Positions 1-64,000 of a stretch of DNA of 64,000 nucleotides are shown here, in pieces. A model generated the notes under the pieces. That model did not search any database. It saw only the letters and a program-made list of their open reading frames with translations, and was not told where the DNA came from. The stretch covers positions 310,001 through 374,000 of the forward strand of contig JAHBVV010000003.1 in NCBI GenBank assembly GCA_019637335.1, given 5' to 3'. Position numbers and translations under genes: made by a program. How positions within the stretch are numbered: position 1 is the stretch's first letter; every line of letters begins with the position of its first letter. The stretch is from Candidatus Hydrogenedentota bacterium (GTDB lineage: Bacteria > Hydrogenedentota > Hydrogenedentia > Hydrogenedentales > JAEUWI01).

Positions 1-65
1 CCCGCCCTTTGCCTGGACACCCTCACCCGGCGGTGGGCGGCGCTGGTCGTGGAGCGCCATCCGGG

Positions 66-947
66 CTAATCCCGAAACGCGCGCGCGACGGCGGAATTGT
101 CCTCGCCGCCGTAACCCTGCTCGATAAGGCGCGCCAGGATGTCGCGGTGCAGGCGGCTCACGGGGAGATCGGCGCCGCAGGTCTCTCCGAGTTCGAGGAT
201 CAGGCCGACGTCCTTGGCGTGTTGCGCGAGGCGGGCTTCCGGGGCAAAATCGCGGGCTATCATCCGCGCGCCCTTGGTCTCCATCACGCGGGACGCGGCG
301 GGACCCGATTGCAGGACCGCCAGGGCGGTGTCGAGGTCGAGCCCGAGCTTCTCCGCGAGCCCCAGGGCCTCCGCGAGCACGAGCCGGTTGAGGCCCAGGG
401 CCTGATTCGCGACGAGCTTCATACGGCAACCGGCGCCGGGCTGGCCGAGATAGAAGATCGTGCGCCCGAAGGTCTCCAGCACAGGCGCATACCCGACCGC
501 ATCCGCCTCCGTGTCCCCCACCAGAAGCACCGCTTCGCCGGCGGCGGTCTGGCGGCTGGAGGCGAGCACGCAGACATCCACGAGGTCCACGCCACTGGCA
601 GCCAGGCGCGCGGCGTCCGCCTCGGTGTCGTCCGGGCGGCCCGTGGTCGTGTCGAGCAATAGCGCGCCTGCTTCGAGCGACGCCGCGAGGTTTCCGCCGC
701 CCCAGAGCAGGTCCTGGCGCACGGTGGAGTTCGGCAGGCTGAGCAGCATTACACGGCACGACCTCGCGACCGCGCCATGATCCGGCAGCACGGCGACGCC
801 CAGGCCCGCGGCGGCCTCAGATGCGGCGGGATCGATATCGCACCCGTACACGATGTGGCCCGCGCCGATGAGCCGCGAAGCGATCGCCTTACCGAGCAAA
901 CCGAGCCCGATCAGGCCGATCGCCGGCTGTTCCGCCGCGTCAGGCAT
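66..947 (-). CDS. NAD(P)-dependent 3-hydroxyisobutyrate dehydrogenase-type (6PGDH-like) reductase
   Basis: A 293-residue cytosolic beta-hydroxyacid dehydrogenase. The N-terminal Rossmann fold has the dinucleotide motif GLGLLG at residues 14-19, and the all-helical C-terminal domain contains GAGCRMKLVANQ with the expected catalytic lysine at about residue 177. The length matches the family (290-300). The ATG at 947 is chosen because the dehydrogenase fold starts there; the frame stays open upstream but that part is read through the previous gene. The start overlaps the end of the Gfo/Idh gene by 8 bases, so the two are probably translationally coupled. Family members act on 3-hydroxyisobutyrate, tartronate semialdehyde, succinic semialdehyde or imines; the substrate cannot be told here. 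Confidence 0.85.
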   Translation of the reverse strand: MPDAAEQPAIGLIGLGLLGKAIASRLIGAGHIVYGCDIDPAASEAAAGLGVAVLPDHGAVARSCRVMLLSLPNSTVRQDLLWGGGNLAASLEAGALLLDTTTGRPDDTEADAARLAASGVDLVDVCVLASSRQTAAGEAVLLVGDTEADAVGYAPVLETFGRTIFYLGQPGAGCRMKLVANQALGLNRLVLAEALGLAEKLGLDLDTALAVLQSGPAASRVMETKGARMIARDFAPEARLAQHAKDVGLILELGETCGADLPVSRLHRDILARLIEQGYGGEDNSAVARAFRD

Positions 948-2211
948 TGGGAAGTTCGTAAGCCTCGCGGTACGTGCGCGTGAAGAGCGCGCTTGCCGCC
1001 TCGTCGCCCACCGCCTGCGCGCCGTTTTCGCCCAGGGTAAGCGGGCGTTCCACGCGCGTGCCGATGTTGGCGAGATGGCACAGGATGGTCGAGATGGCGC
1101 CTTCACTGATGGGCGCATTGAGCCGTTCCGGCGCGCCGGCCTTGACGCAGGCAACAAAGTTTCGGACGTTTTCGCTGAAGTCGTGGGAGTCGCCGAGGCG
1201 GCGCTTTTCCGGCTCACCAATCAGCGAGACAAAGCATCCCTCGCGGCCGACTTCGAGCCTGCCCTTGTCGCCATAGAAAAGCACGCCGTTGTCGTGCCCT
1301 TCCATCTTGTAGTCGGTCCACAGGCGCATTTCGTACATCAGGTGCATGCCGTCATATTCGAAGATCACGGTCTGGGTGTCCGGGGTTTCGTGGTCGTCCT
1401 CGTAAAAAAGCTGTGCGCCGACGGAGGTAACGCGCTTCGGCAGGCCCGCGCCCATGCCCCAGCGCATCATGTCGATCTGGTGGACGCCGTCGTTGCCGGT
1501 GTCGCCGGTCCCATAGTCCCAGAACCAGTGCCAGTTGTAGTGCCAGCGGTTTCGGGTGTACGGGCGCACGGGCGCCGGGCCGAGCCAGCGATCGTAGTCC
1601 ACGCCGGCGGGCGGCTCCTCCTCCTCGGCGATTCCGATGGGCTTGCGAAGCTGGTGGTTGATGGCCTTGGCCATGCGCACCTTGCCGAGCCCGCCCTCGC
1701 GGAGAAAGCGCACGGCCTCCTTCGGACCCGCCCCGCTGCGGTGCTGGGTGCCGTGCTGTACGCACAGGCCGGTTTCGCGCGCGACGCGCTCAAGCACGAG
1801 CGCTTCGTGAATATTGTGTGAGCACGGTTTTTCCACGTACACGTGCTTTCCGGCAAGCAGGGCGTGCAGCGCGACGGGCGTGTGCCAGTGGTCCGGCGTC
1901 GCGATGGAGACGCTGTCGATGTCCGGGTTCGCGAGCAACTCGTGAAAGTCGGTGTACATGGTCGCGTCGAACTTGCCGGCCCACCAGGCCTCCACCTTGG
2001 CGCGGCGCTCCGGATCGAGATCGCAGGCAGCCACGATCTGGCAGCCCTCGGTGCGGGCGAAGCCGTTCAGGTGGTTCGTTCCCATGCCGCCGGTTCCGAT
2101 TACGGCGTGGCGCACGGGCGCGTCCTGCGCGCGGGCGCGCCCGCCAATGGACCAGGCCAACGCGCTGGCGGCGGCGCCCGCCTTCAAAGCTGTTCTCCGT
2201 GAAACTCGCAT
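940..2211 (-). CDS. Tat-exported Gfo/Idh/MocA family oxidoreductase
   Basis: A 423-residue NAD(P)-dependent sugar or polyol oxidoreductase. Residues 1-29 form a twin-arginine signal (SRRTALK, then an Ala-rich stretch), so the folded enzyme is probably exported to the periplasm with its cofactor. The Rossmann motif is IGTGGMG at about residues 38-44 and the family EKP motif follows in HVYVEKPCSHN. The ATG at 2211 is preferred over longer options because the Tat signal begins there and an AGGAG lies upstream. Tat-exported Gfo/Idh proteins are abundant in Planctomycetota-type genomes, where they are assigned to carbohydrate oxidation. It is followed with an 8-base overlap by a second dehydrogenase. 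The substrate is unknown. Confidence 0.9.
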   Translation of the reverse strand: MRVSRRTALKAGAAASALAWSIGGRARAQDAPVRHAVIGTGGMGTNHLNGFARTEGCQIVAACDLDPERRAKVEAWWAGKFDATMYTDFHELLANPDIDSVSIATPDHWHTPVALHALLAGKHVYVEKPCSHNIHEALVLERVARETGLCVQHGTQHRSGAGPKEAVRFLREGGLGKVRMAKAINHQLRKPIGIAEEEEPPAGVDYDRWLGPAPVRPYTRNRWHYNWHWFWDYGTGDTGNDGVHQIDMMRWGMGAGLPKRVTSVGAQLFYEDDHETPDTQTVIFEYDGMHLMYEMRLWTDYKMEGHDNGVLFYGDKGRLEVGREGCFVSLIGEPEKRRLGDSHDFSENVRNFVACVKAGAPERLNAPISEGAISTILCHLANIGTRVERPLTLGENGAQAVGDEAASALFTRTYREAYELPNA

Positions 2212-2256
2212 CGCATCCAAGCTCCTGTTTGCGCGGTTCGCGCGTGCCCGCCGGCC

Positions 2257-2286
2257 ATAATGCCCGAAAAAAACGGTGGCGCGCAA
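2257..2286 (-). promoter_or_regulatory. Candidate sigma70-type promoter for the Gfo/Idh operon
   Basis: Read on the minus strand: TTGCGC (2286-2281), an 18-base spacer with a T-run, and CATTAT (2262-2257), about 45 bases before the ATG at 2211. Both hexamers are imperfect, so this is only a candidate. Confidence 0.3.
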
Positions 2287-2327
2287 TAAAAAAGAGGCCC
2301 TGACTGGTCGATTAATTCGCGCCGGCG

Positions 2328-2650
2328 CCGGGGACTGCCTCCGGCTGGCAGGTGTGCGCACGCCATGGAACAAGGGCCCTGATCCAGCCGGTGGCTGTAC
2401 CCGAAAAAAGGTACTCTTACGAACCAACCGGCTTTTCATCCTCAATGGATGACGCAACGCGTCATGAGCGACCGCTCCGAAAACACAGAGGCGGGACGCC
2501 TGTGCCACATTCCTTCAAAGGTACTCTTACGAACCAAGGTGAAGCGTGCAAAGAACTTGGCACAGCCGTCCCGGCTGTGTACCGGTTGCGAACCAACCGG
2601 CTTTTCATCCTCAATGGATGACGCAACGCGTCATGAGCGGCTGCACCCCA
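2328..2650. repeat. Composite intergenic repeat block, left of the WG-repeat gene
   Basis: The 450 bases between the genes at 2211 and 2662 hold no credible gene. A 50-base stretch at 2421-2470 recurs exactly at 2590-2639. It contains the perfect inverted repeat ATGACGC-AAC-GCGTCAT preceded by a CATCC/GGATG stem. A further direct repeat (GGTACTCTTACGAACCAA) occurs at 2410 and 2520, and a short CCGTCCCGG palindrome lies near 2568. The part at 2330-2400 is closely similar to 3950-4020 on the other side of the WG-repeat gene. Confidence 0.85.
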
Positions 2651-2661
2651 GGAACCCATGC

Positions 2662-3825
2662 TCAATCTCCGTCTATCACGTTGCCCTTTTCATCGGTAAA
2701 CACAATTTTGAAGACGGTATCCTCCGCGGACACGTCGCCCTCCTCATACTCGAGTTCAAATTGCTCGGCCTTGAAGCGGGCCAGCGTGTTCGCCCAGTGC
2801 GGTGTCTGGATCAGCGCGACCATGCCGTTGTCGAAGGGGGGCGGAAGCCACGGATATTGCGGCGGGATGGCCTCGTTGCCCTCCGTATCGATAAAGCCCC
2901 ATCGATCCCCGGCCATCACGGCGGCCCGGCCCTCGTGGAAAGGTTCGACCTGATCGTAGTCGGGCGTCAAGACCGTGTTCCCTCCGCGATCGACGAAGAT
3001 GTAGTAGGGCGGCTCCGTTCGCCAGACGAGGGCGAGGCCGCCGCGGTGCGAGCTCTTCATGCGCTGCACCTTGTCGAGCGTCACGACGAATTCGCCGGTG
3101 GGATCGATGAAGCCCGCGATTCTGGCGCTGTGATCCGGGTTATCGATCTGGGCGGCGGCGAGGCCATCGGAAAACTCGAAGAGGCTGTTAAATTTCGGCT
3201 CGATCAGCCAGGCGCCTGCACGATCAATGGCGCCATAACGCACGGTCCCGTCCCCCGTAACGGCGCTGGCCACCGCGACACCGCCGGAGAAGGGGAGGGC
3301 GCTGGCGAAAGGCCCCGGTATGGCGGTATCCCCATTTTCGTTGATGTAGCGAAAGGAAGGGCCGCCCGAAACTCCGTCCGGAGAAATGCTCCCCACGGCG
3401 GCCAGCCCCTCGTGGAATGGCTGGGGCACGTGAAAATCGTTGGGCGGGCGAAGCAAGAGATCGCCGTCGCGGTTGACGTAATACGTTCCCGACGGCGTTG
3501 TGATCGGGAAGACCGGCGTCGTCGTCAGATGGACGCCAAAGACTACGCCACGGACGGCGCCTTCGTGGTGCAGCGTGCTGTAGGCGCCGCGGACGCCGGC
3601 CTGGTCCACGCGCTCACGCAACCACGGGTCGCCCGCTTCCCGCGCCAGCGCATCGGCAAGGGTCGCCACCCAGGCCAGTTCAGATTCCGGCACGGGCGTC
3701 CCGTCGGGATACAAAACCACATGCGCATTGCGTTCGAGGTTACCTGCGGTTTGGTAGATCCACAACCCGCCCAGCCCAAGCCCGGCCACCAGGCAAATCA
3801 CGATTACCCTGTTCCTGATATTCAT
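2662..3825 (-). CDS. Membrane-anchored WG-repeat protein
   Basis: A 387-residue protein with one N-terminal hydrophobic helix (about residues 6-25) and a large, presumably periplasmic domain. From about residue 110 it shows degenerate WG (KWG) repeats of the type G-x-x-G-F/Y-I-D-x-x-G-x: FRYINENGD, YGAIDRAGAW, AGFIDPTGEF, YIFVDRGGN and WGFIDTEGN, alternating with F-x-x-G-L/R-A-A-V stretches such as PFHEGLAAVG and PFHEGRAAVM. WG-repeat proteins are thought to form propeller or solenoid folds; their partners are mostly unknown. The gene stands alone between related intergenic repeats on both sides. The family call is firm; the function is unknown. Confidence 0.8.
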   Translation of the reverse strand: MNIRNRVIVICLVAGLGLGGLWIYQTAGNLERNAHVVLYPDGTPVPESELAWVATLADALAREAGDPWLRERVDQAGVRGAYSTLHHEGAVRGVVFGVHLTTTPVFPITTPSGTYYVNRDGDLLLRPPNDFHVPQPFHEGLAAVGSISPDGVSGGPSFRYINENGDTAIPGPFASALPFSGGVAVASAVTGDGTVRYGAIDRAGAWLIEPKFNSLFEFSDGLAAAQIDNPDHSARIAGFIDPTGEFVVTLDKVQRMKSSHRGGLALVWRTEPPYYIFVDRGGNTVLTPDYDQVEPFHEGRAAVMAGDRWGFIDTEGNEAIPPQYPWLPPPFDNGMVALIQTPHWANTLARFKAEQFELEYEEGDVSAEDTVFKIVFTDEKGNVIDGD

Positions 3826-4303
3826 GACTGCGCGTCACTCCGTCTGCCGAATACTATCGCCCTCAGCCCGACGATAGCCATTCCGGACACCGCCCGTCAA
3901 CAACCGCGCCTGGCGTGACTCAGTAGCGGTCGCCCCCGGCTGGCGCGGCGGGGACCACCTCCGGCTGGCAGGTGTGCGTACGCCATGGAACAAAATTCCT
4001 GACCCAGCCGGTGGCTACTCCGAAAAAAGCGCCTCAGCCTCACCACAACAGCCTCATCCAAACCAGATTACAGCATCTCCCCCAAGGAAGCGGCAAAGGC
4101 TGGGAGCGCAGGCGTCCCCGCCTGCCAGGCGGCGAAGCCGCCGTCCATTTTCATCCTTAACGGGCGACGCTACGCGTCATGAACGGCTGTACCCACAAAA
4201 ACTCCCCACACCACACATTGCATGAACCACGCCGCCTTCTTATACTGATCACGCCGCCTCCCGCGGGGCCCGTGGGGCGTGCGGCGCGTTTTCCGGGCAG
4301 CCG
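3826..4303. repeat. Composite intergenic repeat block, right of the WG-repeat gene
   Basis: 478 bases without a credible gene. The segment 3948-4030 matches 2328-2412 at most positions, including a shared stretch around GGCAGGTGTGCG and CGCCATGGAACAA. The segment 4148-4192 is a variant of the ATGACGC/GCGTCAT element (here GCGACGC-TAC-GCGTCAT). A GGCGTCCCCGCC palindrome with GGCGGCGAAGCCGCC lies at about 4112-4143. Confidence 0.75.
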
Positions 4304-6862
4304 ATGCGGAGTCGACCTATGCGGGCTGGCGCGGCCATTCGTACAGCGATCGTTCTCGCGTGCTCCGGCGCGGTGTGCCTCGGGGGCGCCGCCGATTCGC
4401 CCCGCTTCTCGCGGGATATCCTGCCCATCCTCTCCGAGAACTGTTTCCACTGCCACGGCATGGACGCGGGGACCCGCAAGGCCGGGTTGCGCCTCGATAC
4501 GGAAGAAGGCGCTGCGGCCGTGCTGGGCCAGGGCGCCGGCCGAAGTGCGAGCGCGCTCTTCCAGCGGATCACCGACCCGGGCGCGGATAAGATGCCCCCG
4601 CCCGATTCCGGCAAGACCCTGTCGCCGGCCCAAATCGATCTCATCGGCCAGTGGCTCGACGGCGGCGCCCCCTGGGAGGGCCACTGGGCCTACACCCCGC
4701 CCGTCCGCGTCGTTCCGGCCCCCGTCCGGAATGCGGCCTGGCCCCGGAGCCCGATCGACCGCTACATCCTCGCACGCCTCGAGTCCGCCGGGTTCGCGCC
4801 TGCGCCCGAGGCGGACCGGCGCACGCTCTTCCGCCGCATTCACCTCGATCTGACCGGCCTCCCGCCCGCGCCGGATGCCGCCGATCGATTCGTGCTCGAC
4901 AACCGCCCCGACGCCTGGGAGCGCCTCGTGGACGAACTGCTTGCGTCGCCGCATTTCGGCGAGCACTGGGCGCGCTGGTGGCTCGATCTGGCGATGTACG
5001 CAGACAGCGACGGCTACCTCTCCGATTTCATCCGCCCGAACGCCTGGCGCTACCGCCAGTGGGTGGTGGACGCCCTGAACGCGGACATGCCCTTCGACCA
5101 GTTCACCGTCCGCCAGATCGCGGGGGATCGGCTGCCCAACGCCACGGTGCAGGATCACATTGCGACCGGATTCCTGCGGAATACGCTCAGCAACCGTGAG
5201 GGCGGCGCGGCCCTGGAAGAGTTCCGCACGCTCCAGACCTTCGACCGCACGCGCAACCTGGGAACCGTCTGGCTTGGCCTGACCCTGGAATGCGCTCAGT
5301 GCCACGATCACAAGTACGACGCCATCTCCCAGCGGGATTACTTCCAGATCTACGCCTTCTTCAACAACGCCGACGAAGTAAACGTCGACGCGCCCCTCGG
5401 TGAGGAGGCGGCGGCCCGCGCGGCGGCCTGGCCCGGCTATGTCGCCCGGCGCGAGGCGCTGCTGGCTCCCGTCGCCGGCGAGCTGGACGCGCTCCAGGCC
5501 CGGTGGGAGGAGAAGCTGCTTCACGCCGCGCGCAACCCCGGCGGCCCCGATGCCCGCTGGGACCGAGCCTGGGAAGTGCTGGGCCTAGTCTGGGGCCAGG
5601 GCGATGCGGGCGCGGAGGGCCAGCTCGAAGGCGCGATCATCGTCCAGACGCCGCCCGCCGATCGCACACAGACCGATCGCTTCCGCATACAGAACTATTT
5701 CCTGCGCCACGGCGAGCTCATGGATCCCGAGGCCTTTCAGGCGCTGAAGGTGGGGGAGATCGTCCGCGAACTCGATGCGCTCGCCGGCGAACTGCCGCCG
5801 ATGAGCCGCGCCCCCGCTATGCGCGCCGCGCGCGTGTCGCGCCCCAACCGTATCCTCGAGCGCGGCGACTTCCGAACCCCCGGCGCCCCGGTGACCCCCG
5901 GCGTCCCCGCCGTACTGTCGGCGATCCACGCGCCCGCGGACCCCAATCGCCTCAATCTCGCACGCTGGCTCGTGGCCCCCGAAAACCCGCTCACCGCGCG
6001 CGTCACCGTCAACCGGATCTGGCAGCAGCTCTTCGGCCAGGGCCTCGTCACCACCCCGGACGATTTCGGCGTCCGCGGCGCCCTCCCGAGCCACCCGGAC
6101 CTGCTGGACTGGCTCGCGATCTCCTTCCGGGAAGACGGCTGGAGCCTGAAAGCGCTTCTCCGCGAGATCGTGCTCTCATCCACCTACCGCCAATCCTCCC
6201 ACGCGCGCCCGGACCTGCGCGCGGCCGATCCCTCCAACGCCCTGCTGGGCCGGCAACAGCGCCTGCGCCTGACCGGCGAACAGGTGCGCGATGCGGCGCT
6301 CTCGGCGAGCGGCCTGCTGCACCCGGCCCTCGGCGGCCCCAGCGTGCGCCCCCCACAGCCGGAAAGCGTCACGAAGGAAGGCTTCGACAACGCCTGGGTC
6401 CCCAGCGAAGGGCCCGACCGGTATCGGCGCTCGCTCTATACCTTTATCCAGCGCACCTCGCCCTACGGCCAGCTGGTGAACTTCGATCTGGCCGCGCCCA
6501 ACCGCCCCTGCACCCGGCGCGAGCGCTCCAACACGCCGCTGCAGGCCCTGAACCTGCTCAACGACCCCAATTTCTTCGAAGCCGCGCAGGCCCTGGCCGC
6601 CCGATCCGTGGTGGAATCCCCCGATCCCGCCGCGCGAATCGACTGGCTCTTTCGTGCGGCGCTCGCGCGCCCGGCGACCCCCGTTGAGCGCGCCCGCATC
6701 GAGGCGCTCGTCCGAGAACAGACCGCGCGCTTCGACCGCGAGCTGGAGGCCATCCCGCCCGTGACCGGCGCCGTGGGCCCGCCGCACACCGCCGAAAACG
6801 CCGCCTGGGTCATCGCCGCCAGCGTCCTGCTCAACCTCGACGAATTCATCAACCGGGAGTAG
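4304..6862 (+). CDS. DUF1549/DUF1553 protein with planctomycete cytochrome c-like domain (PSCyt1-PSCyt2-PSD1)
   Basis: An 852-residue exported protein. A signal peptide (about residues 1-30) is followed by a PSCyt1 domain with the heme-attachment motif CFHCH at residues 47-51, then the DUF1549 (PSCyt2) region, which carries a second CxxCH (CAQCH near residue 330), and a C-terminal DUF1553 (PSD1) region from about residue 540 (LARWLVAPENPLTARVTVNR). The order and length fit the family, which is hugely expanded in Planctomycetota and relatives and almost always sits before a DUF1501 gene, as here (4-base gap). The family is usually taken to be periplasmic and linked to polysaccharide degradation or electron transfer, without a proven reaction. 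An ATG at 4319 is an alternative start. Confidence 0.93.
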   Translation: MRSRPMRAGAAIRTAIVLACSGAVCLGGAADSPRFSRDILPILSENCFHCHGMDAGTRKAGLRLDTEEGAAAVLGQGAGRSASALFQRITDPGADKMPPPDSGKTLSPAQIDLIGQWLDGGAPWEGHWAYTPPVRVVPAPVRNAAWPRSPIDRYILARLESAGFAPAPEADRRTLFRRIHLDLTGLPPAPDAADRFVLDNRPDAWERLVDELLASPHFGEHWARWWLDLAMYADSDGYLSDFIRPNAWRYRQWVVDALNADMPFDQFTVRQIAGDRLPNATVQDHIATGFLRNTLSNREGGAALEEFRTLQTFDRTRNLGTVWLGLTLECAQCHDHKYDAISQRDYFQIYAFFNNADEVNVDAPLGEEAAARAAAWPGYVARREALLAPVAGELDALQARWEEKLLHAARNPGGPDARWDRAWEVLGLVWGQGDAGAEGQLEGAIIVQTPPADRTQTDRFRIQNYFLRHGELMDPEAFQALKVGEIVRELDALAGELPPMSRAPAMRAARVSRPNRILERGDFRTPGAPVTPGVPAVLSAIHAPADPNRLNLARWLVAPENPLTARVTVNRIWQQLFGQGLVTTPDDFGVRGALPSHPDLLDWLAISFREDGWSLKALLREIVLSSTYRQSSHARPDLRAADPSNALLGRQQRLRLTGEQVRDAALSASGLLHPALGGPSVRPPQPESVTKEGFDNAWVPSEGPDRYRRSLYTFIQRTSPYGQLVNFDLAAPNRPCTRRERSNTPLQALNLLNDPNFFEAAQALAARSVVESPDPAARIDWLFRAALARPATPVERARIEALVREQTARFDRELEAIPPVTGAVGPPHTAENAAWVIAASVLLNLDEFINRE

Positions 6863-6866
6863 GCCC

Positions 6867-8297
<1,431 letters not shown>

Positions 8298-8374
8298 GGG
8301 AATTGTAGTCCAGGCAGGGGTATTCTCCCGGACTGCTCTTGCCTGCGAAAGTGATTTACGAATTGAGTTTTTTG

Positions 8375-8570
8375 ACCACGGATAGCACGGATGACACGGA
8401 TATTCCACCCTGATAATTTAACGCCCGGCACTTGCCGCGATGGTGGCGCTAATGAAATGACTGGAGGAATGTGATTGTGACGTGTACACTGAGGAACCGC
8501 TGGAACCGACGCAATTGCGCTTGGATTTCCGCTCATCCGTGCCATCCGTGTCATCCGTGGTCAAAAAACT
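8375..8570. repeat. Inverted pair of CCACGGAT-type repeats beside the GxxExxY gene
   Basis: The left copy at about 8376-8403 reads TTGACCACGGATAGCACGG followed by ATGACACGGAT. The right copy at about 8534-8567 is its reverse complement (ATCCGTGCCATCCGTGT then CATCCGTGGTCAA). The 130 bases between show no gene. The inverted pair directly abuts the end of the GxxExxY gene, and a third copy lies at 63890-63919. Confidence 0.8.
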
Positions 8571-8574
8571 CTTC

Positions 8575-8952
8575 TTATAAGACAATTCGAACGATTTCGA
8601 CCTTTGGGTGGGCCGAGAAATTGACGAGGAACGCAAGTTTCATCCCGGTTGCTTTCAAGTAGTTCATAACTTGGGCGCGGTGCTTGCTCGTGAGCGCTTC
8701 CACAGCCTTCAACTCTACGACGATTTTGTCGTAAATAAGGAGATCGGGTTTGAATGTCTGATCCAAATCTTCGCCTTTATACGTAAGCCTGAGTTCTACC
8801 TGGGCCACGAAAGGAATTCCCTGCATCCGGAGTTCCTTTTCCAAACACTCCTGATAGACCGATTCAACAAATCCCGATCCCTTTTCGTTGTGTACTTCAT
8901 AGCATGCGCCCCGAATGGCGTAACTTTCGGCCTCATAGATTAGGTCGCCCAT
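8575..8952 (-). CDS. GxxExxY family protein (PD-(D/E)XK-like)
   Basis: A 125-residue protein with the signature GSGFVESVY at about residues 25-33, followed by the nuclease-like core of the family: FKPDLLIYDKIVVELKA at about residues 66-82 (the D...ExK arrangement) and QVMNYLKATGMKLAFLVNF. The length is typical. The family is assigned to the PD-(D/E)XK nuclease superfamily from sequence, but its substrate is unknown. A strong AAGGAGG ribosome site lies just before the ATG at 8952. The end of the gene lies against an inverted CCACGGAT repeat pair, a type of location where these genes are often seen. Its base composition is lower in G+C than its neighbours, suggesting transfer. Confidence 0.88.
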   Translation of the reverse strand: MGDLIYEAESYAIRGACYEVHNEKGSGFVESVYQECLEKELRMQGIPFVAQVELRLTYKGEDLDQTFKPDLLIYDKIVVELKAVEALTSKHRAQVMNYLKATGMKLAFLVNFSAHPKVEIVRIVL

Positions 8953-9170
8953 TGCATTGCCTCCTTCCTTTTATAATCAAAGCTCCTTGCGCTGCTTAAC
9001 GAAGTAACGGTAACAGTGATGGGTTGGAGATGGCAAGCAACGGCGAATGTGTGAATGCGGATGTAGATGTGATGCGGTCCGAACTCTGCTATTTGGCGCA
9101 GGCCGAATGCGCCTGCGAATTCTCCTGCTGGAAGTGCGCTTACAATCTTGTTTATAGAAGAGGTGAAAGC

Positions 9171-10499
9171 ATGATACGAACATTCTGTTTACTTGTTGGC
9201 CTATGCGTGATTCCTGCATATCAGGCAATCCCAAACACCTGGCCCCAATTTCGCGGCCCGGACGCGCGGGGCGTGCTCGATGGCGCGAACCTCCCCGACA
9301 CCTGGTCCGCGGCGGAAAACGTGGCCTGGCAGGCCGACATCCCCGGGCGCGGCTGGTCGTCTCCCGTGGTTTCGGGCGGCCTCGTCTTTCTCACCTCCGT
9401 CGTAAGCCAGAGCGCGGTGGAGGAGCCGAAGAAAGGCCTCTATTTCGGCGGAGACCGGCCCGACGCCCCCGATGTCGTGCACCAGTGGAAGGTCTACGCG
9501 CTCGACCTCGCCACCGGCGCCCTCCGCTGGGAGCGCCAGGTCCACGAGGGCAAGCCCGGGACGCCGCGCCACCTCAAAAACAGCTACGCCTCCGAGACGC
9601 CCGTAACCGATGGCGAGCGGCTCTACGTCTACTTTGGCAACCTGGGCGTCTACTGCTTCGACTTCGAAGGCAACGCGGTTTGGGAAAAGGCCATGCCCCC
9701 GGTCAAAACGCAGTACAACTGGGGCACCGCCGCGTCGCCCGTGCTGCACGACGGACGTCTCTACATCCAGAACGACAACGAGGATGCGTCCTACCTCCTC
9801 GCGCTCGATGCGAAAACCGGCGCCGAAGCCTGGCGCGTGGCCCGCGAGGAAGGCAGCAACTGGTCCACCCCCTACATCTGGACCAACAGCCAGCGCACCG
9901 AACTCGTGACCCTCGGCAGCGACGCCGTCCGGTCCTACGATCTCGCAGGCGAGTTGCTCTGGTCGCTCCGCGGAATGTCCTCCATCACCATCGCCACGCC
10001 CTACGCCGAAGGTGATCTACTCTACTTCAGCTCCGGCTACGTGGGCGATCGCAAGGCCCGCCCGATTTACGCGGTCCGCGCCGGCGCCTCGGGCGATATC
10101 TCGCTGGCGGAAGGCGAAACGGCCAACGAGTGGATCGCCTGGAGCCAGCCCATGGCCGCGCCCTACAACCCGACCACCCTCGTCTACCAGGGACGGCTCT
10201 ATGTCCTGTACGACCGGGGGCTCGTCAGCTGCTACGACGCCAAAACCGGCGCGCCGCTCTACGAAGGCGAAAAACTGCCGCGCGGCTCCGGCTACACGAC
10301 CTCGCCCTGGGCCGCCGACGGCAAGATCTTCTGCCTCAGCGAAGATGGCGTCACCCACGTGCTCCAGGCCGGCGATCAGTTCACGTTGTTGCATTCCAAC
10401 CCGCTCCAGGACGACGATATGGGCATGGCGACCCCCGCGCTCCTCCCCGGGCGGCTGCTCCTGCGCACCTCTGCCCGCCTCTACGCCATCGGCGGCTGA
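9171..10499 (+). CDS. Secreted PQQ-like beta-propeller protein
   Basis: A 442-residue protein with a signal peptide (about residues 1-20, hydrophobic FCLLVGLCVIPAY). The mature start WPQFRGPDARGV is the usual opening of the PQQ-binding-like or BamB-like propellers of planctomycete-type bacteria. Several propeller blades with alternating W/Y and LDAKTG-type turns follow (LDLATGALRWE, LDAKTGAEAWR, YDAKTGAPLYE). Such proteins either bind PQQ or act as scaffolds; no catalytic residue set is visible, so no dehydrogenase activity is claimed. The ATG at 9171 follows GAAGAGGTG and begins the signal peptide; the frame is open upstream, but that part lacks coding character. The gene is monocistronic. 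Confidence 0.85.
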   Translation: MIRTFCLLVGLCVIPAYQAIPNTWPQFRGPDARGVLDGANLPDTWSAAENVAWQADIPGRGWSSPVVSGGLVFLTSVVSQSAVEEPKKGLYFGGDRPDAPDVVHQWKVYALDLATGALRWERQVHEGKPGTPRHLKNSYASETPVTDGERLYVYFGNLGVYCFDFEGNAVWEKAMPPVKTQYNWGTAASPVLHDGRLYIQNDNEDASYLLALDAKTGAEAWRVAREEGSNWSTPYIWTNSQRTELVTLGSDAVRSYDLAGELLWSLRGMSSITIATPYAEGDLLYFSSGYVGDRKARPIYAVRAGASGDISLAEGETANEWIAWSQPMAAPYNPTTLVYQGRLYVLYDRGLVSCYDAKTGAPLYEGEKLPRGSGYTTSPWAADGKIFCLSEDGVTHVLQAGDQFTLLHSNPLQDDDMGMATPALLPGRLLLRTSARLYAIGG

Positions 10500-10520
10500 T
10501 CACCTGGAATCAGACACCCC

Positions 10521-10608
10521 TGTCCGCAGCAAATGTAGGATAGCCGTCCCGGCTGTCCACCGCGCCGAAGGCGCGCCAGTATCCCGGAGATTCTCGTCCG
10601 CGGCAAAG
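10521..10608 (+). repeat. Family-A palindromic repeat, copy 1 (partial)
   Basis: It begins 22 bases after the stop of the PQQ-like gene. Three short stems occur in fixed order: AGCCGTCCCGGCT, GCGCCGAAGGCGC, and a degenerate form of the CGGACA/TGTCCG stem. The remainder of the 286-base gap to 10786 shows no gene. Confidence 0.8.
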
Positions 10609-10785
10609 CGACCCAGAGTCTCCCGAAGACCCGGGGACAACCTTCGCCACATCGGAGAAAAAATTTTCGGCGGCAGGGAAGAAACCGGCCGCTTCAAGGA
10701 ACTAACTCTCATGAATGTCCCGAAAGCGGGGCGTCAAGGCTGCGGGTTCCAATACCGCCCCGGCGGGCGGCGTAAGGAGACTAAG

Positions 10786-11529
10786 ATGTTGGCAGGCTTA
10801 GGGTTAACGGAAAAGGTGCTCATTCGTGGTGTGTCGCTCGGCGCCGTCGTGGCGCTGGCCTTCGCTTTCGGAGCCACGGCCCAGCCACAGCGGCCCGGCG
10901 GGGTCTCGCCTGAGGTCCGGGCCAAGGTGGACGCGGCCCAGGCCGCGACGGTCGCCGCGGATCTGAAATTGGATGCCGAGAAGTCCGCCAAACTGGCCGA
11001 AGTGTACGCCGCGTTCCAGAAGGAAATGGCGGCGGCCCCGCGTCCCGAGGGCGGCGCCCGGGGCGACTGGGAAGCCATTCGCAAGATGCAGGAAGAGCGG
11101 CAGGCGAAACTGAGCGAGTCCCTCGCCGGCGTGCTGGACGAGGCGCAGGCGAAGTCCGCCGCGTCGGTGTTGGCGGGCAATACCCGGGGCTGGGACCAGA
11201 TGGTCGCCGTGCTGCTGAGCTTCGAACTGGATGAAGCGAAGTCGGCGGAGGCCCTGGGGCACACGCTGGCCTACGTGAAGGCCGGCGCGAAAGCGCGCGA
11301 CGAGGCTGCGGCGGGCGGTGGCATGGAGGCGGTGCGCGAGGCCATGGCGGCGGCGCGCAAGACCCTGGACGATAGCCTGGCGCCGCTCCTCAATGACGAG
11401 CAGAAGGCCAAGTGGGCCGATGCCACGCAACGGGGTCCGCGCGGTGCGGGTGGCGGTGCTCCCGGCGAACGCGGCGAACGCGGCGACCGTCCGGGACGCG
11501 GCGATCGGCCCGATCGCGGCGGGAACTGA
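10786..11529 (+). CDS. Exported Spy/LTXXQ-like helical protein
   Basis: A 247-residue protein. An N-terminal hydrophobic stretch (about residues 15-32, ending FGATAQ) is a signal peptide. The mature part is Ala/Lys/Glu-rich helix with repeated D/E-x-x-Q/S-A-K patterns (LDAEKSAKLAEVY, LDEAQAKSAASVL, LLNDEQKAKWADA) like the periplasmic Spy/CpxP/LTXXQ group. The C-terminal 30 residues are low-complexity Gly/Arg/Asp. A perfect AAGGAGA five bases before the ATG at 10786 decides the start; an upstream in-frame ATG at 10711 lacks one. The gene is followed by a hairpin and then the MacA-type adaptor. Family members are chaperones or stress sensors of the envelope; the role here is inferred from context. 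Confidence 0.6.
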   Translation: MLAGLGLTEKVLIRGVSLGAVVALAFAFGATAQPQRPGGVSPEVRAKVDAAQAATVAADLKLDAEKSAKLAEVYAAFQKEMAAAPRPEGGARGDWEAIRKMQEERQAKLSESLAGVLDEAQAKSAASVLAGNTRGWDQMVAVLLSFELDEAKSAEALGHTLAYVKAGAKARDEAAAGGGMEAVREAMAAARKTLDDSLAPLLNDEQKAKWADATQRGPRGAGGGAPGERGERGDRPGRGDRPDRGGN

Positions 11530-11569
11530 GGTTCGGACACTCCCGAGCCCGGATAGTGGCGTAATTCAT

Positions 11570-11594
11570 CCCTCCCCGGCGTGGCCGGGGAGGG
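11570..11594 (+). promoter_or_regulatory. Perfect 11-bp hairpin between the Spy-like gene and the MacA-like gene
   Basis: CCCTCCCCGGC (11570-11580), loop GTG, GCCGGGGAGGG (11584-11594). It has no following T-run, so it is not a standard terminator. It sits 25 bases before the GTG start of the adaptor and may act as an attenuator, RNA-processing or mRNA-stability site. Confidence 0.55.
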
Positions 11595-11619
11595 CGAACA
11601 ACGATGAGGTAGTTGCGAA

Positions 11620-13521
11620 GTGAAATCCACTCTGAGTCAGGGAACGGGCCGGCGAAAGGCCGGCATCGCCATCGCTGCGGGCGTGGCCGTGCTGTTGTTC
11701 ATAATCCTCGTGGGGCGCCGCGATACCGCCGAGGGCTCCATCCGGAAGGCCGAGTACTTCACGGTGCGCGAGGGCCCGCTGACCATCAGCGTGACGCAAT
11801 CCGGCACGATCAAGGCCAAGGACCAGATCATTCTAAAGAATGAAGTGGAGGGCCAGGCCCAGATCATCTTCCTCATCGAAGAGGGCACGATTGTGGAGGA
11901 AGGCGATTTGCTGGTCGAGCTCGATGCGAGCCAGCTCGTGGACAGCCGCGTGGATCAGCAGATCCGGGTTCAGAACACCGAAGCAACCTACATCAGCGAG
12001 CGCGAAAACCTGGAGGTCGTCAAGAATCAGGCGGAGAGCGATGTGACCGCCGCGGAACTCGCCTACCAGTTCGCGCGGGAAGACGAGAAGAAATACGTTG
12101 AAGGCGACTATCCGATGCTGGTGAAGGAGGCGGAGGCCAAAATCGCCTTGAGCCTCTCGGAGCAGAGCCAGACCAAGGAGCAGTTGCTCGGTTCGCAGCG
12201 CCTCCTGGACGAAGGCTTCCTCACATCCATCGAGTTTGACAGGCACAAGCAGCAGGCCGAACGGGCCGAACTCGAACTCGAGCTCGCGCAGTCGTCCATG
12301 GCGCTGCTGAAAGATTATACGTACACCCGGAAGATGACCGAACTGAGGAGTGCGACCGAAGAGGCCGAGCGCGCCCTGCAGCGCGCCAGGCTGCGCGCGA
12401 ACTCCGACGTCGTTCAGGCCGAGGCCCGTCTCCGGGCGAGCGAGTCCGAGTTCGAGCGGCAGAAGGAGCGCCTCACCAAGCTCGACGAGCAGATCAAAAA
12501 GGCGCGGATCTACGCGCCCTCCGCCGGCCTCGTCATTCACGCGACCACCGCCGATGGCGGCGGATGGCGGAGCCGCACCGAGCCGCTCGACGAGGGCCAG
12601 ATGGTCCGCGAGCGCCAGGAGCTCATCTACCTGCCAACGGCCGACGAAATGACCGCCGAAGTCCGCGTGCACGAGTCGAACCTGAACAAGATCAAGGTCG
12701 GCATGGGCGTGCGGATCAAAATCGACGCCCTGCCGGAACAGACCTTCACCGGGCACGTTACGCGTATTGCCCCGTTGCCGGACGCGCAAAGCTCCTTCAT
12801 GAATCCCGATCTGAAGGTCTACACCACCCAGATAGAGATTGCAGGCTCCAACCCCAATCTCCGCACCGGCATGACCTGCGAGGCGGAGATCATGGTGGCG
12901 CATTTCGACAACACCGTCCACGTACCCGTCCAGTCCGTCTTTCTCGTACGGGGAAAGCCCACGGCCTTCGTCAGCAGGCCGGGCGGCGCCTACGATCAGC
13001 GCGAGGTTGAAGTCGGCCTCGACAACAACCGCATGCTGCAAATCGCGTCGGGCCTCAAGCCGGGCGAGAACGTGCTCATGACCCCGCCGCTGGACATCGC
13101 CGCCGTGGCGCTCGAAACCGACGCCGCCGCATCGGGCGATGGCGTCGGCTTCATCGGAGCCCGGGAGGTCGCCTCCCCCAACGCCAACGGCGGGCAGCGC
13201 GGTCGAAATGCGGAGAACGCGGGTGGAGCCGGTGGAGACATTGTGCCGCCGGCCGCCGCCGGTGGCGCCGGCGAGGAGGGCCGTGGAAGTGGCGGCGAAA
13301 ACGCCGAGCGCGGTCCAGGCGGCCGCGGCGCCGGCGGGCCCGATTTTGCGAATATGTCGGAAGAGGAGCGCGCGGCCATGCGGGAGCGCTTCCAGAACAT
13401 GTCGGAAGAAGAGCGCGCGGCCATGCGCGAGGAACGCATGCGCAACATGACTCCGGAAGAGCGCGCCCAGTGGGAGCAGCGCCGGCAGCAACGAGGTAAT
13501 CGTGACGGCCAATCCCAGTAG
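11620..13521 (+). CDS. MacA-type periplasmic adaptor (HlyD/RND family) with Spy-like C-terminal extension
   Basis: A 633-residue inner-membrane-anchored adaptor linking an ABC transporter to an outer-membrane channel. One N-terminal transmembrane helix (about residues 14-30) is followed by a barrel-sandwich domain, a long coiled-coil hairpin (about residues 105-290), the second lipoyl half (ARIYAPSAGLV), a beta-barrel and a membrane-proximal domain ending near residue 500. Family members are usually 370-420 residues. The extra 130 residues are a Gly-rich linker (about 507-577) and three tandem copies of a motif like NMSEEERAAMRERFQ, resembling the LTxxQ motifs of Spy/CpxP. The start is GTG (11620) behind GATGAGGTAG. 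The ATPase gene overlaps the end by 20 bases. Confidence 0.9.
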   Translation: MKSTLSQGTGRRKAGIAIAAGVAVLLFIILVGRRDTAEGSIRKAEYFTVREGPLTISVTQSGTIKAKDQIILKNEVEGQAQIIFLIEEGTIVEEGDLLVELDASQLVDSRVDQQIRVQNTEATYISERENLEVVKNQAESDVTAAELAYQFAREDEKKYVEGDYPMLVKEAEAKIALSLSEQSQTKEQLLGSQRLLDEGFLTSIEFDRHKQQAERAELELELAQSSMALLKDYTYTRKMTELRSATEEAERALQRARLRANSDVVQAEARLRASESEFERQKERLTKLDEQIKKARIYAPSAGLVIHATTADGGGWRSRTEPLDEGQMVRERQELIYLPTADEMTAEVRVHESNLNKIKVGMGVRIKIDALPEQTFTGHVTRIAPLPDAQSSFMNPDLKVYTTQIEIAGSNPNLRTGMTCEAEIMVAHFDNTVHVPVQSVFLVRGKPTAFVSRPGGAYDQREVEVGLDNNRMLQIASGLKPGENVLMTPPLDIAAVALETDAAASGDGVGFIGAREVASPNANGGQRGRNAENAGGAGGDIVPPAAAGGAGEEGRGSGGENAERGPGGRGAGGPDFANMSEEERAAMRERFQNMSEEERAAMREERMRNMTPEERAQWEQRRQQRGNRDGQSQ

Positions 13522-14242
13522 TGCTGCCAGCCTCGCCACGCTCGACACCCCGTTGGACTCCATAATTACGCTGGACGCCGTGCACAAGCACTACGTCATG
13601 GGTAACAACGTCGTAAAGGCGCTGGATGGCGTCGATCTGCATTTCGAGCGCGGCGGGTTCTACGCCATCATGGGTTCGAGCGGAAGCGGGAAGAGCACCA
13701 TGCTCAACCTGATCGGATGCCTGGACCGCCCGACTTCCGGAACCTACACCCTGGAAAACCGGAATATCAGCACACTCGACGACAACGAGCTCAGCGATCT
13801 GCGGCTGAAGTATATCGGCTTCATCTTCCAGAGCTTCAACCTCATCCCGCAGCTTACCGTTCGCGAGAATATTGAGTTGCCGCTCTTCTACCAGCAGATC
13901 GCGCCCGAGGAACGCGCGCGGCGCGCCGAAGTGCTCGCCGCGGACGTGGGCCTGGCCGACCGGCTGGGCCACCGGCCAACCGAACTCAGCGGCGGCCAGA
14001 TGCAGCGCGTGGCCATTGCCCGCGCCCTGGCGAACAACCCCTCGCTGTTGCTGGCCGACGAACCCACCGGCAACCTGGACTCGAAGACCGGCGCCCAGGT
14101 GATGGAGATTCTCGAAGGCCTCTACGAGGCCGGCAAGACCCTGATTATGGTGACCCACGAACCCGAAATCGCCGCGCATGCGCGCACCATCGTGCACATG
14201 AAGGATGGCAACATCGAGCGTATTGAATCGGGGCGGTCATGA
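13502..14242 (+). CDS. MacB/LolD-type ABC transporter ATP-binding protein
   Basis: A 246-residue cytoplasmic ATPase of the lipoprotein/macrolide-export class. Walker A is GSSGSGKST at residues 58-66, the Q-loop glutamine is at 110, the signature LSGGQ at 162-166, Walker B SLLLADE at 181-187, followed by the D-loop, and the switch histidine is in MVTHEPE. In E. coli MacB this domain is fused to the permease; here it is separate, as in the YknYZ and LolCDE systems. The GTG start at 13502 overlaps the adaptor gene by 20 bases and the stop overlaps the permease start by 4 (ATGA), so the three subunits are translationally coupled. The substrate is unknown; peptides, lipids or antibiotics are typical of the class. 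Confidence 0.95.
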
Positions 14243-15516
14243 CGAAGCTCTACCTGATTCAAAACATCGTGCTTGGCGTTAAGAACCTGCTCCTGCACAA
14301 GCTGCGATCCTTTCTCACCATGCTCGGCATGGTGTTCGGCGTCGCCAGCGTCATCGCCATGCTCTCCATTGGCGAGGGCGCTTCCGCCAAGGCCATGGAG
14401 GATATCCGAAAGCTCGGGAGCACGAATATCATCGTCAATTCAATCAAGCCCATCGAGGAGGCCGAAAGCAGCCAGTCCCAGCGAAGTTCGCGAAGCGCAA
14501 GCATCTACGGCCTCCAATACAGCGATGTGGAGCGGGTAAAGCGAACCTTTGACGCGGTGACCGCCGTCGTTCCCGTGAAGTCGCTCCGGAAGGAAGGCCG
14601 CCTCCACGATCGCTCCATGGAGCTGCGGCTCGTGGGCACCTCCCCGCAGTGGTTTGACCTCGTCCAGCGGCGCCTCATCGCGGGCCGCAGCATGACCCCG
14701 CGGGACGAGGCGGACTTCGCCAACGTGGCCGTCCTCACCGAGTACGGCGCGCGGCGCCTCCTCGCCACGAAGAACACCATCGGGCAATCCCTGCGGCTCG
14801 GCGGCGAATACTTTGAAGTGATCGGGATCGTCGAAAGCGAGGGCGCCGCTTCCGGCGACATCCAGTCGCTCGACGAGAACGTGGACGCCTATATCCCCAT
14901 TTCCGTGGCCAAGTCCCGCTTCGGCGATATGGTCACCGTCATGACCACGGGCAGCTTTCAGCGCGAGGTCGTCGAACTGCATCAGATGATCGTATCGGTG
15001 CGGTCCAACGAGGAAGTCGAAGGCACGGCCAAGGCGCTCGAAACCATGCTCGAGCGCTTCCACACCAAGAAAGACTTCTCCATGAGCGTGCCGCTCACGC
15101 TACTCCGCCAGGCGGAAGCCACGAAGCGCACCTTCAACATCGTGCTCGGCTCCATCGCCGCCATCAGCCTGCTCGTCGGCGGGATAGGCATCATGAACAT
15201 CATGCTCGCCTCCGTCACCGAGCGTACCCGGGAAATCGGCGTCCGCCGCGCCATCGGAGCCCGGCGCGCCCAGATTATCCTCCAGTTCCTCATCGAAACC
15301 GTCGTGCTTTCCGTGGCCGGCGGGCTTATCGGAATCGTAATTGGATTCGCCATCCCCATGGGCGTCACCTACTTCGCCGACATGCCCACCATCGTAACCA
15401 TGAGCAGCCTCGTCCTCTCCGCGGGCATCAGCGTGGCTATCGGAATCGTCTTCGGCCTGTATCCGGCCATTCGGGCCGCAAACCTTGACCCAATCACGGC
15501 GCTGCGCCATGAATAA
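14239..15516 (+). CDS. MacB-type ABC transporter permease (FtsX domain)
   Basis: A 425-residue inner-membrane permease with the class topology: one N-terminal helix (about residues 17-40, MLGMVFGVASVIAMLSIG), a large periplasmic domain (about 45-300), then three helices making the FtsX domain. The family hallmark GIMNIMLASVTERTREIGV follows the second helix. It pairs with the preceding ATPase through an ATGA overlap and with the MacA-like adaptor to form a tripartite mechanotransmission exporter. The downstream TolC-type gene may start inside its last codons at 15509. Confidence 0.95.
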   Translation: MTKLYLIQNIVLGVKNLLLHKLRSFLTMLGMVFGVASVIAMLSIGEGASAKAMEDIRKLGSTNIIVNSIKPIEEAESSQSQRSSRSASIYGLQYSDVERVKRTFDAVTAVVPVKSLRKEGRLHDRSMELRLVGTSPQWFDLVQRRLIAGRSMTPRDEADFANVAVLTEYGARRLLATKNTIGQSLRLGGEYFEVIGIVESEGAASGDIQSLDENVDAYIPISVAKSRFGDMVTVMTTGSFQREVVELHQMIVSVRSNEEVEGTAKALETMLERFHTKKDFSMSVPLTLLRQAEATKRTFNIVLGSIAAISLLVGGIGIMNIMLASVTERTREIGVRRAIGARRAQIILQFLIETVVLSVAGGLIGIVIGFAIPMGVTYFADMPTIVTMSSLVLSAGISVAIGIVFGLYPAIRAANLDPITALRHE

Positions 15517-17404
15517 TCGTTTCTGTTCCGCCTCAAGGAGTCACGCGTTGTTGCCTTTCGGTCTCCTCCGGTGCCTTTCGGCATCGCTTGCCACCACCCT
15601 GCTCGTCACCGGCTGCGCCACCAGCCACTACCGCGAGGCCGCGGACAAGGAGTCCTACGGCATACTCGCGCAAAAATCCGCCCAGGTCCCCGGGATGGAG
15701 CCCGAGTTCACCCTCGAAAAAGAGGCCGGCTGGGACCCGATCCAGGGCCTGCCCCTGCTGGAAACGCCCGGCCGCCCCTATGCTCCCGAAACCGGCGGCG
15801 AGATAGGCTACCACGTGCTCTCGCTCGAAAAGGCGCTCGAAATCGCGGTGCGGAACAGCCGCGCCTACCAGCAGGAGAAGGAAATCCTTTACCTGTCCGC
15901 CCTCTCGCTCACACTCGACCGGCATCGCTTCGGACCGCGTTTCTCCGCGACCGCCAGCGGCGATTATGCGCGCGAGACCACCGTGACCCGCGCGCCGTCC
16001 GATCTGACCGAGCACGTCGCCAGCGCCCGCAATATCGTTTCGGGAATCGACGCGCTCACGGGCACTTCCGCCGACCTGCTGGCCGCGTACGCAAACCTCG
16101 TCGAGGGCGCGGGGGCCGTAACCGGAGCCGACGCCGCGCAGCGCGTCATCGATCATGAGCGGAGCGTCTCCGGAAACACCCGCATCGGCATGAGCCAATT
16201 GCTCACCGGCGGCGGCCTCTTTGCCGTCTCGCTGACCTCCAACTTCCTCCGTTTCCTCACCGGCGATCCCGCCACGGCGACGGCCTCAACGCTCGCGGCC
16301 AGCTTCTCCCAGCCCCTCCTCGCCGGGCGGGGCGCGAAGATCGCCGCCGAAACCCTCACCCAGGCCGAGCGCGACGTACTCTACCGGCTCCGCGAATACA
16401 CCCGCTTCCGCAAGGTCTTCATCGTGCGGACGGTCAACAGCTATTACGCCGTGCTGGAACGGAAGGATGTCGCCCGAAACAACTGGCAGAGCTACCAGAG
16501 CTTCCTGACCAGCGTGAAGCGCGAGGCCGCCCACGCGCGCGAAGGCCGCGCCACCCAGGCCGATCTCGGCCGTCTCGAACAGGCCTCTCTCGACAACCGC
16601 AACCGCTGGGTCTCCTCGGTGCAGGCCTACCAGGAAGCGCTCGACCAGTTCAAGATAGATCTGGGGCTTCCGACCGATATCCAGCTCGTGCTCGACGATG
16701 GCGAATTGAGCGCCCTGGTCGAACGCGGCGTCGTTCACCCGGACATCTCCGCCGAGGACGCCATTGAGGTCGCTCTGGTCTCCCGGCTCGACTACCTCAA
16801 CGCGCGCGACCGCGTGGACGATTCCGGGCGCCGGGTAAAGGTCGCCGCGGACGCGCTCAAGCCCGGGCTCGACCTCATCCTCGCCGCGAATGTGGATACC
16901 ATCGGCCAGGACAACTTCCAGCGCCTCGATTTCCGGAACCTGGACTGGTCCGCCGGCCTGGACCTGGACCTGCCCCTCGATCGGAAGGCCGAAAGGAATA
17001 ACCTGCGCGCCGTCCTGATCGACCAGGAGCGGAGTATTCGCTCGTACACCCTCGCCGAGGACAACGTAAAACTTGACGTGCGCTCCGGCTGGCGTACCCT
17101 CGAGCGCGCCCGCCTGAATTACGAAATCGCCCTGAACAGTGTAGAATTGAATAAACGGCGCGTGCGCGAGCAGGAAGTGCTGGCCGATGTCGGCCGCGGA
17201 ACCGCCATCAACCTGGTGGACGCCCAGAACGACCTCACCAGCGCCCAGAATGGCTTGACCAACGCGCTCGTCGCCCATACCATCGCGCGCCTTGAATTCC
17301 TGCGCGACATGGGCATCCTGTATATCAAGGAAAACGGAAACTGGGAAGAAGTCTACGAGGAGTCCGGATCCGCTGAACCCGCCGCCGCGCCGGTCGCGGA
17401 ATAG
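15509..17404 (+). CDS. TolC-family outer-membrane efflux lipoprotein
   Basis: About 631 residues, longer than the usual 450-500. The N-terminus is a lipoprotein signal with lipobox LVTGC near residue 33. The body has the long helices of TolC-type channels: LSLEKALEIAVRNSR near residue 105, LEQASLDNRNRWVSS, and a second half with FRNLDWSAGLDLDLPL and LVDAQNDLTSAQNGL. It should complete the tripartite pump with the adaptor and permease. The ATG at 15509 overlaps the permease stop but has no ribosome site; a TTG at 15548 follows AAGGAG by 7 bases and gives a cleaner lipoprotein signal (618 residues), so the true start may be there. Confidence 0.9.
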   Translation: MNNRFCSASRSHALLPFGLLRCLSASLATTLLVTGCATSHYREAADKESYGILAQKSAQVPGMEPEFTLEKEAGWDPIQGLPLLETPGRPYAPETGGEIGYHVLSLEKALEIAVRNSRAYQQEKEILYLSALSLTLDRHRFGPRFSATASGDYARETTVTRAPSDLTEHVASARNIVSGIDALTGTSADLLAAYANLVEGAGAVTGADAAQRVIDHERSVSGNTRIGMSQLLTGGGLFAVSLTSNFLRFLTGDPATATASTLAASFSQPLLAGRGAKIAAETLTQAERDVLYRLREYTRFRKVFIVRTVNSYYAVLERKDVARNNWQSYQSFLTSVKREAAHAREGRATQADLGRLEQASLDNRNRWVSSVQAYQEALDQFKIDLGLPTDIQLVLDDGELSALVERGVVHPDISAEDAIEVALVSRLDYLNARDRVDDSGRRVKVAADALKPGLDLILAANVDTIGQDNFQRLDFRNLDWSAGLDLDLPLDRKAERNNLRAVLIDQERSIRSYTLAEDNVKLDVRSGWRTLERARLNYEIALNSVELNKRRVREQEVLADVGRGTAINLVDAQNDLTSAQNGLTNALVAHTIARLEFLRDMGILYIKENGNWEEVYEESGSAEPAAAPVAE

Positions 17405-17449
17405 CGCGGCGCGCACCGGTTCCGCGGTCGCTCCCGCAAGGGCGGTTGG

Positions 17450-18046
17450 TTGAAGGACGAATCGAAACTCGTACGGCAGGCTGCCGGCGGCGATGCCGGA
17501 GCGCTCGGCGAACTGTTCCGGCGCTACGGCGCCGACGTGCTCCGTCTGGCCCGCTCCATGGGCCACCGGGGCGGCGAGGCGGAGGACCTCATGCAGGACA
17601 CGTTTTTGGCAGCGATGGAAGGGATCGGGCGCTTCCAGCACCGCTCCTCGTTCAAAACCTGGCTCCTCGCAATCCTGTTCCGGCAGTCAAGCCGGCGCTA
17701 CCGCTACCAGGCTGTCCGGGCCGAGGAATCGCTCGGACATGCCCCGGATGGCGCCGGAAACGGCGGGCCCCGGCTGTCCGTTGTCCCCCGGCCCGAATAC
17801 CGGCTGGATGTGGAGGCCATGCTCGACAGCCTCTCTCCGGACCATCGCGCGGTCCTGGTGCTGCGCGAACTGGAGGGCTATTCCTACGATGAAATTGCCT
17901 CGGCCCTCGGCATTCCGCGCGGCACCGTCGAGTCGCGCCTCTTCCGCGCGCGCGCGCAGTTGCGCGAAGGCTTTAAAGAATACAGCACCCGGGACGCCCG
18001 CCACGCACGCGCGCGGCGGAACCCGGTGGAGACCGGCCATGACTAG
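17450..18046 (+). CDS. ECF-family RNA polymerase sigma factor
   Basis: A 198-residue sigma factor. Region 2 (about residues 15-85) includes the core-binding segment GEAEDLMQDTFLAAM. Region 4 (about 125-175) has the helix-turn-helix YSYDEIASALGIPRGTVESRLFRARAQL. It would redirect RNA polymerase to stress promoters. The start is a TTG at 17450, 46 bases after the TolC-like gene; no nearby ATG or GTG gives a better start. The last codons overlap the anti-sigma gene by 8 bases. The position right behind the pump genes suggests it responds to envelope stress and may control the cluster. Confidence 0.93.
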   Translation: MKDESKLVRQAAGGDAGALGELFRRYGADVLRLARSMGHRGGEAEDLMQDTFLAAMEGIGRFQHRSSFKTWLLAILFRQSSRRYRYQAVRAEESLGHAPDGAGNGGPRLSVVPRPEYRLDVEAMLDSLSPDHRAVLVLRELEGYSYDEIASALGIPRGTVESRLFRARAQLREGFKEYSTRDARHARARRNPVETGHD

Positions 18047-18512
18047 CCAGACCTGTACCTCAAGCGATTCCATACTGGCCCAGCGCTACTACGACGGCGA
18101 ACTGGGCGCCGGCGAAGCCGCGCGCTTCGAAGCCCACCTCGCGGGCTGCGCCTCCTGCCGGGAGCGCATGGCCCTTTGGGCGGACATGGGGCGGGCGCTG
18201 CGCGAGGCCTATCCGGGAGGCGAAGTGCTCCCGAATCCGGATAGCTGGGTGCGCGCCGTTCGCGATCGCCAGTTGCAGACCTCGCGCCGCGTCACCTGGG
18301 GCCTGCTCGCCGCCGCCTCCATGCTTCTCGTCGCCTCCCTCTCCTTTGCGGGGTACACCCGCGCCGGCAGCGGCGGGTATCCCGCCTCGCCAGCCCGCTG
18401 GGAGTCCTATGTCGTGGCCGCCCCCGTCATAGACGATGAATTCCCCGAAACGGATTCCAGAACGCTGCTGGCCATACATATCCAGCAGCCGGCGGAGAAT
18501 CGAAATGACTAA
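18039..18512 (+). CDS. Zinc-finger anti-sigma factor, membrane-anchored
   Basis: A 157-residue partner of the preceding sigma factor. The N-terminal zinc-binding anti-sigma motif is HLAGCASC (H-x3-C-x2-C) at about residues 31-38, within the characteristic YYDGELGAGEAARFEAHL context. One transmembrane helix (about 90-112) leads to a short periplasmic tail. It should hold the sigma factor at the membrane until a periplasmic signal arrives. It overlaps the sigma gene by 8 bases and the downstream Spy-like gene by 8 bases, so the three are stoichiometrically coupled. Confidence 0.88.
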   Translation: MTSQTCTSSDSILAQRYYDGELGAGEAARFEAHLAGCASCRERMALWADMGRALREAYPGGEVLPNPDSWVRAVRDRQLQTSRRVTWGLLAAASMLLVASLSFAGYTRAGSGGYPASPARWESYVVAAPVIDDEFPETDSRTLLAIHIQQPAENRND

Positions 18513-19011
18513 ACTCAAAGTACTGGCCGCCGTCGCCCTCGTGATGGCCTACATCGCCGGCATCGCCACCGGATGGGCCGGCTCCACCCTCGCCGGCGAG
18601 AAGCCCGGCCCGGCCCGCGATCGGGGCTCCTGGTTGAGCCACGCCCTCGAACTGAGCGACAGCCAGAAAGCCCAGCTCGAAGCCATCTGGTCCCGCGAAG
18701 CCGAAAACGCCGCCGAAGAAGACTCCCGCGCCCGCGTTCGCGCACTCTACGAAGAACGCAACCAGGCCGTGCGCGAAATGCTCACCCCGGAGCAGCAGGC
18801 CGCCTACGACGGGATTCACCAATCCGTCGAAGAGCAAAAAGACGCCATCGCGGCGGAGCGGCGCGCCCGGCACGAGGCCGCGGTAAGCAAGACCATGGAC
18901 ATTTTGACGCCCGAGCAGCAGGAAAAGTACAAGAAGATCATCGAGGACTTCGAAAAACGTTCGCCACGCCGCGATCGCGGGCCCGGCGGCTGGAATTCCG
19001 GCGGGAAATAG
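18505..19011 (+). CDS. Periplasmic CpxP/ZraP/Spy-like (LTXXQ, heavy-metal-resistance type) protein
   Basis: A 168-residue protein with an N-terminal signal-anchor helix (about residues 5-25) and a highly charged helical body. Two clear LTxxQ-type motifs occur, MLTPEQQAAYDGI and ILTPEQQEKYKKI, after an ELSDSQKAQLEAIW helix, as in the CpxP/ZraP/CnrX groups. CnrX-type proteins sense metal and feed a sigma/anti-sigma pair; CpxP and Spy are chaperones that damp envelope-stress signalling. Encoded with an 8-base overlap to the anti-sigma factor, it is likely the periplasmic sensor or modulator of this pair. The ATG at 18505 is chosen because the signal begins there. Confidence 0.75.
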   Translation: MTKLKVLAAVALVMAYIAGIATGWAGSTLAGEKPGPARDRGSWLSHALELSDSQKAQLEAIWSREAENAAEEDSRARVRALYEERNQAVREMLTPEQQAAYDGIHQSVEEQKDAIAAERRARHEAAVSKTMDILTPEQQEKYKKIIEDFEKRSPRRDRGPGGWNSGGK

Positions 19012-19057
19012 CCGCGCCCCGCCGCAAGCGGGCAATCGAAGTATAAAGCGAAACCAC

Positions 19058-19086
19058 GGGGCCCCGGGCGTCCAGCCCGGCGGCCC
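19058..19086 (+). terminator. Imperfect GC-rich hairpin after the sigma/anti-sigma/Spy-like trio
   Basis: GGGGCCCCGGGC, loop GTCCA, GCCCGGCGGCCC: 10 of 12 positions pair. It is followed by TGTTAACCTTTG rather than a strict T-run. Its position between two sigma-factor modules suits a transcription terminator or mRNA end, but this is unproven. Confidence 0.35.
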
Positions 19087-19146
19087 TGTTAACCTTTGTC
19101 CCGCACCGGGCGTTCTTCCGGTGACAATGGACGTGGAAGGAACCGA

Positions 19147-19737
19147 TTGAAGTCCCTGGACGACAAGGCCCTCGCGCTCGCGTTTCAGGCGGGGGAGGAG
19201 GCGGCATTCGACGAAATTGTGACCCGCTTTCAGGGGCGCGTCTACGCCGTCGCCTACCGTGTGCTCGGCAATCGGGAAGACGCCCTCGACGTGGCCCAGG
19301 AGGTATTCCTCAAGGTACACCGCAAAATCGGATCATGGCAGCCCACCGGCGGCTTCCTGCCCTGGGTGCTGCGGATGGCCACCAACCACAGCATCGACCA
19401 GTTGCGCCGCCGCAAGCGCTATCCGGAGCAGCCGCTCGACGAGGCCTTTACCCCCGCGTCCGAAGGCGCCGCCGTGGAGCCGGTCTCCATGAATACCAGC
19501 ACCGAGGTGCGCGCCCGCGAAATTGAAGACCGGGTCCGGAAGGCGCTGCCCGTCCTGTCGCCCGCACAGCGCGAGGTCTTCCTTCTGCGCCACTACGAAG
19601 GGCTGCAACTCGCGGAAATCGCCGATAGCATGGGATGCACCGTCGGAAGCGTCAAAGTACACTTGTTTCGGGCGTTAAAGAAACTTCAGACCGAATTGAA
19701 AGACCTGTACGAGAAAAACGACAACAATCAGCCGTGA
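19147..19737 (+). CDS. Second ECF-family sigma factor
   Basis: About 196 residues. Region 2 includes AAFDEIVTRFQGRVYAVAYR and NREDALDVAQEVFLKVH; region 4 has LSPAQREVFLLRHYEGLQL and the helix-turn-helix AEIADSMGCTVGSVKVHL. The start is taken as TTG 19147, preceded by GGAAGGAA; an upstream in-frame TTG at 19096 would add 17 residues without a good ribosome site. It is followed after 78 bases by its probable anti-sigma gene. It is not closely similar to the ECF factor 1.7 kb upstream, so the two likely serve different signals. Confidence 0.92.
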   Translation: MKSLDDKALALAFQAGEEAAFDEIVTRFQGRVYAVAYRVLGNREDALDVAQEVFLKVHRKIGSWQPTGGFLPWVLRMATNHSIDQLRRRKRYPEQPLDEAFTPASEGAAVEPVSMNTSTEVRAREIEDRVRKALPVLSPAQREVFLLRHYEGLQLAEIADSMGCTVGSVKVHLFRALKKLQTELKDLYEKNDNNQP

Positions 19738-19815
19738 AACCGCGCGGGAGAACGCGGCGCAGTAAGGCGCTTTTTCCCAGTTTCAGACCAGTTCCTAAGA
19801 CGGAAGGAATCCGTG

Positions 19816-20826
19816 ATGTTTGGTTGCCGGAAGTATCAAGGCATGATCGCCGCTTCGCTCTATGAGCCGCTTTCCGTGGACGAGCAGCGACAACTCAGTG
19901 CCCATCTGGGCGCCTGTCCCGCCTGCGCGGAAGCCTCCCGTAGCCTTGGGAGCCTGGTGCGCGCGCTTCCCGACGCCGCGCCGCCCTTCACGGGCGACCT
20001 GCTGCCCGCACTGCAAAGTGAGCGGCCCACCGTGCGCGATCACCGCCCTTTCTCGACGCTTAAACCTGTTATTGCATATACAGCTCTTTTTGTGTTGGCT
20101 TGTGTTGTTTTTGCGTTTGCCCGGCTCAACAATTCCCAACCGGATCTACCCCCGGTCGCTGCGGTCAACCCGCCGATACAAACGATTGACGCCGCCTACC
20201 GGGAAGCTGCCGCCGGCGATGTCGAAGTCGCGCTCGCGATGCTTGAGGAGGCCCGTGAAGCCGCCGCCACGCCGACCGAGGCGGGCGCCCTGCTCCTGGC
20301 CGCCGCGAATATAGAATACGGCTATATGCGCCGGTATGCGATTGCTTACGATAAATACAAATCGGTTTTTGACAACTATGGCGAAGCCTGGGCCCAGTCC
20401 GAGGGAGCCGTAAAAGATCGTTTCGACCTCCTCACCGAGGCGCGGGATCAGGCCTTCGAACCCCTCTACCAGGTGGACAGCGCGCGCCTGCAGGGCGAGG
20501 CCGGCATTCCCGTCCTCGAAGACCTGATGGCCCGCTATCCCGGCCGCGCCGTCGCCCGGGAAGCGCTGGGCGCCATGCTGGCCCTCGTCGATGGCGAAGG
20601 CGTCACCGGGCTCGAAGCCGTGAAAGTCCGCTGCACCAACCCCGTGGCCCTTGCCCAGGTCGATGTGCACCTCGGCGAGCGTTACTGCGCCGATCGCCTG
20701 AATCCGGAGCGCGGTCGCGCCCTGCTTATGCAGGTCGCGGGCGGAGGCCACGAGGTGCCCGCAAGAATGGCGCGCGACGTCCTCGCCCGGCTGGACAACC
20801 CGAATGCGGCATCCGCGGACCAATAG
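19816..20826 (+). CDS. Zinc-finger anti-sigma factor with large periplasmic domain
   Basis: A 336-residue protein. The cytoplasmic head has HLGACPAC (H-x3-C-x2-C) at about residues 32-39, preceded by CRKYQGMIAASLYEPLS. A single transmembrane helix lies at about 87-105 (AYTALFVLACVVFAFA). The periplasmic part of about 230 residues is helical, with TPR-like stretches (AAYREAAAGDVEVALAMLEEA, EYGYMRRYAIAYDKY). It probably sequesters the upstream sigma factor. ATG 19816 is preferred (GGAAGGA 7 bases before); a GTG at 19813 is equally in frame. The tail is much longer than in the first anti-sigma factor and may bind a ligand or partner. Confidence 0.8.
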   Translation: MFGCRKYQGMIAASLYEPLSVDEQRQLSAHLGACPACAEASRSLGSLVRALPDAAPPFTGDLLPALQSERPTVRDHRPFSTLKPVIAYTALFVLACVVFAFARLNNSQPDLPPVAAVNPPIQTIDAAYREAAAGDVEVALAMLEEAREAAATPTEAGALLLAAANIEYGYMRRYAIAYDKYKSVFDNYGEAWAQSEGAVKDRFDLLTEARDQAFEPLYQVDSARLQGEAGIPVLEDLMARYPGRAVAREALGAMLALVDGEGVTGLEAVKVRCTNPVALAQVDVHLGERYCADRLNPERGRALLMQVAGGGHEVPARMARDVLARLDNPNAASADQ

Positions 20827-20876
20827 GCTCGTTCTCTGGCCGACATAGGCCTCCCGCGCCGCCGCCTTCATCCATC

Positions 20877-20906
20877 TTGTTGCCCCACCAGCGCCTGTGC
20901 TAGCAT
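20877..20906 (+). promoter_or_regulatory. Candidate extended -10 promoter for gspE-gspF
   Basis: TTGTTG (20877-20882), 18-base spacer, TAGCAT (20901-20906) preceded by TGC, i.e. an extended -10. It lies about 60 bases before the TTG start at 20966. The same TG-n-TA-n-n-n-T form is seen before the giant gene and the glycan cluster. Confidence 0.4.
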
Positions 20907-20965
20907 CCACGCAGGGGTGAATTTTGCCCCCAAGTGGCGCAATCACAACACCTTGGAGCAGGTCA

Positions 20966-22699
20966 TTGGCCGGGCTGAAGGCATTCGAGAAGCAGTTCAT
21001 CCGCGATAGCGTCGTGGATGAAGAGCGCCTGCGCCAGGCGAAGGCCGCCGGCGTACCCTTCTCCGGCGACGCCATCATCCAGCTCGGCTTCGCGGACGCC
21101 GAGTCGGTCTACCAATCCCTCGCCCGCTTCTGCGAATTGCGCTACGTCCCGCTCGGCGATCTCGGCGTGGGGGAGGCGGTGCTCCGCAAAGTGCCCGCCC
21201 GCCTGGCCACGCACTACCGCTGCGTGCCCGTGGAAGAGCGCGACGGGACGCTCGTCGTCGCCATCAGCGATCCCCTCAATGCCCACCGCCTGGACGAAAT
21301 CCGCGCCGCCCTGAAGCAGCGCGTGGAAGCCGTGGTCGCGACGCCGGACGCCATTCAGCAGGCGATCAAGCAGTACTACGGCGTCGGGGCCGGCACCGTT
21401 GAGCGCATTCTCGACCGGCCGGGCGCCGCGCCGCTCGAAACCCGCCGCCAGGAGACCGCCACGCTCGACGGCGACAACACCGACGCGTCAATCATCACCT
21501 TCGTCAACGAGTTGATCCTCGAAGCGGTCAAGGCGGGCGCAACGGATATCCACATCGAACCCTTCGAGGCCGAATTGCGCGTACGCTTCCGGATCGACGG
21601 CATCCTGCACGCCACGCCCGTCCCCGCGCGCATCCAGGGGTTCCACGCCGCCATCGTCTCGCGCGTGAAGATCATGGCGAACTTGAACATTGCCGAGAAG
21701 CGACTCCCGCAGGACGGAAAAATCCTGGCAACTTTCGGCCACGATTCCTACGACCTGCGCGTCAGCATCCTGCCGACCCCGCACGGGGAAACCGTGAATC
21801 TGCGGGTGCTCGCGCGCGCGAACGCCTTCCTCACCTTGCCGGAACTGGGCTTTCGCGAGGAAGATCTGGCGCAGTTCAATCGCTTTATCGGGCGCCCAAA
21901 CGGCATCCTGCTGGTGACCGGCCCCACGGGAAGCGGGAAGACCACCACGCTCTACGCCGCGCTGAGCAAGCTCAACGACCTGCAGCGGAAAATTATCACC
22001 ATCGAGGACCCGGTCGAGTACCAAATCCCGGGGATCACGCAGATGCAGGTGCACGCGCAAATCGGCTTCGACTTCGCCCGGGGGCTCCGGTCGGTACTCC
22101 GCCACGATCCCGATATCCTCCTGGTGGGCGAGATCCGGGACTACGAAACGGCCGAGATGGCGGTCCGGTCCAGCCTGACGGGCCACCTCGTGCTGAGCAC
22201 GTTGCATACAAACGATTCTGCCGGCGCCGTCACCCGCCTGCTGGACATGGGCGTCGAGCCGTTTTTGATCGCCAGCACCATGATCGCCGCCATCGCCCAG
22301 CGCCTGCTCCGGAACAATTGCCCGGAATGCAGCCGCCCGGCCGACCACGACCCCGCCCTGCTGGCCGCGGAATTCGGCGACATCGCCGGGGAACTGGCGG
22401 GCGCTTCGTTCCGCGCGGGGGCAGGCTGTCCCGCCTGCCGCAACACCGGCTACAGAGGGCGCGCCGCCATCTACGAAATGCTGCCCTTCACCCCGGAGAT
22501 TAAGGCCCTGACCGTCGAACGCGCGACCTCGCAGGTGATCAAGGAAACCGCCCGAAAGCAGGGCCTGCGCACCCTCCGCCGCGCGGGCTGGCTCCGCGCG
22601 AAGGAAGGCGCCACCACCGTGGAGGAAGTGCTGCGCGTGACAGCCGATGCCGACGTGTTGCCAGACCCCGAGATCGGCGATGCCCCAGTTTCGCTATGA
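20966..22699 (+). CDS. gspE: Type II secretion / type IV pilus assembly ATPase, GspE/PilB family
   Basis: A 577-residue cytoplasmic hexameric ATPase that powers pseudopilus or pilus assembly. The N-terminal T2SSE domain (about residues 1-150) is followed by the ATPase core: Walker A GPTGSGKTT at about residues 319-327, the Asp box, Walker B with LLVGEIRDYETAEMA, the His box STLHTND, and a C-terminal tetracysteine zinc site formed by CPEC and CPAC. The start is taken as TTG 20966 behind GGAGCAGG; TTG 20924 is an alternative. The length is nearer PilB than classical GspE. The gspF-like gene follows with a 20-base overlap. No pseudopilins or secretin are encoded in the window. Confidence 0.92.
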   Translation: MAGLKAFEKQFIRDSVVDEERLRQAKAAGVPFSGDAIIQLGFADAESVYQSLARFCELRYVPLGDLGVGEAVLRKVPARLATHYRCVPVEERDGTLVVAISDPLNAHRLDEIRAALKQRVEAVVATPDAIQQAIKQYYGVGAGTVERILDRPGAAPLETRRQETATLDGDNTDASIITFVNELILEAVKAGATDIHIEPFEAELRVRFRIDGILHATPVPARIQGFHAAIVSRVKIMANLNIAEKRLPQDGKILATFGHDSYDLRVSILPTPHGETVNLRVLARANAFLTLPELGFREEDLAQFNRFIGRPNGILLVTGPTGSGKTTTLYAALSKLNDLQRKIITIEDPVEYQIPGITQMQVHAQIGFDFARGLRSVLRHDPDILLVGEIRDYETAEMAVRSSLTGHLVLSTLHTNDSAGAVTRLLDMGVEPFLIASTMIAAIAQRLLRNNCPECSRPADHDPALLAAEFGDIAGELAGASFRAGAGCPACRNTGYRGRAAIYEMLPFTPEIKALTVERATSQVIKETARKQGLRTLRRAGWLRAKEGATTVEEVLRVTADADVLPDPEIGDAPVSL

Positions 22700-23900
22700 G
22701 GTCAAGAAAGGGCCCGACGAAAAGCTGAGCGGCGTGCTGGAGGCCGAATCGCAGCGGGCCGCCGTGGCGCGCCTGCGCGAACAGGGCTACTTTCCCCTGG
22801 TGGTGGAACCCGCCGAACCAAACGGAGAGGGGCGCGGCGGGCTGGCCCGGAAGGTCTTGCGCCGAATCCGCCTGCAAGACCGCAACACCTTCTTCCGGCA
22901 ACTCGCCAATCTCACCGAATCCGGCATGATGCTCACCCGCGCATTGCGCATGATCGAGAAGCAATCCGAAAACCCCGGCCTCGCGCGTGTGGCCGGCGAA
23001 ATCCGCGAGTCTGTCCAGCAGGGCGGCGCCCTGGCCGACGCGCTCGCCGCCCATCATCGCCTTTTCCCGCCGCTCTACGTCAATCTCGTCCGCGCCGGCG
23101 AAACCGGCGGCATGCTCGACGAGGTGCTGTGGCGCATCGTCGCATTTGGCGAGCGCGAGGAAGAGCTGCGCGGCAAGGCCGTTTCCGCGCTCGTCTACCC
23201 CGTGTTTCTCGCCATCATGAGCGCCATATCCGTCTTCATTCTCGTCTCGTTCGTGTTTCCCAAGTTCACCGGCATTTTCGAAGAGTTCAACGCGCCGCTC
23301 CCCTGGCCGACCATCGTCGTCATGGCGATCTGCGACTTCATGGGAACCTGGTGGCCCGCCGTGCTCGCGGGCCTGATCGCCGGCGCCTGGGGGCTTCTGC
23401 ACTGGCTGCGCACCGAATCCGGACAGCGCCGGCGCGACACCCTGCTCCTGCGCCTGCCCGTCGTCCGCCGTCTCGTCATCACCTACGAGATGGCCCGCTT
23501 CGCCCGCACCTTCGGCGCCCTCCTCGACAACGGCGTCCCCATCCTCACGACCCTCGAAATCGCCGGGGACACGCTCGGAAACCGGATTGTACGGGACGAA
23601 GTCCGACGCGTGCACACCGGCGTCAAGGCCGGCGGCTCCATCAGCGAGTCCCTGGAGGCCTGCCCGCATTTCCCGCCGCTCGTGGTGAACATGTTCGCCG
23701 TCGGCGAGGAAAGCGGACGCCTCGGCGCCGTCGCCAACCGCGTCGCCGCCGCCTGCGACATCGAAGTCGAGCGCGCCGTAAAAGCGGTCACCGCCCTTTT
23801 CGAGCCCCTCCTCATCGTCGTCATGGGCGTCATCATCGGATTCCTGGTAATCGCGATGCTCCTGCCCATGCTTACGCTCAGCTCGGCGATCGGCGTGTGA
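22680..23900 (+). CDS. gspF: Type II secretion / pilus inner-membrane platform protein, GspF/PilC family
   Basis: A 406-residue polytopic protein with two T2SSF domains. The first (about residues 70-195) starts FFRQLANLTESGMMLTRALRM and the second (about 270-395) starts MARFARTFGALLDNGVPILTTL. Three transmembrane helices are visible at about 170-195, 218-245 and 370-395. It begins with MPQFRYEVKKGPDEKLSGVLEAE-type N-terminal residues typical of the family. The 20-base overlap with the ATPase gene fits the usual E-F pairing of an assembly platform. Confidence 0.93.
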   Translation: MPQFRYEVKKGPDEKLSGVLEAESQRAAVARLREQGYFPLVVEPAEPNGEGRGGLARKVLRRIRLQDRNTFFRQLANLTESGMMLTRALRMIEKQSENPGLARVAGEIRESVQQGGALADALAAHHRLFPPLYVNLVRAGETGGMLDEVLWRIVAFGEREEELRGKAVSALVYPVFLAIMSAISVFILVSFVFPKFTGIFEEFNAPLPWPTIVVMAICDFMGTWWPAVLAGLIAGAWGLLHWLRTESGQRRRDTLLLRLPVVRRLVITYEMARFARTFGALLDNGVPILTTLEIAGDTLGNRIVRDEVRRVHTGVKAGGSISESLEACPHFPPLVVNMFAVGEESGRLGAVANRVAAACDIEVERAVKAVTALFEPLLIVVMGVIIGFLVIAMLLPMLTLSSAIGV

Positions 23901-23912
23901 GCGGCGCCGGTT

Positions 23913-24536
23913 TCAAATACGATGCAGTGCGTTAATGGCGCGCATGAGGCTCGGGGAAAACCTGGAAGCCCGGTTGGCCGACCATGTTGATTGTATGAAT
24001 CGGCAGAGTACGTCGTTGTAAAGCGGGCCAACGTGGCCGGATCCGCGGGGGAGCATGTCGGCATGCATTTTCTTCTTGCCCTTTGCGCGAATCACGTTAA
24101 TCAGAAATTGCTTTGGATCCGGAAGCTCATCCGGGCGCGTGGGGAAGTTTGTGGCGGCGATTTCGATATAGGCGGCCCAGGCGTGCCTGTCCGCCATGAT
24201 CCATGACTCAATTTCCCGCACGGCGATGCGAAAGCAAAGACCTTTCGGCAAACCAGGTGAGCCATCGGGCGAGCTACCGAACCAGGAAGAAATCAGCGAG
24301 GGCGCGCAAGGCCAGGTGTCGAGATCAGTCAAGCAAAAAACCGCCGAGTGTCTGGATATTTCCAGCAATGCCGGACACTTTTTCTTGAGATTGCCGGCTC
24401 CACGGAGCTCGCTCGGGAAACCTGGTAAGAACCGAATCGGCCGCGAACTCGAAAGGTTTCGATACGCAACGAGTCTTATGGCGATTTCCCGAGATGGCGC
24501 GTCCTCGACAAAACCGTAGCAGTATCGCGCCTCCAT
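23913..24536 (-). CDS. Putative TOPRIM-like (DUF4276/RloB-like) nuclease partner of the ATPase
   Basis: A 207-residue protein. Its acidic blocks are laid out like a TOPRIM fold: YGFVEDAPSREIAIRL with E11-D12 near the N-terminus, FCLTDLDTWPC with D71-x-D73, then RIAVREIESWIMAD (E108, E110), which matches the REvEsWllAD-type motif of DUF4276/RloB-like proteins. In PARIS, RloAB and OLD/Gabija systems such a TOPRIM partner is the effector nuclease of an ATPase. It starts 1 base after the ATPase stop, so they are co-translated. Codon use and base content are less G+C-rich than in the flanking gspF and rluF-type genes. The TOPRIM reading is motif-based and not certain. Confidence 0.55.
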   Translation of the reverse strand: MEARYCYGFVEDAPSREIAIRLVAYRNLSSSRPIRFLPGFPSELRGAGNLKKKCPALLEISRHSAVFCLTDLDTWPCAPSLISSWFGSSPDGSPGLPKGLCFRIAVREIESWIMADRHAWAAYIEIAATNFPTRPDELPDPKQFLINVIRAKGKKKMHADMLPRGSGHVGPLYNDVLCRFIQSTWSANRASRFSPSLMRAINALHRI

Positions 24537-24537
24537 T

Positions 24538-25692
24538 TCAAAGCGCCGAAATGGTCGATGCAGTTTGGGGAAGAAGAATATCCGCGGGGCTCATTCCGTC
24601 TCTCATCGCCTGAAGGTCGCTCTCGCTCGGTGCGACAATCGATGTGGCTTCGCCGCCGGCGCCCGGCTGCAAAATTAGAAAAGATCCATCAATTGAGGAG
24701 ACTGCCAACATGGATTCGCTGTGCGTACTAATCAGTATTTGCCCGCCGGATTTCTTTCTGGATTGGCGGGTCTTGAAGATCAGTTTGGGTATCTGTTCGA
24801 CCACTCTGGTGTGAAGCGAGAGCTCAGGCTCTTCCAACAGGATCATGCTGTTGGAGCTGAGAAGCGTCCAGAGCATGGCGATAAGGCGAAGCGTTCCATC
24901 CGAAAACTGGTCTTCTCGCTGCCACCCCGCTTTGGGGCGCCAGTGTTTGTAGAGCATTTCGAGGTGAGGTTTGCCCGTCTGTTCGTCTTGGATAAACTTC
25001 AATTGCTCAAAGTTCGGGATGGCGCTTGCCAGTATGCCTTGAATATGCTTCAGGCGGGCGTCTCTGGTCTTTTTGGGGGTTCCCGCAATCTGCTCCAGGA
25101 AGCCTTGTCCAAATGGATCGGAACTTAAGTTCGGAAGGAAAACGTGCTCGCCGAACTTCAAGAGCTGCGGTACAAGATGCAGGTACAACACGTCTTCAAA
25201 AAAACTCGCGATCTCGCGGAATTCCTTATTCATATTTATCTGTTCAAGATGCGTCTGGGTAAGCCGCTCGCGATCCGATTTGTCTTCACGGTCCGGTCTC
25301 GTGAACAAGCGTTCGCCTCGCCGGTACGCCTCTTCCTTCAAGACGCAAGGACGCTGCTTTCCGGTCCCTTCGGATTGAATGCTCAAGTGGTATTTCCAGT
25401 CGGGATGCGCCGCTGTATCGTCGAGTGACTCGCGCAATTCGAACTCGAGTTCTACGTGTGGGTGCTTTGTGGCCGCAAGGCTCCGTACTTTGCCGAGTCC
25501 CCCGCGAGAAGCCAATGCCTGCTGGAGACCTCCGCCATTCGGGTTTACGATGTCTCGCATGAATCGGAAGATGTCAAGAAAATTGGATTTTCCGGAAGCA
25601 TTGGGGCCAAGGATATAAACGGTTTCCCGAAGGTCGGCGTCCGCCTTTGCGAAATTGCGCCAGTTTCGCAGGCTTATGCGCGATACATACAT
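24538..25692 (-). CDS. AAA/ABC-type ATPase of the OLD/RecF-like group (AAA_21), probable defence ATPase
   Basis: A 384-residue ATPase. It opens MYVSRISLRNWRNFAKADA, as RecF/SMC-like ATPases do, with Walker A GPNASGKSN at residues 29-37 (beginning ILGPNASGKSNFLD). An insert follows, then signature-like DQFSDGTLRLIAMLW, Walker B ILLEEPE at about 284-290 with the D-loop ELSLH, and the switch histidine in ISTHSES near 324. There is no C-terminal TOPRIM domain as in OLD or GajA; that role may be held by the next gene. GGGAGTGG lies upstream of the ATG at 25692. The pair sits between housekeeping genes and is less G+C-rich than they are. Confidence 0.85.
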   Translation of the reverse strand: MYVSRISLRNWRNFAKADADLRETVYILGPNASGKSNFLDIFRFMRDIVNPNGGGLQQALASRGGLGKVRSLAATKHPHVELEFELRESLDDTAAHPDWKYHLSIQSEGTGKQRPCVLKEEAYRRGERLFTRPDREDKSDRERLTQTHLEQINMNKEFREIASFFEDVLYLHLVPQLLKFGEHVFLPNLSSDPFGQGFLEQIAGTPKKTRDARLKHIQGILASAIPNFEQLKFIQDEQTGKPHLEMLYKHWRPKAGWQREDQFSDGTLRLIAMLWTLLSSNSMILLEEPELSLHTRVVEQIPKLIFKTRQSRKKSGGQILISTHSESMLAVSSIDGSFLILQPGAGGEATSIVAPSESDLQAMRDGMSPADILLPQTASTISAL

Positions 25693-25916
25693 TTTGTGTC
25701 CACTCCCGGTTAATGCGTGGCCCGTTTCTTGTGGGTTTCTCAGTATGCCACTGCCACTTTCCGGCAGGCAAACGGCCGAGTTCTTCCGCACCGGAGAAGC
25801 CGTGGTTCAAAAAGCATTCCGCGCTTGCCGCCATCCTTCGACAGGGCCGGAATCAATTGACATGTCCTGGTGCGGTGGCAAGTACGAAACACCTGGCAAT
25901 AACCGCCAACACCGCC

Positions 25917-26669
25917 TCAAAACCGCTCCTCCGGCCCGAGGTAGCGCCACTTCCCGTACGGCAGGTTGCCCAGGCGCACGCGCCCGATGCGGATGCGCTT
26001 GAGCGTTTCCACCTTCAGACCCACCAGTTCGCACATGCGCCGGATCTGACGCTTGCGGCCCTCCCGGAGTATGAAGCGGAGTTGCCCATCCCGCTCCCGC
26101 GTCACCCGCGCCTTGCGCAGCACGCGCCCGTCCAGTTCGAGGCCGTGGCAAAGCAGATCCACGGCGTCGTCGGTGACCGGGCCCCGCACCCGCACCAGAT
26201 ACTCTTTGTCGACATCGCTGTCCGCGCCGATGATAGCGCGCGCGACCGCCCCGTCCTGTGTGAGCACGAGGAGTCCCGTTGAATCGATGTCGAGCCGTCC
26301 GGCGGGGGCGAGGTTCTGGCGGTGTTTCGGGTGGTAGGTGATGCCGCTGCGATCATTCCGGTCCCGGGCGGCCGGGGTAATCAGGGCCGCCGCTGGCGTG
26401 TAGCCGTCCTCCGCCTGGCCCGATACGTAGCCCAGCGGCTTGTGCAGCAGGATCGTGACCTGTTCCGCCAGCTCCCCGCGCGCGCCCGCGTCCAGCGTAA
26501 TCGTCTGCGAAGGCAGCACCTTTTCGCCGAGCTGGGCGACGCGTTCCCCATCAATACGCACCAGCCCGCGCGCGATGAAGGCGTCGGCCTCGCGGCGCGA
26601 ACAGATCCCGCGCGCGGCGAGCAACTTGCTGATGCGGACGGGCTCATTATCGGGAAAAGGGGAGGACAT
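25917..26669 (-). CDS. RsuA/RluB/RluF-family rRNA pseudouridine synthase
   Basis: A 250-residue enzyme that isomerises a uridine in rRNA. An N-terminal S4 RNA-binding domain (about residues 10-60: [20 protein letters not shown]) is followed by the catalytic domain with motif [20 protein letters not shown], whose Asp (in RLD) is the nucleophile, and the C-terminal block [19 protein letters not shown]. Its features sit between RluB and RluF; the HKPLGYVSG segment fits either. It lies 41 bases downstream of the dioxygenase gene on the same strand and could be co-transcribed. Confidence 0.9.
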
Positions 26670-26710
26670 GCGCCCCTGATCTTACGCATCCCGCCGGAAC
26701 CGCGTCAATG

Positions 26711-27583
26711 TCACGCGCCAAACATTGTCCGGGCGCTTGCCGCATGAAAAACCTCCCCCCGGCAAAAGCGCCGCGCTGCGGGTGTCGCCGCGGCCGCCAG
26801 CGTCGCCCCTTCCGCCTCCACGGGCAACAGCCGGAAGTCCAGACTGACCCGCGTGCGCCCGGTGGTGTTCTCGGCGCCCCCGTGCAGGCAGCGCGGGTCG
26901 AAGAAAAGCGCATCGCCCGCCCGCATGGACACGGGCCGGCACACGCCCTCCACGGCCCGCCCGAATTCCGGGACCCGATCCGCATACCGGTAGAAATGGC
27001 GCAGCGAATCGCAAAACGGGGGATCGCCCGCCCCCAGCGCGTCCTTGTACTCGCGCAGCAGCGCGATGCTCTCGCCGCGCGGCGCACATTGCAATGCCGC
27101 CGATCCCTCGCAATCCGTCAGCGCGACCCAGCCCTGGATCATCTCCGCGGGGTGCCCACCGAGCAAATCGCTGTGGATCTGGCGCGGCTGCCCATCCGCG
27201 CCCCGGAGCCCTTCGGGAAAGGGAACCGGAAAGTGAAAGCGCACAATCGGCTGGGCCTGAAAGAGAAAGTCCCGCGGAAACACATCGCGCGCGATTCGCG
27301 CCAGCAGCGCGTGGTACGCCCCCGTGACGCCGTCGCACGGCGCGTAGAAGGCCCGGCTCACGGCGTTGGTGTAGTGTTCGTTCAACTGCGCCGCTTCCGC
27401 CGGAACATGCCGGTGCAACGCGGCCAGGGGTACGCGCTCCCGAACGAATCCTGAATGGATCAGGCGCGCCTGCACCGCCTCGATCAGCCCCGTCTCTGCC
27501 GCGATCTCCGGCCGCACGAAATAGCCCGGGGCGGGAAATTGATCCGCCGCCCGCAAGGGATCGAATTCACGCTGCTCAGCCAT
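26711..27583 (-). CDS. Phytanoyl-CoA dioxygenase-like Fe(II)/2-oxoglutarate oxygenase
   Basis: A 290-residue double-stranded beta-helix oxygenase. The iron facial triad can be read as H-x-D in QIHSDLLGG (about residue 155) and a distal His in CLHGGAENTTG, with the 2-oxoglutarate-binding Arg in TRVSLDFRLL. These motifs resemble StrG-like and carbohydrate-cluster oxygenases. It would hydroxylate or oxidise a small molecule or glycan; no substrate is evident. The ATG at 27583 begins MAEQREFDPL; its first 8 bases overlap the end of the CDF transporter gene, implying coupling. Confidence 0.75.
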   Translation of the reverse strand: MAEQREFDPLRAADQFPAPGYFVRPEIAAETGLIEAVQARLIHSGFVRERVPLAALHRHVPAEAAQLNEHYTNAVSRAFYAPCDGVTGAYHALLARIARDVFPRDFLFQAQPIVRFHFPVPFPEGLRGADGQPRQIHSDLLGGHPAEMIQGWVALTDCEGSAALQCAPRGESIALLREYKDALGAGDPPFCDSLRHFYRYADRVPEFGRAVEGVCRPVSMRAGDALFFDPRCLHGGAENTTGRTRVSLDFRLLPVEAEGATLAAAATPAARRFCRGEVFHAASARTMFGA

Positions 27584-28499
27584 CGATCGGTGGCGCGGGC
27601 GCAATTTGGTGCCGTGAAGTCGGCTCAATATGCACCAGCACGTCGTGAACGGCCGGGAGGCCCGCGCAAATGGCGTCCTTGACGTGGTGCCCGATCAGGT
27701 GCGCTTCCTTCACCGTTAGCGTGTCTTCCACGCCCACGTGAATGTCGACAAAGAAGCACAGCCCCATCTTCCGCACCAGGCACGTATCGAGCGACATGAC
27801 CTGCGCCTGGGCCAGCGCAATTTCGCGCACGCGCACCTCAATCGCCGGATCCGGGGCTGCGTCCATGATCTCGTTGATCGCCGGACGAAGCAACCGCGCG
27901 CCGTTCCACGCGATGACGCCGCAGGCCAGCAGGGCCGCCCACTCGTCGGCCGTATGCCACCGCTCGCCGCCCACCAGCGCCACGCCAATACCCAGGAATG
28001 CCGCAACGGAGGTAATCGCGTCGCTCCGGTGGTGCCAGGCGTCCGCCTTCAGCGCCGAGCTGTGCAGATCGTGGCTCGCCCGCGAGAGGTAGCGGTACAC
28101 CCCTTCCTTGATCGCGACCACCGCCACCAGCACCAGCAATGTGTAGGGCGACGGCGGCGCGTGGGGGATAAGCATGGAACGTACACTCGAAATCGCGATG
28201 CCCGCCGCCGCAACGAGCAAGGCCCCGGCGATGACCACCGCCGCCAGCGACTCCGCCTTGCCGTGCCCGTAGGGGTGATCTTCGTCCGGCGGAATCGCCG
28301 CAATCCGGATGCCGCCCCAGAGCACCAGCCCGCCAAAAACATCCAGCGTCGACTCCACCGCGTCGGCGATCAGCGCATGGGAATTGCCTACAATACCCGC
28401 GACGCCCTTGATGACGGCGAGCGCCAGGTTCAGCCAGAGACTGAACGACGCATAGCGCAGCGCGCGCCGGTCCGGTGAAACGTGGGGGGGCTCCGTCAT
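27576..28499 (-). CDS. Cation diffusion facilitator (CDF) family metal efflux transporter
   Basis: A 307-residue inner-membrane metal/proton antiporter. Metal-site motifs are visible: HALIADAVESTLD in helix 2, DHPYGHGKAE after it, and HSSALKADAWHHRSD in helix 5. Six helices fit about residues 15-200, and the cytoplasmic ferredoxin-like domain follows (VREIALAQAQVMSLDTCLVRKMG ... VFVDIHVGV-type segment). The H/D pattern suits Zn/Co/Fe rather than Mn. It overlaps the dioxygenase gene by 8 bases; 90 bases separate it from the SIS gene upstream. Metal export may matter for the Spy-like systems nearby, but no link is shown. Confidence 0.92.
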   Translation of the reverse strand: MTEPPHVSPDRRALRYASFSLWLNLALAVIKGVAGIVGNSHALIADAVESTLDVFGGLVLWGGIRIAAIPPDEDHPYGHGKAESLAAVVIAGALLVAAAGIAISSVRSMLIPHAPPSPYTLLVLVAVVAIKEGVYRYLSRASHDLHSSALKADAWHHRSDAITSVAAFLGIGVALVGGERWHTADEWAALLACGVIAWNGARLLRPAINEIMDAAPDPAIEVRVREIALAQAQVMSLDTCLVRKMGLCFFVDIHVGVEDTLTVKEAHLIGHHVKDAICAGLPAVHDVLVHIEPTSRHQIAPAPPIDG

Positions 28500-28589
28500 G
28501 CGAAATACCCCGGACGGTTGGCGAATACAGCGGGAATCCACCGAGGTTCATTGAACCGCGACCCTCCCATGACCTCATTCAAGCCCACG

Positions 28590-29324
28590 CTAATAACCCT
28601 TCTCCCGGTAGGCCGCTTCCTGCTCCGCCATGAAGGCTTCGCTGCCCGTGTGCACGCTGCGGTAGATCGTGGGCTTGATGCCCTTCTCCTCCAGCAGCTT
28701 CACGGCGTGCGCGTGGATTGCCCAGAAGATGAAGCACGATCCGATGCCGCTCAGCGGGCACATGCGTTCGTTGTCCGCAACCGGAATGACCGCGTCGCCC
28801 ACGCCGCCGCAGTTGTCGATGAAGCACTCGGTGACCTGGTCGAGCTTGCGCTTGCTCGGGTGTTGGGATTCGCAATGATCCATCTGCAATTTGGAGGCCA
28901 GGCCGATCGTGTGGATGCCGCGCTCCTGCGCCTGCAACGCCACCGCAATGACATTGGCCGAACGCCCCGAATTGGAGTTGATCAGCAGCACATCGCCCTT
29001 CTTCAGCTTGCTCTTTTCCAGCGCCAGGTGCACCGTCTGCGACTCCAGCGCCGCCGCCTTGCCCGGGGGCAGCGGCTCGTCGCGATGGCCCAGGTCGCTT
29101 TCGACCTTGAGCTCATAGCTGAACGGCGTGATGCCCACCATGCCGCCCGCGCGCTTGAAGGCTTCCCACTTCAGCATGTGGCCGGTGTCCATGATGAACC
29201 AGCCGCCCTTTTGGGAAAGGCTCTCGGCCACGATTTCGGCCGCCTTTTCGATGTTCTCCCGCTGCGTGTTCTGGATCTTGGCCACGAGGCCCTCGATCAC
29301 CTTGAAATACTGGTCAAGATACAT
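28590..29324 (-). CDS. SIS-domain sugar isomerase-like protein
   Basis: A 244-residue cytosolic protein with a SIS (sugar isomerase) phosphosugar-binding fold. The early block is KGGWFIMDTGHMLKWEAFKR, and the phosphate-binding loop is INSNSGRSANVIAVALQAQ at about residues 112-130. Such proteins (including the UPF0309 group) bind or convert phosphorylated amino sugars, as MurQ or AgaS do. It overlaps the kinase gene upstream by 11 bases, so its substrate is probably the sugar phosphate that kinase makes. The exact reaction (isomerase, etherase or deaminase) cannot be told. Confidence 0.82.
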   Translation of the reverse strand: MYLDQYFKVIEGLVAKIQNTQRENIEKAAEIVAESLSQKGGWFIMDTGHMLKWEAFKRAGGMVGITPFSYELKVESDLGHRDEPLPPGKAAALESQTVHLALEKSKLKKGDVLLINSNSGRSANVIAVALQAQERGIHTIGLASKLQMDHCESQHPSKRKLDQVTECFIDNCGGVGDAVIPVADNERMCPLSGIGSCFIFWAIHAHAVKLLEEKGIKPTIYRSVHTGSEAFMAEQEAAYREKGY

Positions 29325-30261
29325 GGTCCAGCGTCCTTGCGCCCGTGGCGCGTTGAAGGAGGCGTATCAGCCCCGCTATGGGTTCGTGAACAATGGGGTA
29401 AATGTGGAAGGTAACCGGCGCGGCGGCCAGGACGCCCTCCAGCGCCGAAACGGTCCGCGCGGACCGCAGCGCCCCGCCCGTCATCACCAGCGGGACCGGA
29501 TTCGCCGCAATGCCCGCGCGCGCGACCGTCTCCACCACCAGGCGGCCCAGATGCGCCCCGGCCTCGCTCAGGATACGCGCCGCGCGGTCGTCGCCGCCAT
29601 CCGCCACCGGGTCGACGGCCGCGGCAAAGGCCGCGATGCGCGGTGCGGGCACATGGCCCGTTCCCGAGGCTTCCCGGTGGATGTCCCACGGGCTCTCCGC
29701 GCCAAAAAACGCGCGCGCGGCGTCCAGGAGCGGCGTGGGGGGGATGCGGCCCTGCTCCGCCAGAAACGCGGCTTTCAAGGCCTCGCAAGCAATCCAGTAA
29801 CCGCTGCCCTCATCCCCGAACTGCGGCCCGTACCCGCCGAGCGAGAGGAGTTCGCCCGCTTCGTTCACGGCCGAACAACTGCATCCCGTCCCGGCCACCA
29901 GCGCGACGCCCACGTCGAGGTCATAGAGGCCGCGTGCGATGTCGCCCTCGGCGTACACGTGGCGGGGGACACCCGGCAGCACTTCGTCGAGCACGCGCGC
30001 CGCCAAGTCTGCATCCATGGGTCCGGCGAGTCCGATCGCGGCCACCGGCGCTTCGCTCCCGCCCGCGCACACACGCGTGATCGCATCGCGGAGCGCCTCC
30101 GCGAAGCCGTCGGGATCGCGGTACAGCGCGCTGCCGCTCGGACACCGCTCCATGCCGCGCACCGCGCCGGACGCGTCCGCCAGCGCGACGCGCGTGCTGC
30201 TGCCGCCGCTTTCAATGGCGAGAAAATGGTTCATCCGGTTTGAGCGTACGGGATTATTCAT
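29314..30261 (-). CDS. BadF/BadG/BcrA/BcrD-type ATPase, N-acetylglucosamine kinase-like
   Basis: A 315-residue sugar kinase of the ASKHA fold. The phosphate-1 motif is LAIESGGSSTRVALAD near residues 13-28, phosphate-2 VALVAGTGCSCSAV near 118, then GGYGPQFGDEGSGYWIACEAL, which is nearly diagnostic for bacterial and eukaryotic GlcNAc kinases, and the adenosine motif VMTGGALRS. It probably phosphorylates an amino sugar for the overlapping SIS protein. GGAGAA lies 9 bases before the ATG at 30261; ATG 30234 is an alternative. The divergently placed sialidase 675 bases away could supply amino sugars. Confidence 0.85.
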   Translation of the reverse strand: MNNPVRSNRMNHFLAIESGGSSTRVALADASGAVRGMERCPSGSALYRDPDGFAEALRDAITRVCAGGSEAPVAAIGLAGPMDADLAARVLDEVLPGVPRHVYAEGDIARGLYDLDVGVALVAGTGCSCSAVNEAGELLSLGGYGPQFGDEGSGYWIACEALKAAFLAEQGRIPPTPLLDAARAFFGAESPWDIHREASGTGHVPAPRIAAFAAAVDPVADGGDDRAARILSEAGAHLGRLVVETVARAGIAANPVPLVMTGGALRSARTVSALEGVLAAAPVTFHIYPIVHEPIAGLIRLLQRATGARTLDHVS

Positions 30262-30348
30262 AGGCGTTTCTCCGTGCCCGAATTATCCGGAACCGCCAAT
30301 GTATGCCGGTTGGGGCGTCTGTTGGTGAAATCGTATCGACTGGTCCGT

Positions 30349-30560
30349 CGGCCCGAAGGGCCAGTGCAGCTCCCAGCCCCGGGCAACGCCCGGGGAACAC
30401 GGGGGCACCGGCATCCCCGCCCTGAAAGGGCAGCGCAGTGGTGAGCCGGTCCAGCGCTTCTGAAGTTCAACTGCGCTGCCCTTTCAGGGCGCATAAGAAA
30501 CCCACCGCTCAATCCCTGGGCGTTGCCCAGGGCTGAAAACTGCGTTGGCCCTTCGGGCCG
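30349..30560. repeat. Long nested inverted repeat (212 bp)
   Basis: The arms hold the same three palindromic blocks in mirrored order: CGGCCCGAAGGGCC (30349-30362) against 30547-30560; CCCCGGGC-AAC-GCCCGGGG (30377-30395) against 30514-30532; and a perfect 22-base block at 30418-30439 against 30470-30491 that starts CGCCCTGAAAGGGC. The loop is about 30 bases. No gene is visible in it. It lies between divergent genes. The rest of the 675-base gap is plain apart from a CTGTCGAAAC direct repeat at about 30829-30851. Confidence 0.85.
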
Positions 30561-30855
30561 TAAGAGTGCGTTGGCATCCAGTTCTACTGCCGAATATTGG
30601 GTCTGCACTACTGACAAGGTTCAAGGAATCTCGTATCCGCTCTTAGCGGCGCCGCCCGGAAATGAGCATCGAGCAATCTACTCATATTTGCCGCGATCGT
30701 TGCCTATGTACCTTCAAACCGGATGAGCCAGGAAAATGGCCTGTGCCGGGGGCGCCGATGGCTGCGATTCCTGTCGGGTCGGGGTTGACGGTTCAATAAC
30801 CCGGGTACTATAGCGAAAGCGGCGGCGGGCTGTCGAAACAGCTGTCGAAACGGCG

Positions 30856-30885
30856 TTGACATACCGCGCCGCCATCGGGTTTACT
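30856..30885 (+). promoter_or_regulatory. Strong sigma70-type promoter candidate for the sialidase
   Basis: A consensus TTGACA (30856-30861), an 18-base spacer and TTTACT (30880-30885), 50 bases before the GTG start at 30937. The direct repeat of CTGTCGAAAC just upstream (about 30829-30851) could be an operator. Confidence 0.5.
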
Positions 30886-30936
30886 GGTGGCCCCGAGTGT
30901 AATTCAGGGTTTCCCCAATAAGCTGGAGTCATTGCC

Positions 30937-32106
30937 GTGCGCCCCCTTGCCGTTATCGCCGCTGTCCTCACCCTGTTGGCCGCAACCCCCGCGGTCGCCG
31001 CCGAAGCCGTTCACATGTTCCCGCCCCAGGGAAAGCACGTCCACAGCAGCTCCATCGTGGAGTGTCCCAACGGCGATCTGCTGGCTACCTGGTTCCACGG
31101 ATCCGGTGAGCGCAGCGCCAACGACGTCCGCATTCAGGGCGCGCGCCTGAAGAAGGGCGCATCGGCCTGGGGGCCCGTCTTTGAAATGGCCGACACCCCC
31201 GACCTGCCGGACTGCAATCCGGTCCTCTTCATCGATGCGAACGAAAAGCTGTGGCTCTTCTGGATGGTCGTCCACACCAACCGCTGGGAGCGCACCATCC
31301 TCAAGTACAAGACCAGCACCGACTACCTGGGCGACGGCGCGCCGGTCTGGAACTGGCAGGACATCATCCTGCTCAAGCCGGGCCAGGATTTCGCCGCCGA
31401 TCTGAAGGCCGGCTTCCGGGAACTGGCCCACCCCGAGCCGATGTGGGCCGAATACGCCCACGCGTACACCGACATGCTCGTGGACAACGCCAGCGACCCC
31501 ATCAAGACCGACATCGGCTGGATGACGCGCACCCCCGTGCTTACCCTGAAATCCGGCCGCATCCTCATTCCGCTCTACTCCGACGGCTTCAACGTGTCGC
31601 TCGCCGCCTATTCCGACGACGGCGGCGAATCTTGGGCGGCCAGCAAGCCCATCGTCGGCCTGGGTAACATCCAGCCCGCCATCGTCGAGCGCAACGATGG
31701 CACGCTCGTCGCCTACATGCGCGACAACGGCGTCGAGCCCAAGCGCATCATCGAAGCCAGCTCCCCGGATCAGGGCGTGACCTGGACCGTGGGCACGGAC
31801 ATGGAGTTCCCCAATTCCGGGGCGAGCGTATCCGCCTGCGACATGGGCGATGGGCGCTGGGTGCTCGTCTACAACGACGCCGAGCGCGGGCGGCACAACC
31901 TTGCCATCGCGCTCTCCGAAGACGAGGGTCGGACCTGGCCCCACAAGCGCATGCTCCAGGACAGCCCCGACCAGTCCCGCTCCTTCGGCTACCCCACCGT
32001 GATGAAAGGCAGCGACGGCAACGTCCACCTCTCCTACTCCTACAAAGGCCCCGAAGGCGCCACGATCGACTATATGACCTTCCCCGTGGACGCGATAAAG
32101 CAATAA
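30937..32106 (+). CDS. Secreted sialidase-like (BNR/Asp-box) glycoside hydrolase
   Basis: A 389-residue protein with a signal peptide (about residues 1-22, ending TPAVAAEA). Asp-box motifs S-x-D-x-G-x-x-W recur: YSDDGGESWAA, SSPDQGVTWTVG and LSEDEGRTWPHK, giving the six-bladed sialidase fold. An Arg in FHGSGERSANDVRI and the sequence WMTRTPVLTL may hold catalytic arginines. It resembles the exo-alpha-sialidase group common in PVC bacteria. Not all such proteins cleave sialic acid; some act on sulfated or other glycans. GTG start at 30937 with CTGGAG upstream. The gene is followed by tandem repeat elements. Confidence 0.82.
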   Translation: MRPLAVIAAVLTLLAATPAVAAEAVHMFPPQGKHVHSSSIVECPNGDLLATWFHGSGERSANDVRIQGARLKKGASAWGPVFEMADTPDLPDCNPVLFIDANEKLWLFWMVVHTNRWERTILKYKTSTDYLGDGAPVWNWQDIILLKPGQDFAADLKAGFRELAHPEPMWAEYAHAYTDMLVDNASDPIKTDIGWMTRTPVLTLKSGRILIPLYSDGFNVSLAAYSDDGGESWAASKPIVGLGNIQPAIVERNDGTLVAYMRDNGVEPKRIIEASSPDQGVTWTVGTDMEFPNSGASVSACDMGDGRWVLVYNDAERGRHNLAIALSEDEGRTWPHKRMLQDSPDQSRSFGYPTVMKGSDGNVHLSYSYKGPEGATIDYMTFPVDAIKQ

Positions 32107-32138
32107 GCGCCGAGATAGCGCGCGAGGGACCCGGACAC

Positions 32139-32710
32139 CGTCCGCGGCAAATGTAAGATAGCCGTCCCGGCTGTCCACCGCGCCGAAGGCGCCAGGATCA
32201 CGGACATTCCGCGCAACGTGAGCCCGCTTCCAACAGTTCCCCAATCCCCACCAAAACCACCGCGATAAGGAATGTAGAATAGCCGTCCCGGCTGTCCACC
32301 GCGCCGAAAGGCGCAAAGGATCGCGGACATTCATGTCCGCGGCAACGTGAGCCCACCTCCAAAAAGTTCCCCTCATCCCAGCATAACCAGCTCGCAAGGA
32401 AAGTGGCACAGCTCCATGACGCGCCGGAGGCGGGCGTCCCGGCTGTCCACCACGCCGAAGGCGCAAATGTAGGATAGCCGTCCCGGCTGTCCACCGCGCC
32501 GAAAGGCGCAAAGGATCGCGGACATTCTTGTCCGCGGCAAAGTGAGCCCACCTCCAAAAGTTCCCCCGACCCTCCCAAAACCACCTCGAAAAGAAAGTGG
32601 CACAGGTCCATGACGCGCCGCAGGCGGAATAGGCGTCCCGCCTTTCCAGCGCCGAAGGCGCAAAAGTAGGATAGGCGTCCCGCCTGTCCAGCGCCGAAGG
32701 CGCGGATCAT
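32139..32710 (+). repeat. Tandem array of family-A palindromic repeats (copies 2-4 plus partial units)
   Basis: The 739-base gap between sialidase and DUF6807 genes has no gene but at least three units: 32139-32265, 32270-32430 and 32465-32610, with shortened pieces to about 32705. A full unit (about 145 bp) is GTAGGATAGCCGTCCCGGCT, GCGCCGAAAGGCGC, a CGGACA/TGTCCG stem, a GTGAGCCCACCTCCAAAAG segment and AAAGTGGCACAG. Variants change both sides of a stem together, for example GGCGTCCCGCC in place of AGCCGTCCCGGCT. Confidence 0.88.
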
Positions 32711-32845
32711 ACCAGCCTTGGGCCGCAGGCCCAGGTAGAATGACCATATTCTCAGTCAGGGCTGAAAGCCCGTATCATAACCGGGTTCCCCGCGGTCTGC
32801 GCCCGGTACTACCAGAACTTCACCCAAAACCCAGGACCAACACAC

Positions 32846-33751
32846 ATGAGAATCGCTACACTCGCCCTCGCCCTCCTCACCGCCGCATCCCTGTCCGCCG
32901 CCGCCGCGCCATTCCCCGACGTACAAATCGTGGCCTTGCCCGATCACCAGTACGCCTTCGAGATCGGCGGCGCTGAAGTCGCGCGCTACATCGCCGCCGG
33001 CCCCGCCGCCAAGCCCTATCTTTTCCCGCTTATCGGCCCCGCCGCCCACCGCCTTACCAGCATGCTCCACCCCGAAGACCCCCACGGCCACCGCCACCAC
33101 CGTTCTGTATGGGTGGGCCACCAGAACGTAAACGGACACGATTTCTGGGCCGAGGACGGCGGCGAAAACATCGCCATGACCCGCGTAGAAGCCCACGGAA
33201 GCGGCCCCGAACGCGCCTGGATCCGCCTGGCCCACGAGTGGCGCGCCGAAGACGGCGCCGCCATACTCGCCGAACAGCGCACCTGGGCCGTCGCCCGGCG
33301 GGACGCCGGCGAGTACGACGTGGACCTGACGCTCTCCTTCACCCCGACCGGCGCCAATGTCCTGTTCGGCCAGACCCCCTTCGGTTTCCTCGGTGTCCGC
33401 GTCGCCGGGACCATGGCCGTCAAGGCCGGCGGGCGTGTTCTGAACGACTCGGGCGCCACCAACGAAGCCGGTGTACACGGCTACCCCGCGCGCTGGGTGG
33501 ACTACACCGGCCCCGTCGCCCCAGGCGTGCAAAACGGCGTCACGCTCCTCGACCACCCCGGCAACCCCGGCCATCCCGCATCCTTTCACGTGCGCGACGA
33601 AGGCTGGATGGGAGCCTCCTTCACCCGCAACGCCCCATACCGCCTGAGCGTGGGGGAGACCCTCACCCTGCGCTATCGCCTCATCGTGCACGGCCCCGAC
33701 GCCGGCCCCCAGGCGCTGGAGGCCCACTGGGAGCGATTCGCCGCGGAGTGA
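32846..33751 (+). CDS. DUF6807 (PmoA-family) secreted protein
   Basis: A 301-residue protein with a signal peptide (about residues 1-20, ending SLSAAAAP). The conserved family block is HPEDPHGHRHHRSVWVGHQ (about residues 75-93), followed by NGHDFWAE and later FLGVRVAGTMAV and GYPARWVDYTGP. The family carries the misleading name methane oxygenase PmoA but is not a methane monooxygenase; it is common in Planctomycetota near Gfo/Idh and sugar-degrading genes. The His-rich block suggests a metal or ligand site. The reaction is unknown. It stands alone after the repeat array. Confidence 0.82.
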   Translation: MRIATLALALLTAASLSAAAAPFPDVQIVALPDHQYAFEIGGAEVARYIAAGPAAKPYLFPLIGPAAHRLTSMLHPEDPHGHRHHRSVWVGHQNVNGHDFWAEDGGENIAMTRVEAHGSGPERAWIRLAHEWRAEDGAAILAEQRTWAVARRDAGEYDVDLTLSFTPTGANVLFGQTPFGFLGVRVAGTMAVKAGGRVLNDSGATNEAGVHGYPARWVDYTGPVAPGVQNGVTLLDHPGNPGHPASFHVRDEGWMGASFTRNAPYRLSVGETLTLRYRLIVHGPDAGPQALEAHWERFAAE

Positions 33752-34231
33752 GCGCGAGAGCGTATCGCATGTGCTGACTTGACATTGCGTAATACGATGG
33801 CAGTCTGAAGTAAGGCGTTCGCCGACACGGGGCCCTTCTTACATTGGTGGTTTTCGTCAATCCCGCGAAAGCTGGTATACAGAAGATTTGCGAGGTCAAC
33901 GCTGCATGGACTCTGGATCCCCGCTTTCGTGATGATAACGGTGGTTGAATACCCAACGGCGCCACCATCAAATTTGAAAAGAGCGACTACTTCATACGGC
34001 GAAGGTCTCACGACCCTGCAAATTCGGGTCTGCCAACGAACGGTGTGGGTACTTGTGCCGGAGCCAGCTTGCGCCGTAAACTGCGCGCCGGCGTCACAGG
34101 CGGTTTTCGCGTGCGTTGGTGGTGGCGCGGGATGCGAAGTCCGTTTACGTGATGGCGCGCCACGGTTGTCCGGGGCGCCTTCCCGGAGAGAGATTGCGGG
34201 TTGCGAAAGCACCAGTAAGGGGTCGTGTTGG
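33752..34231. repeat. Gap before the NRPS with an inverted-repeat element (33848-33945)
   Basis: 480 bases of lower G+C without a credible separate gene; an open frame continues upstream from the NRPS but has no coding character. An imperfect inverted repeat has TCCCGCGAAAGCTGGTAT near 33860 and CTGGATCCCCGCTTTCGTGA near 33912. It resembles short nonautonomous repeats found between genes in many bacteria. No transposase accompanies it. Confidence 0.5.
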
Positions 34232-37200
34232 ATGGAAGCGATGAGTCCGACGGCGTGGGAGGGACCGCCGCATTCCGAATTGGATCCAGTCGAATGCCGC
34301 CCGCTTTCACCGGCGCAGGAGGAAATGTTCTCCCTCAGCCTGGCCGCCGCGGAGCAGGGCAATTATATTGAACAGGTTGTCGTGCGCCTGCGCGAGCCCT
34401 TCGAAGCATCCCGCTTCATCCAGCGCTGGCGACAGCTCCTGCAATACTATTCCGTCTTGCGGACGTCGTTTCACTGGAGAGATCTCGCGGAGCCCGTCCA
34501 GCGAACCCTCCGGGAGGTCGCTCTACCTGTCCCTGAAGAGGATTGGCGTGGCTTAACCCCCGTTGAGCAGCGGTCCCGCTTGGAGGCCTTCCTGGGGGCG
34601 GACCGCGCCCGCCCCTTCGTTCTCTCTGAAGCGCCGCTGATGCGCCTCGCCATTCTTCGTCTCGGGGAACTGGAATACACAATCATATGGACGGTGCATC
34701 ACCTGCTGGTCGATGGCCGTTCGATTCGTCTCCTGCTCCAGCAGGCGTTTTCCGATACCGGGTTAAGCGGCGATGAAGGGGCCCCCTTCGGCGCCTACAT
34801 CGATTGGTTGCAGGGGCAGCCGGCCGCACGCGCCCGGGAATTCTGGCAGGAGCATCTGGCCGGTTGCGCCGGGCCTGATCTCATCTCGCTGCCCCGGCCG
34901 TCAAGCCCGGAAGAATCCCTTCCGCCCCGCGGATCCGTGCGGAGCCAGCTGCCCGAATCGTTGACCGGCGCAATGCGGGCCTTTGCCGCCCGCGAGGAAA
35001 TAACGGTGAACGTGCTGTTGCTCGGGGCCTGGGCTCTCCTGATGCATCGTTACGCGGGTACGCCGGATCTGGTCACAGGCGCGACGAAATCCGTGCGCCA
35101 TTGCCCTCCCGTGACAGAGGCCTCCATCGGACTCTATATCAACACCCTCCCGGTTCGCACCCGCGTCGATGGCGCAATCACGGTGTCCGGCTGGCTGCGC
35201 GGCCTGCGCGAACAATGGGTGGCCTTGCGGGAGGTGGAGCACGCCTCACCACGAAACGCCGGCCCGAAAGCCGCCATATCCTCCCCCGGCTTTGAAGCCT
35301 GCTTCGTCTTCGAACGCCAGTCGATCAACGACGCCATGCGCGCGCTGGGCGGAGCCTGGGAGACCCGGGAAGTCCGGTTGCTCGAACGCACCCCCGTGCC
35401 CCTGCTGCTCGCGGCCTACGGCGGCGACGCCATCACGCTGCACATCGAGTACGATGCGCGGCGCTACACGGAGACCTGCGTTGCGCGCATGCCCGGACAT
35501 CTGCAAGCAATTCTCGCGTACCTGGTCGATAATCCCGCCGCCGTCATCGCGCGCGTGCCCGCGCTGCCGGAAGCCGAGCGGAAGCAACTCGTGCATGGCG
35601 GGCAGCCGTTGGGGAACCGGCTGCCGCCCGCCTGCCTTCACACCGCATTCGATCGCGCGGCGGACGACTTTCCAGACGCCACCGCGCTGGAGAGTCCCGG
35701 CTGCGTCCTGACCTACGGCGAGTGTCTTCGCCGCGCCAATGCCTTCGCCGCCCACCTCAAATCGTGCGGCGTCGGACCCGGATCGCGCACCGTCCTGTGT
35801 ATGCCCCGATCCGCCGGCGCCCTGATAGCCATGCTCGGGATTCTCAAGTCGGGAAGCGCCTACGTGCCCATGGACCCGGCGAATCCCGACGCCAGGCTGA
35901 AGTACTTCATGGATGACGCGAAGCCAGACGCGATCGTAACCAGCTCGGCGAGCCGTCCCGCGCCGCCCGCGCCCGGTGTCTCCATCATCCGGTTCGAGGA
36001 TGTCGCCGGCGATGAGGCGTCCGCGGAAGCCGGCCCCGCCGTGGACCCGTCGAGCACCGCCTACATTATCTATACCTCCGGCTCCACGGGCCTGCCGAAG
36101 GGGATCTGCGTCCAGCATCAAGTGGCGGCGGAGCATATTGAGACCATGCGTGCTCTCTACGGTATCGGCCCCGGCGACCGCATGCTTCACTTCGCTTCCC
36201 TGGGTTTCGACACCAGTATCGAACAGGCCTTCGTTGCGCTCGCCACCGGCGCGACCCTGGTCATCGCCGATCCCGCTCATTGTGAGCCCGCCCATTTTTC
36301 CCGCCTTCTCCAGTCCGCCCAAATCCAGGCCGCCGATCTGCCGCCGGCATTCTGGCGCCAATGGGTTGAGAGCGGTATCGCGCGTGACACGGGTGACCCT
36401 GTCTCCCCGCTGCGCGTACTGCTTGTCGGCGGAGATGTCATGCCGACCGATGTGGTAAGGCTTTGGCAACAACACCCCGCCACCGCGCCCGTGCGGCTCA
36501 TCAACGCATACGGCCCAACAGAGACCGTGATGACCGCGACGTGCTTCGAGACGCCGCCCGGATTTGGCCATGGCGGCGAGTCCCGCGTGCCCATTGGCCG
36601 CCCCCTGCCCGGCACCCAGGCCTACATCGCCGATTCCAGCCAAAACCTCCTGCCCGTCGGTGTGGCCGGCGAATTGCTCCTGGGAGGGACCCGGCTCGCC
36701 GAAGGCTACCTCAATCGAGATGCCCTGACGCGGGAGCGCTTCATCCCAAATCCTTATTGCAGCGCGCCGGGTGCGCGGCTCTATCGAAGCGGCGATCGCG
36801 CGCGCCTGCTCGAGGATGGGAACATCGAGTTCCTCGGGCGCATCGACGAGCAGATTAAGATCCGCGGATTTCGGATTGAGCCTGGCGAGCTGGAAGCCCG
36901 CCTGAGGGAACATCCCGGCGTGTCCGGCGCGGTCGTGCGATGTATTGAAAGGCGGGCCGGCGACCCTGAACTCGTTGCCTATCTCGTGCCGCGTCCCCCG
37001 GGAATTGACCGGCTCGAATTGCGCCAGTACTTGCGATCGCGGGTGCCGGAATTCATGTTGCCCGCCGCCATGATGGTGCTGGACGCGCTTCCTATGGCCG
37101 TAAACGGGAAAGTGGATTACCAGGCGCTCCCGATTCCCGGCGGGGAGGATTTTGTCTTTGCGGGAGGGGAACGCGCCGAGATCCAGACACCCCTCGAGCA

Positions 37201-38344
37201 CGCCATCGCCAACGCATGGAGCAAGGTGCTGGGGATTGCCGATATCGGCGCGCTTGACAACTTCTTCGACCTCGGTGGAAATTCCCTGACCGCGGCCCAG
37301 GTCATCGTCCGCCTGCGAGAGGAATGCGTGGGCGATATACCCCCGGGAGCACTCTTTCTGCAACCGACCATCACAGGTCTGGCCGGCCTCATCGAGCGCG
37401 CCGCCCGCCCGAATTCCGAAGCCGACCCGTGTCTCGTTCCCTTGCGGCGCGCCGCCGGCGCTCCGCTTTTCTGCGCGCTTGGGGCCGGTGGCGCCGCCTA
37501 CAGCTACGGCGCGCTGACAACCCGCCTCGATCCCGCGCAGGCTGTCTACGGTTTGCAGTACTCCCACCTTCCAGACGCCGGCCTGTTCGGCACGGTGGAG
37601 GACCTTGCAGCGAGGTACCTGGCTGCCATACGCTCCGTGCAAACCGAAGGGCCCTACTACCTCGCGGGATGGTCATTCGGCGGCATCGTCGCCTATGAAA
37701 TCGCACGCCAGCTTCTGGAGGCCGGAGAGGCGGTCGCATTGCTCGCGCTCATCGACTGCGAGGCGCACGGCTATACCCCGAGCGCACCGGGGAACCGGGC
37801 CGCCGCCCTGCGGCGCGAGGCGGCCCATTTCGCCAGGAGGCTCCGCATGCTCTGGAACACGCGGGACACCGTCGCCGTCTATGCCCGTGACTTCATCCGG
37901 ATTGCGGCGGACGCCGCGCGCGGAAAGCGCGCGGACCAGCCCACTCTGGCCGAATACCTGGACTTCGCCCGTAGCGACATTGCCCGGGTACACGCCATGA
38001 AGCAGGCGGGCCAGGCCCCATCCGATTCCCCTGCCAGCCGGATCGGCGTCGCAAATGATCAGTTCGTGCGCACCGTGGTCGCGGGGCAGCGGGCGAACGA
38101 GCGCGCCGCCGCGCGATACACAATGCGGCCCTACCCGGGAACGATCACCTTGTTTCGAACCGCCGAGGGCCCCGGACTGACGCACGAACGCGATCCAACC
38201 CTCGGCTACCATCGGCTCGCTCCGTTCGTGGATATCCGCCATATTGAGGGCGAACACCTCATGGTCGTCCGCGATCCCTACGTGGCCGGGCTCGCGCGCC
38301 AGTTGCAGGCTTGCATCAATGCGGCCCGAGAAGCCGCGGAATGA
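34232..38344 (+). CDS. Single-module nonribosomal peptide synthetase, C-A-PCP-TE (EntF-like architecture)
   Basis: About 1370 residues. Condensation domain (about 20-440): opening LSPAQEEMFSL, active site HHLLVDG at 156-162. Adenylation domain (about 460-950): A3 YTSGSTGLPKG at 614-624, A5 NAYGPTETV, A7 YRSGDRARL, A8 GRIDEQIKIRGFRIEPGELE, A10 NGKVDYQAL. Carrier domain: LGGNSL, with the phosphopantetheine Ser at 1018. Thioesterase (about 1065-1365): GWSFGG with Ser 1148, and a GEHLMV histidine. A hand reading of the specificity pocket gives D-T-E-A-L-G-A-M-T-K, which I cannot match with confidence. A terminal module with its own C domain needs an upstream acyl donor, none of which is in the window, nor an MbtH protein or phosphopantetheinyl transferase. 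ATG 34232 follows AAGGGG. Confidence 0.93.
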   Translation: MEAMSPTAWEGPPHSELDPVECRPLSPAQEEMFSLSLAAAEQGNYIEQVVVRLREPFEASRFIQRWRQLLQYYSVLRTSFHWRDLAEPVQRTLREVALPVPEEDWRGLTPVEQRSRLEAFLGADRARPFVLSEAPLMRLAILRLGELEYTIIWTVHHLLVDGRSIRLLLQQAFSDTGLSGDEGAPFGAYIDWLQGQPAARAREFWQEHLAGCAGPDLISLPRPSSPEESLPPRGSVRSQLPESLTGAMRAFAAREEITVNVLLLGAWALLMHRYAGTPDLVTGATKSVRHCPPVTEASIGLYINTLPVRTRVDGAITVSGWLRGLREQWVALREVEHASPRNAGPKAAISSPGFEACFVFERQSINDAMRALGGAWETREVRLLERTPVPLLLAAYGGDAITLHIEYDARRYTETCVARMPGHLQAILAYLVDNPAAVIARVPALPEAERKQLVHGGQPLGNRLPPACLHTAFDRAADDFPDATALESPGCVLTYGECLRRANAFAAHLKSCGVGPGSRTVLCMPRSAGALIAMLGILKSGSAYVPMDPANPDARLKYFMDDAKPDAIVTSSASRPAPPAPGVSIIRFEDVAGDEASAEAGPAVDPSSTAYIIYTSGSTGLPKGICVQHQVAAEHIETMRALYGIGPGDRMLHFASLGFDTSIEQAFVALATGATLVIADPAHCEPAHFSRLLQSAQIQAADLPPAFWRQWVESGIARDTGDPVSPLRVLLVGGDVMPTDVVRLWQQHPATAPVRLINAYGPTETVMTATCFETPPGFGHGGESRVPIGRPLPGTQAYIADSSQNLLPVGVAGELLLGGTRLAEGYLNRDALTRERFIPNPYCSAPGARLYRSGDRARLLEDGNIEFLGRIDEQIKIRGFRIEPGELEARLREHPGVSGAVVRCIERRAGDPELVAYLVPRPPGIDRLELRQYLRSRVPEFMLPAAMMVLDALPMAVNGKVDYQALPIPGGEDFVFAGGERAEIQTPLEHAIANAWSKVLGIADIGALDNFFDLGGNSLTAAQVIVRLREECVGDIPPGALFLQPTITGLAGLIERAARPNSEADPCLVPLRRAAGAPLFCALGAGGAAYSYGALTTRLDPAQAVYGLQYSHLPDAGLFGTVEDLAARYLAAIRSVQTEGPYYLAGWSFGGIVAYEIARQLLEAGEAVALLALIDCEAHGYTPSAPGNRAAALRREAAHFARRLRMLWNTRDTVAVYARDFIRIAADAARGKRADQPTLAEYLDFARSDIARVHAMKQAGQAPSDSPASRIGVANDQFVRTVVAGQRANERAAARYTMRPYPGTITLFRTAEGPGLTHERDPTLGYHRLAPFVDIRHIEGEHLMVVRDPYVAGLARQLQACINAAREAAE

Positions 38345-38426
38345 CCTGTCCCCGAGGTGAATTGATTGCAGCCGCCCGCGACACCCTTGCCGCGGACCGC
38401 TTCGCGCCCGAAATGCCCCCGGCCCG

Positions 38427-39899
38427 TCAGTTGTACATGAAATACGCCGTCGCGCGGCAGGCTTTGTCAATCCGGATCCGCGCCCAGTGCGCCGAGTAAC
38501 CGTCCGGGAAAACGTGGTGCTGGTAGCCCTCCGCCGGTACCTCGAACGTGTCGTACCACTTCCACGTCCCGTTGCCCAGGAAATCAACTTCGATCCGGAA
38601 ATCCACCGGTTCCCGGCTGTCGTGGGAAAGGTGCAGGACCTTCTTGTCGAAGCCCGTCATCAGGAAAGGGTCCGAAACCGTGTCCGCGCGGAGCTGCTGC
38701 TCCCACCACGGCCCGCCCCAGCCCTTCGGCTTGCCCATTTGCCAGAGATCGTCGATGTTCCCAAACCAGAAGCCCGATTGCGGCTGCCCCACCGCATTGT
38801 CCGTCTGGTCGCCCGCCATCACAAATAATCCCCGCCAGTAGCAGAAGTCCGGCACGATCCGCAGGTGTGTGCTGATCGGCCGGATCCCCCAGATCGCCCC
38901 CCCATACACCAGCGGGGGAAGCTCGTAGAACATGCCGTGGATGTCCATCAGGTAGCGCTCGGTCTGCGCTTCCCGGATCCGCATCCACTCCGTGTTCCAC
39001 GTGTGATCGAAGGACTGGCTCGCCTTCGGCAGGAGGTAGCGGCTCCACTGGCCATTGTGCAACACCCGCAGGATCACCGAAGCCCGGTCCCAGCCCGTCG
39101 CGAAGAGCGTGTTCCCGTAGCGAGATCCCGGGCCCGGATTCTGCTTTCCAGAAACTTCCACAAACGGGTTGCGTTCCAGCACGCTCCAGTTCGTCCCGTC
39201 AAACTGCGCAAGACAGCCCGCCGCCCGCCGCCCGAGGAACTCCGGCTCCTCATACGTGTTGTTCGCCACCACCAGCCGGTCCTGCGCCGTGTGCGCCCCC
39301 TTGAAGTGCGGTTGCCCCTGGATCCCCAGCACCTCCACCAGGTTAAACAGCTCCCGCGCCTCCAGCGTCTCCAGGTCCACCTCGAAGAGCAGCCCCTCCA
39401 TCGTCAGGAAATACGCCATCGTGCGCGGTTCCGAAAGGTGGCGCGCCGTCGCCGTCAACCGGTGCCCCTTCAGCGCCTCAATCGTGCGCACCGTCCCCGC
39501 AGGATCAATCACATGCGGCCCGATTATCGCCTGCTCCGTCTCCCAATGCACCATCCGGTTCGCAAAGGTCCCCGTTACCGATTCCGGGTGCTTCCGCATC
39601 GACATGTCTTCGCTGATCTCGTAAAGTCCGATACCATCCCCCTTGATATGCGCCACATAGCCCACCGCCCAGAGCTTGTTCGCCCACGGAATCAGCGCGC
39701 CGATGCCCGTCTCCGAAGTGCTCCCGACGCCATCCGCCATCACCGTAAGGTGCGGAAAAACTCCACCGATCCCCGCCGGCCCCGACACCGGAGAAGGCGA
39801 GTGCGCGCCCCCCTCCTGCGCGGCGCACGGAACAAGTAACGTGACCGCCACCAGCAGGGCGAAAGCGGCGCGTGAAGTACAAAGTTGGCTCGCGGACAT
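38427..39899 (-). CDS. Secreted protein of unknown family
   Basis: A 490-residue protein with a clear signal peptide (about residues 12-28, ALLVAVTLLVPCAAQ). The mature part reads as a beta-rich, probably propeller-like domain: repeated D-L/I-x-T-x-x-x-x-x-LF segments such as VDLETLEARELFNL, VIDPAGTVRTIEAL and FGNIDDLWQMGKPKGW, and many Trp/Tyr. A C-terminal region of about 90 residues (VDFRIEVDFLGNGTWKWYDTF) looks like a beta-sandwich. No catalytic motif was recognised. The ATG at 39899 follows AGAGGAG by 6 bases. It converges with the NRPS gene, 82 bases apart. Confidence 0.7.
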   Translation of the reverse strand: MSASQLCTSRAAFALLVAVTLLVPCAAQEGGAHSPSPVSGPAGIGGVFPHLTVMADGVGSTSETGIGALIPWANKLWAVGYVAHIKGDGIGLYEISEDMSMRKHPESVTGTFANRMVHWETEQAIIGPHVIDPAGTVRTIEALKGHRLTATARHLSEPRTMAYFLTMEGLLFEVDLETLEARELFNLVEVLGIQGQPHFKGAHTAQDRLVVANNTYEEPEFLGRRAAGCLAQFDGTNWSVLERNPFVEVSGKQNPGPGSRYGNTLFATGWDRASVILRVLHNGQWSRYLLPKASQSFDHTWNTEWMRIREAQTERYLMDIHGMFYELPPLVYGGAIWGIRPISTHLRIVPDFCYWRGLFVMAGDQTDNAVGQPQSGFWFGNIDDLWQMGKPKGWGGPWWEQQLRADTVSDPFLMTGFDKKVLHLSHDSREPVDFRIEVDFLGNGTWKWYDTFEVPAEGYQHHVFPDGYSAHWARIRIDKACRATAYFMYN

Positions 39900-40389
39900 G
39901 GTGGACTCCTCTCTCAAGACTGCTCTGAAATTTCAAAAGAAGCCATGGGTGCCACGTTCAAGCTCCGCGGCTCCGCCGCGAAGGCTTGAGCGTGCGAGAC
40001 TCCAGTAGAGCACCTACGGTCAGGGGCCGTATTTCATCCTTAATGGGTGACGCGAAGCGTCATGAAAAGCGGAACCCCGGTTCCCTTGACCATACGGCAA
40101 CGCGACCAGAGCCTGCAACCACCGCAAAAGTAGGCTGAAAGTCCGCCGCAGGCGGAATAGCCGTCCCGGCTGTCCAGGCGCCGAAGGCGCAACTACCCGA
40201 CAGCCATCCCTGCTTCACCGCATGGCGCCCCATTCGAATCAGCGCTCCAGGAGTGCATCCCTCCCTCGGCTTGGAGTATCCTTCCAAGCGCGACTCGACC
40301 GCCGGCGTTCGGGCGACGCTGCCCAAAATCGACACGCACTGGACCTTCTTCCGGAGACCGGCCCGCCTGATTCTGGACTGTAACTGTTT
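39900..40389. repeat. Intergenic gap with family-A and family-B repeat fragments
   Basis: 490 bases without a gene. A family-B element lies at about 40033-40066 (GTGACGC-GAA-GCGTCATG after TTCATCCTTAATGG). A shortened family-A element lies at about 40127-40195 (GCCGCAGGCGG, AGCCGTCCCGGCTG, GCGCCGAAGGCGC). The nearly identical string AGGCTGAAAGTCCGCCGCAG also occurs at about 57611. Confidence 0.75.
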
Positions 40390-40968
40390 ATGACCCCAAG
40401 ATTTAAGCTATACACGCTACTCGCCGTGGCGCTCGCCTACGCAATCCTGCGCTATCCCGTCCTGGGAGATACCCCCTGGGCGAACGTACCGCTTTTCGTG
40501 CTCAACAAGGCCCTTTCCTGGGCGGGCCTCGTCGTCTTCGGCATGTCGCTCGTCTCGCGCGAGAAAGCCCTGCGCCGCTACTACGGCGTCCGCGCCACCG
40601 CGCTACTGGCCGTTCACATCCTGCTGTCACTCCTCGTCCTCAATCCCGCCTACTTCCCCAGATTCTACGCCGAAACCGGTCGATTAACCGCCACAGCCGA
40701 GCTCTCAATGCTTGCGGGCGTCCTGGGAGCCACCCTCCTCGGTGGCCTCTTCTACCTCAACGGGCAGGGTCAGAAGGCCGCCGGGCGTTCGCTCCGCGCC
40801 GGATGGGGCCGCGCCATACTCTGGTGCGGCGCCCTGCACGTTGCGGCCATGGGATACGCCGTCTGGTTGGCGCCCGAAACGTGGCCCGGCTACCTGCCGC
40901 CCATCTCCCTCCTGTCCCTCGTCGCCGCGGCCTGGTATCTGCACCGCCGAAGCCGCCAGGCCGCCTGA
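40390..40968 (+). CDS. Six-helix membrane protein, possibly ferric-reductase/MsrQ-like
   Basis: A 192-residue integral membrane protein with six hydrophobic helices (about residues 8-24, 31-55, 68-90, 103-123, 141-161 and 165-185). Histidines occur inside helix 3 (ALLAVHILLSLLV, H76) and helix 5 (WCGALHVAAMGYAV, H150), the kind of placement that binds heme b in ferric-reductase-like and MsrQ/YedZ-type proteins. The family assignment is tentative because the classical second histidine pair is not evident. It stands alone, with no MsrP-like partner in the window. Confidence 0.6.
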   Translation: MTPRFKLYTLLAVALAYAILRYPVLGDTPWANVPLFVLNKALSWAGLVVFGMSLVSREKALRRYYGVRATALLAVHILLSLLVLNPAYFPRFYAETGRLTATAELSMLAGVLGATLLGGLFYLNGQGQKAAGRSLRAGWGRAILWCGALHVAAMGYAVWLAPETWPGYLPPISLLSLVAAAWYLHRRSRQAA

Positions 40969-41371
40969 CAGCCGTCGAAAGCCGACCCTGTACCGGGGCA
41001 ATTCCAGCCCGTGCAATTTCGCGTAAAGCATGCTATACTTTAGCGTTGCGTGGGGCGGTGTAGGGAATGCGCCAGTCGTTTGCGCGTGTCGCCAGCGGCC
41101 CCGATCTTGCATTTGTCGCGCAAAGTGCGAAAAGTGACGCGGCAGACAACTGATCTTGGCGCCCCGCCTGAAGTTGTGCTAGACTGGCCCCGCATTTGCC
41201 CGGGATCGCGTCGGCGATCCGCCGTTGAGCTCGTTGCCCGGAGTACGTCGGACGTGTGGTATGATAAAATCGACATAGGCCGAATTACACGGTGGCAGCC
41301 GCTACAAACTGGCCCCTGGTCGCAATGGGTTGAGTGATTTGACCGCCCGCTTGCTCCATAAGGACTTATGA
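40969..41371 (+). promoter_or_regulatory. Upstream region of the giant exoprotein gene, two extended -10 candidates
   Basis: 403 bases without a gene. Candidate 1: TATACT at 41034-41039 preceded by TGC, weak -35 GTGCAA 17 bases upstream. Candidate 2: TTGGCG (41156-41161), 18-base spacer, TGC-TAGACT (41180-41185). A TATGATAAAAT stretch at 41260 may be a third. The long leader (about 180-330 bases) suggests post-transcriptional control, but no riboswitch fold was recognised. Confidence 0.35.
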
Positions 41372-44300
41372 ATGTCTTCCTGTCACCGTAATTCGGTTTC
41401 GTTCCTGTTTCCGCTTCAGGCAGCGCGACGTCTCGCCTGGGCGTTGGTCTGGGGCGCGCTGGCCTCGCCGGCCCTGGCGTTCTCGCTATCGGCGGGACTG
41501 CTCCCCGCGATCGCCCTGGCCTCTGGCGAGGAAAAAGCCACCACCGGCGTGGCGTCGCCCGCGCCCGCCGTCACCTTCGCGGGCATTTCTCCCGCCAATT
41601 CCACGCCGCCCGACAGCCACGGCGCCGTCGGCCCCAACCACGTTATGACCCAGATCAATGGGCAGTCCGTGATCCGCGATCGCGCCGGCAACCTGCTGAG
41701 CAGCGTGGGCCTCACAAGCTTCTGGTCGAGCCTCGGCGTCAGCGATGTCTTCGATCCCAAGGTGCTCTACGACGTCCACAGCAACCGCTTCATCGCCGTG
41801 GCCTGCGCGCAGCGCCGCTCCTCCGCCTCGGGCATGCTCTTCGGCGTATCCGCCACCGGCGACCCCACCGGAGCCTGGCATCTCTGGCTGCTCGACGCCG
41901 ACCCCGCCAACGTAAACTGGGTTGACTTCCCGAGCATCGGGTTGACCGCCAACCGGATCACGTTCACCGGCAATTTGTTCAGCGTCTCCGGGGACCAGTT
42001 CGGCGGCGTCAACATCTGGACCATCGATAAGGCGAGCGCCCTCGACGGCGGCGGCATCACCATGCAGCTGATGAAGGTGACCAACGCGGGCGGCACCCTC
42101 GTCCCCGCCTACACGCACGACGCGGCCCAGTCCACGCAATACATCGTTCGCACAGGCACCTCTAACCTCTTCGGCACGGGGCGCCTACAGGTCTACCAGA
42201 TCACCGGAAGCATTGGCTCGCTCACATTCAGCCAGATCCCATTCGCCTCCATCGGCCCCCCGTGGAGCATTTCGCTGCCCAACGCCAAGCAGCTCGGAAC
42301 CACCGCGACCATCGAGACCAACGACGACCGCCTGATGAACGCGGTTGTGCGCAATGGACGCCTCTGGACAACGCACACCATCGGCTTCAACACCACCACG
42401 CGCGACCACACCGCCGTGCAATGGTGGGAAATCAGCCCGGCCGACGGCAGCGTCATTCAGACCGGCCTTATCGAAGATGTGGACGCCTCCGGCGTTTTCA
42501 ATCCTTCCACGGGCAGGTTTTACTATTTCCCATCCGTGGCCGTGAACAGCGCCAACGATGTGCTCATCGGCTTCACCGGTTCCGGCGCGCTGGAGTACCC
42601 CTCCTGCTACTACGCCTTCCGGCCCAGCACGGCGGCCCCCGGCCTCTTCAACGACCCGTTCAAGTACAAGGCGGGCCTGGGGACCTACAGCGGCCCCCGG
42701 TGGGGCGACTACAGCCGGGCCGTCGTCGATCCGGTGGACGACACCTCCTTCTGGACCGTGCAGCAATACACCATCGGCGGAAACCAAACCGCAAACTTCT
42801 GGGCAAAAGTCGGCACGGCGGGAAGCGGCGGCGGCGACACCACCCCCCCGTCGGTAAGCGGAGCCACCGCGACATCGAGCACCGCCGTGCGGATTACCTT
42901 CAGCGAGGCCATGCAGAACAACGCCGCACTGGTCAATCCGGCGAATTACACGTTTAACGGCGGGCTTACGGCGTCCGCGGTAACGCGCCTGAACACCACC
43001 CAGGTGTCCGTCAGCGTCAATGAAATGCGAAACGGACAGAACTACACCGCCACCGTCAGCACCAGCGGGCCGTCGGACAGCGCCGGGAACACGGTCAGCG
43101 GCTCCGCAAACACCGCCGCCTTTACCGGTATCGGCGTGGCGCCAACCGCGACCATCACCCTTTCCAATCCTAATCCAACCAACCTCGACACCGTCGCCTT
43201 CGGCGTGGCGTTCAGCGAAAGTGTGGGCACAACCTTCACCGCCGCCGACGTTTCGGCCTCCGGCACCCTCGCCTCCGGAGCCGCCATCGCCGTCACCGGC
43301 GGCCCCATAAACTTCTCCGTACAAGTCACGCCGAGCAACCCCGCGGCGAACGGCACGCTGGGCATCAACATCGGCACCGGCATCACCGACCTGGCCGGCA
43401 ATACCTTCGCCGGGGCCTCGTCGCCCGCCAGCTACACCCTGGACAATACGCCGCCCACCATCGGCGTAAACACGCTGGTAACGAGAGATTCCCGACCGCC
43501 GCTCACCGGAACGGTAAACGATACGGCGGCGCAGATCCGTATCGACGTCGGCGGCCAGAACAATCTCGTCGCCACCAACAATGGCAACGGCACGTGGACC
43601 CTTCCCGACAACGCCATTAACCCCGCACTGGCCGACGGCCTGTACAATGTCGTCGCCCGCGCCACCGACACCGCCGGTAACACCGGAACCGACACCACCA
43701 CCGGCGAGTTGAGGATCGACACCGTTCCGCCCGCCGTTACGGTCAATACCCTCGTGACGGCCAACAATCGCCCCCAGCTGAGCGGCACGGTAAGCGAGAC
43801 CGGAGCCGTTGTTACCGTCACCGTCAGCGGCCAGACCAACATGGCCACGAACAACGGCAACGGAACCTGGACCCTCCCCGCTAACGTGTTGACGGCGCTC
43901 CCAGATAATGTCTACTCCGTCACCGCCACCGCCACCGACGCCGCCGGAAATACGGGTACGGACCCCACCAGCAACGAACTTACCATCGATACGACCGGCC
44001 CCACCGTCACCGTGAACACGCTGGCGACCAGAAACACGCGCCCCGCGCTCTCCGGCACAATCAACGACAACACCGCAACCGTCTCCGTGGCCGTCGGCGG
44101 GCAGACCCGCAGCGCCACGAACAATGGCAATGGCACGTGGACCCTCCCCGCGGGCGCCATCAATCCCGGACTCGCCGACGGGACATACAACGTCGTTGTC
44201 ACCGGAACCGACATTGTCGGCAATACCGGCACGGACAACACATCCGGCGAGCTCAGAATTGACACCACGCTGAACGTTACCGTCAATTCGCTCACCACCA

Positions 44301-47300
44301 GCGATACCACGCCCCCCCTGTCGGGGACCATCGACGACAACACGGCGACGCTCACCGTCACCGTCAACGGAAATACCTACCCGGGCACAAACAACGGCAA
44401 CGGCACGTGGACCCTCCCGGACAACACCATCAGCCCGCCCCTCGCCAACGGCACGTACGACGTGGCCGTGTCGGCTATTGACTCCCTCGGAAACACCGCG
44501 ACGGATGCAACAACCAACGAATTGATCATCGACGCGACCGCGCCCGTTATCACGGTGAACAGCCTTATTACCTCGGACAATCGCCCGCCACTCAGCGGGA
44601 CGGTCAGCACCCCGGCCGCGGTCATTACCGTCGATGTGGGCGGCCAGACCGGACTTCCCGCAATCAACAACGGGAACGGAACCTGGACCCTCCCGGACAA
44701 CACCATCAACCCGGGCCTCGCGGACGGCGTATACAACGTCGTCGCGCGCGCCACCGCCGGGGGAACCGGCACCGACAACACCACCAACGAACTGACCATC
44801 GATACCATCGCGCCTGTCACGTCGGTCAACAGCCGCGTGACGAACAATCAACGACCCGCCTTGAGTGGCTCCGTAAACGAGCCGGGCGCGGCCATCACCA
44901 TCAACGTGGGCGGGCAAACCGGCCTCCCCGCGACGAACAGTGGGTCCGGAGCGTGGTCCCTGGCGGCCGGCGTCATCAATCCTCCCCTTGCCCAGGGTAC
45001 CTACGCCGTCACCGTAAACGCCACGGATCCGGCCGGCAACACCAACAATAACACCGTGGCCGGCGCCCTGGTAATCGACCTCACCGCGCCCGTCATTACC
45101 GTCGCGCCGCTCGTTACCCGAGACACCACGCCGCCGCTCACCGGAACCATCAATGACAACGCCGCCACCATCCGGATCGATGTCGCGGGCCAAACCAATC
45201 TGGCCGCCATCAATCACGGCAATGGCGCGTGGACCCTTCCGGACAACACCCTGGCCCCCCTGGCCGAGGGGACCTACAGCGTCACGGCGCGCGCCACCGA
45301 CCAGGCCGGCAATGTGGGTACGGATAGCTCCAGCAACGAGCTGACAATCGACATCACGCCCCCCGCCGTTACGGTGACCCCGCTGGCCACGGCAAACAAC
45401 CGCCCGGCGCTCGCGGGCACGGTGGACGACCCGGCCGCCTCCATATCGATTTCCGTCGCGGGCCAGACGCACGCCGCGACGAACAACGGCGACGGAACCT
45501 GGACCCTCCCGGCCAATATCCTTTCCGCGCTCGCCGACGGCGAGTACAACGTGGTCGCCACCGCCACAGACCTCCTGGGCAACGCCGCGGACGACAATAC
45601 CACCAACGAACTCCGGATCGATACCACGCCGCCGGCCGTTACCGTTGCGCCGCTTCTGACCTCGCTGGCCTCGCCCGGCCTCGGCGGATCCGTGGACGAT
45701 ATATTCGCCCAGGTGACCGTGACCGTGAACGGACAGACCCGCAATGCCGCGAACCTCGGCAACGGTACCTGGGCGCTCGCATCCGGGCAGCTCGACCCGC
45801 TCGCAAGCGGCGTGTATGACGTCGCCGTCACCGCGGCCGATCTTGTCGGCAACACGGCCAGCGATACAACCCAGGACGAATTGACCGTCGATCTCGATCC
45901 GCCCGTTATTACAGTGGACCAACTCATTACGAACGATCCAAGCCCGCCCCTGTCCGGTACGATCGACGACCCCGAAGCCACTATCATGATCACCGTCGAG
46001 GGGCAGACACTCCCCGCTGCGAACGTGGGCGACGGCACGTGGACCATCGCGGACAATGCCCTCGCGCCGCTACCGGATGGAGCCTACAATGTCCTCGCCG
46101 TGGCCACGGACGCCGCCGGTAACGTCGGCGCCGATCCAACCCTCGCGGACGACCTCTTCATCGTAACCGACGCGCCCGAAATCTCCGTGATACCGCTTGT
46201 AACAAGCGACACGACCCCACAAATCAACGGCTACGTGAGCCAGGTAAACTCCTCCATCTCCGTAACCATCGCCGGCCAGACCCACAATGCGATCAACAAC
46301 GGCGACGGCACCTGGACGCTGCCCGACAACACCCTGGCGCCGCTGCCCGAGGGCCTGTACGATGTCGAGGCCCTCGTAACCGACCTCCTCGGCAACTCCC
46401 GCGTGGACGCCACCGACGCCGAACTGACCATCGATCTGAACGCCCCCGCGATCACCGTCAACCCGCTCACCTCACGCAGCCGGACCCCCGCCCTGAGCGG
46501 AACGGTAAGCGACCCCGCCGCCCCCGTTCGGATTACCGTCGCCGGCCAGACTCACGGCGCCGCCAACAACGGTGACGGCACGTGGGCGCTCCCCGCAAAC
46601 ACCCTCGCGCCGCTTGCCGACGGGGTCTACGACGTAATCGCCGTCGCCGAGGGATCCGTGAGCGCCACGGACGCCACCGTCAACGAACTCGTGATCGACA
46701 CCGTGGGGCCATCGCTGGTCATTAGCGGGCCGAACGTCCCCGAAACGCAGGTCGGGCCCGTCAGCTTCAACCTGCACTATGGCCCCGACGCGCAGGTCGG
46801 CCTGCTGCTGAGCCATGTCAGCACCTTCTCGCTACTCGACCAGAATGTCACCGTCTTCACGCCCGGCGAGGGCAACGTCCAGAAGACCTTCCCCATTTCT
46901 ACCGCGACCGCAAGCGGCGTCGTCAGCATTTCCGGAACCGGAGACGCCGTACGCACGGTTACGGTCTCCGAACTTACCGGCGACGGCTATCTCGGCGTGG
47001 CGGTCATCGGAGGCAGCGCCGTGGATGCCGCCGGCAATCCCGCTCCAAGCGCCATCTCCACGGATTTGGTCCGCGTGGACAACACCGCTCCGCGCGTCCA
47101 GAGCGCCAGCGTGGCCAACCTGGGCATCCTGACCATCACCTTTGACGAGCCCATGGGCGAAAGCGCGCTCGACCCGTCAAACTACACCATCTCCGGCTCG
47201 GGACAGGGCTCCCTCGCGCCCCAACCCGACCTCGTCGTCCAGATGTCCCCGGTCAGATACCGGTTGGTGTGGAGCATCGGATCGTCCGTAAACGGCGGAG

Positions 47301-50300
47301 AAATCACCATCACCGTCCTCAATGCAACCGACACGGTGGGCAATCTGATTGGCGCGCAAAACACCGCGACTGTCCTGGTGGAAGGCGTTGGCGTGGCGCC
47401 GGAAGTAACCGGCGTCGAAGTGCTCGGGGCGCGATCCGTCGCCGTGCGTTTCAGCGAACCGATCGACGTCGGCGCGCTGCAAGCGGCCAACTACACGTTA
47501 AGCGGCTCTGGCCGTGGCACACTGGCCGAAAATCCCACCAGCGTTTCCGCGCTTCCCGTGAGCGACCCGGAAAACCCCGAGGTGACCTTCCCCGAGAATC
47601 GAAACGGATATCGCCTCACGTGGAGCGCCGGTGAAATGCGCCAGGGCGGCGATATCACCATAACGGTCGCCAACGTCCTCGACGGAAGCGGCGATGCCGT
47701 CGGCGCACAAAACAGCGGAACCGACCCCGGCGCGGGCATCGGCATCGCGCCAACGGTAAGCGCTTTGAGCGTCCCCACCGGCCTGTCCGTCCTCGTGGAA
47801 TTCAGCGAGCCCATGGGCGGCGGCGCGCTGGATGCGGCCAACTACGCGATCAGCGGGGAGGGCCGCGGAACGCTCGCACTGAATCCGGACTCCGTGTCTC
47901 TCGACGGGCCCGGCCGCTATCTCCTCGCCTGGAACGCGGGCGAAATGGTAAACGGGCGCGATATCACCGTCACCGCCGCAAACGTCCTGGACGAAGCCGG
48001 CAACCTGCTCGGCATGCCCGACAGCGCCACCGCCGCGCGCGCCGGGCGCGATGGCCTCATCGCCATTTCCATTCCCGCCCGCCTCGACGCGACGCTGTAC
48101 GAGGACGGCGCGGGCGCTATCGCCAGCGGCGCGGGCGCTTCCCTGCTGGCTGGCCGAAACGCCGATGGCGAAATTCGCCGCGCCCTGATTCACTTCGATG
48201 TCGCCGGCAATATTCCCGCCGGCTCCATCGTGCAGGCGGCGGAACTGACGCTGCACAGCGATGGATCCGCCGGTGACGCGAACAGCCGCACCGTGGATCT
48301 GCTGCTTGCGGCGGCATCCTGGTCGGAAGGCGATTCGGATGCCGGCGATGACTTCCTGACCGGCGCCCCCGCCGCCCCCGGAGACGCCACCTGGATTCAC
48401 CGCGAGTTCGACACTGCGGCCTGGGCAAATCCCGGCGGCGATTTCGCCCCCGGCCCGCGTGCAACCCTCGCCGTGGCCGGCGCGGGCGCGTGGACTTGGG
48501 AGTCTCCCGAGATGCTCGCCGATGTACAACAATGGCTGGACGATCCCGACGCCAATTTCGGATGGCTGCTTCGCGGCGATGAGAGCGTTCCCGGAACCGT
48601 CAAGCACTTCTTCAGCGATGAACACGGCGAATTGGCCCAGCGCCCCGCGCTCGACATCATCTATTCGCTGAATGGCGGCCCGGGCGGGCCCGTGCTCGGA
48701 ACCATCGGCGATCAGGACGTTGACGAGGGCGATACGCTCGCGCTCGACCTCACCGCCGTTGACACCGGCGATAACCCGCTCGCGATTACCGCCGTGCTGG
48801 CCAGCCTGCCCGCCGGCCACAACGCCACGCTCGAAGACCGGGGGGACGGTACGGCCGCCTTCACCTGGACGCCGGCATTCGTCGATTCGGGAACCTACGT
48901 GGTCACCTTCATTGCGACCCAGCAGGGCGTTGCGGATCCCCTGAGCGCCTCCGAGACCATCGTTATAAACGTGCGCGAATTCAACCAGCCCCCCGTCTTC
49001 GAAGACCCCGGTGTGCAGTTCGCAACCGAAGGCAGTCTGTTTACCTTCGACCCCGTCCTGAACGATGGGGACGCCGGTGACACGCATTCCTATTCCCTGG
49101 TTGTCTCCAAGGGTGACGCCGAAGTCGACCCCGCAACCGGGCGTCTCACCTGGACCCCGGGATTCAGTGACGCCGGCGACCATACCATACGGATCCGCGC
49201 CGTGGACAGCGGAATACCGCCTCGCGACGCCCTCCTCGAACTGCAAATTAACGTGGTGGACGCAAACGGGCCGCCGGCCATCGCCCCCATTGGCGATCAG
49301 GTCGTCGTCGAACGCGAAACCCTGTCCTTCCTCGTCCAGGCGACCGATCCGGACCTCGCCGACACCCTCGCGTTCGCCCTCGAAGGGGCGCGGGCCGGAA
49401 GTAGTATTGACCCCGTGTCCGGGGTGTTCACCTGGACGCCCACGATCATTGATGCCGGCGAATATGACGTCACCTTCGTGGTCACCGACAACGGCGATCC
49501 CGCCTTGAGCGCGCGCCAGACCATCCGGATCACCGTCCTCGACGCCAACCAGCAGCCCACGGATATCCGCCTCACGCCATCGAACATTGCCGAGAATCAG
49601 CCCGCCGGAACCGTCGTCGGCGTGCTTACGACCGTCGACCCCGATGTCGCCGACCAGCACACCTACACATTTGCCGAAGGGCCGGGCGACAGCGGAAACC
49701 AGCATTTCGTAATCCAGGGCAATGAGCTCAGGTCGGCTACATCGTTCAACTTCGAGGCGCAATCCAGCTACAGCATTCGCATACGGACCTTCGATGGCAA
49801 AGATGGGGCCTTCACGCGCGCCCTTACCGTGAGCATCACCAATGCCAACGACCCCCCGGAGGCCATCTTGCTTTCGAACACGACCGTCGATGAAAACGTC
49901 CCGCCCGGGACCGTGGTCGGCGCCCTCCGCACCATCGACGAAGACCGGTCCAATGTGCATCTCTACAGTCTCGTGGCAGGCGAAGGCGACACCGACAACT
50001 CGCTCTTCGCCATCAGCGGCGACAACCTCGTCACCGCCGGGCCCATCGATTTCGAGACAAAGAGCAGCCTCAGCGTTCGAATTCGCAGCACCGACCCGGC
50101 CGGAGCCTTTGTCGAAGCCGTCTTCACCATCGCCGTGAACGATCTCAACGATACGCCGGAAAGTATCAGCCTGAGCAACGCGACCGTCCTGGAGAATCAG
50201 CCCGCCGGCACACTGGTCGGCGAGTTCATGGCGGGCGATGCCGACGGCGATTCCCACACCTACACGCTGGTTTCCGGAGAGGGCGCCGCCGACAACGACC

Positions 50301-52510
50301 GCTTCCAGATCGAGGGCAACGAGCTCTTGACCGCCGTCCCGCTGGACTTCGAGCGGGCCCGCTTCCGGAGCATCCGGGTTCGCGCCAGCGACGGCCGGAA
50401 CGTGAGCTTCGAGATGGTCTTCGAGATCGAGGTCCTGGATGCGAACGATCCCCCCACCGACATCGTACTCAGCGCCTCCGCGATCCTGGGCAACGTGCCC
50501 GCCGGCACAAAGATCGCCGATATCCGGACCATCGACCAGGACCTGGATGACGCCCATGTCTACAGCCTTGTCGCCGGAGAAGGCGGGCAGAACAACAGCC
50601 GTTTCCAGATTGATGGAAGTGCGCTCGTCGCGCGCCAACGCGTAAACTTCGATTCAAATGCCCAGTTCAACATCCGGATCCGCACCACGGATCGCGGCGG
50701 AGCCACATTCGAGAAGCCCTTCATACTCACAAACGATGACGTCGACGGCGACGGCCTTTCCGATGCCTGGGAACTGGCCAACTTCGGCAATCTGGCGGCC
50801 GGCCCCGAGGAAGACGCCGATGGCGACGGCCTGACCAACGCGCAAGAGTTCGAATTCGGCACGGATCCGCTCAATCCCGATACCGACGGCGACGGATTCT
50901 CGGACGCCGAGGAAATAGCGCTCGGAACCGACCCCCTGGATCCAAACGATGCGCCCGCATCGCTGCGCGTAACCCCGCAATCGGCCTCGGCGCCGCGCTC
51001 CGGCGGCACGGTAACCCTGCGCGTCGAAAACCGGGGCAAGGCCGGAATGAACTGGCGGGCGGTCCCCGTCGCGGGGGACTTCATCGAGATTCTTTCCGGG
51101 TCCAGTGGCGTCGATCGCGGCGAAATTCGCGTCTCGGTCGCCCCCAACGCCGCGCCAACCGCGCGCGCCGCGGCGGTTCGTGTCTCCGCGCCCGGTACCG
51201 CGGGCAGCCCGCTGGAGGTCGAGATCGTTCAGGATCCCTGCGTGGCGCCTCCCGCGCCTACCGGCGTCCGCGCAACCAACGGAACCGTTCCCGGCCTCGT
51301 GCGAATCACGTGGAGCCCCGTACCCGACGCCGAGCGCTACATGATCTATCGCGGCCTCGAAAACGATCCGGCTCGCGCCGTTCTCCTCGCCACGGTGACC
51401 GGCTCCGCCTATACCGACCGGAACGCCCCGGCCCTCCGGGACAAACAGGCCGGAGGAGACGCCGGTTGCGCCCTGCTGCCCGAGCCCGAGCCCGCCGCCA
51501 GCGCATACCTCTACTGGGTGCGCGCATCCAGCGCCTGCGGGACCAGCGCCTTCAGCGTCCCCGATGACGGCTTCCCCGGCCCGGGCGCTCCACCGGCGCG
51601 CGAAATCTTCGAGCCCGTGCTTCCAACCTTCGAAACCGAAGATCGGACCCTCACCGCGCGCGAAGACTCCGTGCTGGCAATCCGGTTGCGCCGGGACACC
51701 GCGATCGATCCCGCCTCCATCCAGGGGCTCGTCGAGTTTGCCGGCGGTTCCAGCGACAGCGTCGCCTGGCAGGCGATCGATGCCGCCGGACTCCGGGATG
51801 GCTGGGCCGTGTACCGCCCGGAACCCGGCCAGTTCACGCCGGGAGACAGCGTGACATTCACCGTCGTCGCGTCCACCGTCGCCGGCGAGGCGATCGGGCC
51901 CCTCAGCTACAGCTTCGATATCGAGACCGAAGCCGAGTTCCTGGGCAGGATCGCGGCCAGCGCGGAACCGCTCTACCAGCCCGGCTACACCGAGTTCGAT
52001 GCGAGCGCGCTCGATCTCGCGCGCGAAGACAACAGCCAGGTCAACGTCTATACCGCCGCGCCGGATGGCCTCCCAAGCGCCCCCCCCGGCGCGATCGGCC
52101 CCGTATACGCCATCGTGCCCGATGAGCTCTACCAGAGGCCCCAGCGCGTGTGGATTCCGCTCGAAGGCGATCTGCAAGCCACCGACGTCTCCGTACAGTA
52201 CTACTTCGCGGACAAGTCCGGCGAGGCGAGCGGTTGGCAACCCGCGGGCGCCATCCGCGGATGGACCGTCCCGGACACCTTTGTAGCGCTGGAACTGGAC
52301 GGCGTCCGCTATGTCGGCTTCGTCGTGCGGCACGGCGGCCTGATCCAGATCAGCACCGCCGCCCTCCGCTCCATGAAGCCCGCCCAGGCCGCCATGCTTC
52401 CGCTCGAGGATTTGGTGCGGTCGCACGGAGGAAACGGAATCGTTATCCTCGGATTGCTCGGAGCCCTCTGCCTGCACGCCATGCGCCGGCGGCGATACAT
52501 CGCCCCCTGA
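41372..52510 (+). CDS. Giant modular exoprotein: propeller-like head, 12 Ig-like repeats, cadherin-like, TSP3, FN3 and sorting tail
   Basis: A 3712-residue secreted or surface protein; ATG 41372 follows AAGGA. Order: signal peptide (about 15-37); propeller-like head (about 60-490); an Ig-like linker region (about 490-690); twelve tandem Ig-like repeats of about 90 residues (about 690-1777), each with a T-V-N-x-L-x-T start and a [12 protein letters not shown]-type strand; three Big-type repeats with F-x-E-P-M-G and A-N-Y (about 1905-2225); a DNRLRE/CBM96-like domain (about 2228-2437, [11 protein letters not shown]); putative Ig domains (about 2440-2725); four cadherin-like domains (about 2730-3120); calcium-binding TSP3 repeats ([24 protein letters not shown]; about 3125-3195); BACON-like and FN3-like domains; C-terminal GGNG, hydrophobic helix and RRRR. 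Likely adhesion or matrix; no enzyme motif. Confidence 0.92.
43440..46710 (+). repeat. Twelve in-frame tandem Ig-domain coding repeats
   Basis: Twelve diverged units of about 270 bases within the giant gene. The start of each can be followed by protein motifs such as [32 protein letters not shown] and [16 protein letters not shown]. The strand motif [11 protein letters not shown] is the best kept, later changing to [11 protein letters not shown]. Divergence grows toward the 3-prime units (9 and 11 are most altered). Confidence 0.88.
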
Positions 52511-52574
52511 CGGGTTGCGGACGGAATTCGGATCGCCGCGCCGGTACCCGCCGGCGCGGCGGAGGCTTGCCCAG

Positions 52575-53861
52575 ATGATAGAGTTCAAGTGCCCCCACTG
52601 CGGGAAAGCACTGCACCTGCGCGACGAGTACGCCGGGCGGGATGGCTGGTGCCGCGTCTGCCGGAAGATGGTCATCGTGCCCGGCTCCGGCGAAGTCGCC
52701 CGCGTGGAGGACCTCCCGCCCGAAATCGGCTACCCCCGCCTCCAGCGCCTCCTGCAATACGCCGCGGGCAAGGCCGAGGACGCGCGCGCCCTTCGCCTCG
52801 ACTGGGATCGAGAAAAGCGCCGCCTCGAAGATATCGAAGCCGAAATGAAACATGCGCGCGACGCCCTGGCGGCGGAAGTCCGGCGAGCCGAGACGATGCG
52901 CGCCCAACTGGACGCCCTCCAGCGCGATCGAGACGCCCTGCAGCACGATTACGACGCCCTGCAGCGCGATCGCGATGACGCCGTCGCGCGCGCCAAAGAT
53001 CTCGAATCGGCGCTGCGCGAGCGCTCGGAAAACGTCGCCAGCGGCGATCCGGGCGCCGAAACGCTCCAGCGCGAACTGGACCGCGAGCGGCAGGCCCGGG
53101 AGGAGGCGGAAGCGCGCCTGGACGAGAGGGACCGGCGGATCGGCGATCAGGATGCCGCGATCCAGCGGCTCGAATCATTCGAAAACGAGGCCCGCCTCAA
53201 ACGCGTCGAACTGGAATCCGCGCTGGACGCGTCGCGCGCCGCCCTCGAACTTGCGGACGCGGATCGCGCGCGCCTCCTCCGCGAAATTGCCGATCTCGAA
53301 GCCGCCGCCGGCGAGCAGGCGGATCAGCTGCGCCAGGAAGTGGCCGCCTTGGAAGTCGCCCTCGCCGCAGCCCGCGCCGCCCTCTCCGAGGACGAACAAG
53401 CCCAGCGGAAGCGCGTCGCCGACCGCGACGCAACCATCGCCATGCTGCGCGCGGAGCTCGGGGAGACCCGCGCCGCGGCCGCCGCCGATCGCGAAACCCG
53501 CTCCGGTTATGCGGCCGATCTTGAAGCCGAAATCATGAACCTGAATGAAATCCTCGCCGGCCGCGGGACCGATGATCGCGAGGCCGAAGCCCTCCGAAAA
53601 CGGATCGCCGATCAGAACGCGGAATTGGACCAGCTCCGCGCCAGGGTGAGCGAATTGGAACTACAGGCCACGGATTGGGCCGACGCCCTTGAACCCGGCG
53701 GCGCGGAAGTGGATGTCATCCTGCTGGATCCCGATTCCCCGCCCGCCTTTCAAAGCGCCCCGGAAGACCCCGCTCCCGGCGCCCCCACGGCAGCCGACCC
53801 GCGCCGCGCGCGCGAACAAAAGGACATGATGGAGGCCCTTTCGGATTTCCTGAACAAGTAG
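52575..53861 (+). CDS. Zinc-ribbon protein with long coiled coil
   Basis: A 428-residue, probably cytosolic protein. The N-terminal zinc ribbon is CPHCGKAL...WCRVCRK (about residues 5-33; CxxC-x(n)-CxxC), a type common at the start of planctomycete proteins. From about residue 75 to 370 it is almost continuous heptad-rich Glu/Arg/Ala coiled coil, including tandem LQRDRDALQHDYDAL-type repeats. A Pro-rich stretch and a short acidic end (MMEALSDFLNK) follow. GGAGG precedes the ATG at 52575. It begins 65 bases after the giant exoprotein gene, in the same direction. The function is unknown; a scaffolding or structural role is an inference. Confidence 0.75.
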   Translation: MIEFKCPHCGKALHLRDEYAGRDGWCRVCRKMVIVPGSGEVARVEDLPPEIGYPRLQRLLQYAAGKAEDARALRLDWDREKRRLEDIEAEMKHARDALAAEVRRAETMRAQLDALQRDRDALQHDYDALQRDRDDAVARAKDLESALRERSENVASGDPGAETLQRELDRERQAREEAEARLDERDRRIGDQDAAIQRLESFENEARLKRVELESALDASRAALELADADRARLLREIADLEAAAGEQADQLRQEVAALEVALAAARAALSEDEQAQRKRVADRDATIAMLRAELGETRAAAAADRETRSGYAADLEAEIMNLNEILAGRGTDDREAEALRKRIADQNAELDQLRARVSELELQATDWADALEPGGAEVDVILLDPDSPPAFQSAPEDPAPGAPTAADPRRAREQKDMMEALSDFLNK

Positions 53862-53946
53862 GTTACAATAGGAAGTGCGCGCCTTGAGCTCGCGCCCGGA
53901 CACTCGTCCGAGCCCGCAGCCCGCGGCGACCAACATGGGGCCTTAA

Positions 53947-54636
53947 ATGCGCAAACTCTTCATAACCTGCGACTGCGGCCAGCAGATGCAAGTGCCGCGC
54001 TCCGCCATCGGAAAGATGGGGCAGTGCCCCTCCTGCGGCCAGCGGATCCCCATCAATCGCGATACCACCTCCCGCGCACCCCAGGCCCGACCCTCCATCG
54101 AAGGCATGACGCGAAACCGATGGGGTGGGGGAGCCCGCCCCTCTCTCGACGCAAAACAGCGCTTCGGCCGCGCCGTCGATCTCTACTGCGCCGGACATTT
54201 CGGCGAAGCCCTGGCCATCTTCGACGCCCTCAAAGCCGAATTCCCCGATAGCGCCGAGATCGATCGCGCCCGCAGGCAATGCATCGAAGCCCGAAACCGC
54301 GACCCCATCCAGTTGCCCGGCCCCGCGGGCGGACCCATCGCGGGCGATGAGTTCGACGGCGAGACCATACGCGCCCTCCGGCGCATCGCCGTGGAAAAAA
54401 TGCTACACGGCTCCACCGACGCCGTCCAGATACAGGCCGCCGAACTGGTCGCGCGCCTCGCCGGCGTCTACAATGGCCCCGAGCAGCAAGACTCGGATTC
54501 CGCAACCGGAGCCGCCGCGCAGCGGGATGCCGGTTCCAACGGCCACGCGCGCGATCGGATCCACGGCGGCGGCGCGGATGCGCCCGCGGATCAGCCCGAC
54601 TCGCGGCAGGCCGCGGACGAGGCCCCGGAGTCCTGA
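53947..54636 (+). CDS. Small zinc-ribbon protein
   Basis: A 229-residue protein with an N-terminal ribbon CDCGQQM...CPSCGQ (about residues 9-31) and a middle helical, TPR-like piece (KQRFGRAVDLYCAGHFGEAL, about 68-90). The C-terminal 45 residues are low-complexity Asp/Ala/Gly. It follows the other zinc-ribbon gene by 85 bases and precedes a secreted GH9 gene. The shared type of N-terminal ribbon in two neighbours suggests a common partner, but neither could be assigned a function. Confidence 0.68.
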   Translation: MRKLFITCDCGQQMQVPRSAIGKMGQCPSCGQRIPINRDTTSRAPQARPSIEGMTRNRWGGGARPSLDAKQRFGRAVDLYCAGHFGEALAIFDALKAEFPDSAEIDRARRQCIEARNRDPIQLPGPAGGPIAGDEFDGETIRALRRIAVEKMLHGSTDAVQIQAAELVARLAGVYNGPEQQDSDSATGAAAQRDAGSNGHARDRIHGGGADAPADQPDSRQAADEAPES

Positions 54637-54690
54637 TTTCCCGCATCCGCCAGCCCCGCGCCGGCGCGGGCCAACCGGAGTGTACAACCC

Positions 54691-57234
54691 GTGCGTAATT
54701 TCCTGGCCACCCTCATTTCCGCGCTGTTCCTCGCGCAGACGCCCCTCGTACACGCCGCGCCCGATCAGGCGCTCCCCGAGCATGCCGGCGCCCATCCCGT
54801 TTCTTCCCCGGAGTACAGCGGTATAGACCAGATCCTCGTCCTCTCCAGCTCCTGGGTGATTGTCGTCACCTCCACCATGCCGGAACTCATGGACGAAATC
54901 GACCGCCTCGCCCACGGCCAGTTCTACCGCTCGCTCGACGTCTGGAAAAAAAGCCAGCAGGAAGGCCGCCTCGACTGGAATACCCGCAAGGCCATTTCCG
55001 CCCTGCGCGACGACTACATCACCCAGGCCCGGGAAAACGTCGGCGAACGCGCCCTCAAATCCCCCGAGACCTACACCATTCAAAGCCCCGGCGATCCCGC
55101 CTACGCGGATCCCGTCGCCCCGGCGGAAGTGGGGTACACGCTCGTCGGACTCGGCGCGGGCCGCCACACCGGCGGCCACGAAATCGACTACGCCCACTAT
55201 GCCTACCTGCGCCTCCCTTCGCCCATGAAGCCCGGGCAGCGCTACACCTTCACCGCCATGGGCGACAAGCAAGCCACATTGCACTACGACGAGAGCCATA
55301 CCGTCTCTCGCGCCATCAAGGTCAACCAGATCGGCTACCTCAGCACCGCCCCGCGAAAATTCGCCTACCTCGGCGCGCACATCTACGGCGTGGGCCCGCT
55401 CGACTGCGCCCCCTATACCCGCTTCGAGGTCGTCAACGCGGACACCGGCGACGTCGCCCTGCGCGGGGAGGTCCAATTGCGCGACCGGAGCGCCCGTATC
55501 GCCTCCGAAGGCGCGAAGTCCGGCGACGAACCCCCGCCCCTCATCAATGGCGAAGACGTTTACGAGCTCGACCTGACCGGACTCCGCGAAACCTGCGACT
55601 TCTTCATCCGGGTGCCCGGCATGGGCCGCTCCTGGCCCTTCCGCCACGCGCCCGATGTCTACGCGCCGGTTTTCAAGACCGCCGCCCGCGCCCTCTACCA
55701 CCAGCGCTGCGGCGTCGCCTGCGAAGCCCCCTACACCGGCTGGACGCGCCCCCAATGCCACACCGCCCCCGTCTACGAATCGGATCTCATCGCCTTCGGC
55801 CTCGGCGAGTTCAACCCGCCCGAAAACTACAACGTCTTCGATATCGTCGGTGGCTCCATCGACAAGTCCCGAATGACCGAAAACGTCCGCGGCGGCTGGC
55901 ACGACGCCGCCGACTGGGATCGCCGAAACCAGCACTACACCGTCGTCTTCGATCTCCTCTACGCCTACGAGCTCGCGCCCGAAAACTTTACCGACGGCCA
56001 GCTCACTATCCCCGAGTCCGGCAATGGCGTCCCCGACATCCTCGACGAAGCCGCGTTCGGCCTCGAAGTCTGGGCCCGCAGCATGACCCCGGAGGGCGGC
56101 GTCTCCGGCTACGTCGAAACCCACACCCATCCGCGCCTCAACGACGATGTCGACTACGCATTCTCCCGCCGCACCCGATGGGATTCCCTGCTCTTCGCCG
56201 CCGCCGCCGCCCAGCTCGCCCAGCATCTCAAAAACTTCGACGGCAGCGAAAGCGAACGCTGGGAAGCCCTCGCAAAACGCGCCTGGGCCTTCGGCAGCGA
56301 CCCCGCAAACAGCCTCGGGCAGGTCGAGATTGCCGCGCGGCGCAATCGGGGATCCGGCGAACCCTATACCCTCACCTGGGAAGAAAAAGAAAACTACGTC
56401 ACGCCCTACCGCCTCCACGCGCGTATTCGCATGCACCGCCTCACCGGCGACAAGAGCTACCTGGAAGGCCTCTCCGATGACATGCGCGGCTTCCCCCGGC
56501 CCTACCAGTGGCCGCGTACGCTTAAAGACTACTGGCCCTGGTTCAGCTACGCCCTGGCCGGCGCCGATTCCGTACTCCCCGATTTCCAGCGAAAGCGCAT
56601 CCTCCGCGAGCACCTCATCGCGCCCGCCGAGGACCTGCTCGCCCACCTCGACAAGATCCCCTACCGCCGCACCTGGCCCCGAAACCAGGCCGGCTTTATG
56701 GGCTGGGGAAACACCGACATGACCAACGCAGGGCGCGCCCTCCTTATCGCCCACGACCTCACCGGAGACGCCCGATTCCGGGACGCCGCCATCCTCAATT
56801 TCGATTTCATGCTCGGGGCCAACCCCATGGGCATGTCCTGGACCACCGGCCTCGGCTACGTTTACCCCACCGACATCCAGCACGAGATCAGCCAGAAAGA
56901 CGGCATCCCCGATCCCGTCCCCGGCATCACCATCTACGGCGTCACCGGCGGAATGTTTCGCGACCTGCGGGAAACCGTCTGGAAGTCGCCCGGCGGCGCC
57001 GCGTCCCCGAATCCCGTCGTGTTCGATTCGCCCGAAGTTCCCCTCTGGCGCCGCTGGTCCTGCCACCCGCACCTGAACGTGGGCCAATGCGAATTCACCA
57101 TCCAGGAAACCATCAGCTCCACCATCTTCTGCGCCGCCATGCTCATCGATCCCGAGGTCCCCGCAACCGCCGAGGCAACCCCGCGCGCGCCCCGCCCCGC
57201 CGAGGCCCTCTATGGCCGCTGGTATCTCCCATAA
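54691..57234 (+). CDS. Secreted glycoside hydrolase family 9-type enzyme
   Basis: An 847-residue protein with a signal peptide (about residues 1-22). An unrecognised N-terminal region (about 30-205) precedes an Ig-like CelD_N domain (AIKVNQIGYLSTAPRKFAYLG, about 208-315) and the (alpha/alpha)6 catalytic barrel. The base Asp region is GGWHDAADWDRRNQHY; the acid Glu is best placed in QCEFTIQET near residue 805. MLGANPMGMSWTTGLG corresponds to the family LGxNPxxxSYxxGxG motif, but the usual HHR is replaced by a QHE-type stretch. GH9 enzymes cut beta-1,4-glucans; a few act on chitosan-like or mixed glucans. GTG start at 54691. Confidence 0.88.
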   Translation: MRNFLATLISALFLAQTPLVHAAPDQALPEHAGAHPVSSPEYSGIDQILVLSSSWVIVVTSTMPELMDEIDRLAHGQFYRSLDVWKKSQQEGRLDWNTRKAISALRDDYITQARENVGERALKSPETYTIQSPGDPAYADPVAPAEVGYTLVGLGAGRHTGGHEIDYAHYAYLRLPSPMKPGQRYTFTAMGDKQATLHYDESHTVSRAIKVNQIGYLSTAPRKFAYLGAHIYGVGPLDCAPYTRFEVVNADTGDVALRGEVQLRDRSARIASEGAKSGDEPPPLINGEDVYELDLTGLRETCDFFIRVPGMGRSWPFRHAPDVYAPVFKTAARALYHQRCGVACEAPYTGWTRPQCHTAPVYESDLIAFGLGEFNPPENYNVFDIVGGSIDKSRMTENVRGGWHDAADWDRRNQHYTVVFDLLYAYELAPENFTDGQLTIPESGNGVPDILDEAAFGLEVWARSMTPEGGVSGYVETHTHPRLNDDVDYAFSRRTRWDSLLFAAAAAQLAQHLKNFDGSESERWEALAKRAWAFGSDPANSLGQVEIAARRNRGSGEPYTLTWEEKENYVTPYRLHARIRMHRLTGDKSYLEGLSDDMRGFPRPYQWPRTLKDYWPWFSYALAGADSVLPDFQRKRILREHLIAPAEDLLAHLDKIPYRRTWPRNQAGFMGWGNTDMTNAGRALLIAHDLTGDARFRDAAILNFDFMLGANPMGMSWTTGLGYVYPTDIQHEISQKDGIPDPVPGITIYGVTGGMFRDLRETVWKSPGGAASPNPVVFDSPEVPLWRRWSCHPHLNVGQCEFTIQETISSTIFCAAMLIDPEVPATAEATPRAPRPAEALYGRWYLP

Positions 57235-57245
57235 CCCGCCGCAAG

Positions 57246-57680
57246 GCGCAAATGTAGGATAGCCGTCCCGGCTGTCCACCGCGCCGCAAGGCGCAAAGGA
57301 TCGCGGACATTCCTGTCCGCGACAAAGCGAGCCCACCTCCAAAAGCTCCCCTGACCCCACCAAAACCACCTCGAAAAGAAAGTGGCACAGCCGTCCCCGC
57401 CTCACCCAACGCGCGCGCAGAACACAGTACGCGCAATGCCAACCCCATCACCCAAAGCTACAACAGAAGCGTGGACCAATGGGAGCGCGGGCGGCCCGCC
57501 CGCAACGCGCCGGAAGGCGCAAAGGATCGCGGGCATTCCTGCCGGCGGCAAAGCCCCCTTCGACTTCCGACGGGCACGCAACGCTGGAATCGGGCCAAGT
57601 CCGCAAAAAGCAGGCTGAAAGTCCGCCGCAGGCGGAATAACCGTCCCGGCTGTCCGGCTGTCCGGCTGTCTAACGCAACC
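57246..57680 (+). repeat. Family-A palindromic repeats, copy 5 and partial units
   Basis: The 541-base gap after the GH9 gene has no gene. A full unit at 57248-57390 begins 14 bases after the stop codon and is almost the same as the one at 32465-32610, 24.8 kb away. Partial pieces lie at about 57483-57550 (GCGGGCATTCCTGCCGGC variant) and 57605-57672 (three GTCCGGCT repeats in tandem). Confidence 0.85.
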
Positions 57681-57685
57681 CCAAA

Positions 57686-57714
57686 TTGCGCGCCGGATCG
57701 CCGTGTGATAGACT
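57686..57714 (+). promoter_or_regulatory. Candidate extended -10 promoter for the glycan cluster
   Basis: TTGCGC (57686-57691), 17-base spacer, TGA-TAGACT (57706-57714), the same -10 hexamer as the candidate at 41180. The predicted start of transcription would be about 57721. Confidence 0.45.
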
Positions 57715-57715
57715 C

Positions 57716-57731
57716 TCAACTAATCAGTTGA
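57716..57731. promoter_or_regulatory. Possible operator: TCAACT-AATC-AGTTGA palindrome
   Basis: A perfect 6-base inverted repeat with a 4-base centre, lying over the predicted transcription start of the glycan cluster. A repressor bound here would block initiation. It is short, so chance is possible. Confidence 0.35.
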
Positions 57732-57775
57732 CGAAAAAATAGTTTTTACACCCCGCCCCCGGACCCATAGCCCCA

Positions 57776-58891
57776 ATGCCCAACGTCCCCAACAACATAC
57801 AAGGCAAGCCCAGGCGATTCACCATCGACGGCTCCGAAGATCTCGAAAAACGGATCGCCCGGGACATGGATCGCGTCCGCGATGCCGCGCTGAAGGCCGT
57901 CGGCCCGGAAAACCTCACCGCGCTCGTCCTCGGCGGGGGCTACGGGCGTGGGGAGGGGGGCGTGCACCTGGTCGACGGCGAGGAGCGCGTCTACAACGAC
58001 TACGACTTCTTCGTCGTTGTCCCCTTTCGCGCCCGTAACCAGCGACAAGCGGTCGCCGCCCGACTCGACGCGCTCAAGGCCGAACTCGATCCCGCCTGCG
58101 GCGTGCACGTCGATTTCGGGCCCCCCATTCCTGCCGAAAATCTGCCCCTGCTCCCCTATGAACTCATGTATATGGAAGCAAAAGAAGGTCACGTCGTAAT
58201 CCACGGCCCGAACGATGTGTTCGACGCCATGCCGAACTACGATCCCGCGCGACCGCCCCTCGAAGAATGCGCCCGCCTCTTCATGAACCGTGGCGTCGGC
58301 CTCGTGCTGGCCGGAAGAACGCTCCGCGAGCCGGGGCGTCTTGATCGCGAGTCCTTCGAATTCGTCGTCCGCAACATCCAGAAGGCCTATATGGCGATGG
58401 GGGATAGCGTCCTCTTTCGGGTAGGCCGCTACCGAACGCGCTATTCGGAACGCCTTGCCGTCCTCGAAAACCTCAACCTCGACAGCATCCCCGACGCCCT
58501 CGGCCTCATCGACGCCTACCGCGCCGCGATCGAATTCAAGCTGCGCCCCCGGCACGACGTCCCCGAAGGATTGACGCTCGCCGCCTGGCATGCCCGCGCC
58601 GCGGAGCGCTTCCTCGACATGTTCCTCTGGTTCGAGCGCGCACGCCTCGGTTATCCCGGGATGTCCTGGGACGAGTACGCCGCGCTGCCCGCAAGGCTGC
58701 CCCGCCCGCGCGGCGGCGCGATGGCCCGGTGCCTCGCCCAGAACATCCGCCACGGCCGCGCCCTCGGCCTGGGGCCCGACTGCTTCCTGCAGCCCCGCGA
58801 CCGCATTCTCAAGCGGCTCCCCGCACTGCTGGCCCCCCGCGCAAGCGGGGACGCCGCCCCCCTGATCAAACTCTGGTCTCATATTGGCTGA
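57776..58891 (+). CDS. Nucleotidyltransferase-fold protein
   Basis: A 371-residue protein. The motif LGGGYGRGEGG (about residues 57-67) followed by YNDYDFFVVV (about 78-87) matches the G-G-x-G-R-G-E ... D-x-D active-site layout of the nucleotidyltransferase superfamily, with the two Asp for metal binding. The C-terminal half is helical. It begins a run of five genes with glycosyltransferases, so it may activate or modify a glycan or lipid, or nucleotidylate a small molecule. The superfamily also includes toxins and aminoglycoside-modifying enzymes; the substrate is unclear. Confidence 0.7.
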   Translation: MPNVPNNIQGKPRRFTIDGSEDLEKRIARDMDRVRDAALKAVGPENLTALVLGGGYGRGEGGVHLVDGEERVYNDYDFFVVVPFRARNQRQAVAARLDALKAELDPACGVHVDFGPPIPAENLPLLPYELMYMEAKEGHVVIHGPNDVFDAMPNYDPARPPLEECARLFMNRGVGLVLAGRTLREPGRLDRESFEFVVRNIQKAYMAMGDSVLFRVGRYRTRYSERLAVLENLNLDSIPDALGLIDAYRAAIEFKLRPRHDVPEGLTLAAWHARAAERFLDMFLWFERARLGYPGMSWDEYAALPARLPRPRGGAMARCLAQNIRHGRALGLGPDCFLQPRDRILKRLPALLAPRASGDAAPLIKLWSHIG

Positions 58892-58919
58892 AGCGCGCCG
58901 CGAAAGGAGCGAGTTCCGC

Positions 58920-59846
58920 GTGAATAGCACATCAGAAACCACCGCAAACGAAGCCGCGCCCTCCGCCGGATCCCGGCCGCGCGTGGCGATCGTGATGCGC
59001 TCAAAAAACGAGCAGCCCTACGCCGCAAGAACCCTCGCCGCCCTCCAGACACAGACCTACCGCGAATTCACCCTCTACAACGTCGATTCCGGCTCCACCG
59101 ATGGCACCCTCGAGGCCGTACGCCAATTCAACCCCGACCCCGCCAACATCGTGGAAATCGCGCCACAAGACTATATCCCCGGCCGCGTCCTGAACAACAT
59201 GATCGCGCGCACCACCGAGCCCATCATCGTATTGCTCAACGCCGATTGCGTCCCCCGGGACGACGCCTGGCTCGAAACCCTGCTCGAACCCCTGCTGCGC
59301 GGCGAGTGCGACGCCGTCTCTGGACGCCAGATCGCCCGCCCCGACGCCTACCTCGTCGTCAAGTACGATCTGAACCGCGCCTACGGCAACCGCAATTTCA
59401 AAAAGAAGCGCTACAGCTTTTTCTCCGCCGCCGCCTGCGCCTTCCGGCGCAACCTGTGGGAGCGCGAAAAGTTCCCCGAGGAAGGCTGGGGCGAAGATTT
59501 CGTCTGGGCGCTCAACTGCAAGGAGCACGGCGCGCGCTTCGACATCGCTGTCGATGCCGTCGTCGAGCACTCTCACAACTACACGCTGAAAACCCTCTAC
59601 CGCCGGGAGCGCGGCCACGGCATCGTCCACTACCAGATGCTCAAAGACAAGCCCTCCCTCGCGGGCCAGGGATTCGCCTGCGCGAAACACATCGTGCGCG
59701 ACGCCCTCTACGCCGCCCGCAAGGGCAAGTTCCACACCATCCCATACAACGTCGCGTACCGCTGTACCTTCCACTGGGCCCACTACCAGGGGCGGAAAGC
59801 GGGCCTGCAAAACGCCGGATTTCCGGCCGAATTCTTCCGGGGATAA
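58920..59846 (+). CDS. Glycosyltransferase family 2 (GT-A fold)
   Basis: About 308 residues. The nucleotide-sugar-binding opening is VAIVMRSKNEQPYAARTLAAL, with VDSGSTDGT and the metal-binding LLNADCVP (D-x-D equivalent) near residue 108. The acceptor or base region is EEGWGEDFVWALNCKEHG. GTG 58920 follows AAAGGAG; a TTG at 58884 overlapping the previous stop would add 12 residues. It likely transfers a sugar to a lipid- or surface-linked glycan at the inner membrane face, with the two GT4 proteins downstream. Confidence 0.88.
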   Translation: MNSTSETTANEAAPSAGSRPRVAIVMRSKNEQPYAARTLAALQTQTYREFTLYNVDSGSTDGTLEAVRQFNPDPANIVEIAPQDYIPGRVLNNMIARTTEPIIVLLNADCVPRDDAWLETLLEPLLRGECDAVSGRQIARPDAYLVVKYDLNRAYGNRNFKKKRYSFFSAAACAFRRNLWEREKFPEEGWGEDFVWALNCKEHGARFDIAVDAVVEHSHNYTLKTLYRRERGHGIVHYQMLKDKPSLAGQGFACAKHIVRDALYAARKGKFHTIPYNVAYRCTFHWAHYQGRKAGLQNAGFPAEFFRG

Positions 59847-59854
59847 CCAGAATC

Positions 59855-61099
59855 GTGCGTACTATTCAACTGGCCCGGCGCTACGTCCGGGACGACTGGG
59901 GCGGGACCGAAACCGTCGTGCAGGAGGTCAGCCGCCGCCTCATCGCGCTCGGCCACGACGCCGAGGTCTACTGCACGCTCGCCACCGCCAACACTCCGGC
60001 GGACAACATCGATGGCGTGCGCGTCACCCGCTTTCCCTACTTCTACCCCGCCATCGGCCTCAGCCCCGAAAACCGCGACATCCTCGACCGCAAAGGTGGG
60101 AGCCCCTTCTCCTTCGCCCTCATGCGCGCCCTCATGCGCTATCCCGATCTCGACCTCATCCACCTCCACACCGGCAACCGCATCGGGGGAATCGGCCGCC
60201 ACGTCGCGCGCAAGCGACGCATCCCCTATGTCGTCTCGCTCCACGGCGGAGCCTTCGACATCCCCGCCGAGGAGGCCGCGTCCCTCGCCGCCCCCATGAA
60301 GGGCTCTTTCGACTGGGGCAAGATACTCGGCATGTGGGTCGGTTCGCGCCGCGTCATGCAGGACGCCGGCGCCATACTCTGCGTCGGCTATCCCGAAAGC
60401 CAGAAGGCCCAGGCCCATTTCCCCGAGAAAAACGTCCAGTACGTCCCCAACGGAGCCGACACCCGCCGCTTCGCCCGGGGCGACGGCCAGGCCTTCCGCG
60501 AAGCACGGGGCATCCCCCGGGACGCCAAAGTCCTGCTCACCGTCGCGCGGATCGATACCCAGAAGAATCAGATGCTGCCCGCGCGCCTGTTGCCGGAACT
60601 GTGCCGCATCGAGCCCAACACCCATGTGCTCCTCATCGGCAACATCACGAACAAAGCCTACCACCAGAAAATCGAACAGCAGGTCGCCGCGTCGGGACTC
60701 AGCGATCACATCACCATCATTCCCGGCATCGACGCCAGCAGCCAGGACATTGTAGACGCCTACCATGCCGCGGACTTTTTCCTGTTACCCTCTATCCACG
60801 AGCCCTTCGGAATTGTTATCCTCGAAGCCTGGTCCGCCGGCCTGCCCGTGCTCGCCAGCCGCGTCGGCGGCATACCGCACTTCGTGGAGGACGGTAAGGA
60901 CGGGCTCCTTTTCGATCCCGCGGACGATACCGAGTTTCTGAAGGCCTTCGAGGCCCTCGCCGGCGCGCCCGATCGCGCCGCCGCAATCGCCGCGGCCGGG
61001 GGGGAGAAAGCCCGCGAACAGTACGACTGGGATGCCGTCGCACGGCGCATCCTCAGCATCTACGAGGACGTAATTCGTGAGAATCCTCTTCGCAAATAA
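59855..61099 (+). CDS. Glycosyltransferase family 4 (GT-B fold), first of two
   Basis: A 414-residue enzyme. The N-terminal domain has the acceptor-side motif YVRDDWGGTETVVQEVSRRL (about residues 10-29). The C-terminal domain has LLTVARIDTQKNQ and the donor-binding signature SIHEPFGIVILEAWSAGLPV (E-x7-E motif EPFGIVILE), then GGIPHFVEDGKDGLLF. The start is GTG 59855, 9 bases after the GT2 stop; the open frame runs far upstream but that part is a shadow of the GT2 gene. The next GT4 gene overlaps its end by 23 bases. Confidence 0.9.
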   Translation: MRTIQLARRYVRDDWGGTETVVQEVSRRLIALGHDAEVYCTLATANTPADNIDGVRVTRFPYFYPAIGLSPENRDILDRKGGSPFSFALMRALMRYPDLDLIHLHTGNRIGGIGRHVARKRRIPYVVSLHGGAFDIPAEEAASLAAPMKGSFDWGKILGMWVGSRRVMQDAGAILCVGYPESQKAQAHFPEKNVQYVPNGADTRRFARGDGQAFREARGIPRDAKVLLTVARIDTQKNQMLPARLLPELCRIEPNTHVLLIGNITNKAYHQKIEQQVAASGLSDHITIIPGIDASSQDIVDAYHAADFFLLPSIHEPFGIVILEAWSAGLPVLASRVGGIPHFVEDGKDGLLFDPADDTEFLKAFEALAGAPDRAAAIAAAGGEKAREQYDWDAVARRILSIYEDVIRENPLRK

Positions 61100-62276
61100 C
61101 CTCTGCGGCCACTACGGTGGCGTCGAACAGACCATCGCCCACACCGCGCGGGCCCTCGCCGCAAAAGGCCACGAATGCCACCTGGCCTACGCCAGCGCTG
61201 GCCGCAATCCCGAGGAATTCGCACGCCTCTTCGCCAGCGTCACGCGATGCCGCGAATTCGGCGGGCCGCCCCAGCAGGCCGGCGGGCAGCTCTTTGCCGA
61301 TATCATCGCGCGCTGCAAACCCGATGTCCTCTTTGTCCACAAAATCTCCCAGCTGCCCGAGGGCGTCGAACACGCCAGAAACTACCGCAAAATCGTCCTC
61401 GTGCACGACAACGACATGTGGTGCCCCACCGGGCTCGGCTACGACCGCCGCACCCGCAAACTATGCACCCATTCCGCCGGCTGGCAGTGCTATCTTTCCT
61501 TCGCCTTCCTCGAAAAACGCGAGTCGAAGCTCATGCCCTTCCGCATCGTCAGCGTCCGCGAGAAGATTTGCGAAATGCAGCGCTACCACCAGTTTGACAG
61601 CATCCTGGCCAACAGCAACTTCATCCGGGAAAAGCTCCTCGCCAACGGGTTCCCCTTCGATCGCACCCGCGTCTGCCATCCGGCCTTGAACCAGCCGGAG
61701 CCGGCCCCGTCTCCCGTCCCCGACGAAAGCGTCATTCTCTACGTCGGCTCGCTCATCCGCGGAAAAGGCGTGGATCTGCTCCTCGAGGCGCTACCCCATC
61801 TCCGCTGCCCGTACCAGCTCTACATCGTGGGCGTCGGCAAGTCACAGGACGCCCTGAAACGCAAGGCCCGCGACCTCGGAATCGCCGGAGCCGTCCACTT
61901 CGAAGGCTGGATACCCAACGAGAAAATCGCCGGCTACTATCAGCGCGCCCGCGTCGTCGCCGTGCCCTCCGCCTGGCCCGAACCCTTCGGCCTCGTCGGC
62001 CTGGAGGCCATGCGACACGGTCGCCCCGTCGTCGCCTTCCGAACCGGCGGTATTCCGGACTGGCTCGTCAACGAGGAAAACGGCCTGCTCGCGCCGTCGC
62101 TCGACGTCGCGGCCTACGCCGCCGCGCTGGAGCGGGCCCTCGCCGAACCCGGACTCGCGAAAAGGCTCGGCGAAAACGGCGCGCGCCGCGCACGCGAGAA
62201 GTTCTCCTTTGAAAAATACTTGAACCGTCTGGAGCAATTCCTGGCGGGTGCGGGAGTTGCCGATGAGCCAGCCTGA
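61077..62276 (+). CDS. Glycosyltransferase family 4 (GT-B fold), second
   Basis: A 399-residue enzyme beginning MRILFANNLCGHYGGVEQTI, where the GGVE loop is the acceptor-side motif. The donor side has LYVGSLIRGKGVDLLLEAL and the signature AWPEPFGLVGLEAMRHGRPV, then GGIPDWLVNEENGLL. A cysteine-containing insert (MWCPTGLGYDRRTRKLC) is reminiscent of those in other GT4 proteins that act on cell-surface glycans. GTG start 61077 overlaps the previous gene by 23 bases; the next gene overlaps it by 14, so translation is coupled. Confidence 0.9.
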   Translation: MRILFANNLCGHYGGVEQTIAHTARALAAKGHECHLAYASAGRNPEEFARLFASVTRCREFGGPPQQAGGQLFADIIARCKPDVLFVHKISQLPEGVEHARNYRKIVLVHDNDMWCPTGLGYDRRTRKLCTHSAGWQCYLSFAFLEKRESKLMPFRIVSVREKICEMQRYHQFDSILANSNFIREKLLANGFPFDRTRVCHPALNQPEPAPSPVPDESVILYVGSLIRGKGVDLLLEALPHLRCPYQLYIVGVGKSQDALKRKARDLGIAGAVHFEGWIPNEKIAGYYQRARVVAVPSAWPEPFGLVGLEAMRHGRPVVAFRTGGIPDWLVNEENGLLAPSLDVAAYAAALERALAEPGLAKRLGENGARRAREKFSFEKYLNRLEQFLAGAGVADEPA

Positions 62277-63423
62277 AAAATTGACCCTTTGCGTTTTCAT
62301 TGATGCTCTCGGCTGGGAAGTCGCGAAGCGGTACCCCATGCTGGAGGACATTCTCGTCGAGCGCCGCCCCCTGAACACGATCTTCGGCTACAGCTCCACC
62401 TGTGACCCCACCATCCTCACCGGCGCGCTGCCGCGCGACCACGGGCACTTCGCCTTCTTCGCCTATGCCCCGGATCGCTCCCCATTCAAGCACTACAAGT
62501 ACTTCCGGCTCCTGCCAACGTCGATTATGCAGCGCGGGCGCGTACGCGGAAAGCTCAGCCAGATTATGAAGCGCGTCCACGGCTTCACCGGCTACTTCCA
62601 GCTCTACAACATGCCCTTCAAGTGGCTACACCTCTTCACCTACACCGAGCAGAACAATATCTTCGAACCCGGCGGCATCAACGGCGGACAGCCCACCATA
62701 TTTGACTACCTGCGCGACAACAACATCCCCTATTGCCGCCCGGAAGGCTACAACGAGCCCGAAAGCGTCGCGGAAGTGGAAGCCGCCATCGACGAAGGCG
62801 CCGTGTCATTCGTCTACCTCTTTCTCGGCCGCCTGGACGCCATCCTGCACCAGTATGGCGCCGCCGGCGATCCCGTGAAACAACACATCGCCTGGTACGA
62901 GGGCGAAATCAGACGCATCTACGAAAAGGCCGCCGCGCAATATAGCGAGGTGCATCTATACATCTTCTCGGACCACGGAATGACGGATATCCGTCAGACC
63001 TGCGACGTCATGGCGCGCATTGAGTCCCTCGGCCTCGCCTTCGGGGAGGACTACGCCGCCGCCTACGACTCCACCATGGCCCGCTTCTGGTTCCTCAAGC
63101 CCGGCGCGCGCGAAAAGATTGAAGCCGCCCTCGCCGAAGAGCCGCTCGGGCACACCATGTCCGCCGAAGAGCTCGCGTCCTACGGCTGCGACTTCCCCGG
63201 AAACACCTACGGCGATCTCTTCTTCCTGATGAATCCCGGCGTGCTCATTTGTCCCAGCCACATGGGCGTCAAACCACTCGCCGGCATGCACGGCTTCGCC
63301 CCCGGAGACCCCGACTCCGTCGCCGCGCTCCTGGCCAACGTCCCCGTCGCCCCCGAGATCACCGGCCTCGAACACCTCTACGCCCTCATGCGCCGCGAAG
63401 TCGAAAACCAACCTGCACGGTAA
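62263..63423 (+). CDS. Type I phosphodiesterase / nucleotide pyrophosphatase-like protein (alkaline phosphatase superfamily)
   Basis: A 386-residue enzyme with all expected two-metal ligands: CVFIDALGW (Asp), the nucleophile Thr in SSTCDPT, GRLDAILHQYG (Asp and His), SDHGMTD (Asp and His), and a final GMHGFAP His. It hydrolyses phosphodiesters or transfers phosphate-linked head groups. Placed at the end of a glycosyltransferase operon, it may trim or transfer a phosphorylated group on the glycan or its lipid. ATG 62263 with GGGAG 7 bases upstream is chosen over an ATG at 62248. It ends the operon. Confidence 0.83.
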   Translation: MSQPEKLTLCVFIDALGWEVAKRYPMLEDILVERRPLNTIFGYSSTCDPTILTGALPRDHGHFAFFAYAPDRSPFKHYKYFRLLPTSIMQRGRVRGKLSQIMKRVHGFTGYFQLYNMPFKWLHLFTYTEQNNIFEPGGINGGQPTIFDYLRDNNIPYCRPEGYNEPESVAEVEAAIDEGAVSFVYLFLGRLDAILHQYGAAGDPVKQHIAWYEGEIRRIYEKAAAQYSEVHLYIFSDHGMTDIRQTCDVMARIESLGLAFGEDYAAAYDSTMARFWFLKPGAREKIEAALAEEPLGHTMSAEELASYGCDFPGNTYGDLFFLMNPGVLICPSHMGVKPLAGMHGFAPGDPDSVAALLANVPVAPEITGLEHLYALMRREVENQPAR

Positions 63424-64000
63424 CACTTTAGCGATCTGAAGTTGAATAGCAGTTTAACCACGAATAGACACGAATAAGAAACCGTGATACAGTTCATGAA
63501 GCCGGCCTTTACCCAGGCCCTCAGCCGGGCATCCAAGCAACGAGAAACCTGATTGGCCGCGGAGAACATAGATCAACCCCTTCGCCGCAACAAAGGAGTC
63601 TTCCCAAACTTTCGCGCAGATCCGCACAGATAAATCAGAAATACTCCATCTCCTTAAACCGGGAGATCTCCTATTTCGATTTATCCGTCACCTGTGTGCC
63701 GGTGCCGGCTTCTGGTTTCTACCTCTTATCTGTGGCGTTCTGTACTACTATCCGTCATTTTCTTGTTTTTCTGCAAGATCTTGCGCGCAAAATCTCCATA
63801 ACAATCTGTTGTAAAAGCATTTACGAATCGGAAACTCCAAGGAGAGTTTCCGGGCCGTTCGGTGAAATTCTTGGTCGGTATTCAATTCTTGACCACGGAT
63901 TACACCGATGACACGGATTGCCGCGACGCTCGAACAAGATGAGACCGAACAGCCCGCCGCCCGTTCCACCCCGCTACCATTCCGATACGGAACAATCCGA
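63424..64000. other. Base-poor intergenic tail with CCACGAAT/CCACGGAT-type repeat pieces
   Basis: 577 bases with no credible gene and visibly lower G+C. ACCACGAATAGACACGAATA occurs at about 63457-63476 and TTGACCACGGATTACACC, followed by GATGACACGGAT, at about 63890-63919. These match the repeat type found next to the GxxExxY gene at 8575-8952, so a related gene may lie beyond the window. Confidence 0.55.

Follow-up and report, generated by a model that had tools for sequence, protein, structure and literature searches.

A nonribosomal peptide synthetase (NRPS) gene that opens with a condensation domain and stands among unrelated genes raises the question of which thioester its product starts from, which amino acid it loads and what it releases. 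Such a gene lies at 34232–38344 of the window (the whole stretch of DNA that was analysed, 64,000 nucleotides), and because it is a single 4-kb gene, with no cluster needed for an assay, the question is directly testable. The condensation (C), adenylation (A), peptidyl carrier (PCP) and thioesterase (TE) domains are laid out as follows.

34232–38344, plus strand: single-module NRPS gene, C-A-PCP-TE, 1370 aa (open frame, Pfam domains, motifs)
34217–34222, plus strand: probable ribosome-binding site AAGGGG, 9 bases 5' of the ATG (read from the sequence)
34301–35593, plus strand: condensation domain, DCL clade, with HHLLVDG at 34697–34717 (Pfam, PDB ranking, tree)
35630–37129, plus strand: adenylation domain, pocket DTEDLGAMTK, putatively Arg-like (Pfam, code mapping)
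37202–37393, plus strand: peptidyl carrier domain with GGNSL (Pfam, motif)
37463–38272, plus strand: thioesterase domain, with GWSFGG at 37667–37684 and a C-terminal GEH at 38249–38257 (Pfam, PDB matches, motifs)

Pfam places Condensation at residues 24–454 (196 bits), AMP-binding at 473–827 (259 bits), AMP-binding_C at 886–960, PP-binding at 991–1054 and Thioesterase at 1078–1347 of the 1370-aa protein, all above their cut-offs, and the match to TIGR01733 scores 415 bits (cut-off 317). The C domain retains HHLLVDG (residue 156), the A domain YTSGSTGLPKG (614), NAYGPTE (758), YRSGD (851), GRIDEQIKIRGFR (869) and NGKVD (958), the carrier GGNS (1015) and the TE GWSFGG (1146) and GEH (1340). The first-pass annotation of this DNA had allowed for a defective catalytic residue on closer alignment; every core motif looked for is intact. 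The start is the ATG at 34232 (an alternative longer frame from a GTG at 33929 adds 101 residues), and the G+C content of the gene is 66% vs 65% for the window. Having C, A and PCP domains with their core motifs, the product is an NRPS module, and 34232–38344 encodes an intact, self-contained one-module NRPS. The same annotation had described a stand-alone C-A-PCP-TE synthetase, and the open 1370-aa frame, the four Pfam domains and the ordinary neighbours bear it out.

By Pfam, the flanking genes encode BNR sialidase-like, DUF6807, SIS, BadF ATPase and cation efflux proteins, no biosynthetic partner is found among them, and the two genes 3' of the NRPS have no Pfam match. The genome to which the window belongs (G000; 7.16 Mb in 55 contigs, 96% complete) has three condensation-family matches: the window NRPS and two inside one three-module NRPS on contig C1, with the order A-PCP-C-A-PCP-C-A-PCP-TE by domain context. 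All three are thereby accounted for, and no epimerization (E) domain was found in the assembly. The three-module NRPS was considered as a donor in trans and rejected because it ends in its own TE. The nine carrier-domain matches in G000 are all assigned (three to the three-module NRPS, one to the window NRPS, one to an 80-aa frame on C40, presumably the fatty-acid ACP, and four to a PUFA-type synthase of 2291 aa with four ACPs), so that no free-standing PCP partner is visible among them. AMP-forming ligases at five other loci resemble FadD (two), MenE, Acs (acetate-CoA ligase) and OleC (olefin beta-lactone synthetase), in a survey that drew on AMP-binding matches and may miss ligases too distant for that search. 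Much of what had been said of missing partners thus stands: the neighbours are unrelated, no partner NRPS is detectable in G000, MbtH is absent from the whole assembly, and the condensation-family and carrier inventory agrees with an N-terminal C domain that has no obvious thioester donor. The supposed lack of a phosphopantetheinyl transferase holds near the gene and fails genome-wide, one gene of this family (250 aa, AASDHPPT-type N-terminus) being present at G000:C24:53241.

The C-domain phylogeny that had been proposed as a check was run with 33 rows, comprising 26 domains of the phylum (25 in addition to the window domain, including two from the second NRPS of G000) and seven references, of which three are DCL domains and one (SrfA-A) is an unverified sequence. 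It is a sample of the phylum's NRPS, not every one, and takes in domains of at least 300 aa; shorter ones, such as a G008 domain on C40 interrupted by an assembly gap, are not included. The window domain groups with those of the genomes G005 and G001 at 100/100, the lone N-terminal C domain of G009 joins them at 99/96, and this clade falls together with the DCL references BacC, PvdL and SrfA-C at 100/100; the remaining phylum domains sampled all lie outside that group. The order of branching of window and G005 with respect to G001 is poorly supported (82/21), and the window domain falls far from the SrfA-A starter C domain, a single unverified reference on a long branch. The ranking of PDB matches of the window domain is McyB 217, BacC 180, PvdL 177, TycB 151 and SrfA-C 134 bits, followed by Txo1 99, Txo2 78, TycC 66 and fuscachelin 47 bits, whereas an internal C domain of the three-module NRPS reverses it (TycC 270, Txo1 251, fuscachelin 209, SrfA-C 107 bits). 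McyB, BacC, PvdL, TycB and SrfA-C we take to be DCL domains, which act after an E domain; the BacC and PvdL PDB chains carry a second condensation-family stretch just upstream. By its grouping in the tree, the window C domain is of DCL ancestry. The accompanying trait, an E domain upstream in cis or in trans, is not seen, as the domain is N-terminal and G000, 96% complete, yielded no E domain. Since PMC10212144 reports bacterial DCL domains as positioned after an E domain, and Starter C domains as a separate subtype, a DCL-clade domain that starts a stand-alone gene in a genome with no detectable E domain is unusual.

Of 68 genomes of the phylum, 17 have a match to the G005 relative with an E-value no worse than 1e-170; most of these matches are ordinary NRPS at 32–42% identity. 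The window NRPS has two close relatives among the 68, in G005 (54–55% identity) and in G001, where the relative is the first of two modules in a protein of 2472 aa (45–46% to the window NRPS, 50% to G005). The genomes are of the same family of the phylum, and the three enzymes have the same C clade and the same pocket type; the G005 protein differs from the window NRPS by an additional N-terminal reductase and the G001 protein by its second module. Their NRPS parts all begin with the DCL-clade C domain, at three unrelated loci, which share no other clear orthologue beside the NRPS (weak matches fall among large families, and one gene pair of 66% between G005 and G001 lies well away from the NRPS) and no conserved-neighbourhood partner. 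G001 has four condensation-family matches, each followed by an A domain, in genes of the order A-PCP-C-A-PCP-TE or C-A-PCP-C-A-PCP-TE, and G009 (99% complete) has a single match in the genome, of DCL-clade type; by domain context there is no E domain in either. A tandem condensation-family pair in G005 belongs to a separate, self-contained A-PCP-(E?)-C-A-PCP-TE gene, which probably holds an E domain in cis and speaks partly against a clean no-E-domain rule. Outside the phylum, a scan of genome contigs returned just two distant A-domain matches (26–27%), a scan of viral sequences no relative, and a scan of plasmids 285 records, all below 60% identity (29–37% among the matches listed, 25 of 285). 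Such peptide-pattern scans find close relatives only and are therefore weak evidence of absence. The open-access literature offered no useful account of NRPS for the presumed phylum.

The adenylation pocket was mapped on GrsA, using a sequence identical to PDB 1amu. Previously read as D-T-E-A-L-G-A-M-T-K, it has D and not A at residue 278, and the code is DTEDLGAMTK, in which D235 and K517 are positions near-invariant in A-domain codes. Both close relatives have DVENIGAITK, and the more distant G008 gene on C40 has DAEDIGTVTK. In Table 2 of PMC5311044, the one useful open-access paper on A-domain codes, the ApnA A1 domains of Arg-only strains have DVEDIGAIEK, DVEDIGAVEK and DVESIGAIEK; codes related to these are reported there to accept Lys or Tyr too. 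The window code shares 6 of 10 positions with the Arg-only code DVEDIGAIEK of that table (or 4 of 8, once D235 and K517 are set aside as uninformative) and the code of the relatives shares 8 of 10, while T at position 331, where the tabulated Arg-only codes have E, counts against full identity. The earlier statement that the pocket matches no code thus goes back to the misread residue 278, the corrected code and those of the relatives resembling the tabulated Arg codes of anabaenopeptin synthetase; the suggested specificity check, carried out as code mapping, gives an Arg-like pattern that is partial in the window enzyme. ApnA A1 (PDB 4d4g) is also among the best single-domain matches of the window A domain (339 bits), with the shared pattern D-x-E-D/N-I/L-G-A. 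Because E239 and D278 are both acidic, a cationic side chain is favoured. The substrate is likely to be cationic and, judged from these pocket residues, would be Arg, Lys or Orn, arginine being the most likely.

The C-A-PCP-TE architecture itself is already known from EntF, SrfA-C and AB3403. What differs here is that a DCL-type domain stands in the starting position without an E domain, that the pocket is Arg-like and that the family includes an odd fusion. SrfA-C (surfactin synthetase subunit 3, PDB 2vsq) has the same domain order and a C domain in the DCL group; it follows an E-domain partner, whereas no E domain was found in G000. AB3403 (an Acinetobacter C-A-PCP-TE protein, PDB 4zxh) is the best PDB match of the window PCP-TE (91 bits), but its C domain scores just 48 bits to the window C domain, and it reportedly has cluster partners, which are absent beside the window NRPS.

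We tentatively favour, at somewhat less than an even chance, a self-contained one-module NRPS in which the DCL-type C domain opens the product with a diffusible acyl thioester, condensing it with a cationic amino acid, and the TE releases the result. An Sfp-like transferase encoded elsewhere in G000 would arm the PCP, onto which the A domain may load a cationic amino acid, on the evidence of the pocket most probably arginine (or Lys or Orn). The N-terminal, DCL-descended C domain would act as a starting domain, taking as donor an acyl-CoA or acyl-ACP, that is a diffusible thioester, from primary or PUFA-type metabolism, and would acylate the PCP-bound amino acid. The TE would then release an N-acyl amino acid or cyclise the product. 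Donor, substrate and product of the window NRPS are in this sense predictions. The FadD-type acyl-CoA ligases of G000 were counted in favour of an acyl-thioester start; to our knowledge, no DCL domain uses acyl-CoA. Counted against the favoured reading were the partner that a 96% complete genome could miss, the T at 331, the probable E domain in the separate NRPS of G005, and the placing of DCL domains after an E domain, with Starter domains apart, in PMC10212144.

The C subtype and the order of the domains are as in SrfA-C, which belongs to the same reference group, and G000 is 96% complete; the gene might instead encode the terminal module of a split line, fed in trans with a D-aminoacyl or peptidyl thioester by an A-PCP-E protein that the assembly missed. 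We regard this as conceivable but unlikely: neither an E domain nor a stand-alone PCP was found in G000, the G005 and G001 genes likewise have no adjacent partner, and G009, at 99% completeness, has one C domain in all, of the DCL-clade type. The N-terminus of the G005 protein is moreover covalently occupied by the reductase, so that an upstream docking domain could not be accommodated. That the gene is a relic, the remaining end of a formerly longer synthetase, which now makes nothing or just hydrolyses its own aminoacyl thioester, would suit an orphan C domain with no cluster and the two-module version, also TE-terminated, that G001 retains; it is distinctly unlikely, given catalytic motifs that are all intact over 1370 codons and the same unit retained by two further genomes of the family.

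Two further readings draw on EntF, whose domain order the window NRPS shares and whose PCP-TE is among its best PDB matches. The first-pass annotation had equated the two architectures, which is right for the order and not for identity: the EntF equivalog NF007605 scores 431.9 bits against a cut-off of 2400, and NF038078, for the myxochelin synthetase MxcG, 439.7 against 2300. The pocket code is not that of a Ser domain, and the C subtype differs from that of EntF; no DHB-AMP ligase occurs among the five AMP-binding loci checked (FadD, MenE, Acs and OleC types), though ligases too distant for that search may be missed, and no siderophore receptor in G000 exceeds its cut-off, with three weak matches below it. 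An isochorismate synthase-family gene at C8:36035 is above cut-off and might supply DHB from another locus for an aryl or catechol siderophore, but it is best read as part of menaquinone synthesis, MenE being present. The identity with EntF is not supported, and an EntF-type siderophore is highly improbable. Iterative joining of a cationic amino acid into a small homo-oligomer via the TE has its precedent in EntF, where a single module and TE are known for iterative assembly; the second carrier that EntF requires for initiation has no visible counterpart in G000, and we hold this reading to be very unlikely. The self-contained enzyme that acylates a cationic amino acid remains the reading that we prefer.

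The fusion in G005 places the NRPS in frame behind a complete [2Fe-2S]-FAD-NAD reductase (Fer2, FAD_binding_6, NAD_binding_1) and beside genes for a truncated globin and a divergent Rrf2 regulator. Relatives of the reductase are found in 16 of the 68 genomes and globin matches in 21, and comparison of the tables puts the globin gene directly before the reductase gene in 16 of 16 cases. The reductase frame runs on into an NRPS only in G005 (1787 aa vs 209–391 aa in the other 15); DAFLPAGG or a similar sequence closes the stand-alone reductases, and it is at this point that the G005 NRPS begins; from this comparison of frames the fusion is seen as a derived event in G005. The globin–reductase pair of G000 lies at C1:536059–537399, on another contig than the window NRPS, and the G005 fusion says nothing of redox coupling for the window enzyme. 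Nothing useful was found in the open-access literature on truncated haemoglobin with NRPS or with Rrf2.

The fullest form of the proposal is improbable as a whole. In it, a DCL-clade C domain would have become an initiation domain in a family of autonomous one-module enzymes of one little-known phylum, which would need neither an E domain nor a partner to acylate a cationic amino acid with a diffusible thioester. In G005 the enzyme would also have been joined in frame to the truncated globin's NADH reductase, coupling product formation physically and transcriptionally to globin redox chemistry or to a nitric-oxide-type stress response. The G005 fusion is in any case an unusual redox-NRPS architecture. 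If a DCL-type C domain can start alone, the genome-mining rule that DCL means an epimerized donor upstream has an exception, and the stand-alone modules usually dismissed as orphans could be predicted to make small acyl amino acids.

Besides the single-module gene of the window (34232-38344, + strand), the source genome (G000) encodes a second NRPS, and a condensation domain of the same DCL clade occurs in another genome of the phylum (G009, 99% complete), where it is the sole C domain.

L037:10162-19257 (G000:C1:644180-653242), three-module NRPS
L114:701-4966 (G009:C629), C-A-PCP of the DCL clade, standing alone

The adenylation pockets of the three-module enzyme read DFWNIGMVFK (which we take to be Thr-like), DVYFLGSEHK and DAYYMGAVYK. 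That of the G009 protein, in which a Pfam search found no TE, is DILQLGMVWK, presumably Gly-like. Across the whole G000 genome a single phosphopantetheinyl transferase-family gene was found (G000:C24:53241-53555, Sfp/AASDHPPT-type), and no separate AcpS.

A further G000 contig, C6, carries a PUFA-type synthase with four tandem ACPs and, approximately 8 kb away, genes for an OleA-like KAS III, the olefin beta-lactone synthetase OleC and an OleD-like 3beta-HSD; together these are perhaps a polyene hydrocarbon cluster.

L096:8675-15550 and L097:3549-11356 (G000:C6), PUFA-type synthase and ole-like genes

Within the window, recurring phrases (e.g. AVDSRDGY, RWTAGTAILH) in the minus-strand frames of 30904-32750 suggest interspersed DNA repeats between genes. 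Also in the window, 41372-52510 reads by eye as a gene for a secreted 3712-residue protein with Ig-like and cadherin-like repeats.

The close relative of the window NRPS in genome G005 (55% identity) is fused to a reductase and preceded by a globin gene; a globin-reductase pair is also found in G000.

L031:9620-15678 (G005:C95), truncated globin gene, then in-frame fusion of a [2Fe-2S]-FAD-NAD reductase with a C-A-PCP-TE NRPS
G000:C1:536059-537399, globin-reductase pair

Upstream and in divergent orientation, G005 has an Rrf2-like frame identified by Pfam; in G002 and G003 such frames were recognized by eye. Searches of the open-access literature on truncated haemoglobin with an NRPS or with Rrf2 gave no description of the G005 architecture. 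The pair of truncated globin and ferredoxin-type reductase, kept in 16 of the 68 genomes of the phylum (G000 and 15 others), is plausibly a split nitric-oxide dioxygenase.
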